A stretch of 52,917 bases of DNA from Vulcanisaeta sp. Lineage in GTDB: Archaea; Thermoproteota; Thermoprotei; Thermoproteales; Thermocladiaceae. The stretch is taken from assembly GCA_023256215.1 (NCBI GenBank), contig JAGDXB010000137.1, positions 7,123 to 60,039 of the forward strand, read 5' to 3'. The notes under the pieces were generated by a model. That model had not been told where the DNA came from and made no database searches. It was given only the letters and a program-made list of their open reading frames with translations. Position 1 is the stretch's first letter. The number at the start of each line of letters is the position of its first letter. A program made the translations under genes and the position numbers. Positions 1 through 52,917 of the stretch are shown piece after piece.

Positions 1-9
1 ATTGGTATC

Positions 10-852
10 ATGTTCAGTCAGCATCCGGGTTTTACGAGAATTATGCCAAGCCCATTTGCATCGCTACTGATAGGTGCGTTGACCATTACCTGGTTCATCA
101 CATACGTCGTCAATTTATGGTTCAATTACGCAGTAGGCCTAGCCCTAGTCACGTACTACATCTTACTACTAATATACAGAGGTTTGGGTAAAATGCCTCT
201 TTACTGGCCCAACATTTTCTTCCTAAGTGGTTTAATTAGCCTTGGACTGGCTATGTACATGGGTGGTTCTCGGCTGGTGGTATTTCCAATAGCGTCGATT
301 GTGAGTCTCATTAGGCGTGTTGAGGGTAGGCAAAGACCGAATTACGTGATTGACATTCTTTATTCTGCGTCATTACCCATAATCACGTACTTCCTTAACT
401 ACCAAATCTCCTTGGCACTGCTCTCGTTACTCACCTTGATGGTTATAGGCATACCAAGGAGATTTGGGCAGGCCTTCAAGACCGTATACTCTAGGGCATA
501 TCCTATTGGTTCATCTCTGGGTAGGGCATCATTGATAATAGTCTTGATAATATCCCTAGTCGGTATTCCTACGATAGACGTTTTTCACATGTTGTTTTTA
601 GGTTTCATAGCCGTCATCATGTCATCACTTTGCATACCAATGTTGATACCCGGCATACTCTGGTTCTCAATGAGGTTTTACGGGATGTTTGATTATGAAA
701 TACCAATAATACTGTTCATATCGGCCCTGGCTAGAACGTTCTATTTTGTTAATGAGCAATTCCTCATCGCAATATCAGTAATACTAGTCATTATTGCCTA
801 CGTGGAAATTGCAATATCGTATCTAAGTGGTAGTAGAATTAAGGTTCTTTAA
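10..852 (+). CDS. Polytopic membrane protein, unknown function (possibly 5'-partial)
   Basis: I do not recognise this family. The 280-residue product is very hydrophobic, with roughly seven to nine predicted membrane spans separated by short basic loops (for example around residues 100-110 and 148-165), so it should be an integral membrane protein. I see no transporter signature, nucleotide-binding motif or metal-ligand cluster. The frame stays open to the left edge (codons for Ile-Gly-Ile precede the first ATG), so the true start may lie outside the window. The 3' end overlaps the convergent DUF99 gene by 14 nt. Confident as a gene, unknown as a function. Confidence 0.7.
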   Translation: MFSQHPGFTRIMPSPFASLLIGALTITWFITYVVNLWFNYAVGLALVTYYILLLIYRGLGKMPLYWPNIFFLSGLISLGLAMYMGGSRLVVFPIASIVSLIRRVEGRQRPNYVIDILYSASLPIITYFLNYQISLALLSLLTLMVIGIPRRFGQAFKTVYSRAYPIGSSLGRASLIIVLIISLVGIPTIDVFHMLFLGFIAVIMSSLCIPMLIPGILWFSMRFYGMFDYEIPIILFISALARTFYFVNEQFLIAISVILVIIAYVEIAISYLSGSRIKVL

Positions 853-1441
853 TGCCGTAATTCAGTACAGCGTTTGCTATTAACCTAGCAATCCTAATGG
901 GCTCAGGTCTCTTACCCTCCCTAGTGAATTTCCTAATCAATGTCCTCACAGACCTATAGTCTATCCCAGAAAACCTAACATAAACCCTAACATTACCCGG
1001 CAGTAATAATTCACGCGGCTTACCCAACCTCTCGTAAAGACTAACCCTAACCTCATAATCCTGGGGAAACAACTTCCTTAATGCGCCAACCACGTCGCCC
1101 CTCGGCTCATCAAACGCAAGACATATAATAGGGAGCCCCAACTCACTTGATATTTTCTCGAGATCTATTATATTGTACCACGATATTATACAACCATCCA
1201 CCATTATGACCTGGACATCGTTCCTACTGAATGATCGAAAAAGCCCTATTATGGCATCCGTGGCATCCAAACCACCGACGGTAGTCCTACCCAACGACAC
1301 GCCATCAATAACGCCATCACTCCTCATTACAACACCAACAAGTATTGAGTGCCTAAGATCGAGTCTAAAACTCTCTGCTATGCCAAGAGCCCTTATACCA
1401 GGCTTACTAATCAATGAATCAACGCTCATTCCATTAATCAC
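839..1441 (-). CDS. DUF99 / UPF0215 family protein
   Basis: A 200-residue protein that matches the archaeal DUF99 (UPF0215) family: the N-terminal pattern GIRALGIAESF, then a segment with GRTTVGGLDATDAI, and a central hydrophobic strand ending VMVDG-like (IMVDGCIISWYNI). The family is thought to be distantly related to endonuclease V, but I know of no firmly established function. The first frame codon is GTG at 1441; an ATG four codons in (1429) is an alternative, and a TATA-like element at about 1453-1466 on the minus strand would place transcription near 1435, favouring 1429. It converges with and slightly overlaps the upstream membrane-protein gene. Confidence 0.75.
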   Translation of the reverse strand: MINGMSVDSLISKPGIRALGIAESFRLDLRHSILVGVVMRSDGVIDGVSLGRTTVGGLDATDAIIGLFRSFSRNDVQVIMVDGCIISWYNIIDLEKISSELGLPIICLAFDEPRGDVVGALRKLFPQDYEVRVSLYERLGKPRELLLPGNVRVYVRFSGIDYRSVRTLIRKFTREGKRPEPIRIARLIANAVLNYGIKEP

Positions 1442-1516
1442 TACAAATTAAGCGAATTTAATAGGTTTAATAATTGTTCCAGGTTAAAGCGTATCGCAAT
1501 GAAGAATTCCGCATCA

Positions 1517-3172
1517 TTAACCAATTTGGAAAACTTCGCCGTATTTACACGTATATGACTGTGGATTTCCATAATAATTAGTCGCATTGAGTATGAAGCC
1601 GAAGGTGGGTAAACCATATACCTGCGATGCGTCAACCACAGATATGTATAGATTCGTACCAACACCAACATTGAAGAACTCAACCCAGGTCTGCTGCACC
1701 GTTGATGATGTTGATAGAGGCAATAACATGCTTGCAACGCTGAATAATGCGCCACCAACGCTTAGCAAAATATCGAGAGGCGCAGTATTGGGTATCAATG
1801 CCGCAAGACCAAGGACTATTCCAGCAAGCCCAGTACCCAGTTGCGGCGCACTTAAACCATACGCAGTATTGACACCACTAAGCTGTATCTGGTAATACCC
1901 ATTAAATGCGCCAACAGGTCCATTACACTCATAGAGGTATTCAGAGCCGGTGCTTGTGTATTCAAAACCGGTATAATCAACAACGGAGGAAGCATTCAGC
2001 GCCGAATATCCAAAGTACTCCTCAGACAACGGTACTGCACCGTAATACAGCAGGCTGATTGTTCCATTACCATAATCAAGCGCGACGTTATAAGCATCAT
2101 ACCTAGGTACATAGAGCACCTCAGAAACGGTCGTCGTACCCAAGTACTCCGTATAACCAGTCGTTGGGTCAACGTACCAGGCACTATACCGAACAATAGC
2201 CCAGGTAGCATCCTCATAATAATAATAAATAGAACCTGACTCACTTATTTGAGATCCAAGTACATACTCCGCGGTATTCCCAACCCAATTCTCCTGCGTG
2301 CTGTAAGATGCGCCTATATCACCATAACCCGTCGCCATAGCGTTCCAATTAATAGTGCCTGAAAAGTCAATTGCCAACGTAATTCCCAGCCCCTTATCAT
2401 TATTCAACACGCCATTACTCCAGGTTACCCAAGCCAACGGTAATGACCCATTAATACCTACGCATGTACTCTCCGGCCAGAACTCATATGGCAATTCCAT
2501 ATACGCATTTGGTTGCGGTCCACTTAAACTACAATTATATACCGTATAGCCATTGTATGTGCCGAAGATCTCTGGATCCGTTAAATTAACTATGTGATTA
2601 GTTATTATGATCTTGAACGGCCTTATTGAGCTTACGTTTATGTACACGGTAGCCAATATATACATAGGCTTCACACCAGGTACCAGGCCAGGTCTTTGTG
2701 CCGCGAGAGCCCAGCCAACATTGTATGGAATCACCATTGGCATTGTCCACGAATCATTATTTTTGAGATAGGTTATGAATACGAGCAATGATGTATTATA
2801 ACCACTCACGGACATTCCGGTCCCTAACCACCTGTTTACTACGTAAGCCCAATTACTATTATTGAACGGTATGTTAATGACGTTACCGTATGTATGGATT
2901 ATAGGCACTACACCGCTTGGTGCACTTGCGTACACACTAACGAAGGCGTTTACAGGCGTTATTGAAGATCCATTAGCAAGGTAGATCCTAATCACCAAGC
3001 CTGGCACCATACTACTTAATGGTGGTGTGCTATAGTACGATATTGTACTGGAACCAACCTTAATTACTTCCACGGGACTTGGTTGAACCTGTACGGCATT
3101 GAGCAGGGAGAGTATTATTGAGACTATGGTTATGGCAAGCACTATTGATATAAACCCTAGCTTTCTTATCAT
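1517..3172 (-). CDS. Large secreted protein, paralogue of the adjacent 595-aa protein
   Basis: A 551-residue predicted exported protein. An N-terminal hydrophobic segment (about residues 7-26, after Arg-Lys) looks like a signal peptide or anchor. The rest is rich in Asn, Ser, Thr, Tyr and Gly with many N-x-S/T sequons, typical of archaeal surface proteins. A stretch at about 445-485 is strongly hydrophobic and Gly/Ala/Leu-rich, flanked by polar sequence. The pattern GINGSLPLAWVTW is shared with the neighbouring upstream gene (GFNGSVPILWVAW), so the two are tandem duplicates that diverged. A TATA-like element at 3193-3208 lies about 26 nt before the ATG. Function unknown; an adhesin, S-layer-associated protein or membrane-active protein are possibilities only. 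Confidence 0.75.
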   Translation of the reverse strand: MIRKLGFISIVLAITIVSIILSLLNAVQVQPSPVEVIKVGSSTISYYSTPPLSSMVPGLVIRIYLANGSSITPVNAFVSVYASAPSGVVPIIHTYGNVINIPFNNSNWAYVVNRWLGTGMSVSGYNTSLLVFITYLKNNDSWTMPMVIPYNVGWALAAQRPGLVPGVKPMYILATVYINVSSIRPFKIIITNHIVNLTDPEIFGTYNGYTVYNCSLSGPQPNAYMELPYEFWPESTCVGINGSLPLAWVTWSNGVLNNDKGLGITLAIDFSGTINWNAMATGYGDIGASYSTQENWVGNTAEYVLGSQISESGSIYYYYEDATWAIVRYSAWYVDPTTGYTEYLGTTTVSEVLYVPRYDAYNVALDYGNGTISLLYYGAVPLSEEYFGYSALNASSVVDYTGFEYTSTGSEYLYECNGPVGAFNGYYQIQLSGVNTAYGLSAPQLGTGLAGIVLGLAALIPNTAPLDILLSVGGALFSVASMLLPLSTSSTVQQTWVEFFNVGVGTNLYISVVDASQVYGLPTFGFILNATNYYGNPQSYTCKYGEVFQIG

Positions 3173-3270
3173 CAGATTAATGAATTATTCTATCTGATAT
3201 ATATTGCGCTTCGAGTCGTGGTAGAGCGGTATGAACATGGAATTAACTTACAATAATACTGTCCTTTATC

Positions 3271-5058
3271 CTACTTATTGCAGTAAATGCTTCCTAAGTA
3301 GGGCTGGGTTGAGTTTATGATTATACCCACAGGAAACGCTTCACTGGTTATTGAGCCGTACTCGTACTTAACCGGTGTTCCGTAGAATGCCACGTAACAA
3401 CTTGAACCATAATTAGCGACTAGATTTACGTTGGTATTGAAGTAGAAGAATGATGAAGAGCCTGGCGGTGGAACCATCAAGCCAGCTATACCAAGGGCTG
3501 CTGAAGTAGCTAGGCCTGCCAGAAATTGATTTCCACCAAATATCGCGGCTATGCTTGAACCAACGGTTGGATAGGCAAGGATTAGACCGGCCACAAATAA
3601 GCCTACCTGTGCCGCGATTCCTAGGGGATTAGGATTGAATGTAGATGTAATTACACTAATTGGGAAGTAGCATCCTGACGACGTACATATTATATTGGGA
3701 TTTGACGTACATAATCCGCTGTAGTGATAATTACCGTAACTATCCCTTGATATGAATACGTAGTCATAGACATAGCTTGAACTTATTAAATTAAATCTAG
3801 GTGCCGTCTGGCCCATTATGAAGCTCATAATCCCATTACCAAGATCAATACCTGGCCATAGGTAAAGAATGCTATTATGTATCGTGCCCGGCAATAGGTT
3901 GATTATTGCCGTAGCATTTGCGTGCTCATTAATTGGGTAGGTGAAGCCATACTGGTCCGTATAGTATTCCTGGAATTGAATTAAGGCTAGGGTACCATTA
4001 ATACCCAAATAGAGGAAACCTGGACCCTTATTAACGTAATAATATAAGTTCGGGTATGAGTATGATAATGAGGAGCTAGATGAAAATACGAAATTTACGT
4101 AAATATTATCGACATAATTATAACCATTATAACCTCCATAAATGGGTAAGTTGCTTGAAAATTGCAGTGTTGGTCCAATAACTTCAAGTCTAGAGCCGGG
4201 TACATTAGCCACGCCATAAAGGCCGGAGCCCTGCTGAACATAACCACCTATACTTAAGACAATCCCACCACCAATATTATTGTTCCATGCATCCTTACCC
4301 CAGGCAACCCATAAAATGGGTACTGAACCATTAAACCCTGCACATGCACGTGGCTGCCAATAAAAGACTCCTGCACCTGCGGGAATTGGTGATGGAGCGG
4401 CATTCTGAACATTGCTATTCCCAAGGCAGTTGTATGGCCCTACAAAGCCATAGGGATCTGTAGGTAAGTTTGTCGTTGATGTGGCGTTGTAGTTACGTGC
4501 TACTTCCACCTTTACTGGCATTACTTTATTAAAGTCTATGTTTAGGCTTATGATCATTGATACATTGTTTATTACCCAGGTTGGGTCGTAAGGTATTGTC
4601 ACTATTACGGTCCTTGTCTCATTTGTAGACTTGTCGAAATAGGTAATTAGTGCGAGTATGGAGGGCCATACTACATTGGGTGGGTTCCCGTTAGATATCA
4701 TGATCTTTATCGTTTCCTCCGCTATGCTTACTATTGGTTTTGACGCTAGGCTTATGTTTACTGAGCCGACCCCATAGTAGTAACTAACCGTGTACACATG
4801 TCCATTGCCTAGTGCGAATAGGCTTATGGTGAATGGTACTGGGTTGTTATTTAGGTATCCGCGTACTATGAGTATTGGCTTTCTTAGGCTTGTTATGTTG
4901 TAGTAATAAACCTGGTACTCGTTGGTGTTAATTGTTAAAACTGGATTAGGGCTCAATGGTTGGGCAAATACCGTGATGAGGATAGCAATGGTGACAATGG
5001 ATATAATCAACATTACTACTGTAACGACCCGTCTATAATTAGCACTCGCAATCATCAA
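3271..5058 (-). CDS. Large secreted protein, tandem paralogue
   Basis: A 595-residue predicted secreted protein, same strand and 98 nt upstream of its 551-aa paralogue. It has an N-terminal hydrophobic segment (about residues 10-32), a Tyr/Asn/Ser/Gly-rich body with numerous N-x-S/T sites, the shared central pattern GFNGSVPILWVAW, and a hydrophobic Gly/Ala-rich segment at about 480-530 corresponding to that in the paralogue. Several cysteines (in the CTSNPNIICTSSGC area and near the C terminus) may form disulfides outside the cell. I do not recognise a named family. The gap between the two genes includes a TATA-like element for the downstream copy, so they may be transcribed separately. Confidence 0.75.
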   Translation of the reverse strand: MMIASANYRRVVTVVMLIISIVTIAILITVFAQPLSPNPVLTINTNEYQVYYYNITSLRKPILIVRGYLNNNPVPFTISLFALGNGHVYTVSYYYGVGSVNISLASKPIVSIAEETIKIMISNGNPPNVVWPSILALITYFDKSTNETRTVIVTIPYDPTWVINNVSMIISLNIDFNKVMPVKVEVARNYNATSTTNLPTDPYGFVGPYNCLGNSNVQNAAPSPIPAGAGVFYWQPRACAGFNGSVPILWVAWGKDAWNNNIGGGIVLSIGGYVQQGSGLYGVANVPGSRLEVIGPTLQFSSNLPIYGGYNGYNYVDNIYVNFVFSSSSSLSYSYPNLYYYVNKGPGFLYLGINGTLALIQFQEYYTDQYGFTYPINEHANATAIINLLPGTIHNSILYLWPGIDLGNGIMSFIMGQTAPRFNLISSSYVYDYVFISRDSYGNYHYSGLCTSNPNIICTSSGCYFPISVITSTFNPNPLGIAAQVGLFVAGLILAYPTVGSSIAAIFGGNQFLAGLATSAALGIAGLMVPPPGSSSFFYFNTNVNLVANYGSSCYVAFYGTPVKYEYGSITSEAFPVGIIINSTQPYLGSIYCNK

Positions 5059-5152
5059 GAATATTCCTCAATGCAACAAGCTTTTTTCTTAGTAGGGTGT
5101 TCTTAAAAAGTGAACCGAGCGTAATTGAACGATTATTTAATCAACGGCGATA

Positions 5153-6022
5153 TCACGTCCTGGGCTTCAAGCCTAGCCTTATTAATCCGTCCCTAAGCCT
5201 TTGTACCTCAGGCTCACTTAATGGTCTTAGGTATGGCTCCTTCACGGTTCCGAAGTCATAACGAAGCAGGTGAACCAGCTTGTAATAGCCATCAACACCC
5301 GGGTAATCCCTGATTAATTCCCTAACCCTGGCTATCAAGTCCTGTTTTTCCATGGCTGATTGTAACCTGCCGGCTTTGAAATCATCAAACATACTTCTCA
5401 TTACCTCAGGGAGTACGTTTGCCATGGCCGATATGCATCCCTTGGCACCCACCATTAGGGCTGGTAATATTGTTGAATCTGCCCCATTTAGTACTGTTAT
5501 GCCGAGCCTCACGTGGCCCATTACTTGCGTTATATCGCCAGTACTATCCTTAACACCGGCTATTTTGACGCCGTCATTGATGAGCTTTGCCACGAGATCT
5601 GGTGTTACATTGAATCCTGTATTCTGCGGTATGTTATATATGTATATTGGTAATTTAGTTGCCTCAGAGAGCTTTGTGTAGTACCTCCTTAATGTTTCGT
5701 AGTCCGGCCTATAGTAGATTGGTGGTATTGACGATATGGCTATAGCGCCGAACCTCTCGGCTAATCTGATGGTTTCAACGACTTCATTCCAATCAAAGGA
5801 GAATACGTGAACTATCAATTGCTTATTGGTGTGCTTCATTATTGTCTCAAGGGCTATCCTCCTCTCCTCGATAGTTAGGTATGGTCCCTGACTAGTTGTT
5901 CCGAAGGGGTAAAATCCATCAACACCAGCCTTTGTTAGGGATTCCACATGATTCGCAAGGGAGTCTGTATCCAATCTACCATTCTTAAACGGTATTGCCA
6001 GTGCTACGAATATGCCTTCCAT
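5153..6022 (-). CDS. kdgA: DHDPS-family aldolase, probable 2-keto-3-deoxygluconate-type aldolase
   Basis: A class I (Schiff-base) aldolase of the DapA/NanA/KdgA superfamily, 289 aa, the usual length. Visible motifs: GTTSQGP at residues 41-47 (substrate carboxylate loop), the YIYNIP segment with the conserved Tyr129, and the Schiff-base lysine Lys158 in GVKDS. The GTT-x-x-GP loop resembles KDG aldolases of crenarchaea more than bacterial DapA (GTTGESP), so cleavage of 2-keto-3-deoxygluconate (to pyruvate and glyceraldehyde) in the branched Entner-Doudoroff pathway is the likeliest role, but dihydrodipicolinate synthase or another keto-acid aldolase cannot be excluded. A TATA-like palindrome sits about 27 nt before the ATG, suggesting a leaderless transcript. 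Confidence 0.8.
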   Translation of the reverse strand: MEGIFVALAIPFKNGRLDTDSLANHVESLTKAGVDGFYPFGTTSQGPYLTIEERRIALETIMKHTNKQLIVHVFSFDWNEVVETIRLAERFGAIAISSIPPIYYRPDYETLRRYYTKLSEATKLPIYIYNIPQNTGFNVTPDLVAKLINDGVKIAGVKDSTGDITQVMGHVRLGITVLNGADSTILPALMVGAKGCISAMANVLPEVMRSMFDDFKAGRLQSAMEKQDLIARVRELIRDYPGVDGYYKLVHLLRYDFGTVKEPYLRPLSEPEVQRLRDGLIRLGLKPRT

Positions 6023-6041
6023 CGACTATGGTTATTCACCC

Positions 6042-6056
6042 AGCTTTAATAAAGCT
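6042..6056 (-). promoter_or_regulatory. TATA-like palindrome in front of the aldolase gene
   Basis: AGCTTTAATAAAGCT is a perfect 7-bp inverted repeat around one base. Its centre is 27 nt upstream of the aldolase ATG (6022), where the TATA box of a leaderless archaeal gene is expected, so a dimeric repressor bound here would block TBP. Confidence 0.45.
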
Positions 6057-6070
6057 GACTATTACTGGTT

Positions 6071-8557
6071 TTATTCGGCTACACCCTGCACTATCCTGCG
6101 TTCATTGCCCTCCTTTACAAGCTTAATCATGTTATATTCAACGCCCTCATCCCTAGCCGTACTTACTATCTCGTTAGCCAAATCCTCAGACTGTGTCGTT
6201 ATTATTACTTGCCCAACCAAACCCTCCTTAATTAACCTAACCAATAATGATGCAAATGCCTTCCTAATGTTTTGGTCAACATACGGTATTGGCTCATCCA
6301 TTAGTAAGAAGTCTATGTTGTGGTTTGTGGCCCTATAGACGCTCAATAGGAAGGATAATGCTATTGTTAGCCTCTGTCCATCACTTAACCTCGATATTGT
6401 CACCTTCCTACCACCAGGCCTAAAGGCATATAGGGTATACTCACTGACGACGCCGATCACACCCCTGTCCTTAACAGTGACCTCTATACCTGCGTTCTCA
6501 AGGTCCTCATACGGATATAGCGCCTTGAATATGGGTCCTACGTTATCCCTAACAAGCCTTATCATCTCATCCCTAACCCTAGCCTGTACATCCCTGATTC
6601 CAGCCCTAATCCTGGTCAACCTGTTATAGAGGTTCTCAAGATAGTCAAGTCTCTTCCTAAGTGTTGATGGGTCCTCCTTATCAAGACCAACCCTAGACAA
6701 TATTAGCTCTAACCTACTTAACTCGGCGGAATCCTCGCTTAATCTACTCCTTATTTGGGTGAGTTTTTCATCAACATACCTAATACTATCCTCAAGCCTA
6801 ACAACCTCCCTGGTATCAAGACCTAAATCACTAAGTTGTTGCTTAAGTCTCTCCTCATCCTCCCTCAACTTCTCCAACTCCTTATACCTCCTCAAGTATG
6901 AAATTGCCCTATCAATCTCATCAATCTCAGCCCTAAACTCATCAATAAACCTCGTAAGCAATTGCAACCTCTTATCTAAATCTCTAATAGACCTCTCAAT
7001 AGTATCCAACTTAGTGAGCAACGCATCAAGCCTTGACCTAACCTCACGTGCCCTCTCAACGGTCGCCTCATAATCACTAACAACAGGTTGTAATGACTCC
7101 ATCATCGTCAACGCCCTCTCTAGCTCACTTATTCTACTCCTAATCTCATCCATAACACCCGTATTGCTAACCCTGGACAACTCCTTAATTCTACTCCTAA
7201 TTACCTCGTAATCACCATCACTCAATGGCTTACCACAGATTGGGCATTTATCTTCGTGATTCTCCACGATATACTGAAGCACCTTAAGCAGCGACAACCT
7301 GAAATCCTCCTCAGTATTAAGCCTCTCAAGCCTATTCCTCAACTCCTCAAGATCCCTCTTAACCTTATTAACCTCACCATACTTACTCACTAAATCCCTA
7401 AACTCCCTAACCTTACCCTCCTCCTGGGCAAGCCTACTTTCTAACTCCCTTAGGCTTGCCTTAGTTGACTCCACCTGTATCTCGATATCATTACGCACCT
7501 TATCGAGGTACTCCCTATCCTCAACAAGTTTATCCTTGAGCCTAGTAAGCTTCTCAAACTCCGTATACAGCCTTTCTGATGATTCCGCAAGATTCTCATT
7601 GGTTATAACGAGCTTCCCAAGCTCCTCAGCCTCCTTCACCATTGCAAACTCCTCAAGCTTCTCAGTCAATACATCCCTCAACCTCTCAAGCCTTAACCGA
7701 ATACTCGTCTCATTAACTTCCTTAATGCCAGACCTACTCAGCTCCTCCTCAATACCCTCCCTCCTAAGTCTAGCCGCTATGTAATTACTATATACCTCTT
7801 CGACACCCCTCAGGCTCTTTAGTAACTCCTCTCTTTTCCTCAACAACTCATTATAAGTACTGCTCAATTCCTCCTCCTCCTTCCTTAGTTTCTCAATCTC
7901 GTCTCTCAACTCATTCATTTTCTCTCTAGCCCTCTCGATAGATCCGTACTTACTCGTTATCTCTGGCAATTCCTTAATACTCGCTAACCTCTGCCTTAAT
8001 TCATTAATCAACTCCTCAATACTAGACATGGGCAATGACTTATTCATATTATCAAGAACCTCAAGCCCGAACAACTTATCAATTAGGATACTCCTCTTGA
8101 CAATACTACCATAGACCAACGCCTCAAGAGTTCTATGAGTAACTAGGACAAATCTCTCGAAATCATCATCGTCAATGCCCAGCATTTCGACAATCCTCTT
8201 ATCAACATTATTGCCCCTAATCACCGTGGAGTCTATGACAGCCCTAGCACTCTCTCTGGCTGAATCATTGCTCCTCCTTAATTCCCTAACAATGCTAGCA
8301 TTATTACTAAGTATTAGCTTAACCATCGAGCTGTTAGACTCCTCATTAATTAAATCAACTAACTTAGAAACCCTCTCCTTAACCTCAAGTTGGGTGCCGT
8401 AAAGAGCATACTCAATTGCCTGAACAATACTCGTCTTTCCAGAACCAACAGGGCCATGTATAACATTAATACCATCACTAAAGACAACCCTATGCTCACC
8501 AGCAAATCCCCTGAAATCCCTAAGAACAAGTTCCTTAACCTTAACCCTCACCCTCAT
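6071..8557 (-). CDS. Arcadin-4: Rad50/SMC-like ATPase of the crenactin cluster
   Basis: A Rad50-type ABC ATPase, last gene of the crenactin operon. Numbered from an alternative upstream codon at 8581: Walker A GPVGSGKTS at 43-51, a long coiled coil (about 190-650) broken by a zinc hook CPICGKP near residue 446, the signature LSDGQ at 732-736 and Walker B FLLMDEP at 758-764. This is the architecture of the Rad50-like arcadin-4 of the Arcade cluster, not of a repair operon: no mre11, herA or nurA lies nearby. The H-loop position reads TTQSED, so the usual His of Rad50 (SHDE) looks like Gln. The ATG at 8557 is preferred; it overlaps arcadin-3 by 17 nt. Inferred role: an ATP-driven partner of crenactin; its biochemical activity is not known to me. 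Confidence 0.85.
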   Translation of the reverse strand: MRVRVKVKELVLRDFRGFAGEHRVVFSDGINVIHGPVGSGKTSIVQAIEYALYGTQLEVKERVSKLVDLINEESNSSMVKLILSNNASIVRELRRSNDSARESARAVIDSTVIRGNNVDKRIVEMLGIDDDDFERFVLVTHRTLEALVYGSIVKRSILIDKLFGLEVLDNMNKSLPMSSIEELINELRQRLASIKELPEITSKYGSIERAREKMNELRDEIEKLRKEEEELSSTYNELLRKREELLKSLRGVEEVYSNYIAARLRREGIEEELSRSGIKEVNETSIRLRLERLRDVLTEKLEEFAMVKEAEELGKLVITNENLAESSERLYTEFEKLTRLKDKLVEDREYLDKVRNDIEIQVESTKASLRELESRLAQEEGKVREFRDLVSKYGEVNKVKRDLEELRNRLERLNTEEDFRLSLLKVLQYIVENHEDKCPICGKPLSDGDYEVIRSRIKELSRVSNTGVMDEIRSRISELERALTMMESLQPVVSDYEATVERAREVRSRLDALLTKLDTIERSIRDLDKRLQLLTRFIDEFRAEIDEIDRAISYLRRYKELEKLREDEERLKQQLSDLGLDTREVVRLEDSIRYVDEKLTQIRSRLSEDSAELSRLELILSRVGLDKEDPSTLRKRLDYLENLYNRLTRIRAGIRDVQARVRDEMIRLVRDNVGPIFKALYPYEDLENAGIEVTVKDRGVIGVVSEYTLYAFRPGGRKVTISRLSDGQRLTIALSFLLSVYRATNHNIDFLLMDEPIPYVDQNIRKAFASLLVRLIKEGLVGQVIITTQSEDLANEIVSTARDEGVEYNMIKLVKEGNERRIVQGVAE

Positions 8558-8732
8558 CCACCTCGATGGTAATACCCACATCCCTCAAAACATCGTTTAT
8601 TACATCAATAACACCACGCCTACCCCTCTCCTTATAAGCCATGTATAGTCTAATGGCTAGATCAGCATCATCGCCAAGCCTTTCCTTAATGAGACGAATT
8701 ATTAGCTCATCGAGCTCACCCATCCTCACCAC
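8541..8732 (-). CDS. Arcadin-3: small helical protein of the crenactin cluster
   Basis: A 63-residue acidic, helix-rich protein between the arcadin-2 and arcadin-4 genes, overlapping both (17 nt at each end), so translation is probably coupled. Sequence alone gives no family; the assignment rests on size, position and operon order matching the Arcade cluster described for Pyrobaculum. Heptad-like hydrophobic spacing in the first 35 residues would suit binding to a coiled coil, possibly arcadin-2 or arcadin-4; that is inference. Confidence 0.75.
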   Translation of the reverse strand: MVRMGELDELIIRLIKERLGDDADLAIRLYMAYKERGRRGVIDVINDVLRDVGITIEVDEGEG

Positions 8733-9396
8733 CTCTCCTCCTTAATACCTCAATCCATGGATTATTACTAAGGAAGTCAGGCAATTCACCAGCGACCGCA
8801 GTCTCCCCGCGCTCTTCCTGCGCATGTGAAACCGAAGCTGCAGCTCTCTCTAATTTATCCACCCTGCTTAATAGTTCACTAATTATATGCTCAACCTTTG
8901 ATAATCTACTTTTTAATTCATCCACTTCCTTCATAAGCGTCATTGCATCGTTCTTCACGAAATCCTCCCTCAAATTATGAATCTCTCTCTCCAGATCATC
9001 GAGTCTCCTCTTTAGGTCTTCGCTTAAATTCTGCTGTGTCTGTATTGGTATACTCGGTATTAATTCTTCAACGGTTTTGTCAGGATCATTTGACGTTAAG
9101 TCATATAGGTATACCCCAACCCAATGGCTTCTAAATAACTTACCATTAATTAAACCCCTAGCGCTAAGCGGGAATGCTATGTAGGCTTTGTTGTACTTCA
9201 ACCTATTCCTCATTGCATTGCTAAGTTCATCAATTATGTAGGATTCCGTAGGGAACTCCTCATTCGCTATTCTCACGTAAACCCTATTATTACCCTCAAC
9301 AAGCACGAGTTCCCTATCACTCAATTCACTCTCTAGTCTAAGTCCTCTCCTCGTGAACCAATCCTCAAGAGCCTTTCTTACAATCTCAATACTCAT
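8716..9396 (-). CDS. Arcadin-2: coiled-coil regulator of crenactin filaments
   Basis: 226 aa in three parts: an N-terminal globular alpha/beta domain (about 1-110), a coiled coil with clear heptads (about 120-185), a flexible linker, and a short amphipathic C-terminal segment with NPWIEVLRRR (about 212-221). In the Pyrobaculum system arcadin-2 binds the crenactin hydrophobic groove through its C-terminal helix and blocks filament assembly; the conserved basic/hydrophobic tail here fits that. It lies 70 nt downstream of crenactin and overlaps arcadin-3 by 17 nt. A TATA-like element at 9426-9434 suggests an additional promoter for arcadin-2/3/4. Assignment is by context, architecture and tail. 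Confidence 0.85.
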   Translation of the reverse strand: MSIEIVRKALEDWFTRRGLRLESELSDRELVLVEGNNRVYVRIANEEFPTESYIIDELSNAMRNRLKYNKAYIAFPLSARGLINGKLFRSHWVGVYLYDLTSNDPDKTVEELIPSIPIQTQQNLSEDLKRRLDDLEREIHNLREDFVKNDAMTLMKEVDELKSRLSKVEHIISELLSRVDKLERAAASVSHAQEERGETAVAGELPDFLSNNPWIEVLRRRGGEDG

Positions 9397-9425
9397 TAAC
9401 CTACCAATAATCTATTAACTACTCG

Positions 9426-9434
9426 CTTTTTAAC
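9426..9434 (-). promoter_or_regulatory. Internal TATA element before arcadin-2
   Basis: Minus-strand GTTAAAAAG lies about 34 nt upstream of the arcadin-2 ATG, inside the only real gap of the Arcade operon (9397-9466). It could let arcadin-2/3/4 be expressed independently of crenactin. A second T/A-rich match (GTTTAAAC) sits at about 9455-9462. Confidence 0.4.
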
Positions 9435-9466
9435 CTAATTGAATCAGTAAATGGGTTTAAACAAAC

Positions 9467-10783
9467 CTATTGATGCAGATAATACCAACCCTCCTTAGTC
9501 CTTTCATTCCACCTCACGGTATTGGGCAGCGCGTAACCATAAATGATGGCGCCCTTCCAAACGCTGAATTGTGGATCCTTAACCATGCTAATGCTCAATT
9601 TATTTGCAAGGTCAGGTAATTTCTCAGAAACCATAATCTTTATCTTATCAACACTATTTGTAGCAACGTCCTCAAGCCCGGGCGGTACCGTCCAGTTAAA
9701 GGCACCGCCACTAAGTATTATCGTGCTCATTATCTTATCCTGAATCTCCACGGGAACCTTCCTAATACTCGTTATTAAGGCATCCGCAATATCCATCTCG
9801 CCATAAAACACCATGTCGCCTACCGTGGCATCCTCAATGACAAGCCTACCCTGCTGAATATAGCTGGTAAATATATCATGTTTAGGATTGAAAACAACCT
9901 CGCCAATCAAGAACCTCATCCATGCAGTATCCTTAAGCTCAACTTCAACCAACGGATTAATCTTAACCCTAATGGCAAACCTACTGGGATCCTCCCTAGC
10001 CCTTTTAATAGCTTCATCAAAATTCCTAGGCACTAAACCAGCGGTCCTCTTAACAACCTCAACCACGTACTCATCCTTGGCCAGATCGCCATAACCAGAG
10101 TCCTTAAGAACCTCCCTGGTAACGGCATTTGCCTCAGCACCACCCCTATTGAGTGCCACAATACCTTCCCTAATCGGCCCATAACTGATGGGTACAAGTT
10201 GTATATTTCCATGGCCGGCCTCAATAACCGTGCATGTCACAGCCTTCTCGGCTATAGCTACTGCGAAGGGTTGGTCGATTATTGTTATGGCCTGAAGCAA
10301 TCTACCTCCAAACTCCTCATCAAGCTCTTTATGCACATCTATCATCCTATCTCTCATGTAGTCAGGGGCCAGCGCTGATAAGGCTATGACAAGGAAGAAG
10401 CCCTTAAAGTCTGGCCTCCTTACGAAATCCGAATAAAACTGGGAAAATCCGTACCTGGCGAGTTCCTTGATTATCTTCCAGGAATCCTCATCCTCCTTCC
10501 TAATAATACCGTCCTTCAACGGATACCGCAAATTCCTAATGGCATCCCTAACAGAGCTTAAGTACTTAGGTATGTCATCACCAACCACAACACCTCGCTC
10601 AAGAACTTCCTTGGGAACCAGCAACTTAATGCTTTCAGGAAGCTCCCTAAGGAATAAACCACGGCTCTGTATCATAAACGGCTTATCCCTGAGCGTTATT
10701 GGGCCGTACTTAAAGTAACCAGTGCCAAAGTCCTCCGCGTACACATAGTTAAGTTTATACTTGCTCTCGTCCATCATTCGCAT
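9467..10783 (-). CDS. Crenactin: archaeal actin homologue
   Basis: Closely resembles Pyrobaculum crenactin along its whole length (about 438 aa). Actin-fold signatures visible: phosphate-1 loop EDFGTGYFKYG near residue 20, the conserved LRYPLKDG block (about 90), phosphate-2 loop IEAGHGNIQL (about 190), GGAEAN, and the adenosine motif LSGGAFNW (about 355). It should bind ATP and polymerise into double-helical actin-like filaments that act in cell shape or organisation. The ATG at 10783 overlaps the arcadin-1 stop (TGATG), indicating coupled translation; upstream TTG/GTG codons are possible but less likely. It is the core of the Arcade operon, with arcadin-2 just downstream as presumed assembly regulator. 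Confidence 0.97.
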   Translation of the reverse strand: MRMMDESKYKLNYVYAEDFGTGYFKYGPITLRDKPFMIQSRGLFLRELPESIKLLVPKEVLERGVVVGDDIPKYLSSVRDAIRNLRYPLKDGIIRKEDEDSWKIIKELARYGFSQFYSDFVRRPDFKGFFLVIALSALAPDYMRDRMIDVHKELDEEFGGRLLQAITIIDQPFAVAIAEKAVTCTVIEAGHGNIQLVPISYGPIREGIVALNRGGAEANAVTREVLKDSGYGDLAKDEYVVEVVKRTAGLVPRNFDEAIKRAREDPSRFAIRVKINPLVEVELKDTAWMRFLIGEVVFNPKHDIFTSYIQQGRLVIEDATVGDMVFYGEMDIADALITSIRKVPVEIQDKIMSTIILSGGAFNWTVPPGLEDVATNSVDKIKIMVSEKLPDLANKLSISMVKDPQFSVWKGAIIYGYALPNTVRWNERTKEGWYYLHQ

Positions 10784-11115
10784 CACCAAATCGCCTTAAT
10801 CGTAATGAACTCATTATTAAACATTATTACGTACGTATCGTCAAACGACTTAACATTGGGTTTTAAATAATCCCTCACCTTATCAGGCAGGGACTTAATG
10901 GAATCATTAATACAACTAATTATCTGGTCTATGGTTGACTTAAACTTCTCGCTCGTGGTCTCAACGTAATACATGGCCTGGTACCTAATACCATTATCTA
11001 TTACAATAAACTTAAGATTAAGTCCACCTAGTAGGCATGCTAGGAATTTACGGCTCTCTCTAACCACATCATCTTCACTTTTTACCTCACCAACTTCGCA
11101 TTTTGGGCAGTCCAC
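10783..11115 (-). CDS. Arcadin-1: first gene of the crenactin operon
   Basis: A 110-residue protein directly upstream of and overlapping the crenactin gene by one base, the place of arcadin-1 in the Arcade cluster (about 107 aa in Pyrobaculum). The N terminus carries CPKC (residues 3-6) and another Cys at 27, so a metal site or disulfide is possible but incomplete. The rest is a mixed alpha/beta domain. Starts at GTG 11115; a TATA element at 11136-11145 lies 26 nt upstream, so the operon mRNA is probably leaderless. Its biochemical role is unknown; association with crenactin is inferred from operon structure. Confidence 0.8.
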   Translation of the reverse strand: MDCPKCEVGEVKSEDDVVRESRKFLACLLGGLNLKFIVIDNGIRYQAMYYVETTSEKFKSTIDQIISCINDSIKSLPDKVRDYLKPNVKSFDDTYVIMFNNEFITIKAIW

Positions 11116-11135
11116 GTTAGTTTATTAGCAATAAG

Positions 11136-11145
11136 GTTTATAAGG
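11136..11145. promoter_or_regulatory. Bidirectional TATA element between arcadin-1 and the cyclophilin-like gene
   Basis: GTTTATAAGG reads CCTTATAAAC on the minus strand. Its centre is 26 nt from the arcadin-1 GTG (11115), ideal for a leaderless transcript, and it could also serve the plus-strand gene (start 11176 or 11188). It is the main promoter candidate of the Arcade operon. Confidence 0.6.
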
Positions 11146-11187
11146 AGATTGCGCTCTTGATGCCGAGATTATAAGGTGTCCATTACT

Positions 11188-11547
11188 ATGGAGAACCAAT
11201 TAATCCTCGAGGTTAAGGATCTCGGCAATATAATCATTAAGTTAGAACCTGCAATATCACCATTAACATATGCAAGGCTAGGAAAGACACTGCCTATGAG
11301 GGTTAATGCCATAAAATACGGCCAAGTAATCATAATACCACTCGACTTAGGCACGGTGGCTGAGGGCAAAAGAACAAGCCTTAGGCCTTATGAGGTTGGT
11401 TATTGGGTTAAGAAGAGAAGCCTTGTAATTGCACTTGGTAATGTAGATCTGGGCGAGCAAGTCAATGTTCTTGGTTACGTGGCAACAGGTATGGAGTTGC
11501 TCGGTAAGCTGAATGGTGGTTACTCCATAAAGGCTTCGATTAAATGA
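11188..11547 (+). CDS. Cyclophilin-like fold protein (small archaeal family)
   Basis: About 119 aa; all-beta pattern (VKDLGNIIIKLEPAISPLT, then PMRVNAIKYGQVIIIPL and YWVKKRSLVIALG), similar to the small cyclophilin-like domain family of prokaryotes (DUF369/TM1367-like). The family shares the cyclophilin barrel but not the known prolyl-isomerase active site, so no enzymatic claim is made. Start is ATG 11188; GTG 11176 in frame is an alternative. It is divergent from the Arcade operon and 55 nt ahead of alba. Confidence 0.6.
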   Translation: MENQLILEVKDLGNIIIKLEPAISPLTYARLGKTLPMRVNAIKYGQVIIIPLDLGTVAEGKRTSLRPYEVGYWVKKRSLVIALGNVDLGEQVNVLGYVATGMELLGKLNGGYSIKASIK

Positions 11548-11560
11548 CGTTGAGGATTAA

Positions 11561-11570
11561 GCTTTTAAAG
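11561..11570 (+). promoter_or_regulatory. TATA element for alba
   Basis: GCTTTTAAAG, 26 nt before about 11592, fits transcription starting just upstream of the ATG at 11603 and argues against the upstream TTG at 11573 as start. Confidence 0.6.
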
Positions 11571-11602
11571 GGTTGGGGAGGAAACCGAAGTGGCGAAGAG
11601 GC

Positions 11603-11884
11603 ATGAGCACTCAGGAAACTACAATACTGGTTGGTAAAAAACCAACTACAAGCTACGTAATAGCCACAGTAATGAGCTTCAACGCAGGAGCCAAGAAGGT
11701 AATACTAAAGGCTAGAGGCGGTGCAATAGCCAGGGCAGTCTCAACGGCAGTAATGATAAGGGACAAGTTCCTACCAAACCAAGTAAGGATAAGCGACATA
11801 AAGCTACTAACAGACAAAGTAACAGGCCAGGGAGGCAAAGAAAGAAGCGTAGCTGCTATCGAGATAGTCTTAGAAAAGTTGTAA
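11603..11884 (+). CDS. alba: DNA/RNA-binding chromatin protein Alba
   Basis: 93 residues, the standard Alba length. Recognisable blocks: VGKKPTTSYVIATVM (with the lysine that is acetylated in Sulfolobus Alba at the KKP position), the ARGGAIARAVSTA helix and the C-terminal VTGQGGKERSVAAIEIVL hairpin. Alba dimers coat DNA and also bind RNA. A longer frame from TTG 11573 would add ten residues that Alba proteins lack, and the TATA position favours 11603. Followed by an A/T-rich spacer (11885-11948) and a convergent GTPase gene. Confidence 0.95.
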   Translation: MSTQETTILVGKKPTTSYVIATVMSFNAGAKKVILKARGGAIARAVSTAVMIRDKFLPNQVRISDIKLLTDKVTGQGGKERSVAAIEIVLEKL

Positions 11885-11948
11885 GAATTAAGAGGATTAG
11901 ATATATTAAAAATAAATAAAAGGCAATAGTAATATAAATTTATTTTTA

Positions 11949-12512
11949 TTATCTAAATCTCGACGTTTCAAGAAGAGTCTTCTTAATCTCTTCTAAAAGT
12001 GCCACCAACACAAATAGGGCGCTACGCTTATTAGTAGCTATTAGCGGCATTACCTTAATCTCGTAAGGAACCTTCAATATACTTTTTATTGTATATAAAT
12101 CCACGGCGTTGGGGACATCCTGCTTATTAGCGGCAATTATATGAGGCACATTTGGGAAATTCTCTCTAAAGAAGCTATACATACCTATAGCCTCTTTAAC
12201 CCTGTCCTCGCTTGAGCTATCTACTATGAATAAGTAGCCATGCATGCCTCTAGCAATTATTTTCCACATGAAACTAAACCTCTCCTGGCCAGGAACACCA
12301 AATAAATGAACAACTAAGTCCTCCCTAACCTTCATTCTGCCGTAATCAAAGGCTACGGTCGTACTCCTCTTATTATCAATGGCGCTCTTTGTTACTGGAA
12401 CGTCAGTTTCTATGGGCAAAACCTCACTCAGTGTCTTAACAAATGTTGTCTTTCCAGCGCCATAGGGTCCCGCTATCACAATCTTTATGGTCTTTATGGG
12501 CATAACCATCAC
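11949..12512 (-). CDS. Small Ras/Arf-like GTPase (MglA/SRPRB-type, COG2229-like)
   Basis: 187 aa with the G-domain motifs: P-loop GPYGAGKTT (15-23), a switch I threonine in RSTTVAFDYG (T50-51 area), G3 LFGVPGQERF, and G4 ANKQD. It belongs to the prokaryotic small GTPases related to MglA and Arf. The usual start in the family would be at MPIKTIK (ATG 12503). It directly follows a roadblock-like gene (stop and start codons abut), the arrangement seen for MglA/MglB-type GTPase and regulator pairs. The pair lies 0.8 kb from the crenactin operon. Target or pathway unknown; a polarity or cytoskeletal role is inference. Confidence 0.88.
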   Translation of the reverse strand: MMVMPIKTIKIVIAGPYGAGKTTFVKTLSEVLPIETDVPVTKSAIDNKRSTTVAFDYGRMKVREDLVVHLFGVPGQERFSFMWKIIARGMHGYLFIVDSSSEDRVKEAIGMYSFFRENFPNVPHIIAANKQDVPNAVDLYTIKSILKVPYEIKVMPLIATNKRSALFVLVALLEEIKKTLLETSRFR

Positions 12513-13010
12513 CTAAAACGTTGCCTTACTCCTTATGAAGTTAATAACATCTTCTATATCTTTAGGAGTTATTTCAACATTCACAACTTCAATCAATTCC
12601 TCTTCACTAACGCTCATCAACCTATTTAATAATTCGTATAACTTATCGGAATATTTTTCAAGAATTATTCTAGTTAGTCCTATTGATGCTTCGGAATTAT
12701 TAATGACCATTAGGTAACCCATATCGCGTATACTCAGTATTTGAACGATGCCATCAATGCCCTGCATTAGGACATAGTTAATATTACCAATAGGTAATGT
12801 TGAGATTAAGCTCTTTAATGATGATATGAATCGTGGAGCTGCGAAGAACGTATCGCCAGCGCTGACTAATATTATGTTTGTTGCATAGGCTATTACTGTA
12901 CCCTCCTTATCCATTATATAAACAGCCTTTATTTGATCTGGGCTTTCCGAGATTATCTCCTCAGCCGATAGCTTAATCTCATTTATGATTCTTTGAATAT
13001 CACCGTCCAC
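12513..13010 (-). CDS. Roadblock/LC7-like partner of the small GTPase
   Basis: 165 aa. The first about 115 residues have the roadblock/longin pattern (IKAVYIMDKEGTVIAYA, then the FISSLKSLIST helix and VLMQGIDGIVQILSIRDMGYLMVINN strands); a helical C-terminal extension of about 50 residues follows. The GTPase gene starts immediately after its stop, so they form a two-gene operon. Known roadblock proteins of this kind act as GAP or scaffold for the partner GTPase; that role is inferred from context. The family call is by pattern and less certain than the GTPase. Confidence 0.65.
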   Translation of the reverse strand: MDGDIQRIINEIKLSAEEIISESPDQIKAVYIMDKEGTVIAYATNIILVSAGDTFFAAPRFISSLKSLISTLPIGNINYVLMQGIDGIVQILSIRDMGYLMVINNSEASIGLTRIILEKYSDKLYELLNRLMSVSEEELIEVVNVEITPKDIEDVINFIRSKATF

Positions 13011-13137
13011 ATTTCTTTCTATTTAACATAATTTTTAAATCTTTCGATTTCTCTTATACCATTAAGTATAGAGCCTTGCGGTGCTTCTGCGATGTAACAT
13101 AATAAGTTTTTTAAATATATGGCGTGAAAAAACATGG

Positions 13138-13482
13138 ATGATAACAATAAAGGGTTACGTAATAAGTAAGACGCTCGTAAATGATCCAACAGGCGGTAGG
13201 ATGATAGCAATCCAAATAGTTGAGGAGAGGGAGTCACCAGGTCCTGTAATTACGGGTACTGATGAGACGTCGCAGATGATGCGTGATGTAATGCCACTGG
13301 TTCAGCAGTTACTTAGGTCAATGCCTATGGTTGGTCCATTAATGAGTGGTAAGGTTCCAATACCAAGACTTTTGATCTGGCTTAATGAGGATGAGGCTGA
13401 GGCGTTGGGCCCAAGGTTGGATGTTGGTGATGCTGTGGAGATTAGGATAGATAATGGGAAGCTTGAACTAGTTAAGGTATGA
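13138..13482 (+). CDS. Conserved archaeal protein of unknown function
   Basis: About 114 aa from ATG 13138. A TATA element at about 13109-13119 lies 26 nt upstream, so the mRNA is probably leaderless and the 19 residues encoded upstream are unlikely to be translated. Two beta-rich parts (MITIKGYVISKTLVN and the C-terminal VGDAVEIRIDNGKLELVKV) flank a methionine-rich segment (SQMMRDVMPLVQQLLRSMPMVGPLM). I do not recognise a family. Divergent from the roadblock/GTPase pair; its stop abuts the convergent rpoK stop. Confidence 0.65.
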   Translation: MITIKGYVISKTLVNDPTGGRMIAIQIVEERESPGPVITGTDETSQMMRDVMPLVQQLLRSMPMVGPLMSGKVPIPRLLIWLNEDEAEALGPRLDVGDAVEIRIDNGKLELVKV

Positions 13483-13836
13483 TCATAACTTAACATCAAA
13501 ACTCCTACTCAAATCAAGTAGCTCCTTGAGCTTAATTCTCACGTGCTTACCATTCGGTAAAGTCCTCATTATGACAAAGGGTAATAAACCTCTACGGATC
13601 TCCTCAAGCGCTATAAATATTGGGTCATACGTACCCAATTCCTGTGGATTAACGAGCGGTTGCGCACCCATTGCCAACTGCTTAGCTCTTGCTGCTACCA
13701 CCCTTGCTAATTCGTACTTAGTTATCCTAGGTGGGTATGTCAATTTACCCTTAGCTAACTCATCAATAACACTTAAAACACTGGCTAGAGGATCCTCCTT
13801 TAGAACCGAATTTGATGTTTGATTTGATGATGACAT
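13483..13836 (-). CDS. rpoK: DNA-directed RNA polymerase subunit Rpo6 (K)
   Basis: 117 aa. The conserved RpoK/Rpb6 core is clear: PPRITKYELARVVAARAKQLAMGAQPLV followed by DPIFIALEEIRRGLLPFVIMRTLPNG. This small subunit clamps the largest subunit and stabilises the polymerase. The N-terminal about 30 residues are a variable, Ser/Asn-rich tail. It lies away from the main RNAP operon of this window, as is usual in archaea, and upstream of a thermosome gene on the same strand (56 nt apart). Confidence 0.93.
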   Translation of the reverse strand: MSSSNQTSNSVLKEDPLASVLSVIDELAKGKLTYPPRITKYELARVVAARAKQLAMGAQPLVNPQELGTYDPIFIALEEIRRGLLPFVIMRTLPNGKHVRIKLKELLDLSRSFDVKL

Positions 13837-13892
13837 TAGGAAAACCGTAATATAAATCGTTTAAAAACCTAACCTAGTCAAGAAATTTTTAT

Positions 13893-15554
13893 TTATTCAG
13901 TCTTTGATTCGCTTTCCTCGCCACCCTTCTCGCCTTTTGACTTACCAGTACCGCCCGTCTTTGTTTGGGCTGCTGCAACTATATCATCAATCCTAAGTAT
14001 CATGATTGCAGCCTCGGCAGCGCTCCTAATAACCTGGGACTTAACTATTAGGGGATCAACAACATTTAGCTTTGACATATTAGTAATCTTACCGCTGAGA
14101 ACATCAACACCAGCATCGATCTCACCAGCATCGTGCCTCTTCCTTAACTCAGCAATGGCATCAACCGGGTCTAGACCGGCAGTTAAGGCTAGTATTGTTG
14201 GTACATGCTCAAGGGCCTCAGCAAACTTAAGTACAGCTAACTGCTCCTTACCAGGCAACTTCCTACCCCACTCCCTTATCCTCCTTGCTATCTCCATTTC
14301 AAAGGCACCACCGCCAGGCACAATCTTGGGCTCCCTGTATAGGTCCCTAATTACATGGAGTGCGTCTTGCATCGACCTCTCGGCTTCGTCAAGAACCCTA
14401 TCAGCGGCGCCTCTAATTAGTATTGTAACGGCTCTTGGATTGGGACACTGCTCAACAAACACCATCTTCTCCTCGCCGACCTTCCTCTCCTCAACAAGCC
14501 CTGCCGTACCTAAATCCTCAGGCTTCATATCCTTAATGCTCGTAACTATCTTTGCACCGGTGGCTTTAGCGAGCTTCTCAATGTCGCTTCTCTTAACTCT
14601 CCTAATGGCCATTATACCCTTCTTAGCTAGGTAGTGCTGGGCAACCTCGTCGATACCCTTCTGCGTAATTACAACGTTGGCGCCAATTTCGGCTAGCTTG
14701 TCGACATAGGACTTTAGTATGTTGGATTCCTCCTCAAGGAATGCCTTTATCTGCTGTGGTGATGATACCGAAATCTTCGTAGTCCACTCAGGCTTCTCAA
14801 TCTCAAGTGGTGCGTCTAGCACCGCTATCTTAGCATTAACAACCCTCTTGGGCATTCCAGGATGAACCACCTCCTTATCAAGAACAATTCCCTGGATCAA
14901 CTGCGTCTCGGCTAATGACTGGCCCTTCTTTTTCTCAAGCTTTATCCAATCAAGATCTAAGTTATACTTACCGTTGACCTTTTCAACAGCTATAGATGCC
15001 GCATCAACGGCGACCTTAGCCAGGTAATCCCTAGCCTCAGCAACTATTTTGCTACTTAACGCATTCATGGCAACAAGGGCAAGCTGGTTCTTGTCCTCTG
15101 GATTTATTGGTTGGGCTATCTCATTGGCAACCTGTATTGCATAATCCATTGCCTTCTTATAACCATCAATAATAATTGTTGGGTGTATACCCTCATCAAG
15201 CAATTCCTCAGCAAGCTCTAATAAGCGCCCGGCAAGCACTACGGCCGTCGTTGTTCCATCACCAACCTCTGCATCCTGAGCCTTGGCAACCTCGATAAGC
15301 AACTTAGCGGCAGGGTGTTGAACCTCCATCTCCTTAAGTATCGTTGCTCCATCACCGGTTATTGTGACATCGCCAAAGGCATCAATCAGCATCTTATCCA
15401 TACCCCTTGGACCAAGGCTTGTCGATAGTATTTCGGAAATGACCTTAGCAGCCATTATATTGCTCCTCCTGGCATCTGCACCTGTTGTTCTTTGCGAACC
15501 CTCCTTAAGGACCATTACTGGAACTCCACCCCTCTGCTGTGTACCGCTGCTCAT
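13893..15554 (-). CDS. thsA: Thermosome subunit (group II chaperonin)
   Basis: 553 aa. Diagnostic motifs: SLGPRGMDKML (46-56), VTITGDGATIL (63-73), the nucleotide-binding GDGTTTAVV (98-106), ALNALSSK-like NALSSKIVAEARDYL, and the C-terminal ATP site GLDPVDAIAELRKRH and GIDAGVDVLSGKI-type block. It forms two-ring ATP-driven folding chambers. The C terminus ends in a Gly/Lys/Glu-rich tail (GGTGKSKGEKGG and beyond). Which of the paralogues (alpha, beta, gamma) it is cannot be told from the window. Confidence 0.97.
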   Translation of the reverse strand: MSSGTQQRGGVPVMVLKEGSQRTTGADARRSNIMAAKVISEILSTSLGPRGMDKMLIDAFGDVTITGDGATILKEMEVQHPAAKLLIEVAKAQDAEVGDGTTTAVVLAGRLLELAEELLDEGIHPTIIIDGYKKAMDYAIQVANEIAQPINPEDKNQLALVAMNALSSKIVAEARDYLAKVAVDAASIAVEKVNGKYNLDLDWIKLEKKKGQSLAETQLIQGIVLDKEVVHPGMPKRVVNAKIAVLDAPLEIEKPEWTTKISVSSPQQIKAFLEEESNILKSYVDKLAEIGANVVITQKGIDEVAQHYLAKKGIMAIRRVKRSDIEKLAKATGAKIVTSIKDMKPEDLGTAGLVEERKVGEEKMVFVEQCPNPRAVTILIRGAADRVLDEAERSMQDALHVIRDLYREPKIVPGGGAFEMEIARRIREWGRKLPGKEQLAVLKFAEALEHVPTILALTAGLDPVDAIAELRKRHDAGEIDAGVDVLSGKITNMSKLNVVDPLIVKSQVIRSAAEAAIMILRIDDIVAAAQTKTGGTGKSKGEKGGEESESKTE

Positions 15555-15641
15555 CGGCGACTCCGTAAATCACTTCTATAAAAACCTTTCGCATATTAGG
15601 AGAGAAAAACATAAGAATCAAGGAGGGCATGTACGGACCTA

Positions 15642-16076
15642 ATGAATATAGGGCATGTACTACTAATAATATTGATGTCCGCCTTCATAATACCTTGGGC
15701 AGTGGTTAGCTCATACTCAATGGAGCCAACACTTGAGGTAGGCGACTTAGTGGTTATGGTTCCACCAAGTGGTTCATGCCAATCCCTGCTCAATAATGTT
15801 GCTATTTATTACTCACCGCAATTTAACGACTATATAGTCCATAGAATCATTTCGGCGAACTTTCAGGGGCAGACATGTATGTATATATTCAAGGGCGATG
15901 CAAATCTCGGACCTGATCCATACCCAGTGCCTAGGTATGATGTTATTGGTGTTGTTGTGTTCGTAATACCGCAGTTAGGTTTTCTGAGCCTATCATATAG
16001 GAGTTTTACGGCTATGCTTTACGTCCTGGGGCTAATAATCTTAGTGGCGGTTTCGGCGTATATTCTTGATAAGTAG
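15642..16076 (+). CDS. Sec11-type signal peptidase I
   Basis: 144 aa membrane protein with N- and C-terminal membrane segments (about 4-22 and 118-141). Catalytic serine in SYSMEPTLEVGDLVV (Ser26 of SMEPT). The second conserved block is DYIVHRI, where archaea and the ER enzyme use His in place of the bacterial general-base Lys; the third block GDAN (about residues 87-90) carries the conserved Asp. It should cleave signal peptides of Sec-exported proteins at the outer face of the membrane, such as the three exported proteins in this window. Divergent from the thermosome gene. Confidence 0.85.
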   Translation: MNIGHVLLIILMSAFIIPWAVVSSYSMEPTLEVGDLVVMVPPSGSCQSLLNNVAIYYSPQFNDYIVHRIISANFQGQTCMYIFKGDANLGPDPYPVPRYDVIGVVVFVIPQLGFLSLSYRSFTAMLYVLGLIILVAVSAYILDK

Positions 16077-16120
16077 TTAATGAGGAAAAACGTATAAGTT
16101 TTTCCATCAAGGTTTTGGCG

Positions 16121-16675
16121 ATGGATGAGGAAAATATTCAAGACATTACTAAGAAGCTTGAGGGTCGTGAGTACATTAGGGGTAGGGATGGTAGGGTCTT
16201 TGTGCTCAGGGAGTTCGAGATTACGGATTTAAATACTGTTGTTTCGATAAATAGGAGGGTCCTTCCCGAGAATTATCCCGAATTCTTCTTTGTGGAGCAT
16301 TATAGAAGTTTTCCTAAGGCTTTCATAGTTTCTGAGCTTGATGGTAGGGTTGTTGGCTACATGATGAATAGGGTTGAGTTTGGTTGGAGCTATATTTGGA
16401 GGGGAAGGCCTGCGCGTAAGGGTCATGTAATATCTATAGGCGTGTTACCTGAGGCGAGGAGGTTGGGCATTGCTTATAATATGATGATTAGGGGTATGAG
16501 GGCTATGAAGTACTTTTACGGTGCTGAGGAGGTATACCTTGAGGTCAGAGTTTCTAACACTCCTGCTATTAATCTTTATAAGAAGTTGAATTATAAGATA
16601 GTCGATTTAATAAAGGGTTATTACCACGACGGTGAGGACGCGTACATAATGGCAAGACCGCTTGATAATATATAG
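16121..16675 (+). CDS. RimI/Ard1-type N-terminal acetyltransferase
   Basis: About 184 aa, GNAT fold. The acetyl-CoA motif is visible as VISIGVLPEARRLGIAYNMM (R/Q-x-x-G-x-A form), followed by the YLEVRVSNTPAINLYKKLNYKIV block typical of N-alpha acetyltransferases. It likely acetylates N termini of proteins (including Alba in relatives). Start ATG 16121 chosen; a TTG two codons upstream is the alternative. About 13 nt separate its stop from the convergent phosphoglycerate mutase. Confidence 0.9.
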   Translation: MDEENIQDITKKLEGREYIRGRDGRVFVLREFEITDLNTVVSINRRVLPENYPEFFFVEHYRSFPKAFIVSELDGRVVGYMMNRVEFGWSYIWRGRPARKGHVISIGVLPEARRLGIAYNMMIRGMRAMKYFYGAEEVYLEVRVSNTPAINLYKKLNYKIVDLIKGYYHDGEDAYIMARPLDNI

Positions 16676-16688
16676 GGTAAAACTAGGT

Positions 16689-17933
16689 CTATTCTCCGAA
16701 CTTCTCGAGAGTACCTAGGTAATTCGCTATAATATTCATAACGTCAGTACCCCTAATCCTAGTCCAAAAGCCTTTAATGCAATCTTTCTCACTAAACCTG
16801 GTCACATCATCCCTCATAACATCCGGGCCCCATGCCATAAATGGGACAGGATCACCCGTATGTTCCTTAACCACTATCGGTGTTGCATGGTCACAGGTTA
16901 TGAATATGTAAGTATCGCTGGGCGCCTCTTCGAGAAACCTCCTTAGTCCAGCATCGACTTTCTCTATAATCATGGCCTTACCCTTAGCGTCACCATCATG
17001 TGACATGGAGTCGGTTGGCTTAACATGTAGAAATACAAAATCATGATCCTTTAAGGCCCTTGCAGCAGCTTGGAATGCGGCTGTGAAGTCATCATCCTTA
17101 GAGCCTATGTAATTATCAACATGTATCGGCTCCATGCCTAGTGCTACGCCAATGCCCCTTATCAACGCAACGCCAGCGATAATGGCAGGCTTAATCTTAT
17201 ACTTGGAACTTATTGGCTCAAAGTTCCTAAGTGAACCGGCACCCCTGAGTAATACCATATTTATTGGTTCCTTACCCTCCCTCCTTCTTACGTCATTAAA
17301 CTTAGCCTTACTTAGCCTTTCATAAACAAGCTTTGTAAATTCATTTATGTAGTCGGCCGTGATCTTGGCATCCGCACTCAAAGCCTTAGCTTCAGCAACC
17401 CTAACGCCGACCATGTGAGGATCAGTATCACTAACATGTGGAGAGACCGAGCCCCTTAGTACTAACACGCCCCTATGCTCAACGGTTTGTTTATAAACGG
17501 CGTCAATACCATACTTAGTCCTTAGGGTCGGTATGACCTCATTGTTTATTATGCTTTCAATCTCCCTAACCTCGTCAGTACTAATATACCTACCACCCCT
17601 CCTATCAATAACAACCAAATCACTATTCACACTGGCCACATTAGTCCTAAAGGCAACATCGCTGGGATTAAGCGTTAAACCAGCACCTAGGGCCTCAAAG
17701 GGACCTCTACCAGGATAGTACTTATACGGGTCATAACCAAATATAGCTAAATGAGCTACATCACTGCCAGGCCTAATCCCTGGCGATATAACATCCATAA
17801 GACCACAGGAACCTTCAGAAACCAGCCTATCAATGGTGGGTTTAATCGCGAATTCCAACGGAGTCTTCCCACCAAACTCCTTAACGGGCCTATCGGCACA
17901 ACCATCGAGTATGACTAACAACGCCCTCGGCAT
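16689..17933 (-). CDS. apgM: Archaeal 2,3-bisphosphoglycerate-independent phosphoglycerate mutase
   Basis: 414 aa, usual ApgM length. Alkaline-phosphatase-superfamily metal-binding motif LVILDGCADRP at the N terminus, the active-site region GLMDVISPGIRPGSDVAHLAIFGYDP (about 42-68), YYPGRGPFEALGAG, and the C-terminal metal-binding blocks MSHDGD and FITCDHATP. It interconverts 3- and 2-phosphoglycerate in lower glycolysis. A TATA element (17953-17965) ends 26 nt before the ATG, pointing to a leaderless transcript. CutA is encoded 44 nt upstream on the same strand. Confidence 0.95.
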   Translation of the reverse strand: MPRALLVILDGCADRPVKEFGGKTPLEFAIKPTIDRLVSEGSCGLMDVISPGIRPGSDVAHLAIFGYDPYKYYPGRGPFEALGAGLTLNPSDVAFRTNVASVNSDLVVIDRRGGRYISTDEVREIESIINNEVIPTLRTKYGIDAVYKQTVEHRGVLVLRGSVSPHVSDTDPHMVGVRVAEAKALSADAKITADYINEFTKLVYERLSKAKFNDVRRREGKEPINMVLLRGAGSLRNFEPISSKYKIKPAIIAGVALIRGIGVALGMEPIHVDNYIGSKDDDFTAAFQAAARALKDHDFVFLHVKPTDSMSHDGDAKGKAMIIEKVDAGLRRFLEEAPSDTYIFITCDHATPIVVKEHTGDPVPFMAWGPDVMRDDVTRFSEKDCIKGFWTRIRGTDVMNIIANYLGTLEKFGE

Positions 17934-17977
17934 AGGTGTATGACTAATTATTGAATTTAAAAGGTATTTGCTAATGA

Positions 17978-18325
17978 CTATTTCGAGCCAACAACGCCAT
18001 CAATCCACTTAAGATATTCATCAAATCCGCCGATAATTGGCAAGGCAATGATTTCAGGGACCCTGTACGGATGTCTCCCCCTTATGAAATTTATAAGGTC
18101 ATTAAGTCTATCCCTCCTTGATTTTATAATTAACAATGCCTCATTATCCTCCTCAACCTTCCCCTCCCAATAGTATATGCTCCTCAACCCATCAACGACA
18201 TTAACACAAGCGGCCAGCCTACCATTGACTAAAGCTTTCGCCATCTCAATACCAACATCCCTACTTGGCACGGTTACGAAGACCACGATGTAATCATTAC
18301 CGTTATTCATCATAAACATATACAT
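17978..18325 (-). CDS. cutA: CutA1 divalent-cation tolerance protein
   Basis: 115 aa with the family pattern: VTVPSRDVGIEMAKALVNGRLAACVNVVDGLRSIYYWEGK, EALLIIKS and HPYRVPEIIALP. CutA1 forms very stable trimers; its biochemical function is unresolved despite the copper-tolerance name. The start may be Met at 18325 or one of the next Mets (18313, 18310). Same strand as apgM, 44 nt upstream. Confidence 0.93.
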   Translation of the reverse strand: MYMFMMNNGNDYIVVFVTVPSRDVGIEMAKALVNGRLAACVNVVDGLRSIYYWEGKVEEDNEALLIIKSRRDRLNDLINFIRGRHPYRVPEIIALPIIGGFDEYLKWIDGVVGSK

Positions 18326-18413
18326 CAGGTAATGTAATTAAGCATTATTGTTAAATCACTAGGCCTAATCAATGGCAATACATTTAATTACTCTGGATTA
18401 ATCTTGGCGAACG

Positions 18414-19361
18414 ATGGAATACATAAGTCTTGGAAAATCTGGAATAAAAATATCGAGGATAGGATTAGGTGCCTGGCAATTCGGTGGTGATGCCTGGGGC
18501 CCGTACGAGTACAGTACGGCTAAGGCCGTGATAGCCAAGGCGCACGAATTGGGCATTAACTTCATAGATACGGCAGCTGTCTACGGTAGAGGGCGTAGTG
18601 AGGAATTCGTGGGTAGGGCAATTAAGGAACTAGGTATTAGGGACCATGTTGTTATTGCCACAAAGATACCCGGCGATTGGCATAGGTATGATGACGTACT
18701 TAGGGCGGCAAAACGAAGTAAGGAGAGGCTTGGTATTGACGTCATTGACCTCCTACAGCTGCATTGGCCAGCGTGTTGGCATAACGTTCCAATTTGCGAA
18801 ACAATGAGAGCTATGGAGAAGTTGGTTGAAGATGGCATAATTAGGTATATCGGTGTTAGTAATTACCCATTGCAATTGCTTGAGGCTGCTCGTTCATGCC
18901 TTAAGAAAAACGATATTGTTAGTTCCCAGAATAGGTATAATCTAATAGAGAGGGAGGTTGAGAAGGAGTTGCTACCTTACCTGCAGCGTGAGGGCATGGT
19001 ATTAATAGCGTGGAGTCCATTGGCGAAGGGTGCGGTTACGGGCAAATACACCCCTGAGAATAGGCCTAGGGGTGATCTACGTGAGAACGATCCACTATTT
19101 CATCCCGACAATCTACGGGAGATTACTACGAAGCTGGTACCTATCGTTAAGGAATTATCCATTAAATACGGCAAGACCCCCACGCAAATAGCGCTTAATT
19201 GGTTGGTCATGCATAATAATGTGGTGCCTATACCAGGTGCCAAGAGTCCTGAGCAGGTTGTTGAGAATGCAGGTGCTGTTGGCTGGAGGTTGAGCGATGA
19301 GGACTTTAGGAAACTTGAATCAGCCAGCAATTCTTTAGTTATAACGTATGTCACTTGGTAG
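18414..19361 (+). CDS. Aldo/keto reductase
   Basis: 315 aa TIM-barrel oxidoreductase. Catalytic tetrad visible: Asp52 (FIDTAAVYG), Tyr57, Lys84 (IATKIP) and His117 (LLQLHWP). NADP(H) is bound by the C-terminal part (PIPGAKSPEQVVENAGAVGW). It reduces an aldehyde or ketone; the physiological substrate cannot be inferred from this sequence. A TATA-like element at 18380-18389 lies 26 nt from the ATG. It stands alone, 52 nt upstream of thiE on the same strand. Confidence 0.93.
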   Translation: MEYISLGKSGIKISRIGLGAWQFGGDAWGPYEYSTAKAVIAKAHELGINFIDTAAVYGRGRSEEFVGRAIKELGIRDHVVIATKIPGDWHRYDDVLRAAKRSKERLGIDVIDLLQLHWPACWHNVPICETMRAMEKLVEDGIIRYIGVSNYPLQLLEAARSCLKKNDIVSSQNRYNLIEREVEKELLPYLQREGMVLIAWSPLAKGAVTGKYTPENRPRGDLRENDPLFHPDNLREITTKLVPIVKELSIKYGKTPTQIALNWLVMHNNVVPIPGAKSPEQVVENAGAVGWRLSDEDFRKLESASNSLVITYVTW

Positions 19362-19412
19362 CAATTATCAGTAAAATTGGTTTATTAGGGGTTATGTGGA
19401 GGTTGGCTCTGT

Positions 19413-20030
19413 ATGAAACTGCCTAGGGGTATTTACGGTATAACTGATACTAGCTATACTATTAAGGATCATGTGGAGGCGGCCAGGGCATTTCTCGAGG
19501 GTGGTGTTAGGATTGTTCAGTATAGGCGTAAGGAGGGCAGTATTAGGGTTATGCTTGAGGAGGCTAAGGCAATTAGGAGGCTTTGTAATGAGTATGGCGC
19601 AGTATTCATAGTAGATGATAGGGTTGATATAGCGGTATTGAGTGATGCTGACGGTGTTCATGTCGGCCTTGATGATGCGCCCGTTGATGAACTTAGGAGG
19701 AGGTTTGGAGGTTTAATAATTGGTGCTAGCGCCAGTACAGTTGATGAGGCGTTACAGGGACAGAGGGCTGGTGCTAATTATATCGGTGCTGGCTCGGTAT
19801 TTCCAAGCCCCACAAGGCCTGATTACAGGGTTACCGGGCTTGATGGTTTAAGGAAGATAGTGAACTCGGTCAATATCCCTGTATACGCTATAGGTGGTAT
19901 AACGCTTGAGAGTATACCTGCCATTAAGGCCACAGGCGCCTGGGGTGCCGCAGTTATTTCCGGAATACTCGCTGCCAAGGACCCTATTAAGATGGCTAAG
20001 GCCTTCGTTGAGGCTTGGGAGAGGGCTTAG
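19413..20030 (+). CDS. thiE: Thiamine-phosphate synthase
   Basis: 205 aa. ThiE features: YRRKEGS (pyrophosphate-binding Arg/Lys), FIVDDRVDIAVLSDADGVHVGLDD, GASASTVDEA, GAGSVFPSPTRPD (a ThiE-type loop) and IGGITLESIP with the C-terminal AVISGI phosphate loop. It joins HMP-PP and THZ-P to give thiamine monophosphate. Here it is a free-standing domain; no other thiamine gene is adjacent, although an ECF transporter that could carry a vitamin lies elsewhere in the window. Confidence 0.92.
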   Translation: MKLPRGIYGITDTSYTIKDHVEAARAFLEGGVRIVQYRRKEGSIRVMLEEAKAIRRLCNEYGAVFIVDDRVDIAVLSDADGVHVGLDDAPVDELRRRFGGLIIGASASTVDEALQGQRAGANYIGAGSVFPSPTRPDYRVTGLDGLRKIVNSVNIPVYAIGGITLESIPAIKATGAWGAAVISGILAAKDPIKMAKAFVEAWERA

Positions 20031-20130
20031 TTCTTTCTATCCAAGTAGAGTTTCAAAAATCTATGCTTGTGCTTCTCTAGGGATTAATAAGGATAAAGTT
20101 TAATAATAAGCGATATTTGTCAAATAAATC

Positions 20131-20784
20131 GTGGCAACTACTACATCTGAAATGAGTAAGAAGGAGGTTGCCAGGCACTATGTTAACGCTATAGTTAAGC
20201 TTGTGGTGTACATAGTGGTTTACGTTGTTGTGGCTGCCATAGTTCATTGGATCATAACTTCACTGCTTCCGATGTTTCATGTGAGTATTAAGGGCTATGA
20301 GGGTTATGTCAATGTGCTCCTTGCACTTGCCTTTGGCTATCTAATTGTGTCGGCCTTTGCTGATGTTATTTATTGGGCTATGAGGTTTAGGTATGATCAC
20401 CCAACTGCTAGGGCCATGAGGAACGTATTCCTCTTAATAGGTATTGGCGCACTAGTTGCGGCAATTGCTGGAGCTATTGGTGGTGGAGTCGCTGGTGTGG
20501 CTGTTGGTGGTTTTCTCGGCATAGTAATAGGCTTTGCTGTTCAGCAGGTCCTTGGACAGGCCGTGGCTGGTCTCTTTCTATTATTGGCGAGACCGTTTAA
20601 GATACATGACCATGTGAATCTGCTTGGTGAAGATGGTATTGTGAATGACGTCGCGATATTATTTACTGAGGTGATTAAGGGTGATGGTAGTAAGGTCTTG
20701 ATTCCTAACAACTCAATAATTGGTAATAAGATATATATCCTGCCTAAGGCACAGCCGCAGCAACAGCAGCAACAACAGAAATAG
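20131..20784 (+). CDS. MscS-family small-conductance channel with polyglutamine tail
   Basis: 217 aa: three or four membrane segments (about 18-45, 55-82, 97-125), the Gly/Ala-rich pore helix (GGGVAGVAVGGFLGIVIGFAVQQVLGQAVAGLF) and the start of the beta domain (LLGEDGIVNDVAILFTEVIKGDGSKVLIPNNSIIGNKI), which are MscS hallmarks. The large C-terminal cage domain is missing; instead the protein ends with QPQQQQQQQK. It should open under hypo-osmotic membrane tension. GTG start; TATA at 20096-20105. The glutamine tail is encoded by CAG/CAA repeats and may vary in length. Confidence 0.85.
   Translation: MATTTSEMSKKEVARHYVNAIVKLVVYIVVYVVVAAIVHWIITSLLPMFHVSIKGYEGYVNVLLALAFGYLIVSAFADVIYWAMRFRYDHPTARAMRNVFLLIGIGALVAAIAGAIGGGVAGVAVGGFLGIVIGFAVQQVLGQAVAGLFLLLARPFKIHDHVNLLGEDGIVNDVAILFTEVIKGDGSKVLIPNNSIIGNKIYILPKAQPQQQQQQQK
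20752..20778 (+). repeat. CAG/CAA glutamine-codon run
   Basis: A short run of alternating CAG and CAA codons encodes eight Gln (one Pro interrupting early) at the end of the MscS gene. Mixed codons make it less slippage-prone than a pure repeat. Confidence 0.6.
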
Positions 20785-20838
20785 GTGCATATACGATAAA
20801 TAAAATAGTTTATTAAATGGTTCTTTTCTTTCCTTTTC

Positions 20839-22056
20839 GTGCCCTTGCAAAGCCATGTTCAGGTTGGTATTGTTGGTAAGCCTAACGTTGGTAAGTCCAC
20901 GTTCTTCGCAGCGGCGACCATGATTGATGTTAAGATCGCGCCTTACCCATTCACAACTATCGAGCCTAATGTGGGTATTGGTTATGTTAGGATACCATGT
21001 GTTTGTAGGGATTTGGGTGTTAAGGATAACCCTAGGAACTCGATTTGTATAGAGGGTAATAGGTTCATACCTGTTGAGCTGATTGATGTTGCTGGTTTGG
21101 TACCTGGTGCGTGGCAGGGTAGGGGTTTGGGCAATCAATTCCTTGATCACCTTAGGAGGGCTCCGGTGCTCATTCACGTTGTTGATATGGCTGGCGCTAC
21201 AGATGAAGAGGGTAGGCTCGTTAAGCCTGGCTCTCATGATCCGTTGGTTGATATTGAGTTTCTTAGTAATGAGGTCACCATGTGGATGGTCCAGATGCTT
21301 AGTAAGGATTGGGATAAGCTTGTTAGGCTTGTGGATTACGCGAAGAAACCACTGCTGGAGGTCCTCTATGATAGATTCAGTGGATTAGGCATTACGCAGG
21401 CGCAGATAAGCGATGCCTTGGTAAAGATGGATCTCGATAAAAAGCCACTTAGCAGGTGGAGTGATGATGATATTAAGGGCTTCGTGTCATTACTAAGGGA
21501 GTTGAGTAAGCCCATGGTTATTGCTGCTAATAAGATGGACATTCCCGAGGCTGAGGATAATTATAGGAGGATTATTAAGAACGTCGGTAATAAATACAGG
21601 ATAATTCCAGTGAGTGCTGATTATGAATTAGCATTAAGGAGGGCAGCGAAAGCTAATCTTATCAAGTATATACCCGGTGATGATGATTTTCAAATAGTGT
21701 CAACCAACTTGACGAAGGCTCAAAGGGATGCCCTTGAGAAAATTAGGGACTTCATGCACAAGTGGGGCGGCACCGGCGTGATTAGGGCTTTGAATACGGC
21801 TGTTTTCGAGGTTTTAGGTATGATAGCCGTATATCCAGTCGCTGATGAGAAGAAGCTCACGGATACTGAAGGTAATGTATTGCCTGATGTGTTACTATTA
21901 CCTAGGGATGCCACGGTACTTGATCTTGCCAAGGCTATACACAGTGAAATTGCTGAGAAGGCTGTTACGGGTGTTGATGCTATTACGGGTAAGAGACTTG
22001 GTGTTAATTCGAAACTCTGGCATAGGGCAGTTGTGAGGGTTTACATATCGAAGTGA
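20839..22056 (+). CDS. ychF: Obg/YchF (OLA1)-type translation-associated GTPase/ATPase
   Basis: 405 aa. P-loop GKPNVGKSTFFAAAT near residue 12, FTTIEPN switch I, DVAGLVPGA (G3), NKMD (G4), and a C-terminal TGS domain (about 325-405). The family links nucleotide hydrolysis to ribosomes. GTG start supported by a TATA element at 20808-20817, 26 nt upstream. Its stop is one base from the convergent argS stop. Confidence 0.93.
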   Translation: MPLQSHVQVGIVGKPNVGKSTFFAAATMIDVKIAPYPFTTIEPNVGIGYVRIPCVCRDLGVKDNPRNSICIEGNRFIPVELIDVAGLVPGAWQGRGLGNQFLDHLRRAPVLIHVVDMAGATDEEGRLVKPGSHDPLVDIEFLSNEVTMWMVQMLSKDWDKLVRLVDYAKKPLLEVLYDRFSGLGITQAQISDALVKMDLDKKPLSRWSDDDIKGFVSLLRELSKPMVIAANKMDIPEAEDNYRRIIKNVGNKYRIIPVSADYELALRRAAKANLIKYIPGDDDFQIVSTNLTKAQRDALEKIRDFMHKWGGTGVIRALNTAVFEVLGMIAVYPVADEKKLTDTEGNVLPDVLLLPRDATVLDLAKAIHSEIAEKAVTGVDAITGKRLGVNSKLWHRAVVRVYISK

Positions 22057-22057
22057 C

Positions 22058-23995
22058 TTACATTCTTCTTAGTCTCGGTATTCCAAGTATATTCATGGCA
22101 TTACCAAGCACGGTTTTCACGGCATTTACCAAGTTTATTCTAAACTCCCTAACACCTGGCTCTGCATTTAGTACTGGGTATTTCTCATAATAGCTATTGA
22201 ATAATAAGGATAGCTTATTTATGTAATCGATAATGTATTCAAGTCTCAATTCCTGAGCTGCCTTAGCAATTATTTCTGGGTATTCACCAAGCATTAGTAT
22301 TAACTCCCTCTCTTCATTCGCAATATTGCTCGGTATCTGAGCCTTAGGTATCTCAGTAACCTTATCCAATATCCCGTTTGTTCTAACGTACGTGTATTGA
22401 ATGAATGGCCCACTGTTCTGCCTTAGATTTAGTACTTTGTCCCATGAAAATGTCAATGGTTTATTGGGACTTACTGATAGGAACGAGTACCTAATGGCAC
22501 CAACAGCAACCGCCTCAGCAACTTTATCCGCCTCTTCAGGGCTAAACCTGCTCCTTACTATATCCATTACCCTGGACTTTGCTTCATTAAGCAGGTCGTC
22601 CAATGATACGTAAACTCCCTTTCTACCGCTCATCTTCATGCCTGCCAGGTTAACCATCTCGTAAGAATAATGAATAAGTCTCCTAGCCAGTTCTTGATAG
22701 CCCATGGCATATAGCGCTAACCTAAGCTGCGCCTGAGGATGAGCCTGCTCAGAGCCTATGACCCTTATCAACTTATCGAATTTAAAATTATCCCAATACC
22801 AAAGGGCGTAGGCTATATCCCTGGTTAGGTAGAGGCTTGTGCCATCACTCCTGAGCAGCGTGGCCTTTGGAATGTATTTAGGCAGTTTTAATTCATCCCA
22901 TAATTTCAAATCTTGAACATACTTATCAGCTCTAAACACCAAGGCCCCATTATCCCTCTCAACATATTGCTGCGCTTTTCTTGATAGTTCATTAATGACC
23001 CTAAATACACCACCATTATCAACAGCAACCTCACTCTCAAAATCCCATGAATCAAAGGATATACCTAACCTATCCAGAGTAACCCTAAACCCCCTAAGCA
23101 CCAGGTCTATAGCTTCCCTAATCACCTTCCTAACATATTCATCACCCTCCTCATAATTCCTTGACCATTGCTTAACCATTAGTGGCAAATCCTCAAACCT
23201 ACCTAAACCCTTGAGCAAAACCTCAGTAAGTTCCTTATCCTTCTCCATGAAATTATTGATTACCGAAACCCACTCATCCCTCTCACTAATCAGCTTATTC
23301 GCTTCATCATACTTACCCTCATTACTCAACTGCTCAATCTGCTTGCTTAACCTCTTGATCTCACTTACAGCATAAGTTACCGAATACACGATACCGATGA
23401 CCTCGTCGGGCTTTACACCCTCGTTAACCCTCTTAACCACAGTATCCTTAGCCACATAATACCCAATACCAACATACGGCATTTGATCCCCGCAGTCATT
23501 TACATAGAAATGAACCCTAACAGAGGCACCGCAAAAACGGAGAAGCCTGGCCAGGGAGTCACCAAGTACGGCATTTCTACCATGGCCGATATGCATAGGC
23601 TTAGCTGGGTTTGCGCTTGTATGTTCAATTATGTAATTACCTACAGGGCACTTTTCACTGATGCCGTACTTCTCACCAAGAGAATTAATTATACGTAACA
23701 CTATATTTGTATACTCCGCAATATTTACACTAATATTTAGATAGCCATTAATTAAGGATACATTATCTATCAACTTAAGTTTAGGCAATATTTTATCTTT
23801 AATTATATTGCCTATATCTCCGTACTCCCTAATGATACTATGCATGGGGAGGGCTATGTAGCCGTATTGTGACGGCGCCCTAATTACGTTATTTACATAC
23901 GCAGTCACATCCTTATTTATTTCTGCACTAAGTAATTCGAGGAGTTTACGAACATCCTTAATTAACTCATCGTATGGGCTATTCATTATGAACAT
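22058..23995 (-). CDS. argS: Arginyl-tRNA synthetase
   Basis: 645 aa class I synthetase. The HIGH box reads HIGHGRNAVLGDS (about residue 136), preceded by TSANPAKPM as in ArgS; the KMSK box reads KMSGRKG. The N-terminal Add-1 domain that recognises the D-loop (about 1-110) and the C-terminal alpha-helical anticodon-binding DALR domain are present. It charges tRNA-Arg. Length and motifs look complete. Divergent from rpoH, with a shared about 120-nt promoter region. Confidence 0.95.
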   Translation of the reverse strand: MFIMNSPYDELIKDVRKLLELLSAEINKDVTAYVNNVIRAPSQYGYIALPMHSIIREYGDIGNIIKDKILPKLKLIDNVSLINGYLNISVNIAEYTNIVLRIINSLGEKYGISEKCPVGNYIIEHTSANPAKPMHIGHGRNAVLGDSLARLLRFCGASVRVHFYVNDCGDQMPYVGIGYYVAKDTVVKRVNEGVKPDEVIGIVYSVTYAVSEIKRLSKQIEQLSNEGKYDEANKLISERDEWVSVINNFMEKDKELTEVLLKGLGRFEDLPLMVKQWSRNYEEGDEYVRKVIREAIDLVLRGFRVTLDRLGISFDSWDFESEVAVDNGGVFRVINELSRKAQQYVERDNGALVFRADKYVQDLKLWDELKLPKYIPKATLLRSDGTSLYLTRDIAYALWYWDNFKFDKLIRVIGSEQAHPQAQLRLALYAMGYQELARRLIHYSYEMVNLAGMKMSGRKGVYVSLDDLLNEAKSRVMDIVRSRFSPEEADKVAEAVAVGAIRYSFLSVSPNKPLTFSWDKVLNLRQNSGPFIQYTYVRTNGILDKVTEIPKAQIPSNIANEERELILMLGEYPEIIAKAAQELRLEYIIDYINKLSLLFNSYYEKYPVLNAEPGVREFRINLVNAVKTVLGNAMNILGIPRLRRM

Positions 23996-24087
23996 ATTTA
24001 TAGCCTAAGAGCCTTATTAAATATTTAATATTGTTACTTTTTGTTGTTATTATACGCGGTACTAATAACGATACACAACTGCTAAGG

Positions 24088-24097
24088 CTTATATACC
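24088..24097 (+). promoter_or_regulatory. TATA element for rpoH
   Basis: CTTATATACC with its centre 25-26 nt upstream of the GTG start at 24117; supports a leaderless rpoH mRNA. Confidence 0.6.
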
Positions 24098-24116
24098 TTT
24101 ATAGAACACGTGTGCT

Positions 24117-24386
24117 GTGAGCTCAAAGAGGAGGCGTAAATCTGAAGAGAGGTTTAAGAGGATTCTTGAGCATGAATACATGCCCAAGGCCGAGATTGTG
24201 CCTAAGGAGGAGGTTAAGGAAATACTCAAGCAGCTGAATGCTAAGGTATTTCAGCTTCCATGGATTAGGGCTAGCGATCCTCTTGTTAGGGCTATTGGGG
24301 CTAGGCCCGGTAATGTCATTAGGATTATTAGGAAGTCCGATACGGCCGGCGAGTTTGTTACGTACAGATTCGTTGTGCCTGGCTAA
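24117..24386 (+). CDS. rpoH: DNA-directed RNA polymerase subunit Rpo5 (H)
   Basis: 89 aa, GTG start. Equivalent to the C-terminal domain of Rpb5: HEYMPKAEIVPKEEVKEIL, then LPWIRASDPLVRAIGARPGNVIRIIRKSDTAGEFVTYRFVV. A short basic N-terminal tail (SSKRRRKSEERF) precedes it. First gene of the archaeal RNAP operon; rpoB follows after 119 nt with its own TATA element. Confidence 0.95.
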   Translation: MSSKRRRKSEERFKRILEHEYMPKAEIVPKEEVKEILKQLNAKVFQLPWIRASDPLVRAIGARPGNVIRIIRKSDTAGEFVTYRFVVPG

Positions 24387-24470
24387 ATACACAAAATAAT
24401 TTAAACCAGTTCTTCCTTAGGTTATGAAGAATCATGAGTATTAAACATACGGGAATATATTCTGGAAAGA

Positions 24471-24480
24471 GTTTAAATAT
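24471..24480 (+). promoter_or_regulatory. TATA element for rpoB
   Basis: GTTTAAATAT, centre about 26 nt before 24501, predicts a nearly leaderless start at the ATG 24506 rather than the TTG at 24500. Confidence 0.55.
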
Positions 24481-24505
24481 TGACCTACGCATGGGGTGAT
24501 TGGCC

Positions 24506-27500
24506 ATGTCGGTAGACAATCCTAATGCTGAACATAATGTGTCATTGGATTCCATACCAATACCAGTGCTTAGGTCCAAGAGGGCCTATGGCGAATTTCC
24601 AACATCTGATGATAGATGGTCATTGGTAAGCGCCTTTATTAGGGAGGGTGGCTTAGTTAGGCATCAGCTTGATTCCTTCAATGATTTTGTTGAGAGAAAA
24701 CTTCAGGAAATAATAAATGAGAATAATATCATTGAGACTGAGGTTAAGGGCCTCTACATAAAGCTTGAGAAAATAGAGGTCGGTAGGCCAAGGGTTAGGG
24801 AGGCTGATGCTAGTGAACACTTGCTTTATCCAATGGAGGCTAGGCTCAGGAACCTAACCTATGCAGCACCGCTTTACCTAACAATGGTTCTCTACGTCAA
24901 TGATGAGGAAGTTGATAGGCAGAAGGTTTACATTGGTGATCTACCAATAATGGTAAGGTCAAAATTCTGTAATTTGTATGGGCTTAAGCGGCAAGAGTTG
25001 ATCAGTAAGCTCGAGGATCCGGATGATCCAGGTGGTTACTTCATCATTAATGGTAGTGAGAGGGTTATTGTTTCCCAGGAGGATTTAGCTCCGAATAAGC
25101 CGTTCTATGATAAGGGTGATAAGGCAAGTATTACGCATGTGGCTAAGGTAATATCAATTGGCGCTGGTTATAAGACTACGGTTACAGTCGAGAGACACAA
25201 GGACGGTATTATTTACGTAACGTTCCCAGCCATAGCAACTAGGATTCCATTCCCAATAGTAATGAGGGCTTTAGGTCTCGAGACCGATGAAGATATAGTG
25301 CTTGCGGTTAGTGATGATCCTGATATACAGAATGAGTTATTACCGTCGCTACAATTCTCAATGCAGCTCGCGAACACTGTTGATGATGCATTGGACTTCA
25401 TAGGTAGTAAGGTTGCCATTGGTCAGCCCAGGGAGGTTAGGATTGAGAGAGCGAAGCAGGTGCTTGATAGGTATTTCCTACCTCACCTAGGCACTACCGA
25501 GGATGCCAGGTTGAAGAAGGCATTGATGGTCGGCCAAATGGTTAAGGGAGTAATTGAGATGTACCTTGGTCGTAGACAGCCAGATGATAAGGACCACATC
25601 GCCAACAAGAGGGTTAGGCTTGTTGGAGATTTGATGGCTCAATTATTTAGAGCTGTCTTTAGGCAGGTAGTCCAGGATATTAGGCAGCAGCTTGAGAGAC
25701 ATTATTCGAGAGGTAAGGTACCAAGCCTAGTTACCTTGGTTAGAGCCGACATAATAACCGAGAGAATACGGCATGCCTTAGCCACCGGTAATTGGATAGG
25801 TGGTAGGACAGGAGTTTCACAAATGCTTGACAGGACTAACCTATTATCTACATTAAGCCATCTAAGGAGGGTTGTATCAAACCTTAGTAGGACACAGCCT
25901 CACTTCGAGGCTAGGGATCTACATCCTACCCAGTGGGGTAGGCTTTGTGCCATTGAAACGCCGGAGGGCCAGAATTGTGGCTTAGTGAAGAACCTGGCGT
26001 TACTTTCTACGATTACTGTCGGTGTTGATGAAAACGATGTTGAGAAAATGCTCAATGACCTTGGTGTGATCCCAATATTGAAGGCTAGGAAGGAGGGTAT
26101 TAAGGGTACTGAGGTTTATCTCAATGGTAGACTTATTGGTATACACACAGACCCTGAGAAGTTAGTGCAAACCATAAGGGAGATGAGGAGGAGGGGCCAA
26201 ATAAGTCATGAGATTAACGTAGCAAGGATACGTAATGATTACCTTGATGAGGTTAGGGTCAATTGCGATGGCGGTAGACTTAGAAGGCCTTTATTAATAA
26301 TTGAAAATGGAAAGCCAAGATTAAAACCCGAACATGTAGAGAAATTAAGGAGGGGCGAGTGGTCTTGGTCGGATTTAGTTAATAATGGAATCGTGGAGTA
26401 TTTGGACGGTGATGAGGAGGAGAACGCCTTAGTAGCAATAAATCCAGATAATGATATGGGTAAGTACACGCACATGGAGATAATACCATCAGTCATGTTA
26501 GGCGCTGTTGCGTCAATAATACCATATGCAGAGCATAATCAATCTCCAAGAAACATCTATGAAGCAGCAATGGCTAAACAAAGTCTTGGATTTCCGGCAG
26601 CCAACTATAGATTTAGAATGGATAGTAGGGGCCACATTCTCATCTATCCTGAAAAGCCATTGGTAATAACTAGAGGATTAGAGCTTAATGGTTATTTGAG
26701 GAGACCGGCAGGTCAAAATGCCGTTGTCGCACTATTAACGTATACTGGCTATAACATGGAGGATGCGGTCATACTAAACAAGTCAGCCATTGAGAGGGGT
26801 ATGTATAGGAGTGTGTTCTTTAGGACCTATGAGACGGAGCAGATGAGGTATCCAGGTGGTGAGGAGGATAGGATAGAGATACCGTCTGCCGAGGTTAGGG
26901 GTTATAAGGGTCCTGAGGCCTATGCCCATCTTGATGAGGATGGTATTGTATCGCCAGAGGTCTTTGTGTCTGGTGGTGAGGTGCTTATTGGTAAGACGTC
27001 ACCGCCAAGGTTCTATGGCGTTTATACAGAGACCGTAGTATCGAGTGCCAGGAGGGACTCATCAATAACCGTTAGGCGTGGTGAGAAGGGTATTGTTGAT
27101 AATGTAGTCGTAACGGAAACAAATGAGGGGTACAAGCTGGTTAAGGTGAAGGTTAGGGAGTTGAGGATCCCCGAGCTTGGCGATAAGTTTGCCAGTAGGC
27201 ATGGTCAGAAGGGTGTCATGGGTATGATGATACCAATGCAGGATATGCCATTTACTGAGGACGGTATTACCCCAGATATAATAGTTAATCCGCATGCATT
27301 GCCAAGTAGAATGACTGTTGGGCAGCTACTTGAGTCAATGGCCGGTAAGGTCGCGGCACTTAGGGGCATCATGGTTGATGCGACGCCGTTTGAGGGCGTG
27401 ACCGAGGAAGAGCTTAGGGACTTGCTCGTTAGGTCTGGCTTTAGGTGGGATGGTAAGGAGGTCATGTATAGTGGGTTGACTGGTAGGAAGCTTGAGGCAG

Positions 27501-27931
27501 ACATATTCATTGGCGTGGTTTATTACCAGAAGCTTCATCACATGGTTGCCGATAAGATACATGCTAGGGCGAGGGGTCCGGTGCAGATACTCACTAGGCA
27601 ACCAACGGAGGGTAGGTCTAGGGAGGGTGGTCTCAGGCTTGGTGAGATGGAGAGGGATGTATTAATTGCTCACGGTGCGGCTGCCCTACTTAGGGAGAGA
27701 CTCGTTGAGTCCAGCGATAAGTATACTATGTATGTGTGCGAGGATTGTGGTATGATTGCTTGGTATGATGCTAATAAGGGTAGACCTGTATGCCCAATAC
27801 ATGGTGATAAGGGCAGGATAGTTAGGGTTACTGTGCCATACGCATTTAAGTTATTACTTCAGGAATTAATGAGTCTAGGCATTTATCCAAGGATTGAGAC
27901 GGGTGATTTAATTGAGGAGAGAAGGAGCTGA
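24506..27931 (+). CDS. rpoB: DNA-directed RNA polymerase subunit Rpo2 (B), undivided
   Basis: About 1,141 aa; one gene, not split into B' and B'' as in many euryarchaea. Typical blocks: FIINGSERVIVSQED, GRLCAIETPEGQNCGLVKN, GYNMEDAVILNKSAIERGMYRS, ELGDKFASRHGQKGVMG, and the C-terminal zinc site with CEDCG followed by CPIH (about residues 1077-1100), where archaeal B subunits often have His as the last ligand. It forms the catalytic half opposite A'/A''. Confidence 0.97.
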   Translation: MSVDNPNAEHNVSLDSIPIPVLRSKRAYGEFPTSDDRWSLVSAFIREGGLVRHQLDSFNDFVERKLQEIINENNIIETEVKGLYIKLEKIEVGRPRVREADASEHLLYPMEARLRNLTYAAPLYLTMVLYVNDEEVDRQKVYIGDLPIMVRSKFCNLYGLKRQELISKLEDPDDPGGYFIINGSERVIVSQEDLAPNKPFYDKGDKASITHVAKVISIGAGYKTTVTVERHKDGIIYVTFPAIATRIPFPIVMRALGLETDEDIVLAVSDDPDIQNELLPSLQFSMQLANTVDDALDFIGSKVAIGQPREVRIERAKQVLDRYFLPHLGTTEDARLKKALMVGQMVKGVIEMYLGRRQPDDKDHIANKRVRLVGDLMAQLFRAVFRQVVQDIRQQLERHYSRGKVPSLVTLVRADIITERIRHALATGNWIGGRTGVSQMLDRTNLLSTLSHLRRVVSNLSRTQPHFEARDLHPTQWGRLCAIETPEGQNCGLVKNLALLSTITVGVDENDVEKMLNDLGVIPILKARKEGIKGTEVYLNGRLIGIHTDPEKLVQTIREMRRRGQISHEINVARIRNDYLDEVRVNCDGGRLRRPLLIIENGKPRLKPEHVEKLRRGEWSWSDLVNNGIVEYLDGDEEENALVAINPDNDMGKYTHMEIIPSVMLGAVASIIPYAEHNQSPRNIYEAAMAKQSLGFPAANYRFRMDSRGHILIYPEKPLVITRGLELNGYLRRPAGQNAVVALLTYTGYNMEDAVILNKSAIERGMYRSVFFRTYETEQMRYPGGEEDRIEIPSAEVRGYKGPEAYAHLDEDGIVSPEVFVSGGEVLIGKTSPPRFYGVYTETVVSSARRDSSITVRRGEKGIVDNVVVTETNEGYKLVKVKVRELRIPELGDKFASRHGQKGVMGMMIPMQDMPFTEDGITPDIIVNPHALPSRMTVGQLLESMAGKVAALRGIMVDATPFEGVTEEELRDLLVRSGFRWDGKEVMYSGLTGRKLEADIFIGVVYYQKLHHMVADKIHARARGPVQILTRQPTEGRSREGGLRLGEMERDVLIAHGAAALLRERLVESSDKYTMYVCEDCGMIAWYDANKGRPVCPIHGDKGRIVRVTVPYAFKLLLQELMSLGIYPRIETGDLIEERRS

Positions 27932-27970
27932 TAAGGTTTATTTAATGGAGAACCCAAGGGGTGGTGGATA

Positions 27971-30646
27971 ATGGCGACGCAGACCGAGAGAACAGCGGTC
28001 AGGGAGGAGGAAATACCATTGAAGGCTATAAAGGCCATTAAGTTCTCCATCCTCTCACCAGACGTTATTAGATCGATGTCGGTGATGGAGATAACAACAT
28101 CAGAGACTTACGACGAGGCAGGCAGGCCGATGGTTGGTGGATTAATGGATAGGAGGCTCGGTGTTATTGAACCTGGCGCTAGGTGCGAAACCTGCGGTAA
28201 TCCACCCGATAGGTGTCCGGGTCACTTTGGCAGAATTGAGTTAGCTAGGCCTGTTATACATGTGGAGTATTCGAAGTATATTCATGATCTATTAAGAACA
28301 ACCTGTAGGGAGTGTGGTAGGATCTTATTGTCAGATGATGAGATTGATAAGTATAGGAAGAGGTTAGAAAGATTAAGGGCTCGGTGGAAGTTACTTGCTG
28401 ATAGGCTAATTGAGAGGATTAGGAAGAAGGCCATGGAGAGGACGGTATGCCCGCACTGCGGTGCTAAGCAGTATAAGATTAGGTTTGAGAGACCATACAC
28501 GTTCTACGAGGAGAAGGAAAATGGCGTATTGGAGAAGCTTGATCCAATGAAGATCAGGGAGAGGCTTGAGAAGATCCCAGATGGTGATCTTGAATTATTG
28601 GGTTGGGATCCGAAGGTTGCCAGGCCTGAATGGGCGGTACTGACCGTATTACCTGTACCACCACCGCAGGTTAGACCATCGATACAATTGGAGACTGGTC
28701 AGAGGAGTGAGGATGACTTGACGCATAAACTCGTTGATATTGTTAGGGTTAATGAGAAGTTAAGGACGGCGATAGAGTCAGGTGCACCAAGTAGTGTGGT
28801 TGATCAGTTATGGGACTTACTCCAGTATCACGTTGCGACTTACTTTAATAATGAGTTACCGAACCTGCCTCCTGTTAAGCATAGGAGTGGTAGGCCTCTG
28901 AAGACCCTGGCCCAGAGACTTAAGGGTAAGGAAGGTAGGTTTAGGGGTAGTTTGTCGGGTAAGAGGGTTGATTTCTCGGCGAGAACTGTCATTAGTCCAG
29001 ACCCTAACCTAAGCATTAATGAGGTTGGTGTACCGATAGATGTTGCCAAGGTATTAACGGTGCCAATGACCGTGACTGAGTGGAATATAGATATAGCAAG
29101 GCAGTTGGTACTTAACGGTCCTGAAATATGGCCTGGAGCCAACTATGTCATTTACCCGGATGGTAGGAGGGTTGACCTTAGGTATTTCAGGGATAGGCGT
29201 GAACTTGCGAATAAGTTAGCCCCTGGCTTTATTATTGAGAGGCACGTAATGGATGGCGATATTGTATTATTCAACAGACAACCAAGTCTACATAGAATGT
29301 CAATGATGGGCCACCTAGTTAGGGTATTACCTGGCAGGACATTCAGGCTTCATCTAGCTGTCTGCCCACCATATAATGCTGATTTTGATGGCGATGAAAT
29401 GAATCTACATGTTCCGCAGAATGAGGAGGCTAGGGCCGAGGCTAGGACATTAATGATAGTTCAGAATCACATAATAACTCCCAGGTATGGCGGTCCTATT
29501 ATAGGTGCTAGGCAGGACTACATAACCGGTGGATACTTACTTACTAGGAAGGATTCGTTTGTGAATAAGGAGTTACTAATGTATTTATTAGCTGCCGCCA
29601 ATTATGACGGTGAGATAGAGGAACCGGCAATAATGCATCCGAAGGAGCTTTGGACAGGTAAGCAAATAGTATCTATGTTACTGCCTAAGGACCTTAATTG
29701 GGTTCAGCCGACGGCAATCAAGGAGCGTTGTAAGGATCCATATAATTGCTATACGGATGAGTATATAATCGTTGTTAATGGTTACATGGCTACAGGTGTG
29801 CTTGATAAGAAGTCAATTGGTGCTGAGCAGGTTGATTCTCTATGGCATGTGATAGTCAAGAGGTACGGCAATGACTACGCCAGGAAATGGGTTGATTCAA
29901 TACTGAGGGCGTTACTTAGGTTCTTAGATCTTAGGGGCTTCACGATGGGTATTGACTCGTTAGAGATGCCTCCAGAGAGCTATAAGGAACTTGAGAAGCT
30001 ATACGAGGATAGTGAGAGGAAGGTTTTCGAGTACATACAGAGGTTCAGGGAGGGTAAGCTAGAGGCTGAGCCTGGTCTTACTGTAGAGGAGACGTTAGAG
30101 AACGATATAACTATAGAACTTAGTAGGGTTAGGGAGGCAGCTGCACGTGTGGCTGAGAAGTACATTAATAAGGATGGTGACGCCTACATAATGGCTAAGA
30201 CAGGTGCCAGGGGTAGTATTGTGAATATAACGCAGATGGTCGCAATGCTTGGGCAGCAGACAATAAGAGGTGAGAGATTTAAGAGGGGATTCTCTAATAG
30301 GACTACGGCTCATTTCGAACCTGGTGATCTAGGTCCAATGGCTAAGGGTTTCGTTAAGAATAATTTCAAGTCTGGATTAACACCACTTGAGTTCTTCTTC
30401 CATGCTGCTGGCGGTAGGGATGGCCTGGTTGATACAGCAGTTAGAACTGCTCAGAGTGGTTATATGCAGAGGAGACTTATCAATGCGTTGCAAGATATTT
30501 ACGTGACATACGATGGCACGGTTAGGAATGCCTCGGGCTCCATAATACAGACTAAGTATGCTGAGGATGGCATTGACGTTAGTAAGAGTGATCATGGTAG
30601 GCTTAATATTGACGAAATATTAAGAAGGGCAGGTTTAAGTGGGTGA
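27971..30646 (+). CDS. rpoA1: DNA-directed RNA polymerase subunit Rpo1N (A')
   Basis: 891 aa. N-terminal clamp zinc sites (CETCGNPPDRCPGHFG, about 66-82, then CRECG and CPHCG), the active-site Mg-binding NADFDGDEMNLHVP (about 474), and the bridge-helix region with AGGRDGLVDTAVRTAQSGYMQRRL (about 820). It lies 39 nt after rpoB and overlaps or abuts rpoA2. A GGTGG sequence before the ATG could be a ribosome-binding site. Confidence 0.97.
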   Translation: MATQTERTAVREEEIPLKAIKAIKFSILSPDVIRSMSVMEITTSETYDEAGRPMVGGLMDRRLGVIEPGARCETCGNPPDRCPGHFGRIELARPVIHVEYSKYIHDLLRTTCRECGRILLSDDEIDKYRKRLERLRARWKLLADRLIERIRKKAMERTVCPHCGAKQYKIRFERPYTFYEEKENGVLEKLDPMKIRERLEKIPDGDLELLGWDPKVARPEWAVLTVLPVPPPQVRPSIQLETGQRSEDDLTHKLVDIVRVNEKLRTAIESGAPSSVVDQLWDLLQYHVATYFNNELPNLPPVKHRSGRPLKTLAQRLKGKEGRFRGSLSGKRVDFSARTVISPDPNLSINEVGVPIDVAKVLTVPMTVTEWNIDIARQLVLNGPEIWPGANYVIYPDGRRVDLRYFRDRRELANKLAPGFIIERHVMDGDIVLFNRQPSLHRMSMMGHLVRVLPGRTFRLHLAVCPPYNADFDGDEMNLHVPQNEEARAEARTLMIVQNHIITPRYGGPIIGARQDYITGGYLLTRKDSFVNKELLMYLLAAANYDGEIEEPAIMHPKELWTGKQIVSMLLPKDLNWVQPTAIKERCKDPYNCYTDEYIIVVNGYMATGVLDKKSIGAEQVDSLWHVIVKRYGNDYARKWVDSILRALLRFLDLRGFTMGIDSLEMPPESYKELEKLYEDSERKVFEYIQRFREGKLEAEPGLTVEETLENDITIELSRVREAAARVAEKYINKDGDAYIMAKTGARGSIVNITQMVAMLGQQTIRGERFKRGFSNRTTAHFEPGDLGPMAKGFVKNNFKSGLTPLEFFFHAAGGRDGLVDTAVRTAQSGYMQRRLINALQDIYVTYDGTVRNASGSIIQTKYAEDGIDVSKSDHGRLNIDEILRRAGLSG

Positions 30647-30650
30647 GAGC

Positions 30651-31817
30651 ATGGCGGTGTCGAATACGGTATCTCAAGAGGAGTTAAATAATGTATTAGC
30701 TCAATTAGCAAGGATATTGCCACCAAGAATAATAGATGAATTGAAAAATAAATTGTCGAACAAGTCGTTGACGAAGGAGCAATTAGCGAACTTAATTAGG
30801 ATCTTGGTGAATGAATATTACAAGATGTTGATAGACCCAGGCGAGGCCATAGGTATAGTGACTGCGCAATCCGTTGGCGAGCCAAGTACGCAGATGATAC
30901 TTAGGTCGTTCCACTTTGCAGGTCTTAGGGAGTTCTCCATGGCTTTAGGTTTACCTAGAATGATCGAGCTTGTTGATGCTAGGAGGAAGCCTTCGGTACC
31001 TATGATGACCATATACCTTGATGAGGAGCATAGGAATGATCCCAATAAGGCGCAGGAGGTAGCGTACAAGATTCAATTAACTACTATAGAGAATGTCACT
31101 AGGAGTGTTGAGATTGATTACATAAATTCGCAAATAATAATCGAGATCGACGAGAATGAGTTAAGTCAAAGGGGTTTGAGCATGGAGGATGTTAGGAAGG
31201 TTGTGGAGAGGATTAAGGGTAAAGGTGCGCAGGTTGAGTTTGAAGGTAATACGATGAGGATTACCCTGGAGGGCGCTGATATAATCAAGTTGAGGAGGGT
31301 TAGGGATAAGATAATGCAGACAAGGTTAGCTGGTATTAAGAATGTTAGGAAGACGCTCGTTAGGTATAAGGACGGTGAGTGGATAATTGAGACTGAGGGC
31401 ACGAACCTAGAGGCAGTCCTTACAATAGATGGTGTTGATTATACTAGGACAATTTCTAATGATATACATGAGGTGGCCGAGGTGTTGGGCATTGAGGCGG
31501 CTAGGACGGTCATAATGAGGGAGTTGAAGAAGGTTCTTGACCAACAAGGTCTTGACACGGACATTAGGCACTTAATGCTTATTGCCGATGTAATGACCTG
31601 GACAGGTAGGGTTAGGCAGGTTGGTAGGCATGGTGTTGTTGGTGAGAAGGAGAGTCCATTGGCCAGGGCTGCCTTTGAGGTCACGGTTAAGAACCTCGTT
31701 GAGGCTTCAATTAAGGGCGAGGTTGAGCAATTCAGGGGTGTTGTTGAGAGTGTCTTGGCTGGTAAGTATATACCGATAGGTACGGGTATAGTTCAATTAC
31801 TCATGGAGTTTGAGTAA
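30651..31817 (+). CDS. rpoA2: DNA-directed RNA polymerase subunit Rpo1C (A'')
   Basis: About 388 aa. Contains the trigger-loop/cleft region GIVTAQSVGEPSTQMILRSFHFAGL (about 68-92), and the C-terminal jaw/clamp part ending DVMTWTGRVRQVGRHGVVGEKESPLARAAFEVT. ATG 30651 is preferred, with GGGTGAG placed as a ribosome-binding site; a GTG at 30639 would overlap rpoA1 by 8 nt. Splitting of A into A' and A'' is normal in archaea. Confidence 0.96.
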   Translation: MAVSNTVSQEELNNVLAQLARILPPRIIDELKNKLSNKSLTKEQLANLIRILVNEYYKMLIDPGEAIGIVTAQSVGEPSTQMILRSFHFAGLREFSMALGLPRMIELVDARRKPSVPMMTIYLDEEHRNDPNKAQEVAYKIQLTTIENVTRSVEIDYINSQIIIEIDENELSQRGLSMEDVRKVVERIKGKGAQVEFEGNTMRITLEGADIIKLRRVRDKIMQTRLAGIKNVRKTLVRYKDGEWIIETEGTNLEAVLTIDGVDYTRTISNDIHEVAEVLGIEAARTVIMRELKKVLDQQGLDTDIRHLMLIADVMTWTGRVRQVGRHGVVGEKESPLARAAFEVTVKNLVEASIKGEVEQFRGVVESVLAGKYIPIGTGIVQLLMEFE

Positions 31818-31847
31818 AATATTACTTGATCTCACCATTAGCATTAG

Positions 31848-31857
31848 GTTTAAATAG
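31848..31857 (+). promoter_or_regulatory. TATA element for rpl30e
   Basis: GGTTTAAATA, centre 26-27 nt before the ATG at 31880: the rpl30e-nusA-rps12 part can be transcribed on its own as a leaderless mRNA. Confidence 0.55.
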
Positions 31858-31879
31858 GGTTTTTTCAGGGCTGTCTTGA

Positions 31880-32191
31880 ATGATTGATATCTCACGAGAA
31901 CTTCAAGTCGCGTTAAACACAGGTAAGGTGATGCTTGGTTATAAGGAGTCACTGAAGGCTATAATCGATGGATCAGCAAAACTGGTGATACTAGCGTCAA
32001 ACGCGCCCAGTGAAGTAGCAAGTACTGTACAGCACTATGCAAAGATAGCAAATATACCAGTATTTGTTTTCCAAGGATCAAGCTGGGATCTTGGAGCAGC
32101 TATTAGGAAGCCTTTCAAGGTTTCAACGATAGCTATTGTAGATCCAGGAGAAAGTAATATATTAGCTCTTGCTAGTCAACGTACAGGGTGA
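31880..32191 (+). CDS. rpl30e: Ribosomal protein eL30
   Basis: 103 aa of the L7Ae/L30e fold: LQVALNTGKVMLGYKESLKAI, AKLVILASNAPSEVASTVQHYA, IPVFVFQGSSWDLGAAIRKPF and VSTIAIVDPGESNIL. A large-subunit protein that binds kink-turn RNA. Its position between rpoA2 and nusA is the classic archaeal operon order. It overlaps the longest frame of nusA by 4 nt, but not the preferred nusA start. Confidence 0.95.
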   Translation: MIDISRELQVALNTGKVMLGYKESLKAIIDGSAKLVILASNAPSEVASTVQHYAKIANIPVFVFQGSSWDLGAAIRKPFKVSTIAIVDPGESNILALASQRTG

Positions 32192-32196
32192 TCATA

Positions 32197-32649
32197 ATGC
32201 CCAGCATTAGATTAACAGAAGAGGAAATAAGATATGTGGCATTATTCGAAAAAATAACCGGAATAACACCAAGAGACACAGTAATTGATGAACAGTATAA
32301 CAGGATAATATTCATAGTGGACAAGAACTTTGCACCGTTGGCTGTGGGTAAAAACGGAATTAATATTAAGAAATTGAAGGAATTAACAGGCAAGGATGTT
32401 GAGGTTGTTGAGTACGGAGAAACCCCTGAGGAGCTAATCAAAAATAGTCTATACCCAGCTAGGGTCATTTCCGTAAAGGTAACTAAACTTCCAAATAATG
32501 GTAGTGTCGCAATAGCCACAGTGCATAGTGAGGATAAGGCAATAGCCATTGGTAAGCAGGGCAAGAATATAAACAGGGCAAAGTTACTTGCTAAGCGGTA
32601 TTTCGATATTGATAGGATAAAAATCGTATCGCCAGAACAAAGTCAATAA
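32197..32649 (+). CDS. nusA: NusA-like KH-domain transcription factor
   Basis: About 150 aa: two KH domains without the S1 and acidic parts of bacterial NusA. GXXG loops are seen as AVGKNGINIKKLKE (KH1) and AIGKQGKNINRAKLLAK (KH2). Archaeal NusA is thought to act in transcription termination or antitermination with the RNAP encoded by this operon. The ATG at 32197 is chosen over an in-frame GTG (32188), which would only add three residues. Confidence 0.93.
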   Translation: MPSIRLTEEEIRYVALFEKITGITPRDTVIDEQYNRIIFIVDKNFAPLAVGKNGINIKKLKELTGKDVEVVEYGETPEELIKNSLYPARVISVKVTKLPNNGSVAIATVHSEDKAIAIGKQGKNINRAKLLAKRYFDIDRIKIVSPEQSQ

Positions 32650-32692
32650 CGTGAGGAAAAAATAAATAAGCCCTTAACTAACGTGATCCTCA

Positions 32693-33136
32693 ATGCCCGG
32701 TAAAAAATCGCCGCTTGGCATGTACGCAGCAAGAGGATTAAAGGAAAAAAGGAAGAAGTTTAGGTGGAGTGACACGTATTATAAGAGGAGAATGCTAGGC
32801 ATAGCCAAGAAGTTTGACCCGTTAGAGGGAGCACCAATGGCTAGGGGGATAGTACTTGAGAAGGTCGGTGTGGAGGCAAGGAAACCTAATGCTGCCGTGA
32901 GGAAGTGCGTCAGGGTCCAAATAACTAAGAATGGTAAGGTTGTCACAGCATTCGTGCCTTGGGATGGTGGGTTGAACATAATAAATGAGCATGATGAGGT
33001 AATAATCGAAAGAATAGGTGGCCCTGAGGGTAGGGCTTATGGAGATCTGCCGGGTGTTAGGTTTAGGGTTATAATGGTTAATGGTGTTAGCCTAAAGGCG
33101 ATCCTATTGGGGAAGAAGCAAAAACCTGTTAGATAA
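32693..33136 (+). CDS. rps12: Ribosomal protein uS12
   Basis: 147 aa. Conserved decoding-centre blocks [19 protein letters not shown] and [25 protein letters not shown]; basic N-terminal tail. A TATA-like A/T run about 27 nt upstream (32656-32672) suggests an extra promoter. In many archaea rps7 and the EF genes follow; here a secreted protein gene begins after a 167-nt gap instead. Confidence 0.96.
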
Positions 33137-33303
33137 TTATCTACTTGTCCCACCATTAATAATTAGTTTTATCAGCAAGGGATGAATTCATCAATTCATC
33201 AGGCCGGAAACCTTTACATCACCGAACTAGTAATGCGTTGTTCTCTTTAAATTCCTATGCTGCGCAACCTTTATAATTATCTCAATCAATTTCTCTTCTT
33301 AAT

Positions 33304-33840
33304 ATGAAGACCTGGCTATTACTGGTACTGGCCTTTGCAGCTGGGTTAAGTGGTATGGCAGTCGCTGCAAACATGAATGGTGTATTGGCATATATAAGTT
33401 ATCACCTAGTATCACCGCCACCGCCGGCATACGAGACTGTGTCAGCCTACATAAATCTCGGTAATCTAACACCAGGAGAAAGCGGTAGCGTAAGTGCTAC
33501 GGCCTATCTATACGTTAACTCATCAGGGTACTTCAAGATACACCTTCATGATGAAGGGCTTGAACATGTATTTAGCAATTTCACAGTAGTGATAACAATT
33601 GGAAATCAAACCATAACACTCAATCTACATAGGGATGAAGCCTCAGTTTACTTAATACCAGGCAATTACACTGTGAATATTACGGTCTACTATACCGTTA
33701 GCATGAATCCACACGGTCCACCTAACGTCACTAATAAGCCATTAGTAACGATAAAACCCGCCGGTGAACATGAGGAGGATCACAGTAATAATACGTCATA
33801 CAATAACCAGGGAGATAACGAACAAGGCAATGAAGATTAA
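33304..33840 (+). CDS. Predicted secreted protein, unknown function
   Basis: 178 aa. Signal peptide about 1-21 (MKTWLLLVLAFAAGLSGMAVA-like), then a Pro patch (SPPPPAY), one beta-rich domain with five or more N-x-S/T sites (about 45-150), a His/Asp/Glu-bearing stretch and an Asn/Gln/Glu/Asp-rich C-terminal tail. No family recognised. A TATA element (CTTTATAATT, about 33270-33279) stands 26-30 nt before the ATG. Confidence 0.7.
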   Translation: MKTWLLLVLAFAAGLSGMAVAANMNGVLAYISYHLVSPPPPAYETVSAYINLGNLTPGESGSVSATAYLYVNSSGYFKIHLHDEGLEHVFSNFTVVITIGNQTITLNLHRDEASVYLIPGNYTVNITVYYTVSMNPHGPPNVTNKPLVTIKPAGEHEEDHSNNTSYNNQGDNEQGNED

Positions 33841-33865
33841 GGTCTTTTACTAATAAGACTCAAAT

Positions 33866-34423
33866 TCAATTAATCTTAAATTCACTTAATTCTTCATTAA
33901 ATATTTTGGTAAAAATACTATAAGCCTCATCTCCATATAGACAAATTATTATCCTCCTAACACTCCTGAGACCTTGCACAGCGTTTTTAATGGCTTTGGC
34001 CATTATTCTTGCAGCTTCATCATATGGACATCCAAAGATCCCCGTACTGATGGCTGGAAAGGCTATACTGGTTAGGCTGAGTTCCTCGGCCTTCTTAAGT
34101 GAATTAATTACTGCATCACCTAGTTTCTCAATGGGTTCGATGCCACATCTAGGTCCAACGGCATGTATTACGTACTTAGCCTTTAACCTGCCAGCCTTCG
34201 TAACAGCAACACCGCCCACAGGAACTGGGCCAAACTTCCTAACCCACTCCCGGCTCTCCTCCTGGATCTCATAACCACCCTTCCTAACGATGGCTCCAGC
34301 AACACCACCACCGTGCTCAAGGTAGGAATTGGCCGCATTAACAATTGCGTCGGCCTCAACTTCAGTAATATCACCCTTAATTACATCCACCACAATACCA
34401 TTAGGGAATCTAAAGGTAGGCAT
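33866..34423 (-). CDS. Macrodomain (ADP-ribose-binding/hydrolysing) protein
   Basis: 185 aa, stand-alone macrodomain. Key motifs: [29 protein letters not shown] (about 15-43) with the conserved NAAN and GGGV loops, [21 protein letters not shown], and [18 protein letters not shown]. It binds ADP-ribose and may remove O-acetyl- or mono-ADP-ribose marks. Convergent with the secreted-protein gene. No ADP-ribosyltransferase is seen in the window. Confidence 0.93.
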
Positions 34424-34546
34424 TGACGAATTACTCCCCTATCTTCTTTTAATGCATTCCTATCGTATACCTTGTCACAATGCTGAATGAGGGTTAATGG
34501 CATGAATAAGTGGGCATGTGCCTTAAGGAATGCTTAAAGTTTATAG

Positions 34547-34581
34547 CTGGTTAGGTAACCAGTTACTGGGTAGGTAGCCAG
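34547..34581 (+). promoter_or_regulatory. Tandem palindromes (operator-like) at the Arch_ATPase start
   Basis: CTGGTTAGGTAACCAG (34547-34562) is a perfect 7-bp inverted repeat around GG; CTGGGTAGGTAGCCAG (34566-34581) is a near copy 19 bp downstream. The second one reaches the GTG start codon of the ATPase. A TATA-like TTTATA lies just upstream (about 34537-34545), so the repeats cover the transcription start: a good place for a repressor. Confidence 0.55.
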
Positions 34582-35681
34582 TGCTATTTGATCCAAAGCC
34601 TAAAGAGAGGAGGGAAGATCTATTTGATAGGGATGATGAATTAAGTAAATTAAGGCTTGGTTTAAATTACCCAATCACCCTCCTGCTTGGCATTAGGAGA
34701 AGTGGTAAATCCTCGTTAATTAAGGTCTTAATGAATGAGGAGAAGAACAATGACATTTGGTTATACATTGACCTCAGGAAATACGAAGGGCATGCATACT
34801 TAACATATAGGCATCTAATTAGCGAGTTTGAGAGGGCATTAAATACGTGGCCTGAATGGTTAAAGAAGCTGCTTCATGGTATCCGCGGTATTAGTATTTC
34901 AAGTCCAGGTATTGAGGTAAGGTTGAGTTGGGGTAAGAATAGAGTTGAGCTTGCTGACTTATTTGATAAATTATCTGAGATTAGTGAGCGCGAGAGCAAG
35001 AGGGTTATTATTGTGTTTGATGAGTCGCAGGAGTTAAGGAAGCTTAAGGGCTACAATATACTGTATCCGTTGGCGTACGCCTATGATAATCTTAAACTCC
35101 ACTTCCTACTTACTGGATCACAAATAGGTATGGTATACCGATTCTTAAGGCTTAACGATCCAGACTCGCCACTATTCGGTAGAGCTATGTATGAGGTCTT
35201 CATAAAGCCATTCACTAGGGAGCAGGCGATTGAATTCCTTAAGGCTGGATTTAGAGAAGTAGGATTGTCTGTTTCTAATGAGTATTTAGAGGATGCGTAT
35301 AACAACTTAGGTGGGATACCTGGTTGGCTGACGTTCTATGGTTTTAATTATTTACAGTCAGGTAATCATTACGAAAGTATTAGGAGAACCCTTGAATATG
35401 CCATTGACTTAATTAAGCAGGAGTTCGAGAACTTCCTTAAAAATAGGGAGGAGGCTAGAGAACGTTATTATACGTTGATGATGATATGTAGTCATGGATG
35501 CAGATGGAGCGACGCTAAGAGGTATCTGGAGGCGAAAGAGGGTGTTCGTATTGATGATAAGAAAATAACTGAACTGTTGCAAAATCTCGTAGACTCCTCA
35601 TTCCTAATGAAGGAAAATGACATCTATAAACCAAGCGATCCACTCATAGCTAAGGCTTTTGAAACTGATTTAACCAAATAG
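34581..35681 (+). CDS. Archaeal ATPase (Arch_ATPase family, STAND-related)
   Basis: 366 aa. N-terminal signature LFDPKPKERREDLFDRDDELSKL-type block precedes Walker A GIRRSGKSSL (about 37-46); Walker B is VIIVFDESQEL (about 145-155). The sensor and winged-helix regions follow (about 235-360). The family is abundant in crenarchaea, largely lineage-specific and often found near mobile elements; no precise function is known. GTG start lies inside the second palindrome, suggesting autoregulation. Its 3' end overlaps the convergent MFS gene by 12 nt. Confidence 0.88.
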   Translation: MLFDPKPKERREDLFDRDDELSKLRLGLNYPITLLLGIRRSGKSSLIKVLMNEEKNNDIWLYIDLRKYEGHAYLTYRHLISEFERALNTWPEWLKKLLHGIRGISISSPGIEVRLSWGKNRVELADLFDKLSEISERESKRVIIVFDESQELRKLKGYNILYPLAYAYDNLKLHFLLTGSQIGMVYRFLRLNDPDSPLFGRAMYEVFIKPFTREQAIEFLKAGFREVGLSVSNEYLEDAYNNLGGIPGWLTFYGFNYLQSGNHYESIRRTLEYAIDLIKQEFENFLKNREEARERYYTLMMICSHGCRWSDAKRYLEAKEGVRIDDKKITELLQNLVDSSFLMKENDIYKPSDPLIAKAFETDLTK

Positions 35682-36914
35682 TGGTACCTTACTTCTCTTT
35701 GGTGGCCTTGGTACAGCAACCCACAAAGCCCCAGATATGAAAGCTAGTATCAGTATTATTAATAATGCATGTTCTAAAGCACCAACCTGCCCATAAACCG
35801 GGACATAGTACTGAGCAAGCAATCCTGTCAGTAATGAACCTAACACATTACCGCCGGTCACAGCCCCATTCCACACGATTGATGTTGCCCAACTAACCTG
35901 CTCCCTTGGGAATAAATCACCTAGTACGGCCATGATTAATGGGAAGTTGCTTAATACGAACATTATCCCAAAGAAGGCAAATATTAGGTTACCCGTGTAT
36001 ATGAATGCTACGAAAAATGCTGCGAAGGCGAAGGTCGATAGAGATGCTATTAATCTTCTACCAACCCTATCACTTAACCAACCAAGTACTGGTTGTCCAA
36101 TTATTGCTGAAGCGAGCAAAATAGAGAGAATCTCACCATACTCAACACTTAATCTTATCTTAAGTACCCTGTTTATGTATATTCCAAGGAACGTCTGCAC
36201 ACCTTGCCCTGCAGTATTCCTAAGCAATGTTATTAAGAAGAGTAGGGCTATGAGCATTATGGAAATCCTTAATGAACGAGCATTAGACGCAGGATCGTCT
36301 CTCCTTTTCTCATATGCTTTAATATCGAACCTATAAATACCGTATAACAGCACAACCACACCAACCAATGCTGTAGTAAGGGATAGTATCCATAAGTTAT
36401 ATGCAGCACTTACGGCACCAATAAACACAAGTACTGAACCAATCAATGGATATAATGTCCTACCCAAGCTGCCAAAGGCGCCATTAATGCCGAGGGCGGT
36501 GCCGGCAGTTCCGCCATAGGTGATGGATAGTAATGCACTACCTATTGGGTGATAGTACGCGGCACCAACACCCGCAATAACAACGCCGACATATACAAGG
36601 AAAAGGTCGTGGATATAAAAGCCTATTGAAGAAAGCCCTATCGCGAATGCCCACAGGAACATACCAAGCGCCATAGCCTTCATATGCCCACCAAGCCACT
36701 TAATACTCATCGGCACTAGGGGGCTCGCCAAAGCAGAAATAGCGGCATAAAGCGAGGAGAGTAGTCCAATTATTGCATAGTTAACACCCATTTGATTAAG
36801 TATTGGTAATATTATACCAGGTATTAACCACATGTTTCCATCATTTATGAAATGGCCGATAGACGTTAAACCGAGTACGCTGATTCTGCCCTTGTCGTAT
36901 CGTTGTTGGTTCAT
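35670..36914 (-). CDS. MFS transporter
   Basis: About 414 aa from the ATG at 36914 (a longer frame to 36995 adds 27 residues that look unlike a membrane protein start). Twelve likely membrane segments; the inter-2/3 loop carries PMSIKWLGGH-type motif and the loop 8/9 motif GWLSDRVGRRL is clear. N-terminal ISVLGLTSIGHFINDGNMWLIPGIILPIL resembles the fosmidomycin-resistance-like MFS group. Substrate unknown. Neighbour of, and divergent from, a DsrE-like gene. Confidence 0.85.
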   Translation of the reverse strand: MNQQRYDKGRISVLGLTSIGHFINDGNMWLIPGIILPILNQMGVNYAIIGLLSSLYAAISALASPLVPMSIKWLGGHMKAMALGMFLWAFAIGLSSIGFYIHDLFLVYVGVVIAGVGAAYYHPIGSALLSITYGGTAGTALGINGAFGSLGRTLYPLIGSVLVFIGAVSAAYNLWILSLTTALVGVVVLLYGIYRFDIKAYEKRRDDPASNARSLRISIMLIALLFLITLLRNTAGQGVQTFLGIYINRVLKIRLSVEYGEILSILLASAIIGQPVLGWLSDRVGRRLIASLSTFAFAAFFVAFIYTGNLIFAFFGIMFVLSNFPLIMAVLGDLFPREQVSWATSIVWNGAVTGGNVLGSLLTGLLAQYYVPVYGQVGALEHALLIILILAFISGALWVAVPRPPKRSKVPLFG

Positions 36915-37023
36915 CAACGTTAGGGCGACCCTAATTTTAAAAACCAATCTCTGGAAACCACCTGTTATTAACAAATGAAAAGTCGAGAAACACATAAATT
37001 ACCAATGAATGTACGGTATCAAG

Positions 37024-37356
37024 ATGGCGAAGGTAGTATTCCTAATAATGAGTAGTGATATTAAATTTGACTTGGCAATGACTATGGCGGCAAACACCGT
37101 AGGCAGCGGTAGGTATGAGGACTTCAAGGTAATATTTTGGGGACCATCACAGGAAAGACTTCTGAGACTTGAGGGTCCTGTCAAGGATTACTTTGAGAAG
37201 CTGTTGAAGGCAGGCGCCATAGATAGTGCATGCATTAATTATGCCAGGAATAAGAACATTGAGGCGGAACTTACCAAACTAAACATAAAGCTCCACCCAG
37301 CGGGAGATAGGGTCGCATATTACATAAATAACGGATACCAAGTATTGGTATTTTAA
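37024..37356 (+). CDS. DsrE-like small sulfur-relay family protein
   Basis: About 110 aa from ATG 37024 (an in-frame ATG at 37009 is an alternative). The Rossmann-like pattern (AKVVFLIMSSDIKFDLAMTMAANTVGSGRYEDFKVIFWGPSQERLL) fits small DsrE/peroxiredoxin-like proteins. The conserved active cysteine position is uncertain; there is a Cys in SACINYARNK (about residue 75). Role in sulfur transfer is only a family-level guess. The 3' end overlaps a small opposite-strand frame. Confidence 0.65.
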   Translation: MAKVVFLIMSSDIKFDLAMTMAANTVGSGRYEDFKVIFWGPSQERLLRLEGPVKDYFEKLLKAGAIDSACINYARNKNIEAELTKLNIKLHPAGDRVAYYINNGYQVLVF

Positions 37357-37500
37357 CCAATTAAAACATCTTCTCTTTAGCTCTTCAATTAGTCTTAAAA
37401 CCTCTTCAATTGTTTTCTCATCTGTTACTGGTTCTCCACAAATAACTCTCTTACCTCTTTTGACGCCCCAGCAAATCTTTAAGCCATTGATTTGGGCCAT
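37279..37500 (-). CDS. Possible small protein, 73 aa
   Basis: A 73-codon frame beginning MAQINGLKICWGVKRGKRVICGEPVTDEKTIEEVL-like; the first about 47 residues have protein-like composition (three Cys, a Lys/Arg strand, an acidic helix), while the last 26 are antisense to the DsrE-like gene. A/T-rich sequence with TATA-like elements lies upstream (37515-37540). The convergent overlap of 78 nt is unusual and lowers my confidence. Confidence 0.4.
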   Translation of the reverse strand: MAQINGLKICWGVKRGKRVICGEPVTDEKTIEEVLRLIEELKRRCFNWLKYQYLVSVIYVICDPISRWVELYV

Positions 37501-38041
37501 AATTATTAATCAATTTAAGGTATAAAATCTCTTTTTAAAAAATCTAAATTTTATAAAAATATAAAAAGAGTTCAGTAAAAGTTTTAGCTTACTTTCATTT
37601 ATACATCGAGCTCAGACATTTAATGCAATTTATACAAGGGCATGATAGCTAACAAACTAAAAATCAGAATAGAAGTAGGTATAGAAATAGGTAATGAAGC
37701 TTGGCTTCAGTAAGTCATAACAATCTACCTAACAAGCCTGTACTGTACCATAACCAATTACTAAATAACACAATTTGAACTCTAAACAATGTTGTTAAGT
37801 TTAGAAACCCATCATTGTTATATCTAAGTGATCGTTATATATGGGGTATGTATCGCTTAAGCCGCACATGCATATCCATACTGATTCACCGCTTGGTGTT
37901 TTATACTCGTAAGGTCCCTTTGCCGTATGGAGTACTACTCTCACGTTAGGTATGTGCCAATTACGCCTTTAAAAAGGCCTGTCATATGTTCAGTGCATAT
38001 GAATACTAAAATGTTCCAAAATTAATGCAATAGTTAATTAC
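37501..38041. other. 541-nt spacer holding a CDGSH-like mini-gene
   Basis: The spacer is A/T-rich. 37801-37944 (minus) encodes the CDGSH-like protein listed separately. The rest (37501-37800 and 37945-38041) shows promoter-like A/T runs but no frame, tRNA or repeat I can support. Confidence 0.5.
37801..37944 (-). CDS. CDGSH-like mini-protein with a degenerate Fe-S motif
   Basis: A 47-codon GTG frame. Reading: a short beta-strand VRVVLHTAKGPYEYK, then SVWICMCGLSDTYPIYNDHL. This lines up with the CDGSH iron-sulfur motif (C-x-C-x2-S-x3-P-x-C-D-x2-H) in its first two cysteines, the serine, the proline and the final histidine, but the third cysteine is Tyr and one residue of the D-G-S-H part is missing. 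A strong TATA element (37967-37976) centred 26-27 nt from the GTG supports a real, leaderless gene; the frame is closed by a stop just upstream. It may bind a metal differently or be a decayed copy. Confidence 0.5.
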   Translation of the reverse strand: MRVVLHTAKGPYEYKTPSGESVWICMCGLSDTYPIYNDHLDITMMGF

Positions 38042-38962
38042 TTATTTTGCGTAAGCCTTTAGTAATTCTGTAAGGTCTGGGGTGTCCAGTGGTGTTAGGT
38101 AATTGATCCTTATTGACGCTACACGATTTCCTAAATCACATGCATCAGCCGGATCTAAACCACTCAGTATTCCCGCAATATAACCTGCATCGAAGGCATC
38201 GCCGGCGCCTACCGTGGTTATTACTTTAATTAGCGAATATGGCTTACATGTAATCACCCTATCTTTATCGACGAGCATTGCGCCTCTATTGCCGAGCTTG
38301 ATTACAAATACCTTACCTAACGTTCTTAATGAATTCAACACACTATCTAAAGATTGGTCAAATAGTCTCTCTGTCTCTTCCTCATTCATGAAAATCGTGT
38401 CTGCGAGACTAATCATGTTGATTAGGTCATCTTTATTATTCGATACATGCCCAACATCTAGAAATATCGGTATTTCGTAATTACGAGCAAGCGACATCAC
38501 GTGCGCAAATGTTGGGATTATGTCCTTAGTCAATGATGCGTAAAATGTATTAATGAATAATGCTCTTGCAGTTTTAATGACGTTCTCGTTAATGTCATTA
38601 ATAGACAAGTTTGCTCCAACGCCTAAATAGCCCAGGAATGCGTGATTGCCTTGTTCATCAATTATATTATTTGAGATTGTCGTATTGCCGTGAGTTCTCA
38701 CGGTAAAGTCTAAGTTGATTCCTAAGTCCTTAAGCATATTGAGCAGTAGTTCGGAGAACGCATCATCGCCAAATCTATCAATGACCATTACCTTAAAACC
38801 TAGTTTCCTAGCCATTATGGCTGTGGTGCAGGCACCGCCTGGTGATATTACCAATACGTCAGATAATGCTACGGCGCCTTTATCTATTGGTAAGCTACGA
38901 ACTCTATAGTAAATATCCAATACACAGTCAGAGACTACCGCTAAGTCAGGGTTATTGTTCAT
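38042..38962 (-). CDS. PfkB-family carbohydrate kinase
   Basis: About 306 aa from ATG 38962. PfkB signatures: N-terminal SPGGACTTAIMARKLGFKVMVIDRFGDDAF and C-terminal TTVGAGDAFDAGYIAGIL with the catalytic Asp (GAGDAF). It phosphorylates a sugar or nucleoside with ATP; the acceptor is not predictable (ribokinase, KDG kinase and nucleoside kinase are relatives). The start overlaps the upstream MFS gene by 11 nt, so they are likely co-transcribed: uptake followed by phosphorylation is a sensible guess. A longer frame (to 39043) is less likely. Confidence 0.88.
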   Translation of the reverse strand: MNNNPDLAVVSDCVLDIYYRVRSLPIDKGAVALSDVLVISPGGACTTAIMARKLGFKVMVIDRFGDDAFSELLLNMLKDLGINLDFTVRTHGNTTISNNIIDEQGNHAFLGYLGVGANLSINDINENVIKTARALFINTFYASLTKDIIPTFAHVMSLARNYEIPIFLDVGHVSNNKDDLINMISLADTIFMNEEETERLFDQSLDSVLNSLRTLGKVFVIKLGNRGAMLVDKDRVITCKPYSLIKVITTVGAGDAFDAGYIAGILSGLDPADACDLGNRVASIRINYLTPLDTPDLTELLKAYAK

Positions 38963-40193
38963 GATCCCACGCATCAATGCTAATGCCCTTACCGGTCTCA
39001 GTACCAACAAGGTACCAAACCAGCGATGAGATAAATCCCACACCGAATACTACGGCTATAGCGATGAAATAACTACTCATGGGTAGGTATGATGATAGGA
39101 AGATTATTGGTATTGAGCCACCTAACGAGATAACCCTAACAACCGCAGTATAGGATCCCCTACGCCTCGTAACCCAATACTCCGATTTAAGCGTATCCTC
39201 GCTTAACCAGTAGGTATTTACGAACATTGAAAACAGGACATACAAAAACCAAAAGAGAAGCTGGGGCTTACCTACAATGCTCATAACTAACCACACGAAT
39301 AATGACGTTATTAAGGTACCTAATGAGGATGTCAAGAGCATAACCCTCCTACTGATAAAGTCGGCAATCGCTCCCACAATAATACCCGATATAAACGCCG
39401 TTAATGAGAAGAAGAGGATAAGCCAGTTAGTGAGACTTGGGAAGTAGTATGGACCTAAAGTCAGTACAAGTAATGTGAAGCCTGCCGTGAATGACCAACC
39501 AATTAAACCTCCAATGATTATTCTAAGCCATAATGGAGGCATCTTTACACGGGTCATTCTCAAAGCACCGGTACTATCCACATTACCCATAGTCCTACTC
39601 CTTGATCTTAACCAATGTGGAGATTCAGGTATTCTAGTCCTTAGGAAGTACATCATTGGTACTATGATTATTAATGTCAAACCAAGGGCTAACCTCTGCA
39701 TAAATACGGAAGCATTAACCAAAGCCAACAAAGCAGCTAGTACACCGCCTAGATTGGCGAAATTAAGCACCTCATAAACAACCCGACTCCTAACGGTGCT
39801 GGGGAAATATTCGTGAGATGCAATCATTACGGTATTATACTCACCACCAACAGCCAGCATAAGTACTGCAATGAACAGCAAAAGAAGCGTGTAGCTACTG
39901 CTCAGAATTAAGCCAACTGCTCCAATGATGTACATGCCCAACGACAGGTATAAACTAGCCCTCCTACCAATGGCGTCCGATAATGGACCAATCACAACCG
40001 CACCAAGGAGTAACCATAACGGCGGCCATACAGATAGCAAGGCCACAAACGGCTTCGGTACAGTAACCCAGGATGATGCTATATAGGCTATGGAGTAGAT
40101 ATAAGCCTCAATTAAGGCGCTGAGTGAGAAAACCACGAAAATCATGGTATGCATGCGTGTCCACGATAAATCCATACTCCCTGCACTCATCAC
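38952..40193 (-). CDS. MFS transporter, possibly sugar or related solute
   Basis: 413 aa with twelve predicted membrane segments. Loop motif GPLSDAIGRRASLY (about 62-75) and the equivalent in the second half (GAIADFISRRVMLL, about 256) are MFS hallmarks. N-terminal half has the PLWLLLGAVVIGPLSD block as in sugar-porter relatives. Stop overlaps the PfkB kinase start by 11 nt. Substrate unknown; pairing with a PfkB kinase suggests a sugar or nucleoside. The start might be one of the first Mets (40193, 40190, 40175). Confidence 0.85.
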   Translation of the reverse strand: MMSAGSMDLSWTRMHTMIFVVFSLSALIEAYIYSIAYIASSWVTVPKPFVALLSVWPPLWLLLGAVVIGPLSDAIGRRASLYLSLGMYIIGAVGLILSSSYTLLLLFIAVLMLAVGGEYNTVMIASHEYFPSTVRSRVVYEVLNFANLGGVLAALLALVNASVFMQRLALGLTLIIIVPMMYFLRTRIPESPHWLRSRSRTMGNVDSTGALRMTRVKMPPLWLRIIIGGLIGWSFTAGFTLLVLTLGPYYFPSLTNWLILFFSLTAFISGIIVGAIADFISRRVMLLTSSLGTLITSLFVWLVMSIVGKPQLLFWFLYVLFSMFVNTYWLSEDTLKSEYWVTRRRGSYTAVVRVISLGGSIPIIFLSSYLPMSSYFIAIAVVFGVGFISSLVWYLVGTETGKGISIDAWDHEQ

Positions 40194-40233
40194 GAAGTAG
40201 GATAAACATCCTATTTAAAAGAAATACCATCCC

Positions 40234-40712
40234 TTATTGATACACAATCCTCTTTGTCTCATTCACTATTTCTTTGATCTTGTCAGCATAGGTAATTACA
40301 TCATCTATTGAGAACTTACCTTCACGAAACCCCCATACGTGAAGCAAGTATGCGTTGCTCTAGCCATTAGAGATCCAATCACTAAGTATTTTAGAAAGCC
40401 TACCGGCAGCCCTACTCAGCATGTACGTATACCATCTACCCTCCTTCAGGGCTTGCTGATGCTCTGGCAAATCGAATTTCTCAGCTAAAGCCTTGATACA
40501 CTCCTCAGCGGCTTTATACAGCTTCTCGCTAGCCTGTACCGGGTCACCTTTCTTATGTATTCTTCGTATTCCCTTACATAATCCTCCGCTATTTCAATCC
40601 TAAGTCTTACACCCTCAGACGGATCTCTCCTCGGTAATGCTTGTAATACTAGGTCCACTATATCAATACCATTCTCCTCAGCAATCCTGATTAACCTCTC
40701 AAGGGCATTCAC
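40234..40712 (-). pseudogene. PaREP1-family protein, frameshifted and with an internal stop
   Basis: Reconstructed from two frames. The first (75-codon frame from 40712) starts MNALERLIRIAEENGIDIVD and has LPRRDPSEGVRLRIEIAEDYVREYEEYIRK, the N-terminal block of PaREP1 proteins. After about one lost base near 40553 the next frame continues GDPVQASEKLYKAAEECIKALAE ... EGRWYTYMLSRAAGRLSKILSDW, with a TAG at 40360-40362 where Trp is expected, then NAYLLHVWGFREGKFSIDDV to a stop at 40234. PaREP1 proteins are HEPN-like, highly copied in Thermoproteales. Two lesions argue for decay, not recoding. Confidence 0.8.
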
Positions 40713-40773
40713 TGATATCTGATATATATGGTAATAGAAACAATTTAAGCCTTAATTCATTACTCAATTACAA

Positions 40774-41118
40774 ATGGAACTTATTAAGAGGGCAGAGGAT
40801 TGGTTGGAAATAGCAAAGCAGCAGCTCAACAGTGGTAAGTATTGGGCTGTTTGTTTCGCGGCACATCAAGCGGTGGAATTGTTCATTAAAGGCATCCTAT
40901 TTAATAATGCAGGTACATATCCCTTTACCCATAACTTAGTGCTATTATTAAAATCACTAAATCAAAATGCGCCGCCAAACGTAGTGGAGGCTTGTAATTT
41001 CCTAAATCCCCATTACACCGCATCACGCTATGGCGACGTATCTATGTACGATGAGGAGACAGCGAGACTTTGTCTATCGAAGGCTGAGGAGGTGATTGAA
41101 TGGTTAAAGACTTTGTAA
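40774..41118 (+). CDS. HEPN-domain protein
   Basis: 114 aa helical protein: RAEDWLEIAKQQLNSGKYWAVCFAAHQAVELFIKGIL and a C-terminal ETARLCLSKAEEVIEWLKTL block are typical of HEPN proteins paired with minimal nucleotidyltransferases. The catalytic R-x4-6-H motif of RNase HEPNs is not obvious, so nuclease activity is doubtful. It overlaps the nucleotidyltransferase gene by 19 nt. TATA at 40741-40750, 26 nt before the ATG. Confidence 0.88.
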   Translation: MELIKRAEDWLEIAKQQLNSGKYWAVCFAAHQAVELFIKGILFNNAGTYPFTHNLVLLLKSLNQNAPPNVVEACNFLNPHYTASRYGDVSMYDEETARLCLSKAEEVIEWLKTL

Positions 41119-41462
41119 GGGCTATGGAGGAATTAGTTAGTAAATATGATGAGCTATTTAATGCATTCTTATCGAAATTAATTGAGGAATTCCCTGACGT
41201 AACCATAGTACTATTTGGGTCGAGGGCTAGGGGTGATGCAAGGAGGTCAAGCGATTTTGATTTATTAATTATAACTGAAAGGAGGTTAACGTGGAGTGAT
41301 AGGGCTAGGATTTATGGCATGGCAGGTGAACTGCCAATAGATGTCTTTGTGATAAGTCCGATGGATCTAAGTAAACCATTGATAAGGCAGATGCTAAGGG
41401 ATGGTTGTAGAGTGATTCATGATCCAAGGAACTTAAATCCGTGTGGATTAGCTTCTCCTTAA
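41100..41462 (+). CDS. Minimal nucleotidyltransferase (MNT)
   Basis: 120 aa. Pol-beta type motif VLFGSRARGDARRSSDFDLLI (GS...DxD) about 37-57, and a possible third carboxylate in LPIDVFVIS (about 80). Pair with the upstream HEPN protein, overlapping by 19 nt. HEPN/MNT pairs act as type VII-like toxin-antitoxin modules in some archaea, where MNT modifies the HEPN protein; that role is inferred. Confidence 0.9.
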   Translation: MVKDFVRAMEELVSKYDELFNAFLSKLIEEFPDVTIVLFGSRARGDARRSSDFDLLIITERRLTWSDRARIYGMAGELPIDVFVISPMDLSKPLIRQMLRDGCRVIHDPRNLNPCGLASP

Positions 41463-41875
41463 CTCTCTGGCTGTATGTTCGCTAACATTAATAATTGCTT
41501 TGCCTTATCAGCGCCTAACGATAATGCGAGGTCAATGAGTTCCCTTAGATCCTGTTCTGCGTATAGCTCCTTTACTAGTGCAACGGCATTATCGGAACTA
41601 ACCTCCACGTACTTTACGCCACGTTCCTTATCTTCACCTTCGTAGAACCCAAAATCCCTCTTCATTCTTTCAATTATGGGTCTCCATAACTCATATTTGC
41701 GATAATTAAAGTTAAGTCTAATGGATTTGTTCTTGGTGTCTATAAGCCCATTATTTAGGATAACGATTAATAAGAACGCTAGGAAACCCTTTCTATCAAA
41801 TTTAACCACCTGTTCAATATCATCAACGACCTTATCAACAGTGTCTCTCGGCGTGCTTTTAGAACTCCTACCCAT
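41459..41875 (-). CDS. Uncharacterised archaeal protein
   Basis: 138 aa, no family recognised. Basic N terminus (GRSSKSTPRD), then an alternating helix/strand arrangement: FDRKGFLAFLLIVILNNGLI, a strand SIRLNFNYRKYELWRPIIERM, RGVKYVEVSSDNAVALVKELY, and a C-terminal helix rich in Ala/Leu. Length, codon use and a TATA-like element upstream suggest a real gene. Convergent with the MNT gene (4-nt overlap). Confidence 0.55.
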   Translation of the reverse strand: MGRSSKSTPRDTVDKVVDDIEQVVKFDRKGFLAFLLIVILNNGLIDTKNKSIRLNFNYRKYELWRPIIERMKRDFGFYEGEDKERGVKYVEVSSDNAVALVKELYAEQDLRELIDLALSLGADKAKQLLMLANIQPES

Positions 41876-42221
41876 ACTGCTTGGATTGGTGTCTCCTTTC
41901 TAAAGTATTGCTTTTTACGTGTCTTACTAAGAATGTCCGGAGCAGTAATTAAATAGAAACTGAAGTGTTAATCATGGCTTTCTATCATCATAAGACATTG
42001 AGTATTGTATGAGTCAAAGTGAGTCGAATCGTGTAGTGGACTCGTGGAATCCCATAAGCCATGCTAGTGAAGCAGTATTGGTTTAATGAATGGTTAACTC
42101 AGCTGAAGTTGAGAGGTATAGTAGTTTAACAGCGATGATTTGCTGTAATCAACTATAATGGAATGATAAAGCATTACCTAACATGGATTAGCATAACTTC
42201 TTCTTTTTAATTCAGGCTAAA
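41876..42221. other. 346-nt spacer, no gene supported
   Basis: I see only A/T-rich promoter-like sequence on both ends (TTCTTTTTAA at 42201-42210 before Pelota) and two small hairpins (CAGC...GCTG near 42131; CTCA...TGAG near 42104). No frame, tRNA or clear C/D box pair. Confidence 0.4.
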
Positions 42222-42233
42222 GTGATGTGTTGC

Positions 42234-43286
42234 GTGAGGATTAATTTTGGTAGGGATTGGATGGATTTCGTTGTGGAGGGTGAGGATGATCTGTACGTCA
42301 TTTACTTATTGATTGATCCGGGCGATATCATTTATGGCTGGACTGTTAGGGAGTTTAGGGGTAGGGAGGGTTCTAGGGGTGAGAGGGTTAGGATCTATGT
42401 TGGTCTCAGGGTTGAGGGTTTGGAGTACCATGCGTTTAGGGGTACGCTTAGGGTTAGGGGTGTGCTTATTGAGGTTCCTGAGTGGTTTGAAGGTGCTAAA
42501 GGTAGTCATCACACAATGGAGTTGTCCTATGGGCTTGAGTATAGGTTGGTTAAGCCTAGCGGTATTGATAAGGAATTCATTAATAAAGTGTTGGAGATGT
42601 TTAGTGGGGCTTCGGTAAGTGTTTTATTGGTTTCGGTCTCTATGGAAGAGGTTGCGGTTGCCCATATTCGTAGGTTTGGTAGGGAGTTGCTCGGTACAAT
42701 ACCAATACAGGGTGGTGGTAAGGAGGGCGAGGATTCACTTGATAGGTTTAGGAGGTCGCTCAAGAATGCGCTTATCCAGGTTAAGCAGTGGGCGCAGATC
42801 AGGAGGTCGACGCACATCGTGATTGTCGGTAATCATATGACTTTGTCAATTGCTAAGGATGTGATTAACGAGGAGTTGAGCAAATTAGGTATATCGATCA
42901 TTTATCACGAGCAGGGTGAGGGTGGTTTGGCAGGTATTTATGAGTTTGAGAGGGTTGGTGTTGATGTTCTTAGGAAGCTGAATATAAGTCTCGGACAGGA
43001 GTACGTGGACGAAGTATTCAGTAGGTTGGGTATGGGTAATGGGTTGGTTGCTGTGGGCCTTGACGAGGTTAGGAAGGCGCTTGAGTTTGGTGCTGTTGAA
43101 ACGATGATAGTCCTTGACGAGGCATATAAGGAGAGGGGTTATGAAATGAGGGAATTGGTTAGTATGGTGCTTAGGACTAGGGCTAACCTAGTGATTATAC
43201 CGTCAAGTACTGAGGGTGGTGAGAAGTTAAGGAACATTGGTGGCGTTGCAGCCTTGCTCAGATTTCCTATCTCCTCTCAGCCTTAG
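42234..43286 (+). CDS. pelA: Pelota (Dom34) mRNA surveillance protein
   Basis: About 351 aa. N-terminal Sm-like domain with DDLYVIYLLIDPGDIIYGWTVREFRG and RIYVGLRVEGLEYH, central domain with VSVSMEEVAVAHIRRFGRELLGTIPIQGGGKEGE, and the C-terminal L7Ae-like part. It rescues stalled ribosomes with ABCE1. GTG at 42234 fits a TATA element at 42201-42210 (26 nt) and would begin VRINFGRDW; ATG/GTG at 42225/42222 are alternatives adding three to four residues. The 3' end overlaps the convergent UPF0148 gene by 20 nt. Confidence 0.93.
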   Translation: MRINFGRDWMDFVVEGEDDLYVIYLLIDPGDIIYGWTVREFRGREGSRGERVRIYVGLRVEGLEYHAFRGTLRVRGVLIEVPEWFEGAKGSHHTMELSYGLEYRLVKPSGIDKEFINKVLEMFSGASVSVLLVSVSMEEVAVAHIRRFGRELLGTIPIQGGGKEGEDSLDRFRRSLKNALIQVKQWAQIRRSTHIVIVGNHMTLSIAKDVINEELSKLGISIIYHEQGEGGLAGIYEFERVGVDVLRKLNISLGQEYVDEVFSRLGMGNGLVAVGLDEVRKALEFGAVETMIVLDEAYKERGYEMRELVSMVLRTRANLVIIPSSTEGGEKLRNIGGVAALLRFPISSQP

Positions 43287-43662
43287 TTGTTTCAGCCTTT
43301 GGTGATCCCTGGTTTATTATCTGTGTTATCTTATCATAAGCCTCTAATATTAGAACCATTGATCTTACTAGTTCATTTATTCTATCAATGTCCTTAGTTT
43401 CCTTAAGTTCATTATTAATCATCACTAACCTCTCATAAAGCGTATCCCTAATATCCATAAGGCCGTACCTAATCATAACCTCCTTCTCCTCAGCATCAGA
43501 CCTAACAATAACGACGGGCCTATCACAATTAGCGCAGTAATACTCACCGGTCTTCAGCCTAAGTAATGGTGTTCCACATACTGGGCATGTATAGCTTGTC
43601 AGCGTTGCCCCAGCTCTGATTAATTGTGCCATTTTCTTTGCAACAAGGTCTTTAGTGCTCAC
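43267..43662 (-). CDS. UPF0148 / autoantigen p27-like zinc-ribbon protein
   Basis: 131 aa. N-terminal zinc ribbon: YTCPVCGTPLLRLKTGEYYCANCDRPVVIV (four Cys, two CxxC about 25-45), then a long helix. This matches the archaeal UPF0148 (Sjogren's syndrome/scleroderma autoantigen 1) family, whose function is unknown. GTG start; a minus-strand TATA (43684-43695) lies 26 nt upstream. It forms a 3' overlap with Pelota. Confidence 0.85.
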   Translation of the reverse strand: MSTKDLVAKKMAQLIRAGATLTSYTCPVCGTPLLRLKTGEYYCANCDRPVVIVRSDAEEKEVMIRYGLMDIRDTLYERLVMINNELKETKDIDRINELVRSMVLILEAYDKITQIINQGSPKAETTKAERR

Positions 43663-43718
43663 GATGCTTTGCTTCTCACTGCCTGCTTATAAACCCAACG
43701 AGTAGGTCTCGGCATTAG

Positions 43719-43728
43719 GTATTTATAG
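43719..43728 (+). promoter_or_regulatory. TATA element of the C/D sRNA
   Basis: GTATTTATAG, centred 26 nt before about 43750, next to the C box at 43751. It is divergent from the UPF0148 TATA at 43684-43695. Confidence 0.55.
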
Positions 43729-43746
43729 GGGATCGATAATTTAATG

Positions 43747-43803
43747 CCGAATGAAGAGTGACATGCCAACTGACCAATGAAGAATCCTGGGGTATCTGAT
43801 TGC
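43747..43803 (+). ncRNA. C/D box guide sRNA, dual guide
   Basis: Box C ATGAAGA (43751-43757), guide 1 (43758-43769), box D' CTGA (43770-43773), 3-nt spacer, box C' ATGAAGA (43777-43783), guide 2 (43784-43795), box D CTGA (43796-43799). Both guide spacers are exactly 12 nt, the archaeal norm, and boxes are well-formed (C/C' is the ATGAAGA variant of RTGATGA). A TATA is 26 nt upstream. By the D+5 rule guide 1 would place a 2'-O-methyl on the C of UUGGC(AUGUCAC) and guide 2 on the second C of AUACC(CCAGGAU). Targets in rRNA or tRNA are not checked. Confidence 0.85.
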
Positions 43804-44037
43804 CTTTTGCACTCATTCATGATAGCTTTCCTTGATGGAATGGGCGATAAGCCTCGTCCCTCGGGTGTTATGTTTAAATGTTCAATTGTGCCAGTTTTCA
43901 GCGACCGCAGTTTCCGAGAATTGCTTCCGCAGGGTGGTGAAGGACCGACGGAGACTACAATGAAGTCAGGATAGAAATCGCTCTCGGCCAAGCCGTATCT
44001 GATGCCTTTTTAATGCCTATAAAACACATCATAATTA
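43804..44037. other. Unexplained spacer between the sRNA and truA
   Basis: 234 nt between the sRNA and truA. Two frames exist (minus 43659-43991, plus 43777-43974) but both have atypical composition and codon use. There are hairpins (GGGCGATAAGCCTCGTCCC at about 43846; GACT...AGTC near 43954), a pairing between AGCGA near 43902 and TCGCT near 43978, and a TATA-like run (TTTAAA at about 43873). Near 44005-44025 lie two TATA-like elements for truA. Could be an uncharacterised RNA. Confidence 0.35.
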
Positions 44038-44856
44038 ATGACAGTCCTAGCATTTAAGGTGTTCTATGATGGAATACTATTCAGTGGATTTACTAACGGC
44101 CCTGGTTCAATTGAGTATTACTTAAGAAGGGCGATTAATCATTTTGTGAAGACATACAGCCTAAGTAAAGCATCAAGGACAGACCCAGGGGTTAGCGCCA
44201 TTGGTAATGTGATATCAATAAGATGCATCGATAAATGTGATTTAAATCCAGGCATGATAAACTCAAGACTTCCCAATGGATTAAGGGTCTGGGCATGGGC
44301 GCACGCCAATGAGGATTTCCGTGCAAGGAGCGCCAAATCTAGAACCTATGTTTATATAATGCCCTGGCTTTACGAAGACGTTGACCTAATGAATAAGGTC
44401 GCAAGCCTATTTATAGGAACCCACGATTTAGCAAATTTCCAGGTTAAAGAGAGGGGAGTGCCCACGGTAGTTACAATATACGAAATCAAAATCTATAGGG
44501 ATGGCCCGTACGTAGTATTCATAATAAGTGGTAAAGGGTTTAGGAATAAGATGATTAGGAAGATAGTGAATTCCATTAGAATGGTAGGTCTTGGCACACT
44601 ATCCCCTGAAGAACTCGAGGAATTGATTTCATCTAAAGTGAAAAGGCCTGTGCCACCAGCTCCACCTTACGGATTACTATTACTTAATGTGAATTATGGT
44701 GATAAGGAGCCTAATTGGCATGTTCATTGGGATGGTGTTTCCTACGTGATTAACTACCTAAGTGGTAGATTATATAATTCCCTATCTAGTTCTCACATTA
44801 TTCTAAAAATTCTTCATGAGTTTATGGATATAAATAAATTATTTAGTCATATCTAA
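44038..44856 (+). CDS. truA: tRNA pseudouridine synthase A
   Basis: 272 aa. The catalytic Asp is Asp49 in SRTDPGVSAIGN, the family motif. FKVFYDGILFSGF at the N terminus and the C-terminal RNKMIRKIVNSIRMVGLG are typical. It makes pseudouridine at positions 38-40 of tRNA anticodon arms (known for TruA). Promoter: a CCTTTTTAAT run about 26 nt upstream. It lies next to an sRNA gene, another RNA-modification component. Confidence 0.9.
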   Translation: MTVLAFKVFYDGILFSGFTNGPGSIEYYLRRAINHFVKTYSLSKASRTDPGVSAIGNVISIRCIDKCDLNPGMINSRLPNGLRVWAWAHANEDFRARSAKSRTYVYIMPWLYEDVDLMNKVASLFIGTHDLANFQVKERGVPTVVTIYEIKIYRDGPYVVFIISGKGFRNKMIRKIVNSIRMVGLGTLSPEELEELISSKVKRPVPPAPPYGLLLLNVNYGDKEPNWHVHWDGVSYVINYLSGRLYNSLSSSHIILKILHEFMDINKLFSHI

Positions 44857-44913
44857 ACATAACATGGACCAAATGTTTAAATATTACATAAAATACTATC
44901 ATACGGGAGTTTT

Positions 44914-45588
44914 GTGGCGTATTTCGATATAGAGATAGCGTGTAGGGAAGGTCTTGGTGAAAGGAAGTTGATTGCCATGGTTCAACAACGGATAATCTCT
45001 CTAGGTGAAGACTTAGATCAGAGCGAGCAGGAGTTCTTAACGAATTATGCCTATCAAGATTTAAGGTATTATTTATTACAAAAGTTTGGGTTGATGAATC
45101 TTGATAATAATAGTGCATCTTTTGAATTGTGTAAAAGGATTTTGAAAAACGAGGATTCGGTAATAAGGACAATCGATGAATGGTTTGGTTGGTGGATAGT
45201 TAAGTGGAGACAGAGGGTTAGATTGGCGTTCAATGAGAATGAGCAGAGTAATGATAACGTTAATCCTATGGCACAGGTTGACGATATAATTAAGAAGATT
45301 CCTAAGAATGTGCTTGATAAACTACGTAGGGAGACGATAATAGAGTTAATTAAGCAAAACGAGGTCTGCAGTTTGGATGTTGTTTCGGACTTCATAATAA
45401 AGTCCGTATTCAATGATCTAATTAATGAGTATGGGAGGGATGGTGTATTAAGGCTATTAATGACTAACATTACAGAATTGCGCCTAAGAATCATTAAGAA
45501 GATTATAGAGATAAAGAACTCCAACCAACCACTCGTAATACTGAGAGTTAGAATTAACCCATCACAACCATACCAAGGAATTTCATAG
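44914..45588 (+). CDS. Uncharacterised helical protein upstream of a radical SAM gene
   Basis: 224 aa, GTG start. Mostly helical, with acidic/Asn-rich segments (NENEQSNDNVNP, about 109-120) and a C-terminal strand (PLVILRVRINP). No family recognised. The radical SAM gene starts 5 nt after its stop, so co-transcription is likely. TATA-like TGTTTAAATA at 44874-44883, a little far from the start (about 35 nt). Confidence 0.6.
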   Translation: MAYFDIEIACREGLGERKLIAMVQQRIISLGEDLDQSEQEFLTNYAYQDLRYYLLQKFGLMNLDNNSASFELCKRILKNEDSVIRTIDEWFGWWIVKWRQRVRLAFNENEQSNDNVNPMAQVDDIIKKIPKNVLDKLRRETIIELIKQNEVCSLDVVSDFIIKSVFNDLINEYGRDGVLRLLMTNITELRLRIIKKIIEIKNSNQPLVILRVRINPSQPYQGIS

Positions 45589-45593
45589 CCATA

Positions 45594-47150
45594 ATGAATG
45601 CGGCGAATAAGTCCTATAAAAAGGGAATGATTAAGGTAGCAATAGCCTATCCAGCACCAGCTAGAGTTGCGCTTCAATCACTATCGATACATATAATTAA
45701 AAGGTTGGTAGATGAAAATCCTAATGCATACTCAGATTTTGTATTCATGGATTATGATAAATATATTGGGTATTCAACGAAGATGTCACTTAAGGATTTT
45801 GATATAATAATATTCTCCGTACACTATGAACTTAATTATCCGCACATATTAAGGATGATGGAATTAAGTGGAATAAACCCCTGGAGTACCCAAAGAAGTA
45901 TAAGCGACCCATTAATTGTCATGGGCGGTCCACCATTGATGGCTAATCCTGAACCCATGGCACCCTTTGCAGACTTAATCCTTATTGGTGATGCAGAAGT
46001 CCTCATCCCGAATTTAATTGAGAACTATCAATCATATAGAAAAGAATTGGAGGAATACTCTAATTTACCTGGTTTTTACGTACCAATGCTCGGCAAGCAT
46101 ACAGTAAGGAAGGCTTATGTTAAGGATCTATCTTACTCAATAAAGTTAATACATGATACGGCAATAAACCTAAAACGTAGCAAAGTAGAGCCTATTTTTG
46201 GCCGTTCAGCAATAATCGAGATTATGAGAGGCTGTCCAAGAGGCTGTTTATTCTGCATGGAGGGTTTTGTCGGAAGACCCGTTAGATATGCGGATATGGA
46301 TGATATAAAGAAGGTAGTGATTGAGGATATAGATAGGAAGCTAATCGATAAAGTAACGTTATTAGGCTTGTCCGTTAGCGACCATCCAGATTTTAAAGAT
46401 TTAATGAGTTATCTAATCGATGAAGCTAAAGTTGAGGTATCTGTACCGTCACTACGCGTTGATTCACTGGATAGGGATACCTTAAGGCTCATTGCAAAAG
46501 GCGGTCAGAAGGTGCTTACTATCGCACCCGAGTCAAGTGAGAAATTAAGGAGGGCGTTAGGTAAGGGATTTTCTGACGATGACATTGTTAATATCGCTAT
46601 TAATGCGCTGGAACTGGGATTTTCGCATTTAAAGTTGTACTTTATGGTGGGTTTACCTGGTGAGACAAATGACGATATAATATCTGTAGTATCTCTGCTC
46701 CGTAGGCTTAAGAAAATTGGCGTAATAACATACTTATCCGTAAACCCATGGATACCAAAACCCCATACACCACTGCAGTGGCTACCGATGGAAAAGGATG
46801 AAAACATCAAGTCTAGGATTAATACTATACAGGAATCACATGCATATGACGAATTCTCTACTTATAATCTACTGGATGCTAAGGTGCAGGCATTATTATC
46901 GCTTGGCGATAGGGATGTAGCAAACCTTATTTTTGATGCATCATTATCTAAACTAGACAGAGGATCTTGGAGGAGATTGCTTAGGAAGTATGAGGATTTA
47001 TTAATTAAGTATGTTTATTCATGGAAATCTTTTAATGAGGAATTACCCTGGAGCCATATTAAGATTCCAGGAGTTGAGGAAGATAACTTAAGAAATTTAT
47101 TGTTAAAGTATATTAGGGATGTTGGTATGGATACGAATTTTATAAAGTAA
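45594..47150 (+). CDS. Radical SAM protein with N-terminal B12-binding-like domain
   Basis: 518 aa. The N-terminal about 200 residues look like a B12-binding-type Rossmann region (MGGPPLMANPEPMAPFADLILIGDAE). The SAM-cluster motif is MRGCPRGCLFCMEG (Cys214, Cys218, Cys221; C-x3-C-x2-C). SAM-domain strands follow (LTIAPESSEKLRRALGKG, LKLYFMVGLPGET). The COG1032-type family includes methylthiotransferase- and methyltransferase-like enzymes; the substrate is not known. It pairs with the 224-aa protein upstream. Confidence 0.85.
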   Translation: MNAANKSYKKGMIKVAIAYPAPARVALQSLSIHIIKRLVDENPNAYSDFVFMDYDKYIGYSTKMSLKDFDIIIFSVHYELNYPHILRMMELSGINPWSTQRSISDPLIVMGGPPLMANPEPMAPFADLILIGDAEVLIPNLIENYQSYRKELEEYSNLPGFYVPMLGKHTVRKAYVKDLSYSIKLIHDTAINLKRSKVEPIFGRSAIIEIMRGCPRGCLFCMEGFVGRPVRYADMDDIKKVVIEDIDRKLIDKVTLLGLSVSDHPDFKDLMSYLIDEAKVEVSVPSLRVDSLDRDTLRLIAKGGQKVLTIAPESSEKLRRALGKGFSDDDIVNIAINALELGFSHLKLYFMVGLPGETNDDIISVVSLLRRLKKIGVITYLSVNPWIPKPHTPLQWLPMEKDENIKSRINTIQESHAYDEFSTYNLLDAKVQALLSLGDRDVANLIFDASLSKLDRGSWRRLLRKYEDLLIKYVYSWKSFNEELPWSHIKIPGVEEDNLRNLLLKYIRDVGMDTNFIK

Positions 47151-47282
47151 TCTAAAATTGAATGTTAATAGTTACAAAGATATATTTGAAGATTACTTAT
47201 GATATATAATTTTTTAGATATTATAATTAATATACTTACATAACTCTTTAAATAGCCCGCCAATACTTTTACTTGAGACTAT

Positions 47283-48053
47283 ATGGTTTGGAATGGAGTT
47301 CACTTCAACCTGAATACTATAATACCTTGGCCTATCATACTGATATGGACGCTCCTATATTTCGCTCTTCTTGCCTGGGCCTGGAGACCAAGGGAGGGAA
47401 GACCCTTTGGTAACTTTAAAACGATAGATTTCGTATACATAGCATTAGTGGCGGCTCTTCTCATAGTTTATAATTTCTTCATATCTCCATTAATACCCAA
47501 GGTCGGTACTGTAACAACGTACTTCTACTACCCAATAATTGGCGAAACCTTCCTAGTAATGCTCGCAGCAGCCCTAGTCGGTAAGCCAGGATCAGCTGGC
47601 TTAACAATGGTCATATATACACTTCTTGCTGACATTATTCATTATGGATTTGGCGGCGAACCCTTCTGGTTTGTTTATGAGGTTACTTCATACGCAGCAA
47701 TAATAGATATGTGGCTCATATATAGGGGTAAGTACTACATGATGCCGTTTAAGGGAGTTTTCAAACGCGGTAGTACTACGGCTCTTGATGGTGGATCGTC
47801 AAATACTGAGGAGCTTGAGGAGGAGTTAAAGCCCGCTAAGGCTTTATTCATAGTTGACGCATTGCTGGGTGGTATAACCATATCTACGGCATACCCATTC
47901 TGGTGGAGAGGTTTCTGGGGACCTTTTGTCCTTGGTATTTCCTTCACACCGAGCTTCTGGTTAATAACTAGCGTGGCCAGTGTTGGTGCTGGCGCTGTGC
48001 TTGGTTTAATTGTTGCTCCGTTTATTTACTACATCAAAAGGGTCTTGACCTAG
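47283..48053 (+). CDS. ECF transporter, putative substrate-binding membrane subunit (S)
   Basis: 256 aa, six or so membrane segments (about 12-30, 45-66, 78-110 and others), with a polar Gly/Ser/Glu-rich loop of about 30 residues (150-185). Its place before an ECF ATPase and T component, 8 nt upstream, and its size fit an S component; the GETFLVMLAAALVGKPGSAG region resembles YkoE-type S proteins. The substrate (thiamine or its precursor is one guess, other vitamins or metals are possible) is not determined. TATA at 47245-47254. Confidence 0.72.
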   Translation: MVWNGVHFNLNTIIPWPIILIWTLLYFALLAWAWRPREGRPFGNFKTIDFVYIALVAALLIVYNFFISPLIPKVGTVTTYFYYPIIGETFLVMLAAALVGKPGSAGLTMVIYTLLADIIHYGFGGEPFWFVYEVTSYAAIIDMWLIYRGKYYMMPFKGVFKRGSTTALDGGSSNTEELEEELKPAKALFIVDALLGGITISTAYPFWWRGFWGPFVLGISFTPSFWLITSVASVGAGAVLGLIVAPFIYYIKRVLT

Positions 48054-48061
48054 GGGGGTTT

Positions 48062-49720
48062 ATGGCTAAGATCATTAAAATTAATAATCTTTTTGTTCGT
48101 TATTTTGGTTCCGATAAGCCTGTTCTTAAGGGGCTTTCTCTTGAGGTTGAGGAGGGCGAGTTTGTCCTACTTGTCGGTAAAACTGGTTCTGGGAAGTCTA
48201 CATTACTTAATGTGATCAATGGTGTTATTCCGAATATCATTAGTGCTACCGTGAAGGGTTCAATAAGCGTTGCTGATCGTGATCCTAGGAAGACACCTGT
48301 TCATGAGATGGCAACAATAGTGGGTACTGTGTATCAGGTGCCGGAAAGTCAAATATTCTCGTTGATTGTTGATGACGATGTTGCCTTCGGTCTCGAGAAT
48401 AGGGCTATTGATCCTGAGGAGATGCGGAGAAGAGTTGTTGAATCGCTTAGTTTAGTTAATCTTCTTCATAAGATGAGACATCCAACTTTCCTGCTTAGCG
48501 GTGGTGAGAAGCAGAGACTTGTTATTGCTGGTGTTCTTGCCGTTAAGCCTAGGATTTTAATACTTGATGAACCAACATCAATGCTTGACTCAGTTGGTGC
48601 TGAGCAGATATTTGGACTTGTTAAGAAGCTGAATGACGAGGGTTTGACAATTATAATGAGTGAGCATAGGGTTGAGAGGGTTGTGGGCATGGTTGATAGA
48701 ATTATTGGTCTTAAGGATGGTACGATTTACATAGATGATGAACCTCATAAGGCCGTTGCTAAGGACTTGTCGAAACTAGGTGTTGAGGAGCCTCAGGTGA
48801 CTACGTTATACAGACTGATTAATAGGGACGCTAATTACTATCCAATATCTGTTGAGGAGTTCATGGAAATAGGAGCTGCGAGTAGGCTTGATGTTATTGA
48901 GAGGAGACGGGATACCTCTAGTGATCCAGTTATCTCGGTAAACAATGTACATTTCACATACCCTGGTAGCACGCAGGAGGTTCTTAAGGGTGTTGATTTA
49001 ACGATAAATGATGGAGAGGTAGTAAGTATAATTGGTCCAAATGGTAGTGGTAAATCAACACTCATGTACCTTCTTTCCGGCATTTATAGGCCCAGTAGTG
49101 GTTCCATAAGGATTTTCGATTATGATTCCACGAGGCTAGTTGGTAGGGATAGGGTTAGGTTGATTGGTTATGTGTTTCAAGACCCTGATCAAATGCTCTT
49201 ATCAAGTACCGTTAAGGGTGAACTTGAATTCACACTTCAATTGGCCGGCATTCGTGGTAGGGAAGCTGAGGATAGGATTAAGAGAATTACGAATTACCTA
49301 GGTATTAATGATTTGTTAAACCAAAGTCCACATAAATTATCTGTAGGTCAGAGAAGACTTGTTAGTGTCGCTGCGGTCCTCGTAGCCGAACCAAAAATAT
49401 TAATTCTTGATGAGCCTACAAGAGGTCTTGATAATGCGATGAGTGTAGCGTTGATGGACTTACTACTTACCATCAGGGAGGAGAGAGGTATGACTTTGAT
49501 AATGGTAACACATAATATGAGACAGGTTGGGGAATACAGTGATAAGGCCTTTGTTATGTATGATGGTAGAGTTGTATATGGCGGAACTCCAGAGGATGTT
49601 TTTGAGGAATCACATAAGCATCCTGAGTGGGGTATTTCGCCTCCACAGGTTTTTGAGGTTTCTCGTAGGATTGGTAAACCCACGGCAAGTATTAGGAGGG
49701 TGAGGGTCAATGCTGCTTAG
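48062..49720 (+). CDS. ECF transporter, fused double ATPase (A-A')
   Basis: 552 aa: two ABC ATPase domains in one chain. First Walker A GKTGSGKSTL (about 39-48), signature LSGGEKQRL, Walker B ILILDEPTS; second Walker A GPNGSGKSTL (about 325-334), signature LSVGQRRLV, Walker B ILILDEPTR. This fused A-A' form is typical of archaeal and YkoD-type ECF transporters. It powers uptake with the adjacent T protein. It starts 8 nt after the S gene and overlaps the T gene by 11 nt. Confidence 0.93.
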   Translation: MAKIIKINNLFVRYFGSDKPVLKGLSLEVEEGEFVLLVGKTGSGKSTLLNVINGVIPNIISATVKGSISVADRDPRKTPVHEMATIVGTVYQVPESQIFSLIVDDDVAFGLENRAIDPEEMRRRVVESLSLVNLLHKMRHPTFLLSGGEKQRLVIAGVLAVKPRILILDEPTSMLDSVGAEQIFGLVKKLNDEGLTIIMSEHRVERVVGMVDRIIGLKDGTIYIDDEPHKAVAKDLSKLGVEEPQVTTLYRLINRDANYYPISVEEFMEIGAASRLDVIERRRDTSSDPVISVNNVHFTYPGSTQEVLKGVDLTINDGEVVSIIGPNGSGKSTLMYLLSGIYRPSSGSIRIFDYDSTRLVGRDRVRLIGYVFQDPDQMLLSSTVKGELEFTLQLAGIRGREAEDRIKRITNYLGINDLLNQSPHKLSVGQRRLVSVAAVLVAEPKILILDEPTRGLDNAMSVALMDLLLTIREERGMTLIMVTHNMRQVGEYSDKAFVMYDGRVVYGGTPEDVFEESHKHPEWGISPPQVFEVSRRIGKPTASIRRVRVNAA

Positions 49721-50753
49721 CCAATTACTGTATAACCCCGCTGTCAATTGGACAATAACCCTAGTAATACTATTTTACGGTCCAGTGCTTGTTGTCTACC
49801 TGATCTTCAAGTTAATCGGCTTTCAGGGCTACATGTCATTGTTTAGGTTTATTGAGGGTAAATCAGTAATTTACAGGATGGATCCCAGGGTAAAGATTCT
49901 CCTTTCAATAATAGTTACAACCGTCGCTGCAATAACAATCTGGTGGATCTCGGCAATAATGTTCGTGGCAATCATGTCTCTATACGCATTATTAAGTAAC
50001 ATTAAGGAAAAGCTTAAGGTGGCGGTTCCATTAATACTGGCATCCTTCATAGGTACGGCATGGACAGAGTCCATATTTGCACCATACTCATACCTGCATA
50101 TTATATTTCATAGTGTTACGTTCCTCTACGTATTCCCACAATCATTAGCGGTACTTGGCATTACCCAGGGGACAGGGACCTTCTATGTTCCATATTTGGG
50201 TTATGTCAATAACCCGGTTGGATTAACATGGCAAGGTATAATTTATGGTCTTCAAATAACGTTTAGGGCTGTGGCGGCAATAGCGTCTGGTCTTCTATTA
50301 ATATTTAGTACGCCACCGTCAGACATACTTAGATCACTCGAAAAGAGTGGGTTACCTATCGAGCTCGGATTCACATTACTGCTTGCCGTGAGTTCCGTTC
50401 CTAAGGTTCTTGAGAATTCCATGATTGTTCTTAATTCGTTAAAGGCCAGGGGAGTTGATTTTAGACCGAGGAGTAAGAACCCGTTGGTCTTCATTAGGGA
50501 ATCATTATTTATAATTAAGGTTGTGATAATGGCTCTCGTTGGAATTGTAATATTGACCCTTAGGGATGCCAGGCAGATAGCAATTGCGGCTGATATTAGG
50601 GCTTTTAGGGCGTATAGGAAGAGGACTTATTATAGGGACATCAGGATGAGTAGGATGGACTACATAGTATTGGTGCTGCTTATAGCATTATTAATCGCTG
50701 GTATATACATATCTGGGCTTCCTGGAATGGGTGCTGTGCCGTATAATCCGTAA
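49710..50753 (+). CDS. ECF transporter, transmembrane coupling subunit (T)
   Basis: 347 aa membrane protein. EcfT-type coupling motifs: SLKARGVDFRP (A-R-G, about 247) and AADIRAFRAYRKRT (about 291), which contact the ATPases. Several membrane spans flank them. Starts with ATG 49710, overlapping the ATPase gene by 11 nt. Together with the two upstream genes it forms a full ECF importer, with the S component less certain than A and T. Confidence 0.9.
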   Translation: MLLSQLLYNPAVNWTITLVILFYGPVLVVYLIFKLIGFQGYMSLFRFIEGKSVIYRMDPRVKILLSIIVTTVAAITIWWISAIMFVAIMSLYALLSNIKEKLKVAVPLILASFIGTAWTESIFAPYSYLHIIFHSVTFLYVFPQSLAVLGITQGTGTFYVPYLGYVNNPVGLTWQGIIYGLQITFRAVAAIASGLLLIFSTPPSDILRSLEKSGLPIELGFTLLLAVSSVPKVLENSMIVLNSLKARGVDFRPRSKNPLVFIRESLFIIKVVIMALVGIVILTLRDARQIAIAADIRAFRAYRKRTYYRDIRMSRMDYIVLVLLIALLIAGIYISGLPGMGAVPYNP

Positions 50754-50794
50754 TGAGTAATTCTTATTTAATAATTAATTCTAGTGGGGTTTGA

Positions 50795-51478
50795 ATGGCA
50801 GATAGGCGTAGGTTTGAGGTTGCGCCGTTGAGTATATACGGGACATCTACCATAGGCGTTTATATATTCACAAACAATGTATTAACGGCCGTACCAATCG
50901 ATGTGCCTGATAAGGTTGTTAATTCCATAAGGGATACGTTGGGTACGGAGGTCATTAAGATATCTCTTGCGAAGTCACCGTTGATTGGCATATTCATGGT
51001 TGGTAATGATAATGGTGTCCTGATACCCAGTATAGTGACTGAGGATGAGGTAAATGAATTAAGGAAATATGGATTAAATGTATCGATAATAAAGACGAAA
51101 TATACAGCGATAGCGAACTTAGTTCTCACGAATAATAAGAGGACAATAATTTCGCCAATAATCGAGAAGGAGTATGTGAACGAAATAAGGGATGCCTTGG
51201 GCACCGAGGTTATTGTTGACGAGATTTGTGGAACATACCTAGTGGGTTCAATAGCCGTAGCCAATGATAAAGGCATACTGCTAAGTCCTGACGCTAAGGA
51301 GGAGGATGTGAGGAAGGTTAGGGATTTCTTTAATGTGAATGTTGATGTTGGTACTGTGAATAGGGGTAGGAGTTTCATAAGAGGTGGTTTAGTTGTTAAT
51401 AATAGGGGTGGTTTAGTCGGTAATGATACGACCGGCTTCGAAATAGTGAGGATTATGCAGGTATTTGGCGGTTCATAA
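50795..51478 (+). CDS. eif6: Translation initiation factor aIF6
   Basis: 227 aa. Five-fold pseudo-repeat of alpha/beta units (repeats begin near SIYGTSTIGVYIFTNN, LIGIFMVGNDNGVLIPS, TAIANLVLTNNKRTI, YLVGSIAVANDKGILLS, and the last near GGLVVNNRGGLVG). aIF6 binds the large ribosomal subunit and keeps it from joining the small one. TATA at about 50763-50776, 26 nt from the ATG. Its stop abuts the FAU-1 homologue's stop. Confidence 0.95.
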   Translation: MADRRRFEVAPLSIYGTSTIGVYIFTNNVLTAVPIDVPDKVVNSIRDTLGTEVIKISLAKSPLIGIFMVGNDNGVLIPSIVTEDEVNELRKYGLNVSIIKTKYTAIANLVLTNNKRTIISPIIEKEYVNEIRDALGTEVIVDEICGTYLVGSIAVANDKGILLSPDAKEEDVRKVRDFFNVNVDVGTVNRGRSFIRGGLVVNNRGGLVGNDTTGFEIVRIMQVFGGS

Positions 51479-52917
51479 TTAACGGTAATATTCCTCAGCC
51501 TTAGATAGGCAATTCTCACCGAGCCTATGCGCATTAGCCGTTAAACTGCTTATTAATTGCTCAACCCTATCACGTAACTTACTTGTTATGACGCCCATAT
51601 TGATGTATGCTTTATACTCATCATAATCAATTACACTAGCTTCGTTAGAATCCCACCTCTTAACTACATCTACTGCCAAGTCGATATAAAGTATGTTGGC
51701 GCCAGTAAACTCAACGGGCGTATTAATGTTGATGTACACACCCTTAGGTCTCCAGGAGCTATCAACATATACATGGGTCAGGTACTCACTACCCAATGAT
51801 GTGCAGGTGATTGCCAAATCACCCTCTTCCTTGGGTATGCCGAGCCCGTCAAGATAGCCACCACCCCTTAATCTACGTAGGAGCACTATATCGTCAGGTT
51901 CGAGCTTAACCACATCAGCAGTACCCAGCTTGAGTACTTCACCATTGGGCCTTATATGGATAATGCCAACTCTATACCTCCTACTCATTAACTGCTTCAT
52001 AAATTCCACGCTGAAACCAGCCCTATCATTGCAATGCCCAAGGAGTGCCTCAACCATGTCAAGCAATGCCGTATTCCTTCTCAAGGTCTTATATGTATGA
52101 TGACCCATTATTGTTGGCACGACATTATTCCTGACATTATCAAGCAGGAGCTTAGCCCTACCATTAAGCATGACCTCGACAATACACTCACCATCCTGCA
52201 ATACTGTGTATGGTGCAGAGAGTTTACTAGCAGAGTTCACCTCGTTGAGCACTCTCAATGCCTTCTCAATTTCTCTAGAGGCTTCATTCTCAGTTAGGAA
52301 CTGGGCACTGCTCCTCCACTTAATACTATAACCACTTAGCTTACCAACGTATTTAAGACCAACCTTAAGAAGTACCTGCCTAGATTCATAATCCCTAATA
52401 TGCCTACTAAACAACACCGTACCGCTGCCCGGGACTATCGAAACATACTCCGTATCAACCCTAACTCCAGGTATTGCAATTAACTCATCATTCGGATAGA
52501 CCCTCGTCCGACTAATAATGACTGGGATGACATCACCATTGTTATAAGCACCGCCCGGTGCTTTGAGCACGGCCTTATATCCACCGCCAATATCGACCAG
52601 ATAATTGCCATTACTAACACTGACAACCCCAACCACAACCCTATGGAGAGGGACGATAGACCTCCAAATCAATGCCTCATCCTCAACAACCCTAAGCAGA
52701 TTATTAACAACATCATTAACCGCACCACATTTACCCATAATAGTTAATGCACCCGGGACCCTCTCCGAATCCTTAATCGTAACATCAGGCGCCGAATTAT
52801 TAATGGCAATATTAAACCTATTAATTATCACATCGGATGCCTGAACAATAGTATAGCCAAGATCAAGAACCAACTTACTAACGGCAGTCGCATACTTACC
52901 CCTAATCCTAACCCTAT
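51479..52917 (-). CDS. FAU-1-type RNA-binding ribonuclease homologue (5' partial)
   Basis: The frame remains open to the right edge: codons upstream of the TTG at 52873 continue RVRIRGKYATAVSKLVLDLGYTIVQ, typical FAU-1 sequence, so the start is beyond the window; at least 478 residues are present. N-terminal S1-like RNA-binding part (VGVVSVSNGNYLVDIGGGYKAVL, about 100-125 of the shown part) and a C-terminal DUF402 domain (about 325-450). Relatives bind AU-rich RNA and cleave RNA (rRNA-processing role suggested). Convergent with aIF6, stop codons adjacent. Confidence 0.88.
   Translation of the reverse strand, partial: RVRIRGKYATAVSKLVLDLGYTIVQASDVIINRFNIAINNSAPDVTIKDSERVPGALTIMGKCGAVNDVVNNLLRVVEDEALIWRSIVPLHRVVVGVVSVSNGNYLVDIGGGYKAVLKAPGGAYNNGDVIPVIISRTRVYPNDELIAIPGVRVDTEYVSIVPGSGTVLFSRHIRDYESRQVLLKVGLKYVGKLSGYSIKWRSSAQFLTENEASREIEKALRVLNEVNSASKLSAPYTVLQDGECIVEVMLNGRAKLLLDNVRNNVVPTIMGHHTYKTLRRNTALLDMVEALLGHCNDRAGFSVEFMKQLMSRRYRVGIIHIRPNGEVLKLGTADVVKLEPDDIVLLRRLRGGGYLDGLGIPKEEGDLAITCTSLGSEYLTHVYVDSSWRPKGVYININTPVEFTGANILYIDLAVDVVKRWDSNEASVIDYDEYKAYINMGVITSKLRDRVEQLISSLTANAHRLGENCLSKAEEYYR

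Follow-up and report, generated by a model that had tools for sequence, protein, structure and literature searches.

The small open reading frame (ORF) at positions 37801-37944 of the window (the whole 52,917-nucleotide stretch of Vulcanisaeta sp. DNA analysed here) is very probably, at roughly 92%, a recent 5' remnant of the normal single-motif CDGSH [2Fe-2S] protein gene of this genus, that is, a pseudogene. Intact orthologues occupied the same locus in relatives, while the window copy carried a disruptive lesion and was cut off, in line with the decay that the initial annotation had offered as one of its alternatives. On this reading the ORF is an ordinary archaeal pseudogene remnant.

The frame itself was confirmed as described. 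It lies on the minus strand (37944..37801), opens with a GTG start, encodes 47 residues (MRVVLHTAKGPYEYKTPSGESVWICMCGLSDTYPIYNDHLDITMMGF) and is homologous to CDGSH-type orthologues of the same genus. Residues 1-37 matched the G002 orthologue with 89% identity (E = 3e-21; 94% amino-acid identity over residues 1-35) and the orthologues of G011, G004 and G001 with E = 1e-20 to 9e-20. The Pfam scan returned a partial zf-CDGSH (PF09360) match that missed the gathering score (17.2 bits against a cut-off of 29.5). The proposed fit of C-x-C-x2-S-x3-P to the CDGSH motif also held, as CMCGLSDTYP, containing the first two Cys ligands, the Ser and the Pro, was the same in the orthologues and lay within both the PF09360 match and the 37-residue alignments. 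The claimed promoter was recognisable as a TATA-like box (TTTTTAAA; 37968..37975, minus strand) beginning 31 bp upstream of the GTG, for which the alignment of upstream regions showed equivalents in front of the intact G001 and G004 genes. Another upstream stretch common to the relatives (TTAGTAATAACC) was altered in the window.

An open frame of 75 codons was present at the syntenic locus in G001, G002 and G004, and G011 possessed one of 74 codons at another place, close to a contig end. The three syntenic copies read ...TYPI/V-C-S-G-K-H-K/R-LVRDE... and had a conserved C-terminal half; C25, C27, C36 and H40 were invariant in all seven copies compared, which came from the genus Vulcanisaeta and from its family and class. 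The intact G002 copy scored above the Pfam gathering score for PF09360 (29.6 bits against 29.5), and the solved structures closest to the orthologue were CDGSH proteins (3tbn, 3tbo, 3tbm); AlphaFold2 modelled the intact orthologue with low confidence (pLDDT 56). Gene order in G001, G002 and G004 was that of the window, with a PfkB-family carbohydrate kinase gene upstream of the ORF (38042..39043, minus strand; PF00294, E = 3e-40), then the CDGSH gene, then a convergent 115-aa gene (37009..37356, plus strand; 78-86% identity, syntenic in relatives, no Pfam match) that delimits the break on its far side, and MFS transporter genes outside. The initial annotation had named intact copies at this locus as the finding that would speak against its variant protein, and such copies were found; no relative with the Y-N-D-H variant that it had proposed was seen among the 61 genomes searched.

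Over codons 1-35, the window DNA was 83-86% identical to the four intact orthologues, and identity fell to background past the first base of the third-Cys codon (window position 37839). The surviving 5' part of the gene, codons 1-35 plus one base, therefore spans 37839..37944 on the minus strand by homology, and the third Cys ligand is absent from the ORF. The remainder up to and including the stop (37801..37838, minus strand) encodes a 12-residue tail, YNDHLDITMMGF, which is chance read-through within replacement DNA: 1060 of 2000 shuffled tails aligned as well with the orthologous CSGKH region. The next 120 nt and the whole replacement segment likewise matched the lost half no better than shuffles did (44 of 500 shuffles were as good in the best of eight DNA comparisons). 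Because tail and replacement DNA align no better than shuffles, the Tyr previously read as the third ligand, the loop read as one residue shorter and the last His aligned with that of CDGSH are chance resemblances. The Tyr belongs to the non-homologous tail, as does the His (residue 39 of the ORF), and no His meets the CDGSH position four residues past the third Cys. A functional Tyr-ligand variant was rejected on the same ground, the lack of homology between the tail and the CDGSH loop, and the suggestion of an active protein with Tyr for the third Cys, perhaps holding a different metal, found no support, the gene being cut at that codon and followed by foreign DNA. Judging from these alignments, no ligand has undergone a point change; the gene is cut off at the third-Cys codon, and the earlier reading had aligned foreign sequence.

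The ORF is derived from CDGSH domain proteins but is no longer a member of that family, because tests for the third Cys and for the His showed both to be missing. Without these two ligands and the C-terminal half, any product made from it should be unable to hold a [2Fe-2S] cluster.

From the end of codon 35 to the stop of the convergent gene, the window held ~480 bp (37357..37838, minus strand, delimited by synteny and alignment), against ~140-155 bp in relatives, where this interval consists of the 3' half and a short spacer. The replacement segment was absent from the other same-genus loci, and its first ~236 bp gave no match in the searches made. Further along, a stretch at 37532..37592 (minus strand) was 77% identical by blastn to DNA upstream of a full-length gene of a dispersed repeat family in G004. 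The last third of the segment contained a frame (37500..37357, minus strand) matching the N-terminus of 488-489-aa proteins in G004 and G007 (64-66% identity over 44-47 residues), and corresponds to the first ~45 codons, truncated, of this family of 488-525-aa Vulcanisaeta genes. The family had 12 matches in the genome of the window and up to 36 per Vulcanisaeta genome, with fragments making up many of these; G006, G009 and G011 had none. Codons 36 to the end of the CDGSH gene are missing here, and their place is taken by these ~480 bp, which include the start (~45 codons) of a repeat-family gene together with DNA from upstream of it. Illegitimate recombination, or an insertion combined with a deletion, involving a copy of this family presumably cut the gene in the third-Cys codon.

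Repeat-family sequence at a join is where assemblers err, and the source genome is a draft, metagenome-like assembly (138 contigs, 87% complete), so that a second intact copy could sit on missing DNA. It is nevertheless highly unlikely that the contig wrongly joins the 5' half to unrelated repeat DNA in an organism with an intact gene, as both flanks are syntenic and two misjoins would be needed. Moreover, neither an orphan 3' half nor a second copy of the flanking gene occurred in the genome, and the finished genomes G007 and G010 have an analogous replacement. No other CDGSH gene was found in the draft, and the CDGSH 3' half was not found in it either, while the same query found this half in 8 of 9 relatives; its absence from this 87%-complete genome is therefore likely. 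The break lies just ahead of a Cys, and inteins often sit just before a Cys, yet a split gene, in which an intron, intein or programmed frameshift would connect the 5' half with a 3' half lying further along, is extremely improbable: the 3' half was found neither after the break nor elsewhere in the genome by a search with these positive controls, and codons 6-~38 are missing in G007 and G010, leaving nothing intact to splice there. Intein, intron and split gene were rejected on the absence of the 3' half.

The surviving codons also bear on the age of the break. In the 34 codons compared, every change peculiar to the window was synonymous (at least six of them) and none altered an amino acid, a result from a short stretch that is equally expected under a young break. 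With ~75 nonsynonymous sites and no change, neutral evolution since the break was estimated at no more than 0.04 substitutions per site (approximate 95% upper limit); synonymous distances from the window to the relatives were 0.9 or more. Such intact residues are unlike an old pseudogene, and since no window-specific amino-acid change was present, the choice is between a young break, the simpler reading, and selection acting on the peptide. The retained GTG start and TATA-like box, together with this lack of amino-acid changes, are what a working small protein would also display, for instance a peptide with two Cys, kept by selection, that dimerises or binds a different metal. This reading is very unlikely, however, given that the third Cys, the His and the C-terminal half are gone, that the tail consists of non-homologous DNA common to no relative, and that the gene was lost outright in sister lineages. 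For a young remnant no function is shown or needed, and a functional truncated peptide is unlikely.

The same locus was broken in several other Vulcanisaeta genomes. The G003 copy had a one-base deletion, a Trp-to-stop change and a Cys-to-Tyr change; the latter falls at the first Cys, inside a frameshifted copy with a stop codon, and its likeness to the claimed Tyr is coincidental. The G005 copy contained several frameshifts, and in G008 roughly the last seven codons followed the upstream region directly across a deletion scar. In G007 and G010, codons 1-5 and the sequence from about codon 38 onward survived, and a 525-aa repeat-family member took the place of codons 6-~38 (L092:4440-6017, minus strand, and L094:3996-5573, plus strand); no other CDGSH gene was found by Pfam in these two complete genomes. 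The family fragment of the window was only 32% identical to this 525-aa member, against the 64-66% shared with other members, and being much nearer to the latter, the replacements in the window and in G007/G010 therefore look independent. In the flank tree, G003 and G008 grouped together by both methods, and G007 and G010 grouped together, apart from the poorly placed G011; the position of the window was poorly supported. At least four separate losses at the locus follow (window, G005, G007/G010, and G003/G008 as one or two events), and repeated loss within the genus fits a dispensable function. The edges of the two repeat-family breaks are close (codons 36 and ~38), and two different members sit in the gene in two lineages, as would be seen if the family targeted it. 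It is improbable that either this preferential targeting of the CDGSH gene is real or expression and selection continue for the 35 unchanged residues, for example as a short metal-binding or dimerising two-Cys peptide, the break having made a new small protein.

Compared with single-motif CDGSH proteins (PF09360; types 3/4 of Lin et al. 2011, e.g. 3tbn, 3tbo, 3tbm), window residues 1-35 are alike, with the two cysteines of C-x-C, G-L-S and the Pro all present, whereas the third Cys, the His and all that follows are missing. The intact Vulcanisaeta copies have C-S-G-K-H in contrast to the classical C-D-G-S-H, which is carried by bacterial and other archaeal relatives. About 35% of the species per CDGSH-positive genus retain the gene, and its loss within genera was inferred from distribution data (Lin et al. 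2011; PMC3174974). The window remnant fits this inferred recurrent loss, with the difference that broken states are here seen directly at one locus, two of them with the repeat family. Within one genus, a single locus holds this gene intact, frameshifted, deleted or replaced by a repeat-family member, a direct illustration of recurrent CDGSH loss, with an uncharacterised Vulcanisaeta repeat family present at two of the breaks. As a true variant metal site the ORF would have mattered; its reading as a remnant corrects a tempting misreading of a frame that spans a breakpoint.

The repeat family is, like the PaREP2b-type families of Thermoproteales (PF07775; Pyrobaculum, PMC3558965), multi-copy with many fragments, but no scanned Vulcanisaeta member matched PF07775 convincingly. 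PaREP2b identity was not supported, as PF07775 had no match over the cut-off in 12 genomes and none in hmmscan; one weak match below the cut-off (E = 0.006) overlapped a repeat-family member in G005. No convincing Pfam or NCBIfam model match was obtained for the members scanned, and a viral origin was rejected both for the replacement DNA and for the family, with no match in IMG/VR or phage records. The search of solved structures yielded helix-bundle matches only, with weak E-values and mostly to designed proteins. The 525-aa member of G007/G010 contains a G-D-G-x-x-D motif that, by eye, could recall LAGLIDADG proteins.

A ~40-bp stretch (TGTATAAATGAAAGTAAGCTAAAACTTTTACTGAACTCT; window about 37567-37605, minus strand) recurred with ~83% identity in G001, in G010 and on contig C48 of the same genome, and may be a promoter or the end of a repeat that these sites share. 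A second fragment of the repeat family was located at 41459-41875 (minus strand), 4 kb from the break; it corresponds to residues ~260-380 of the full-length protein (35-39% identity) and is not collinear with the N-terminal piece. Two overlapping small genes at 40774-41118 and 41100-41462 (both plus strand) resemble, by eye, a HEPN protein gene paired with one for a minimal nucleotidyltransferase (GSRARGDARRSSDFDLL), a toxin-antitoxin-like combination common in archaea.
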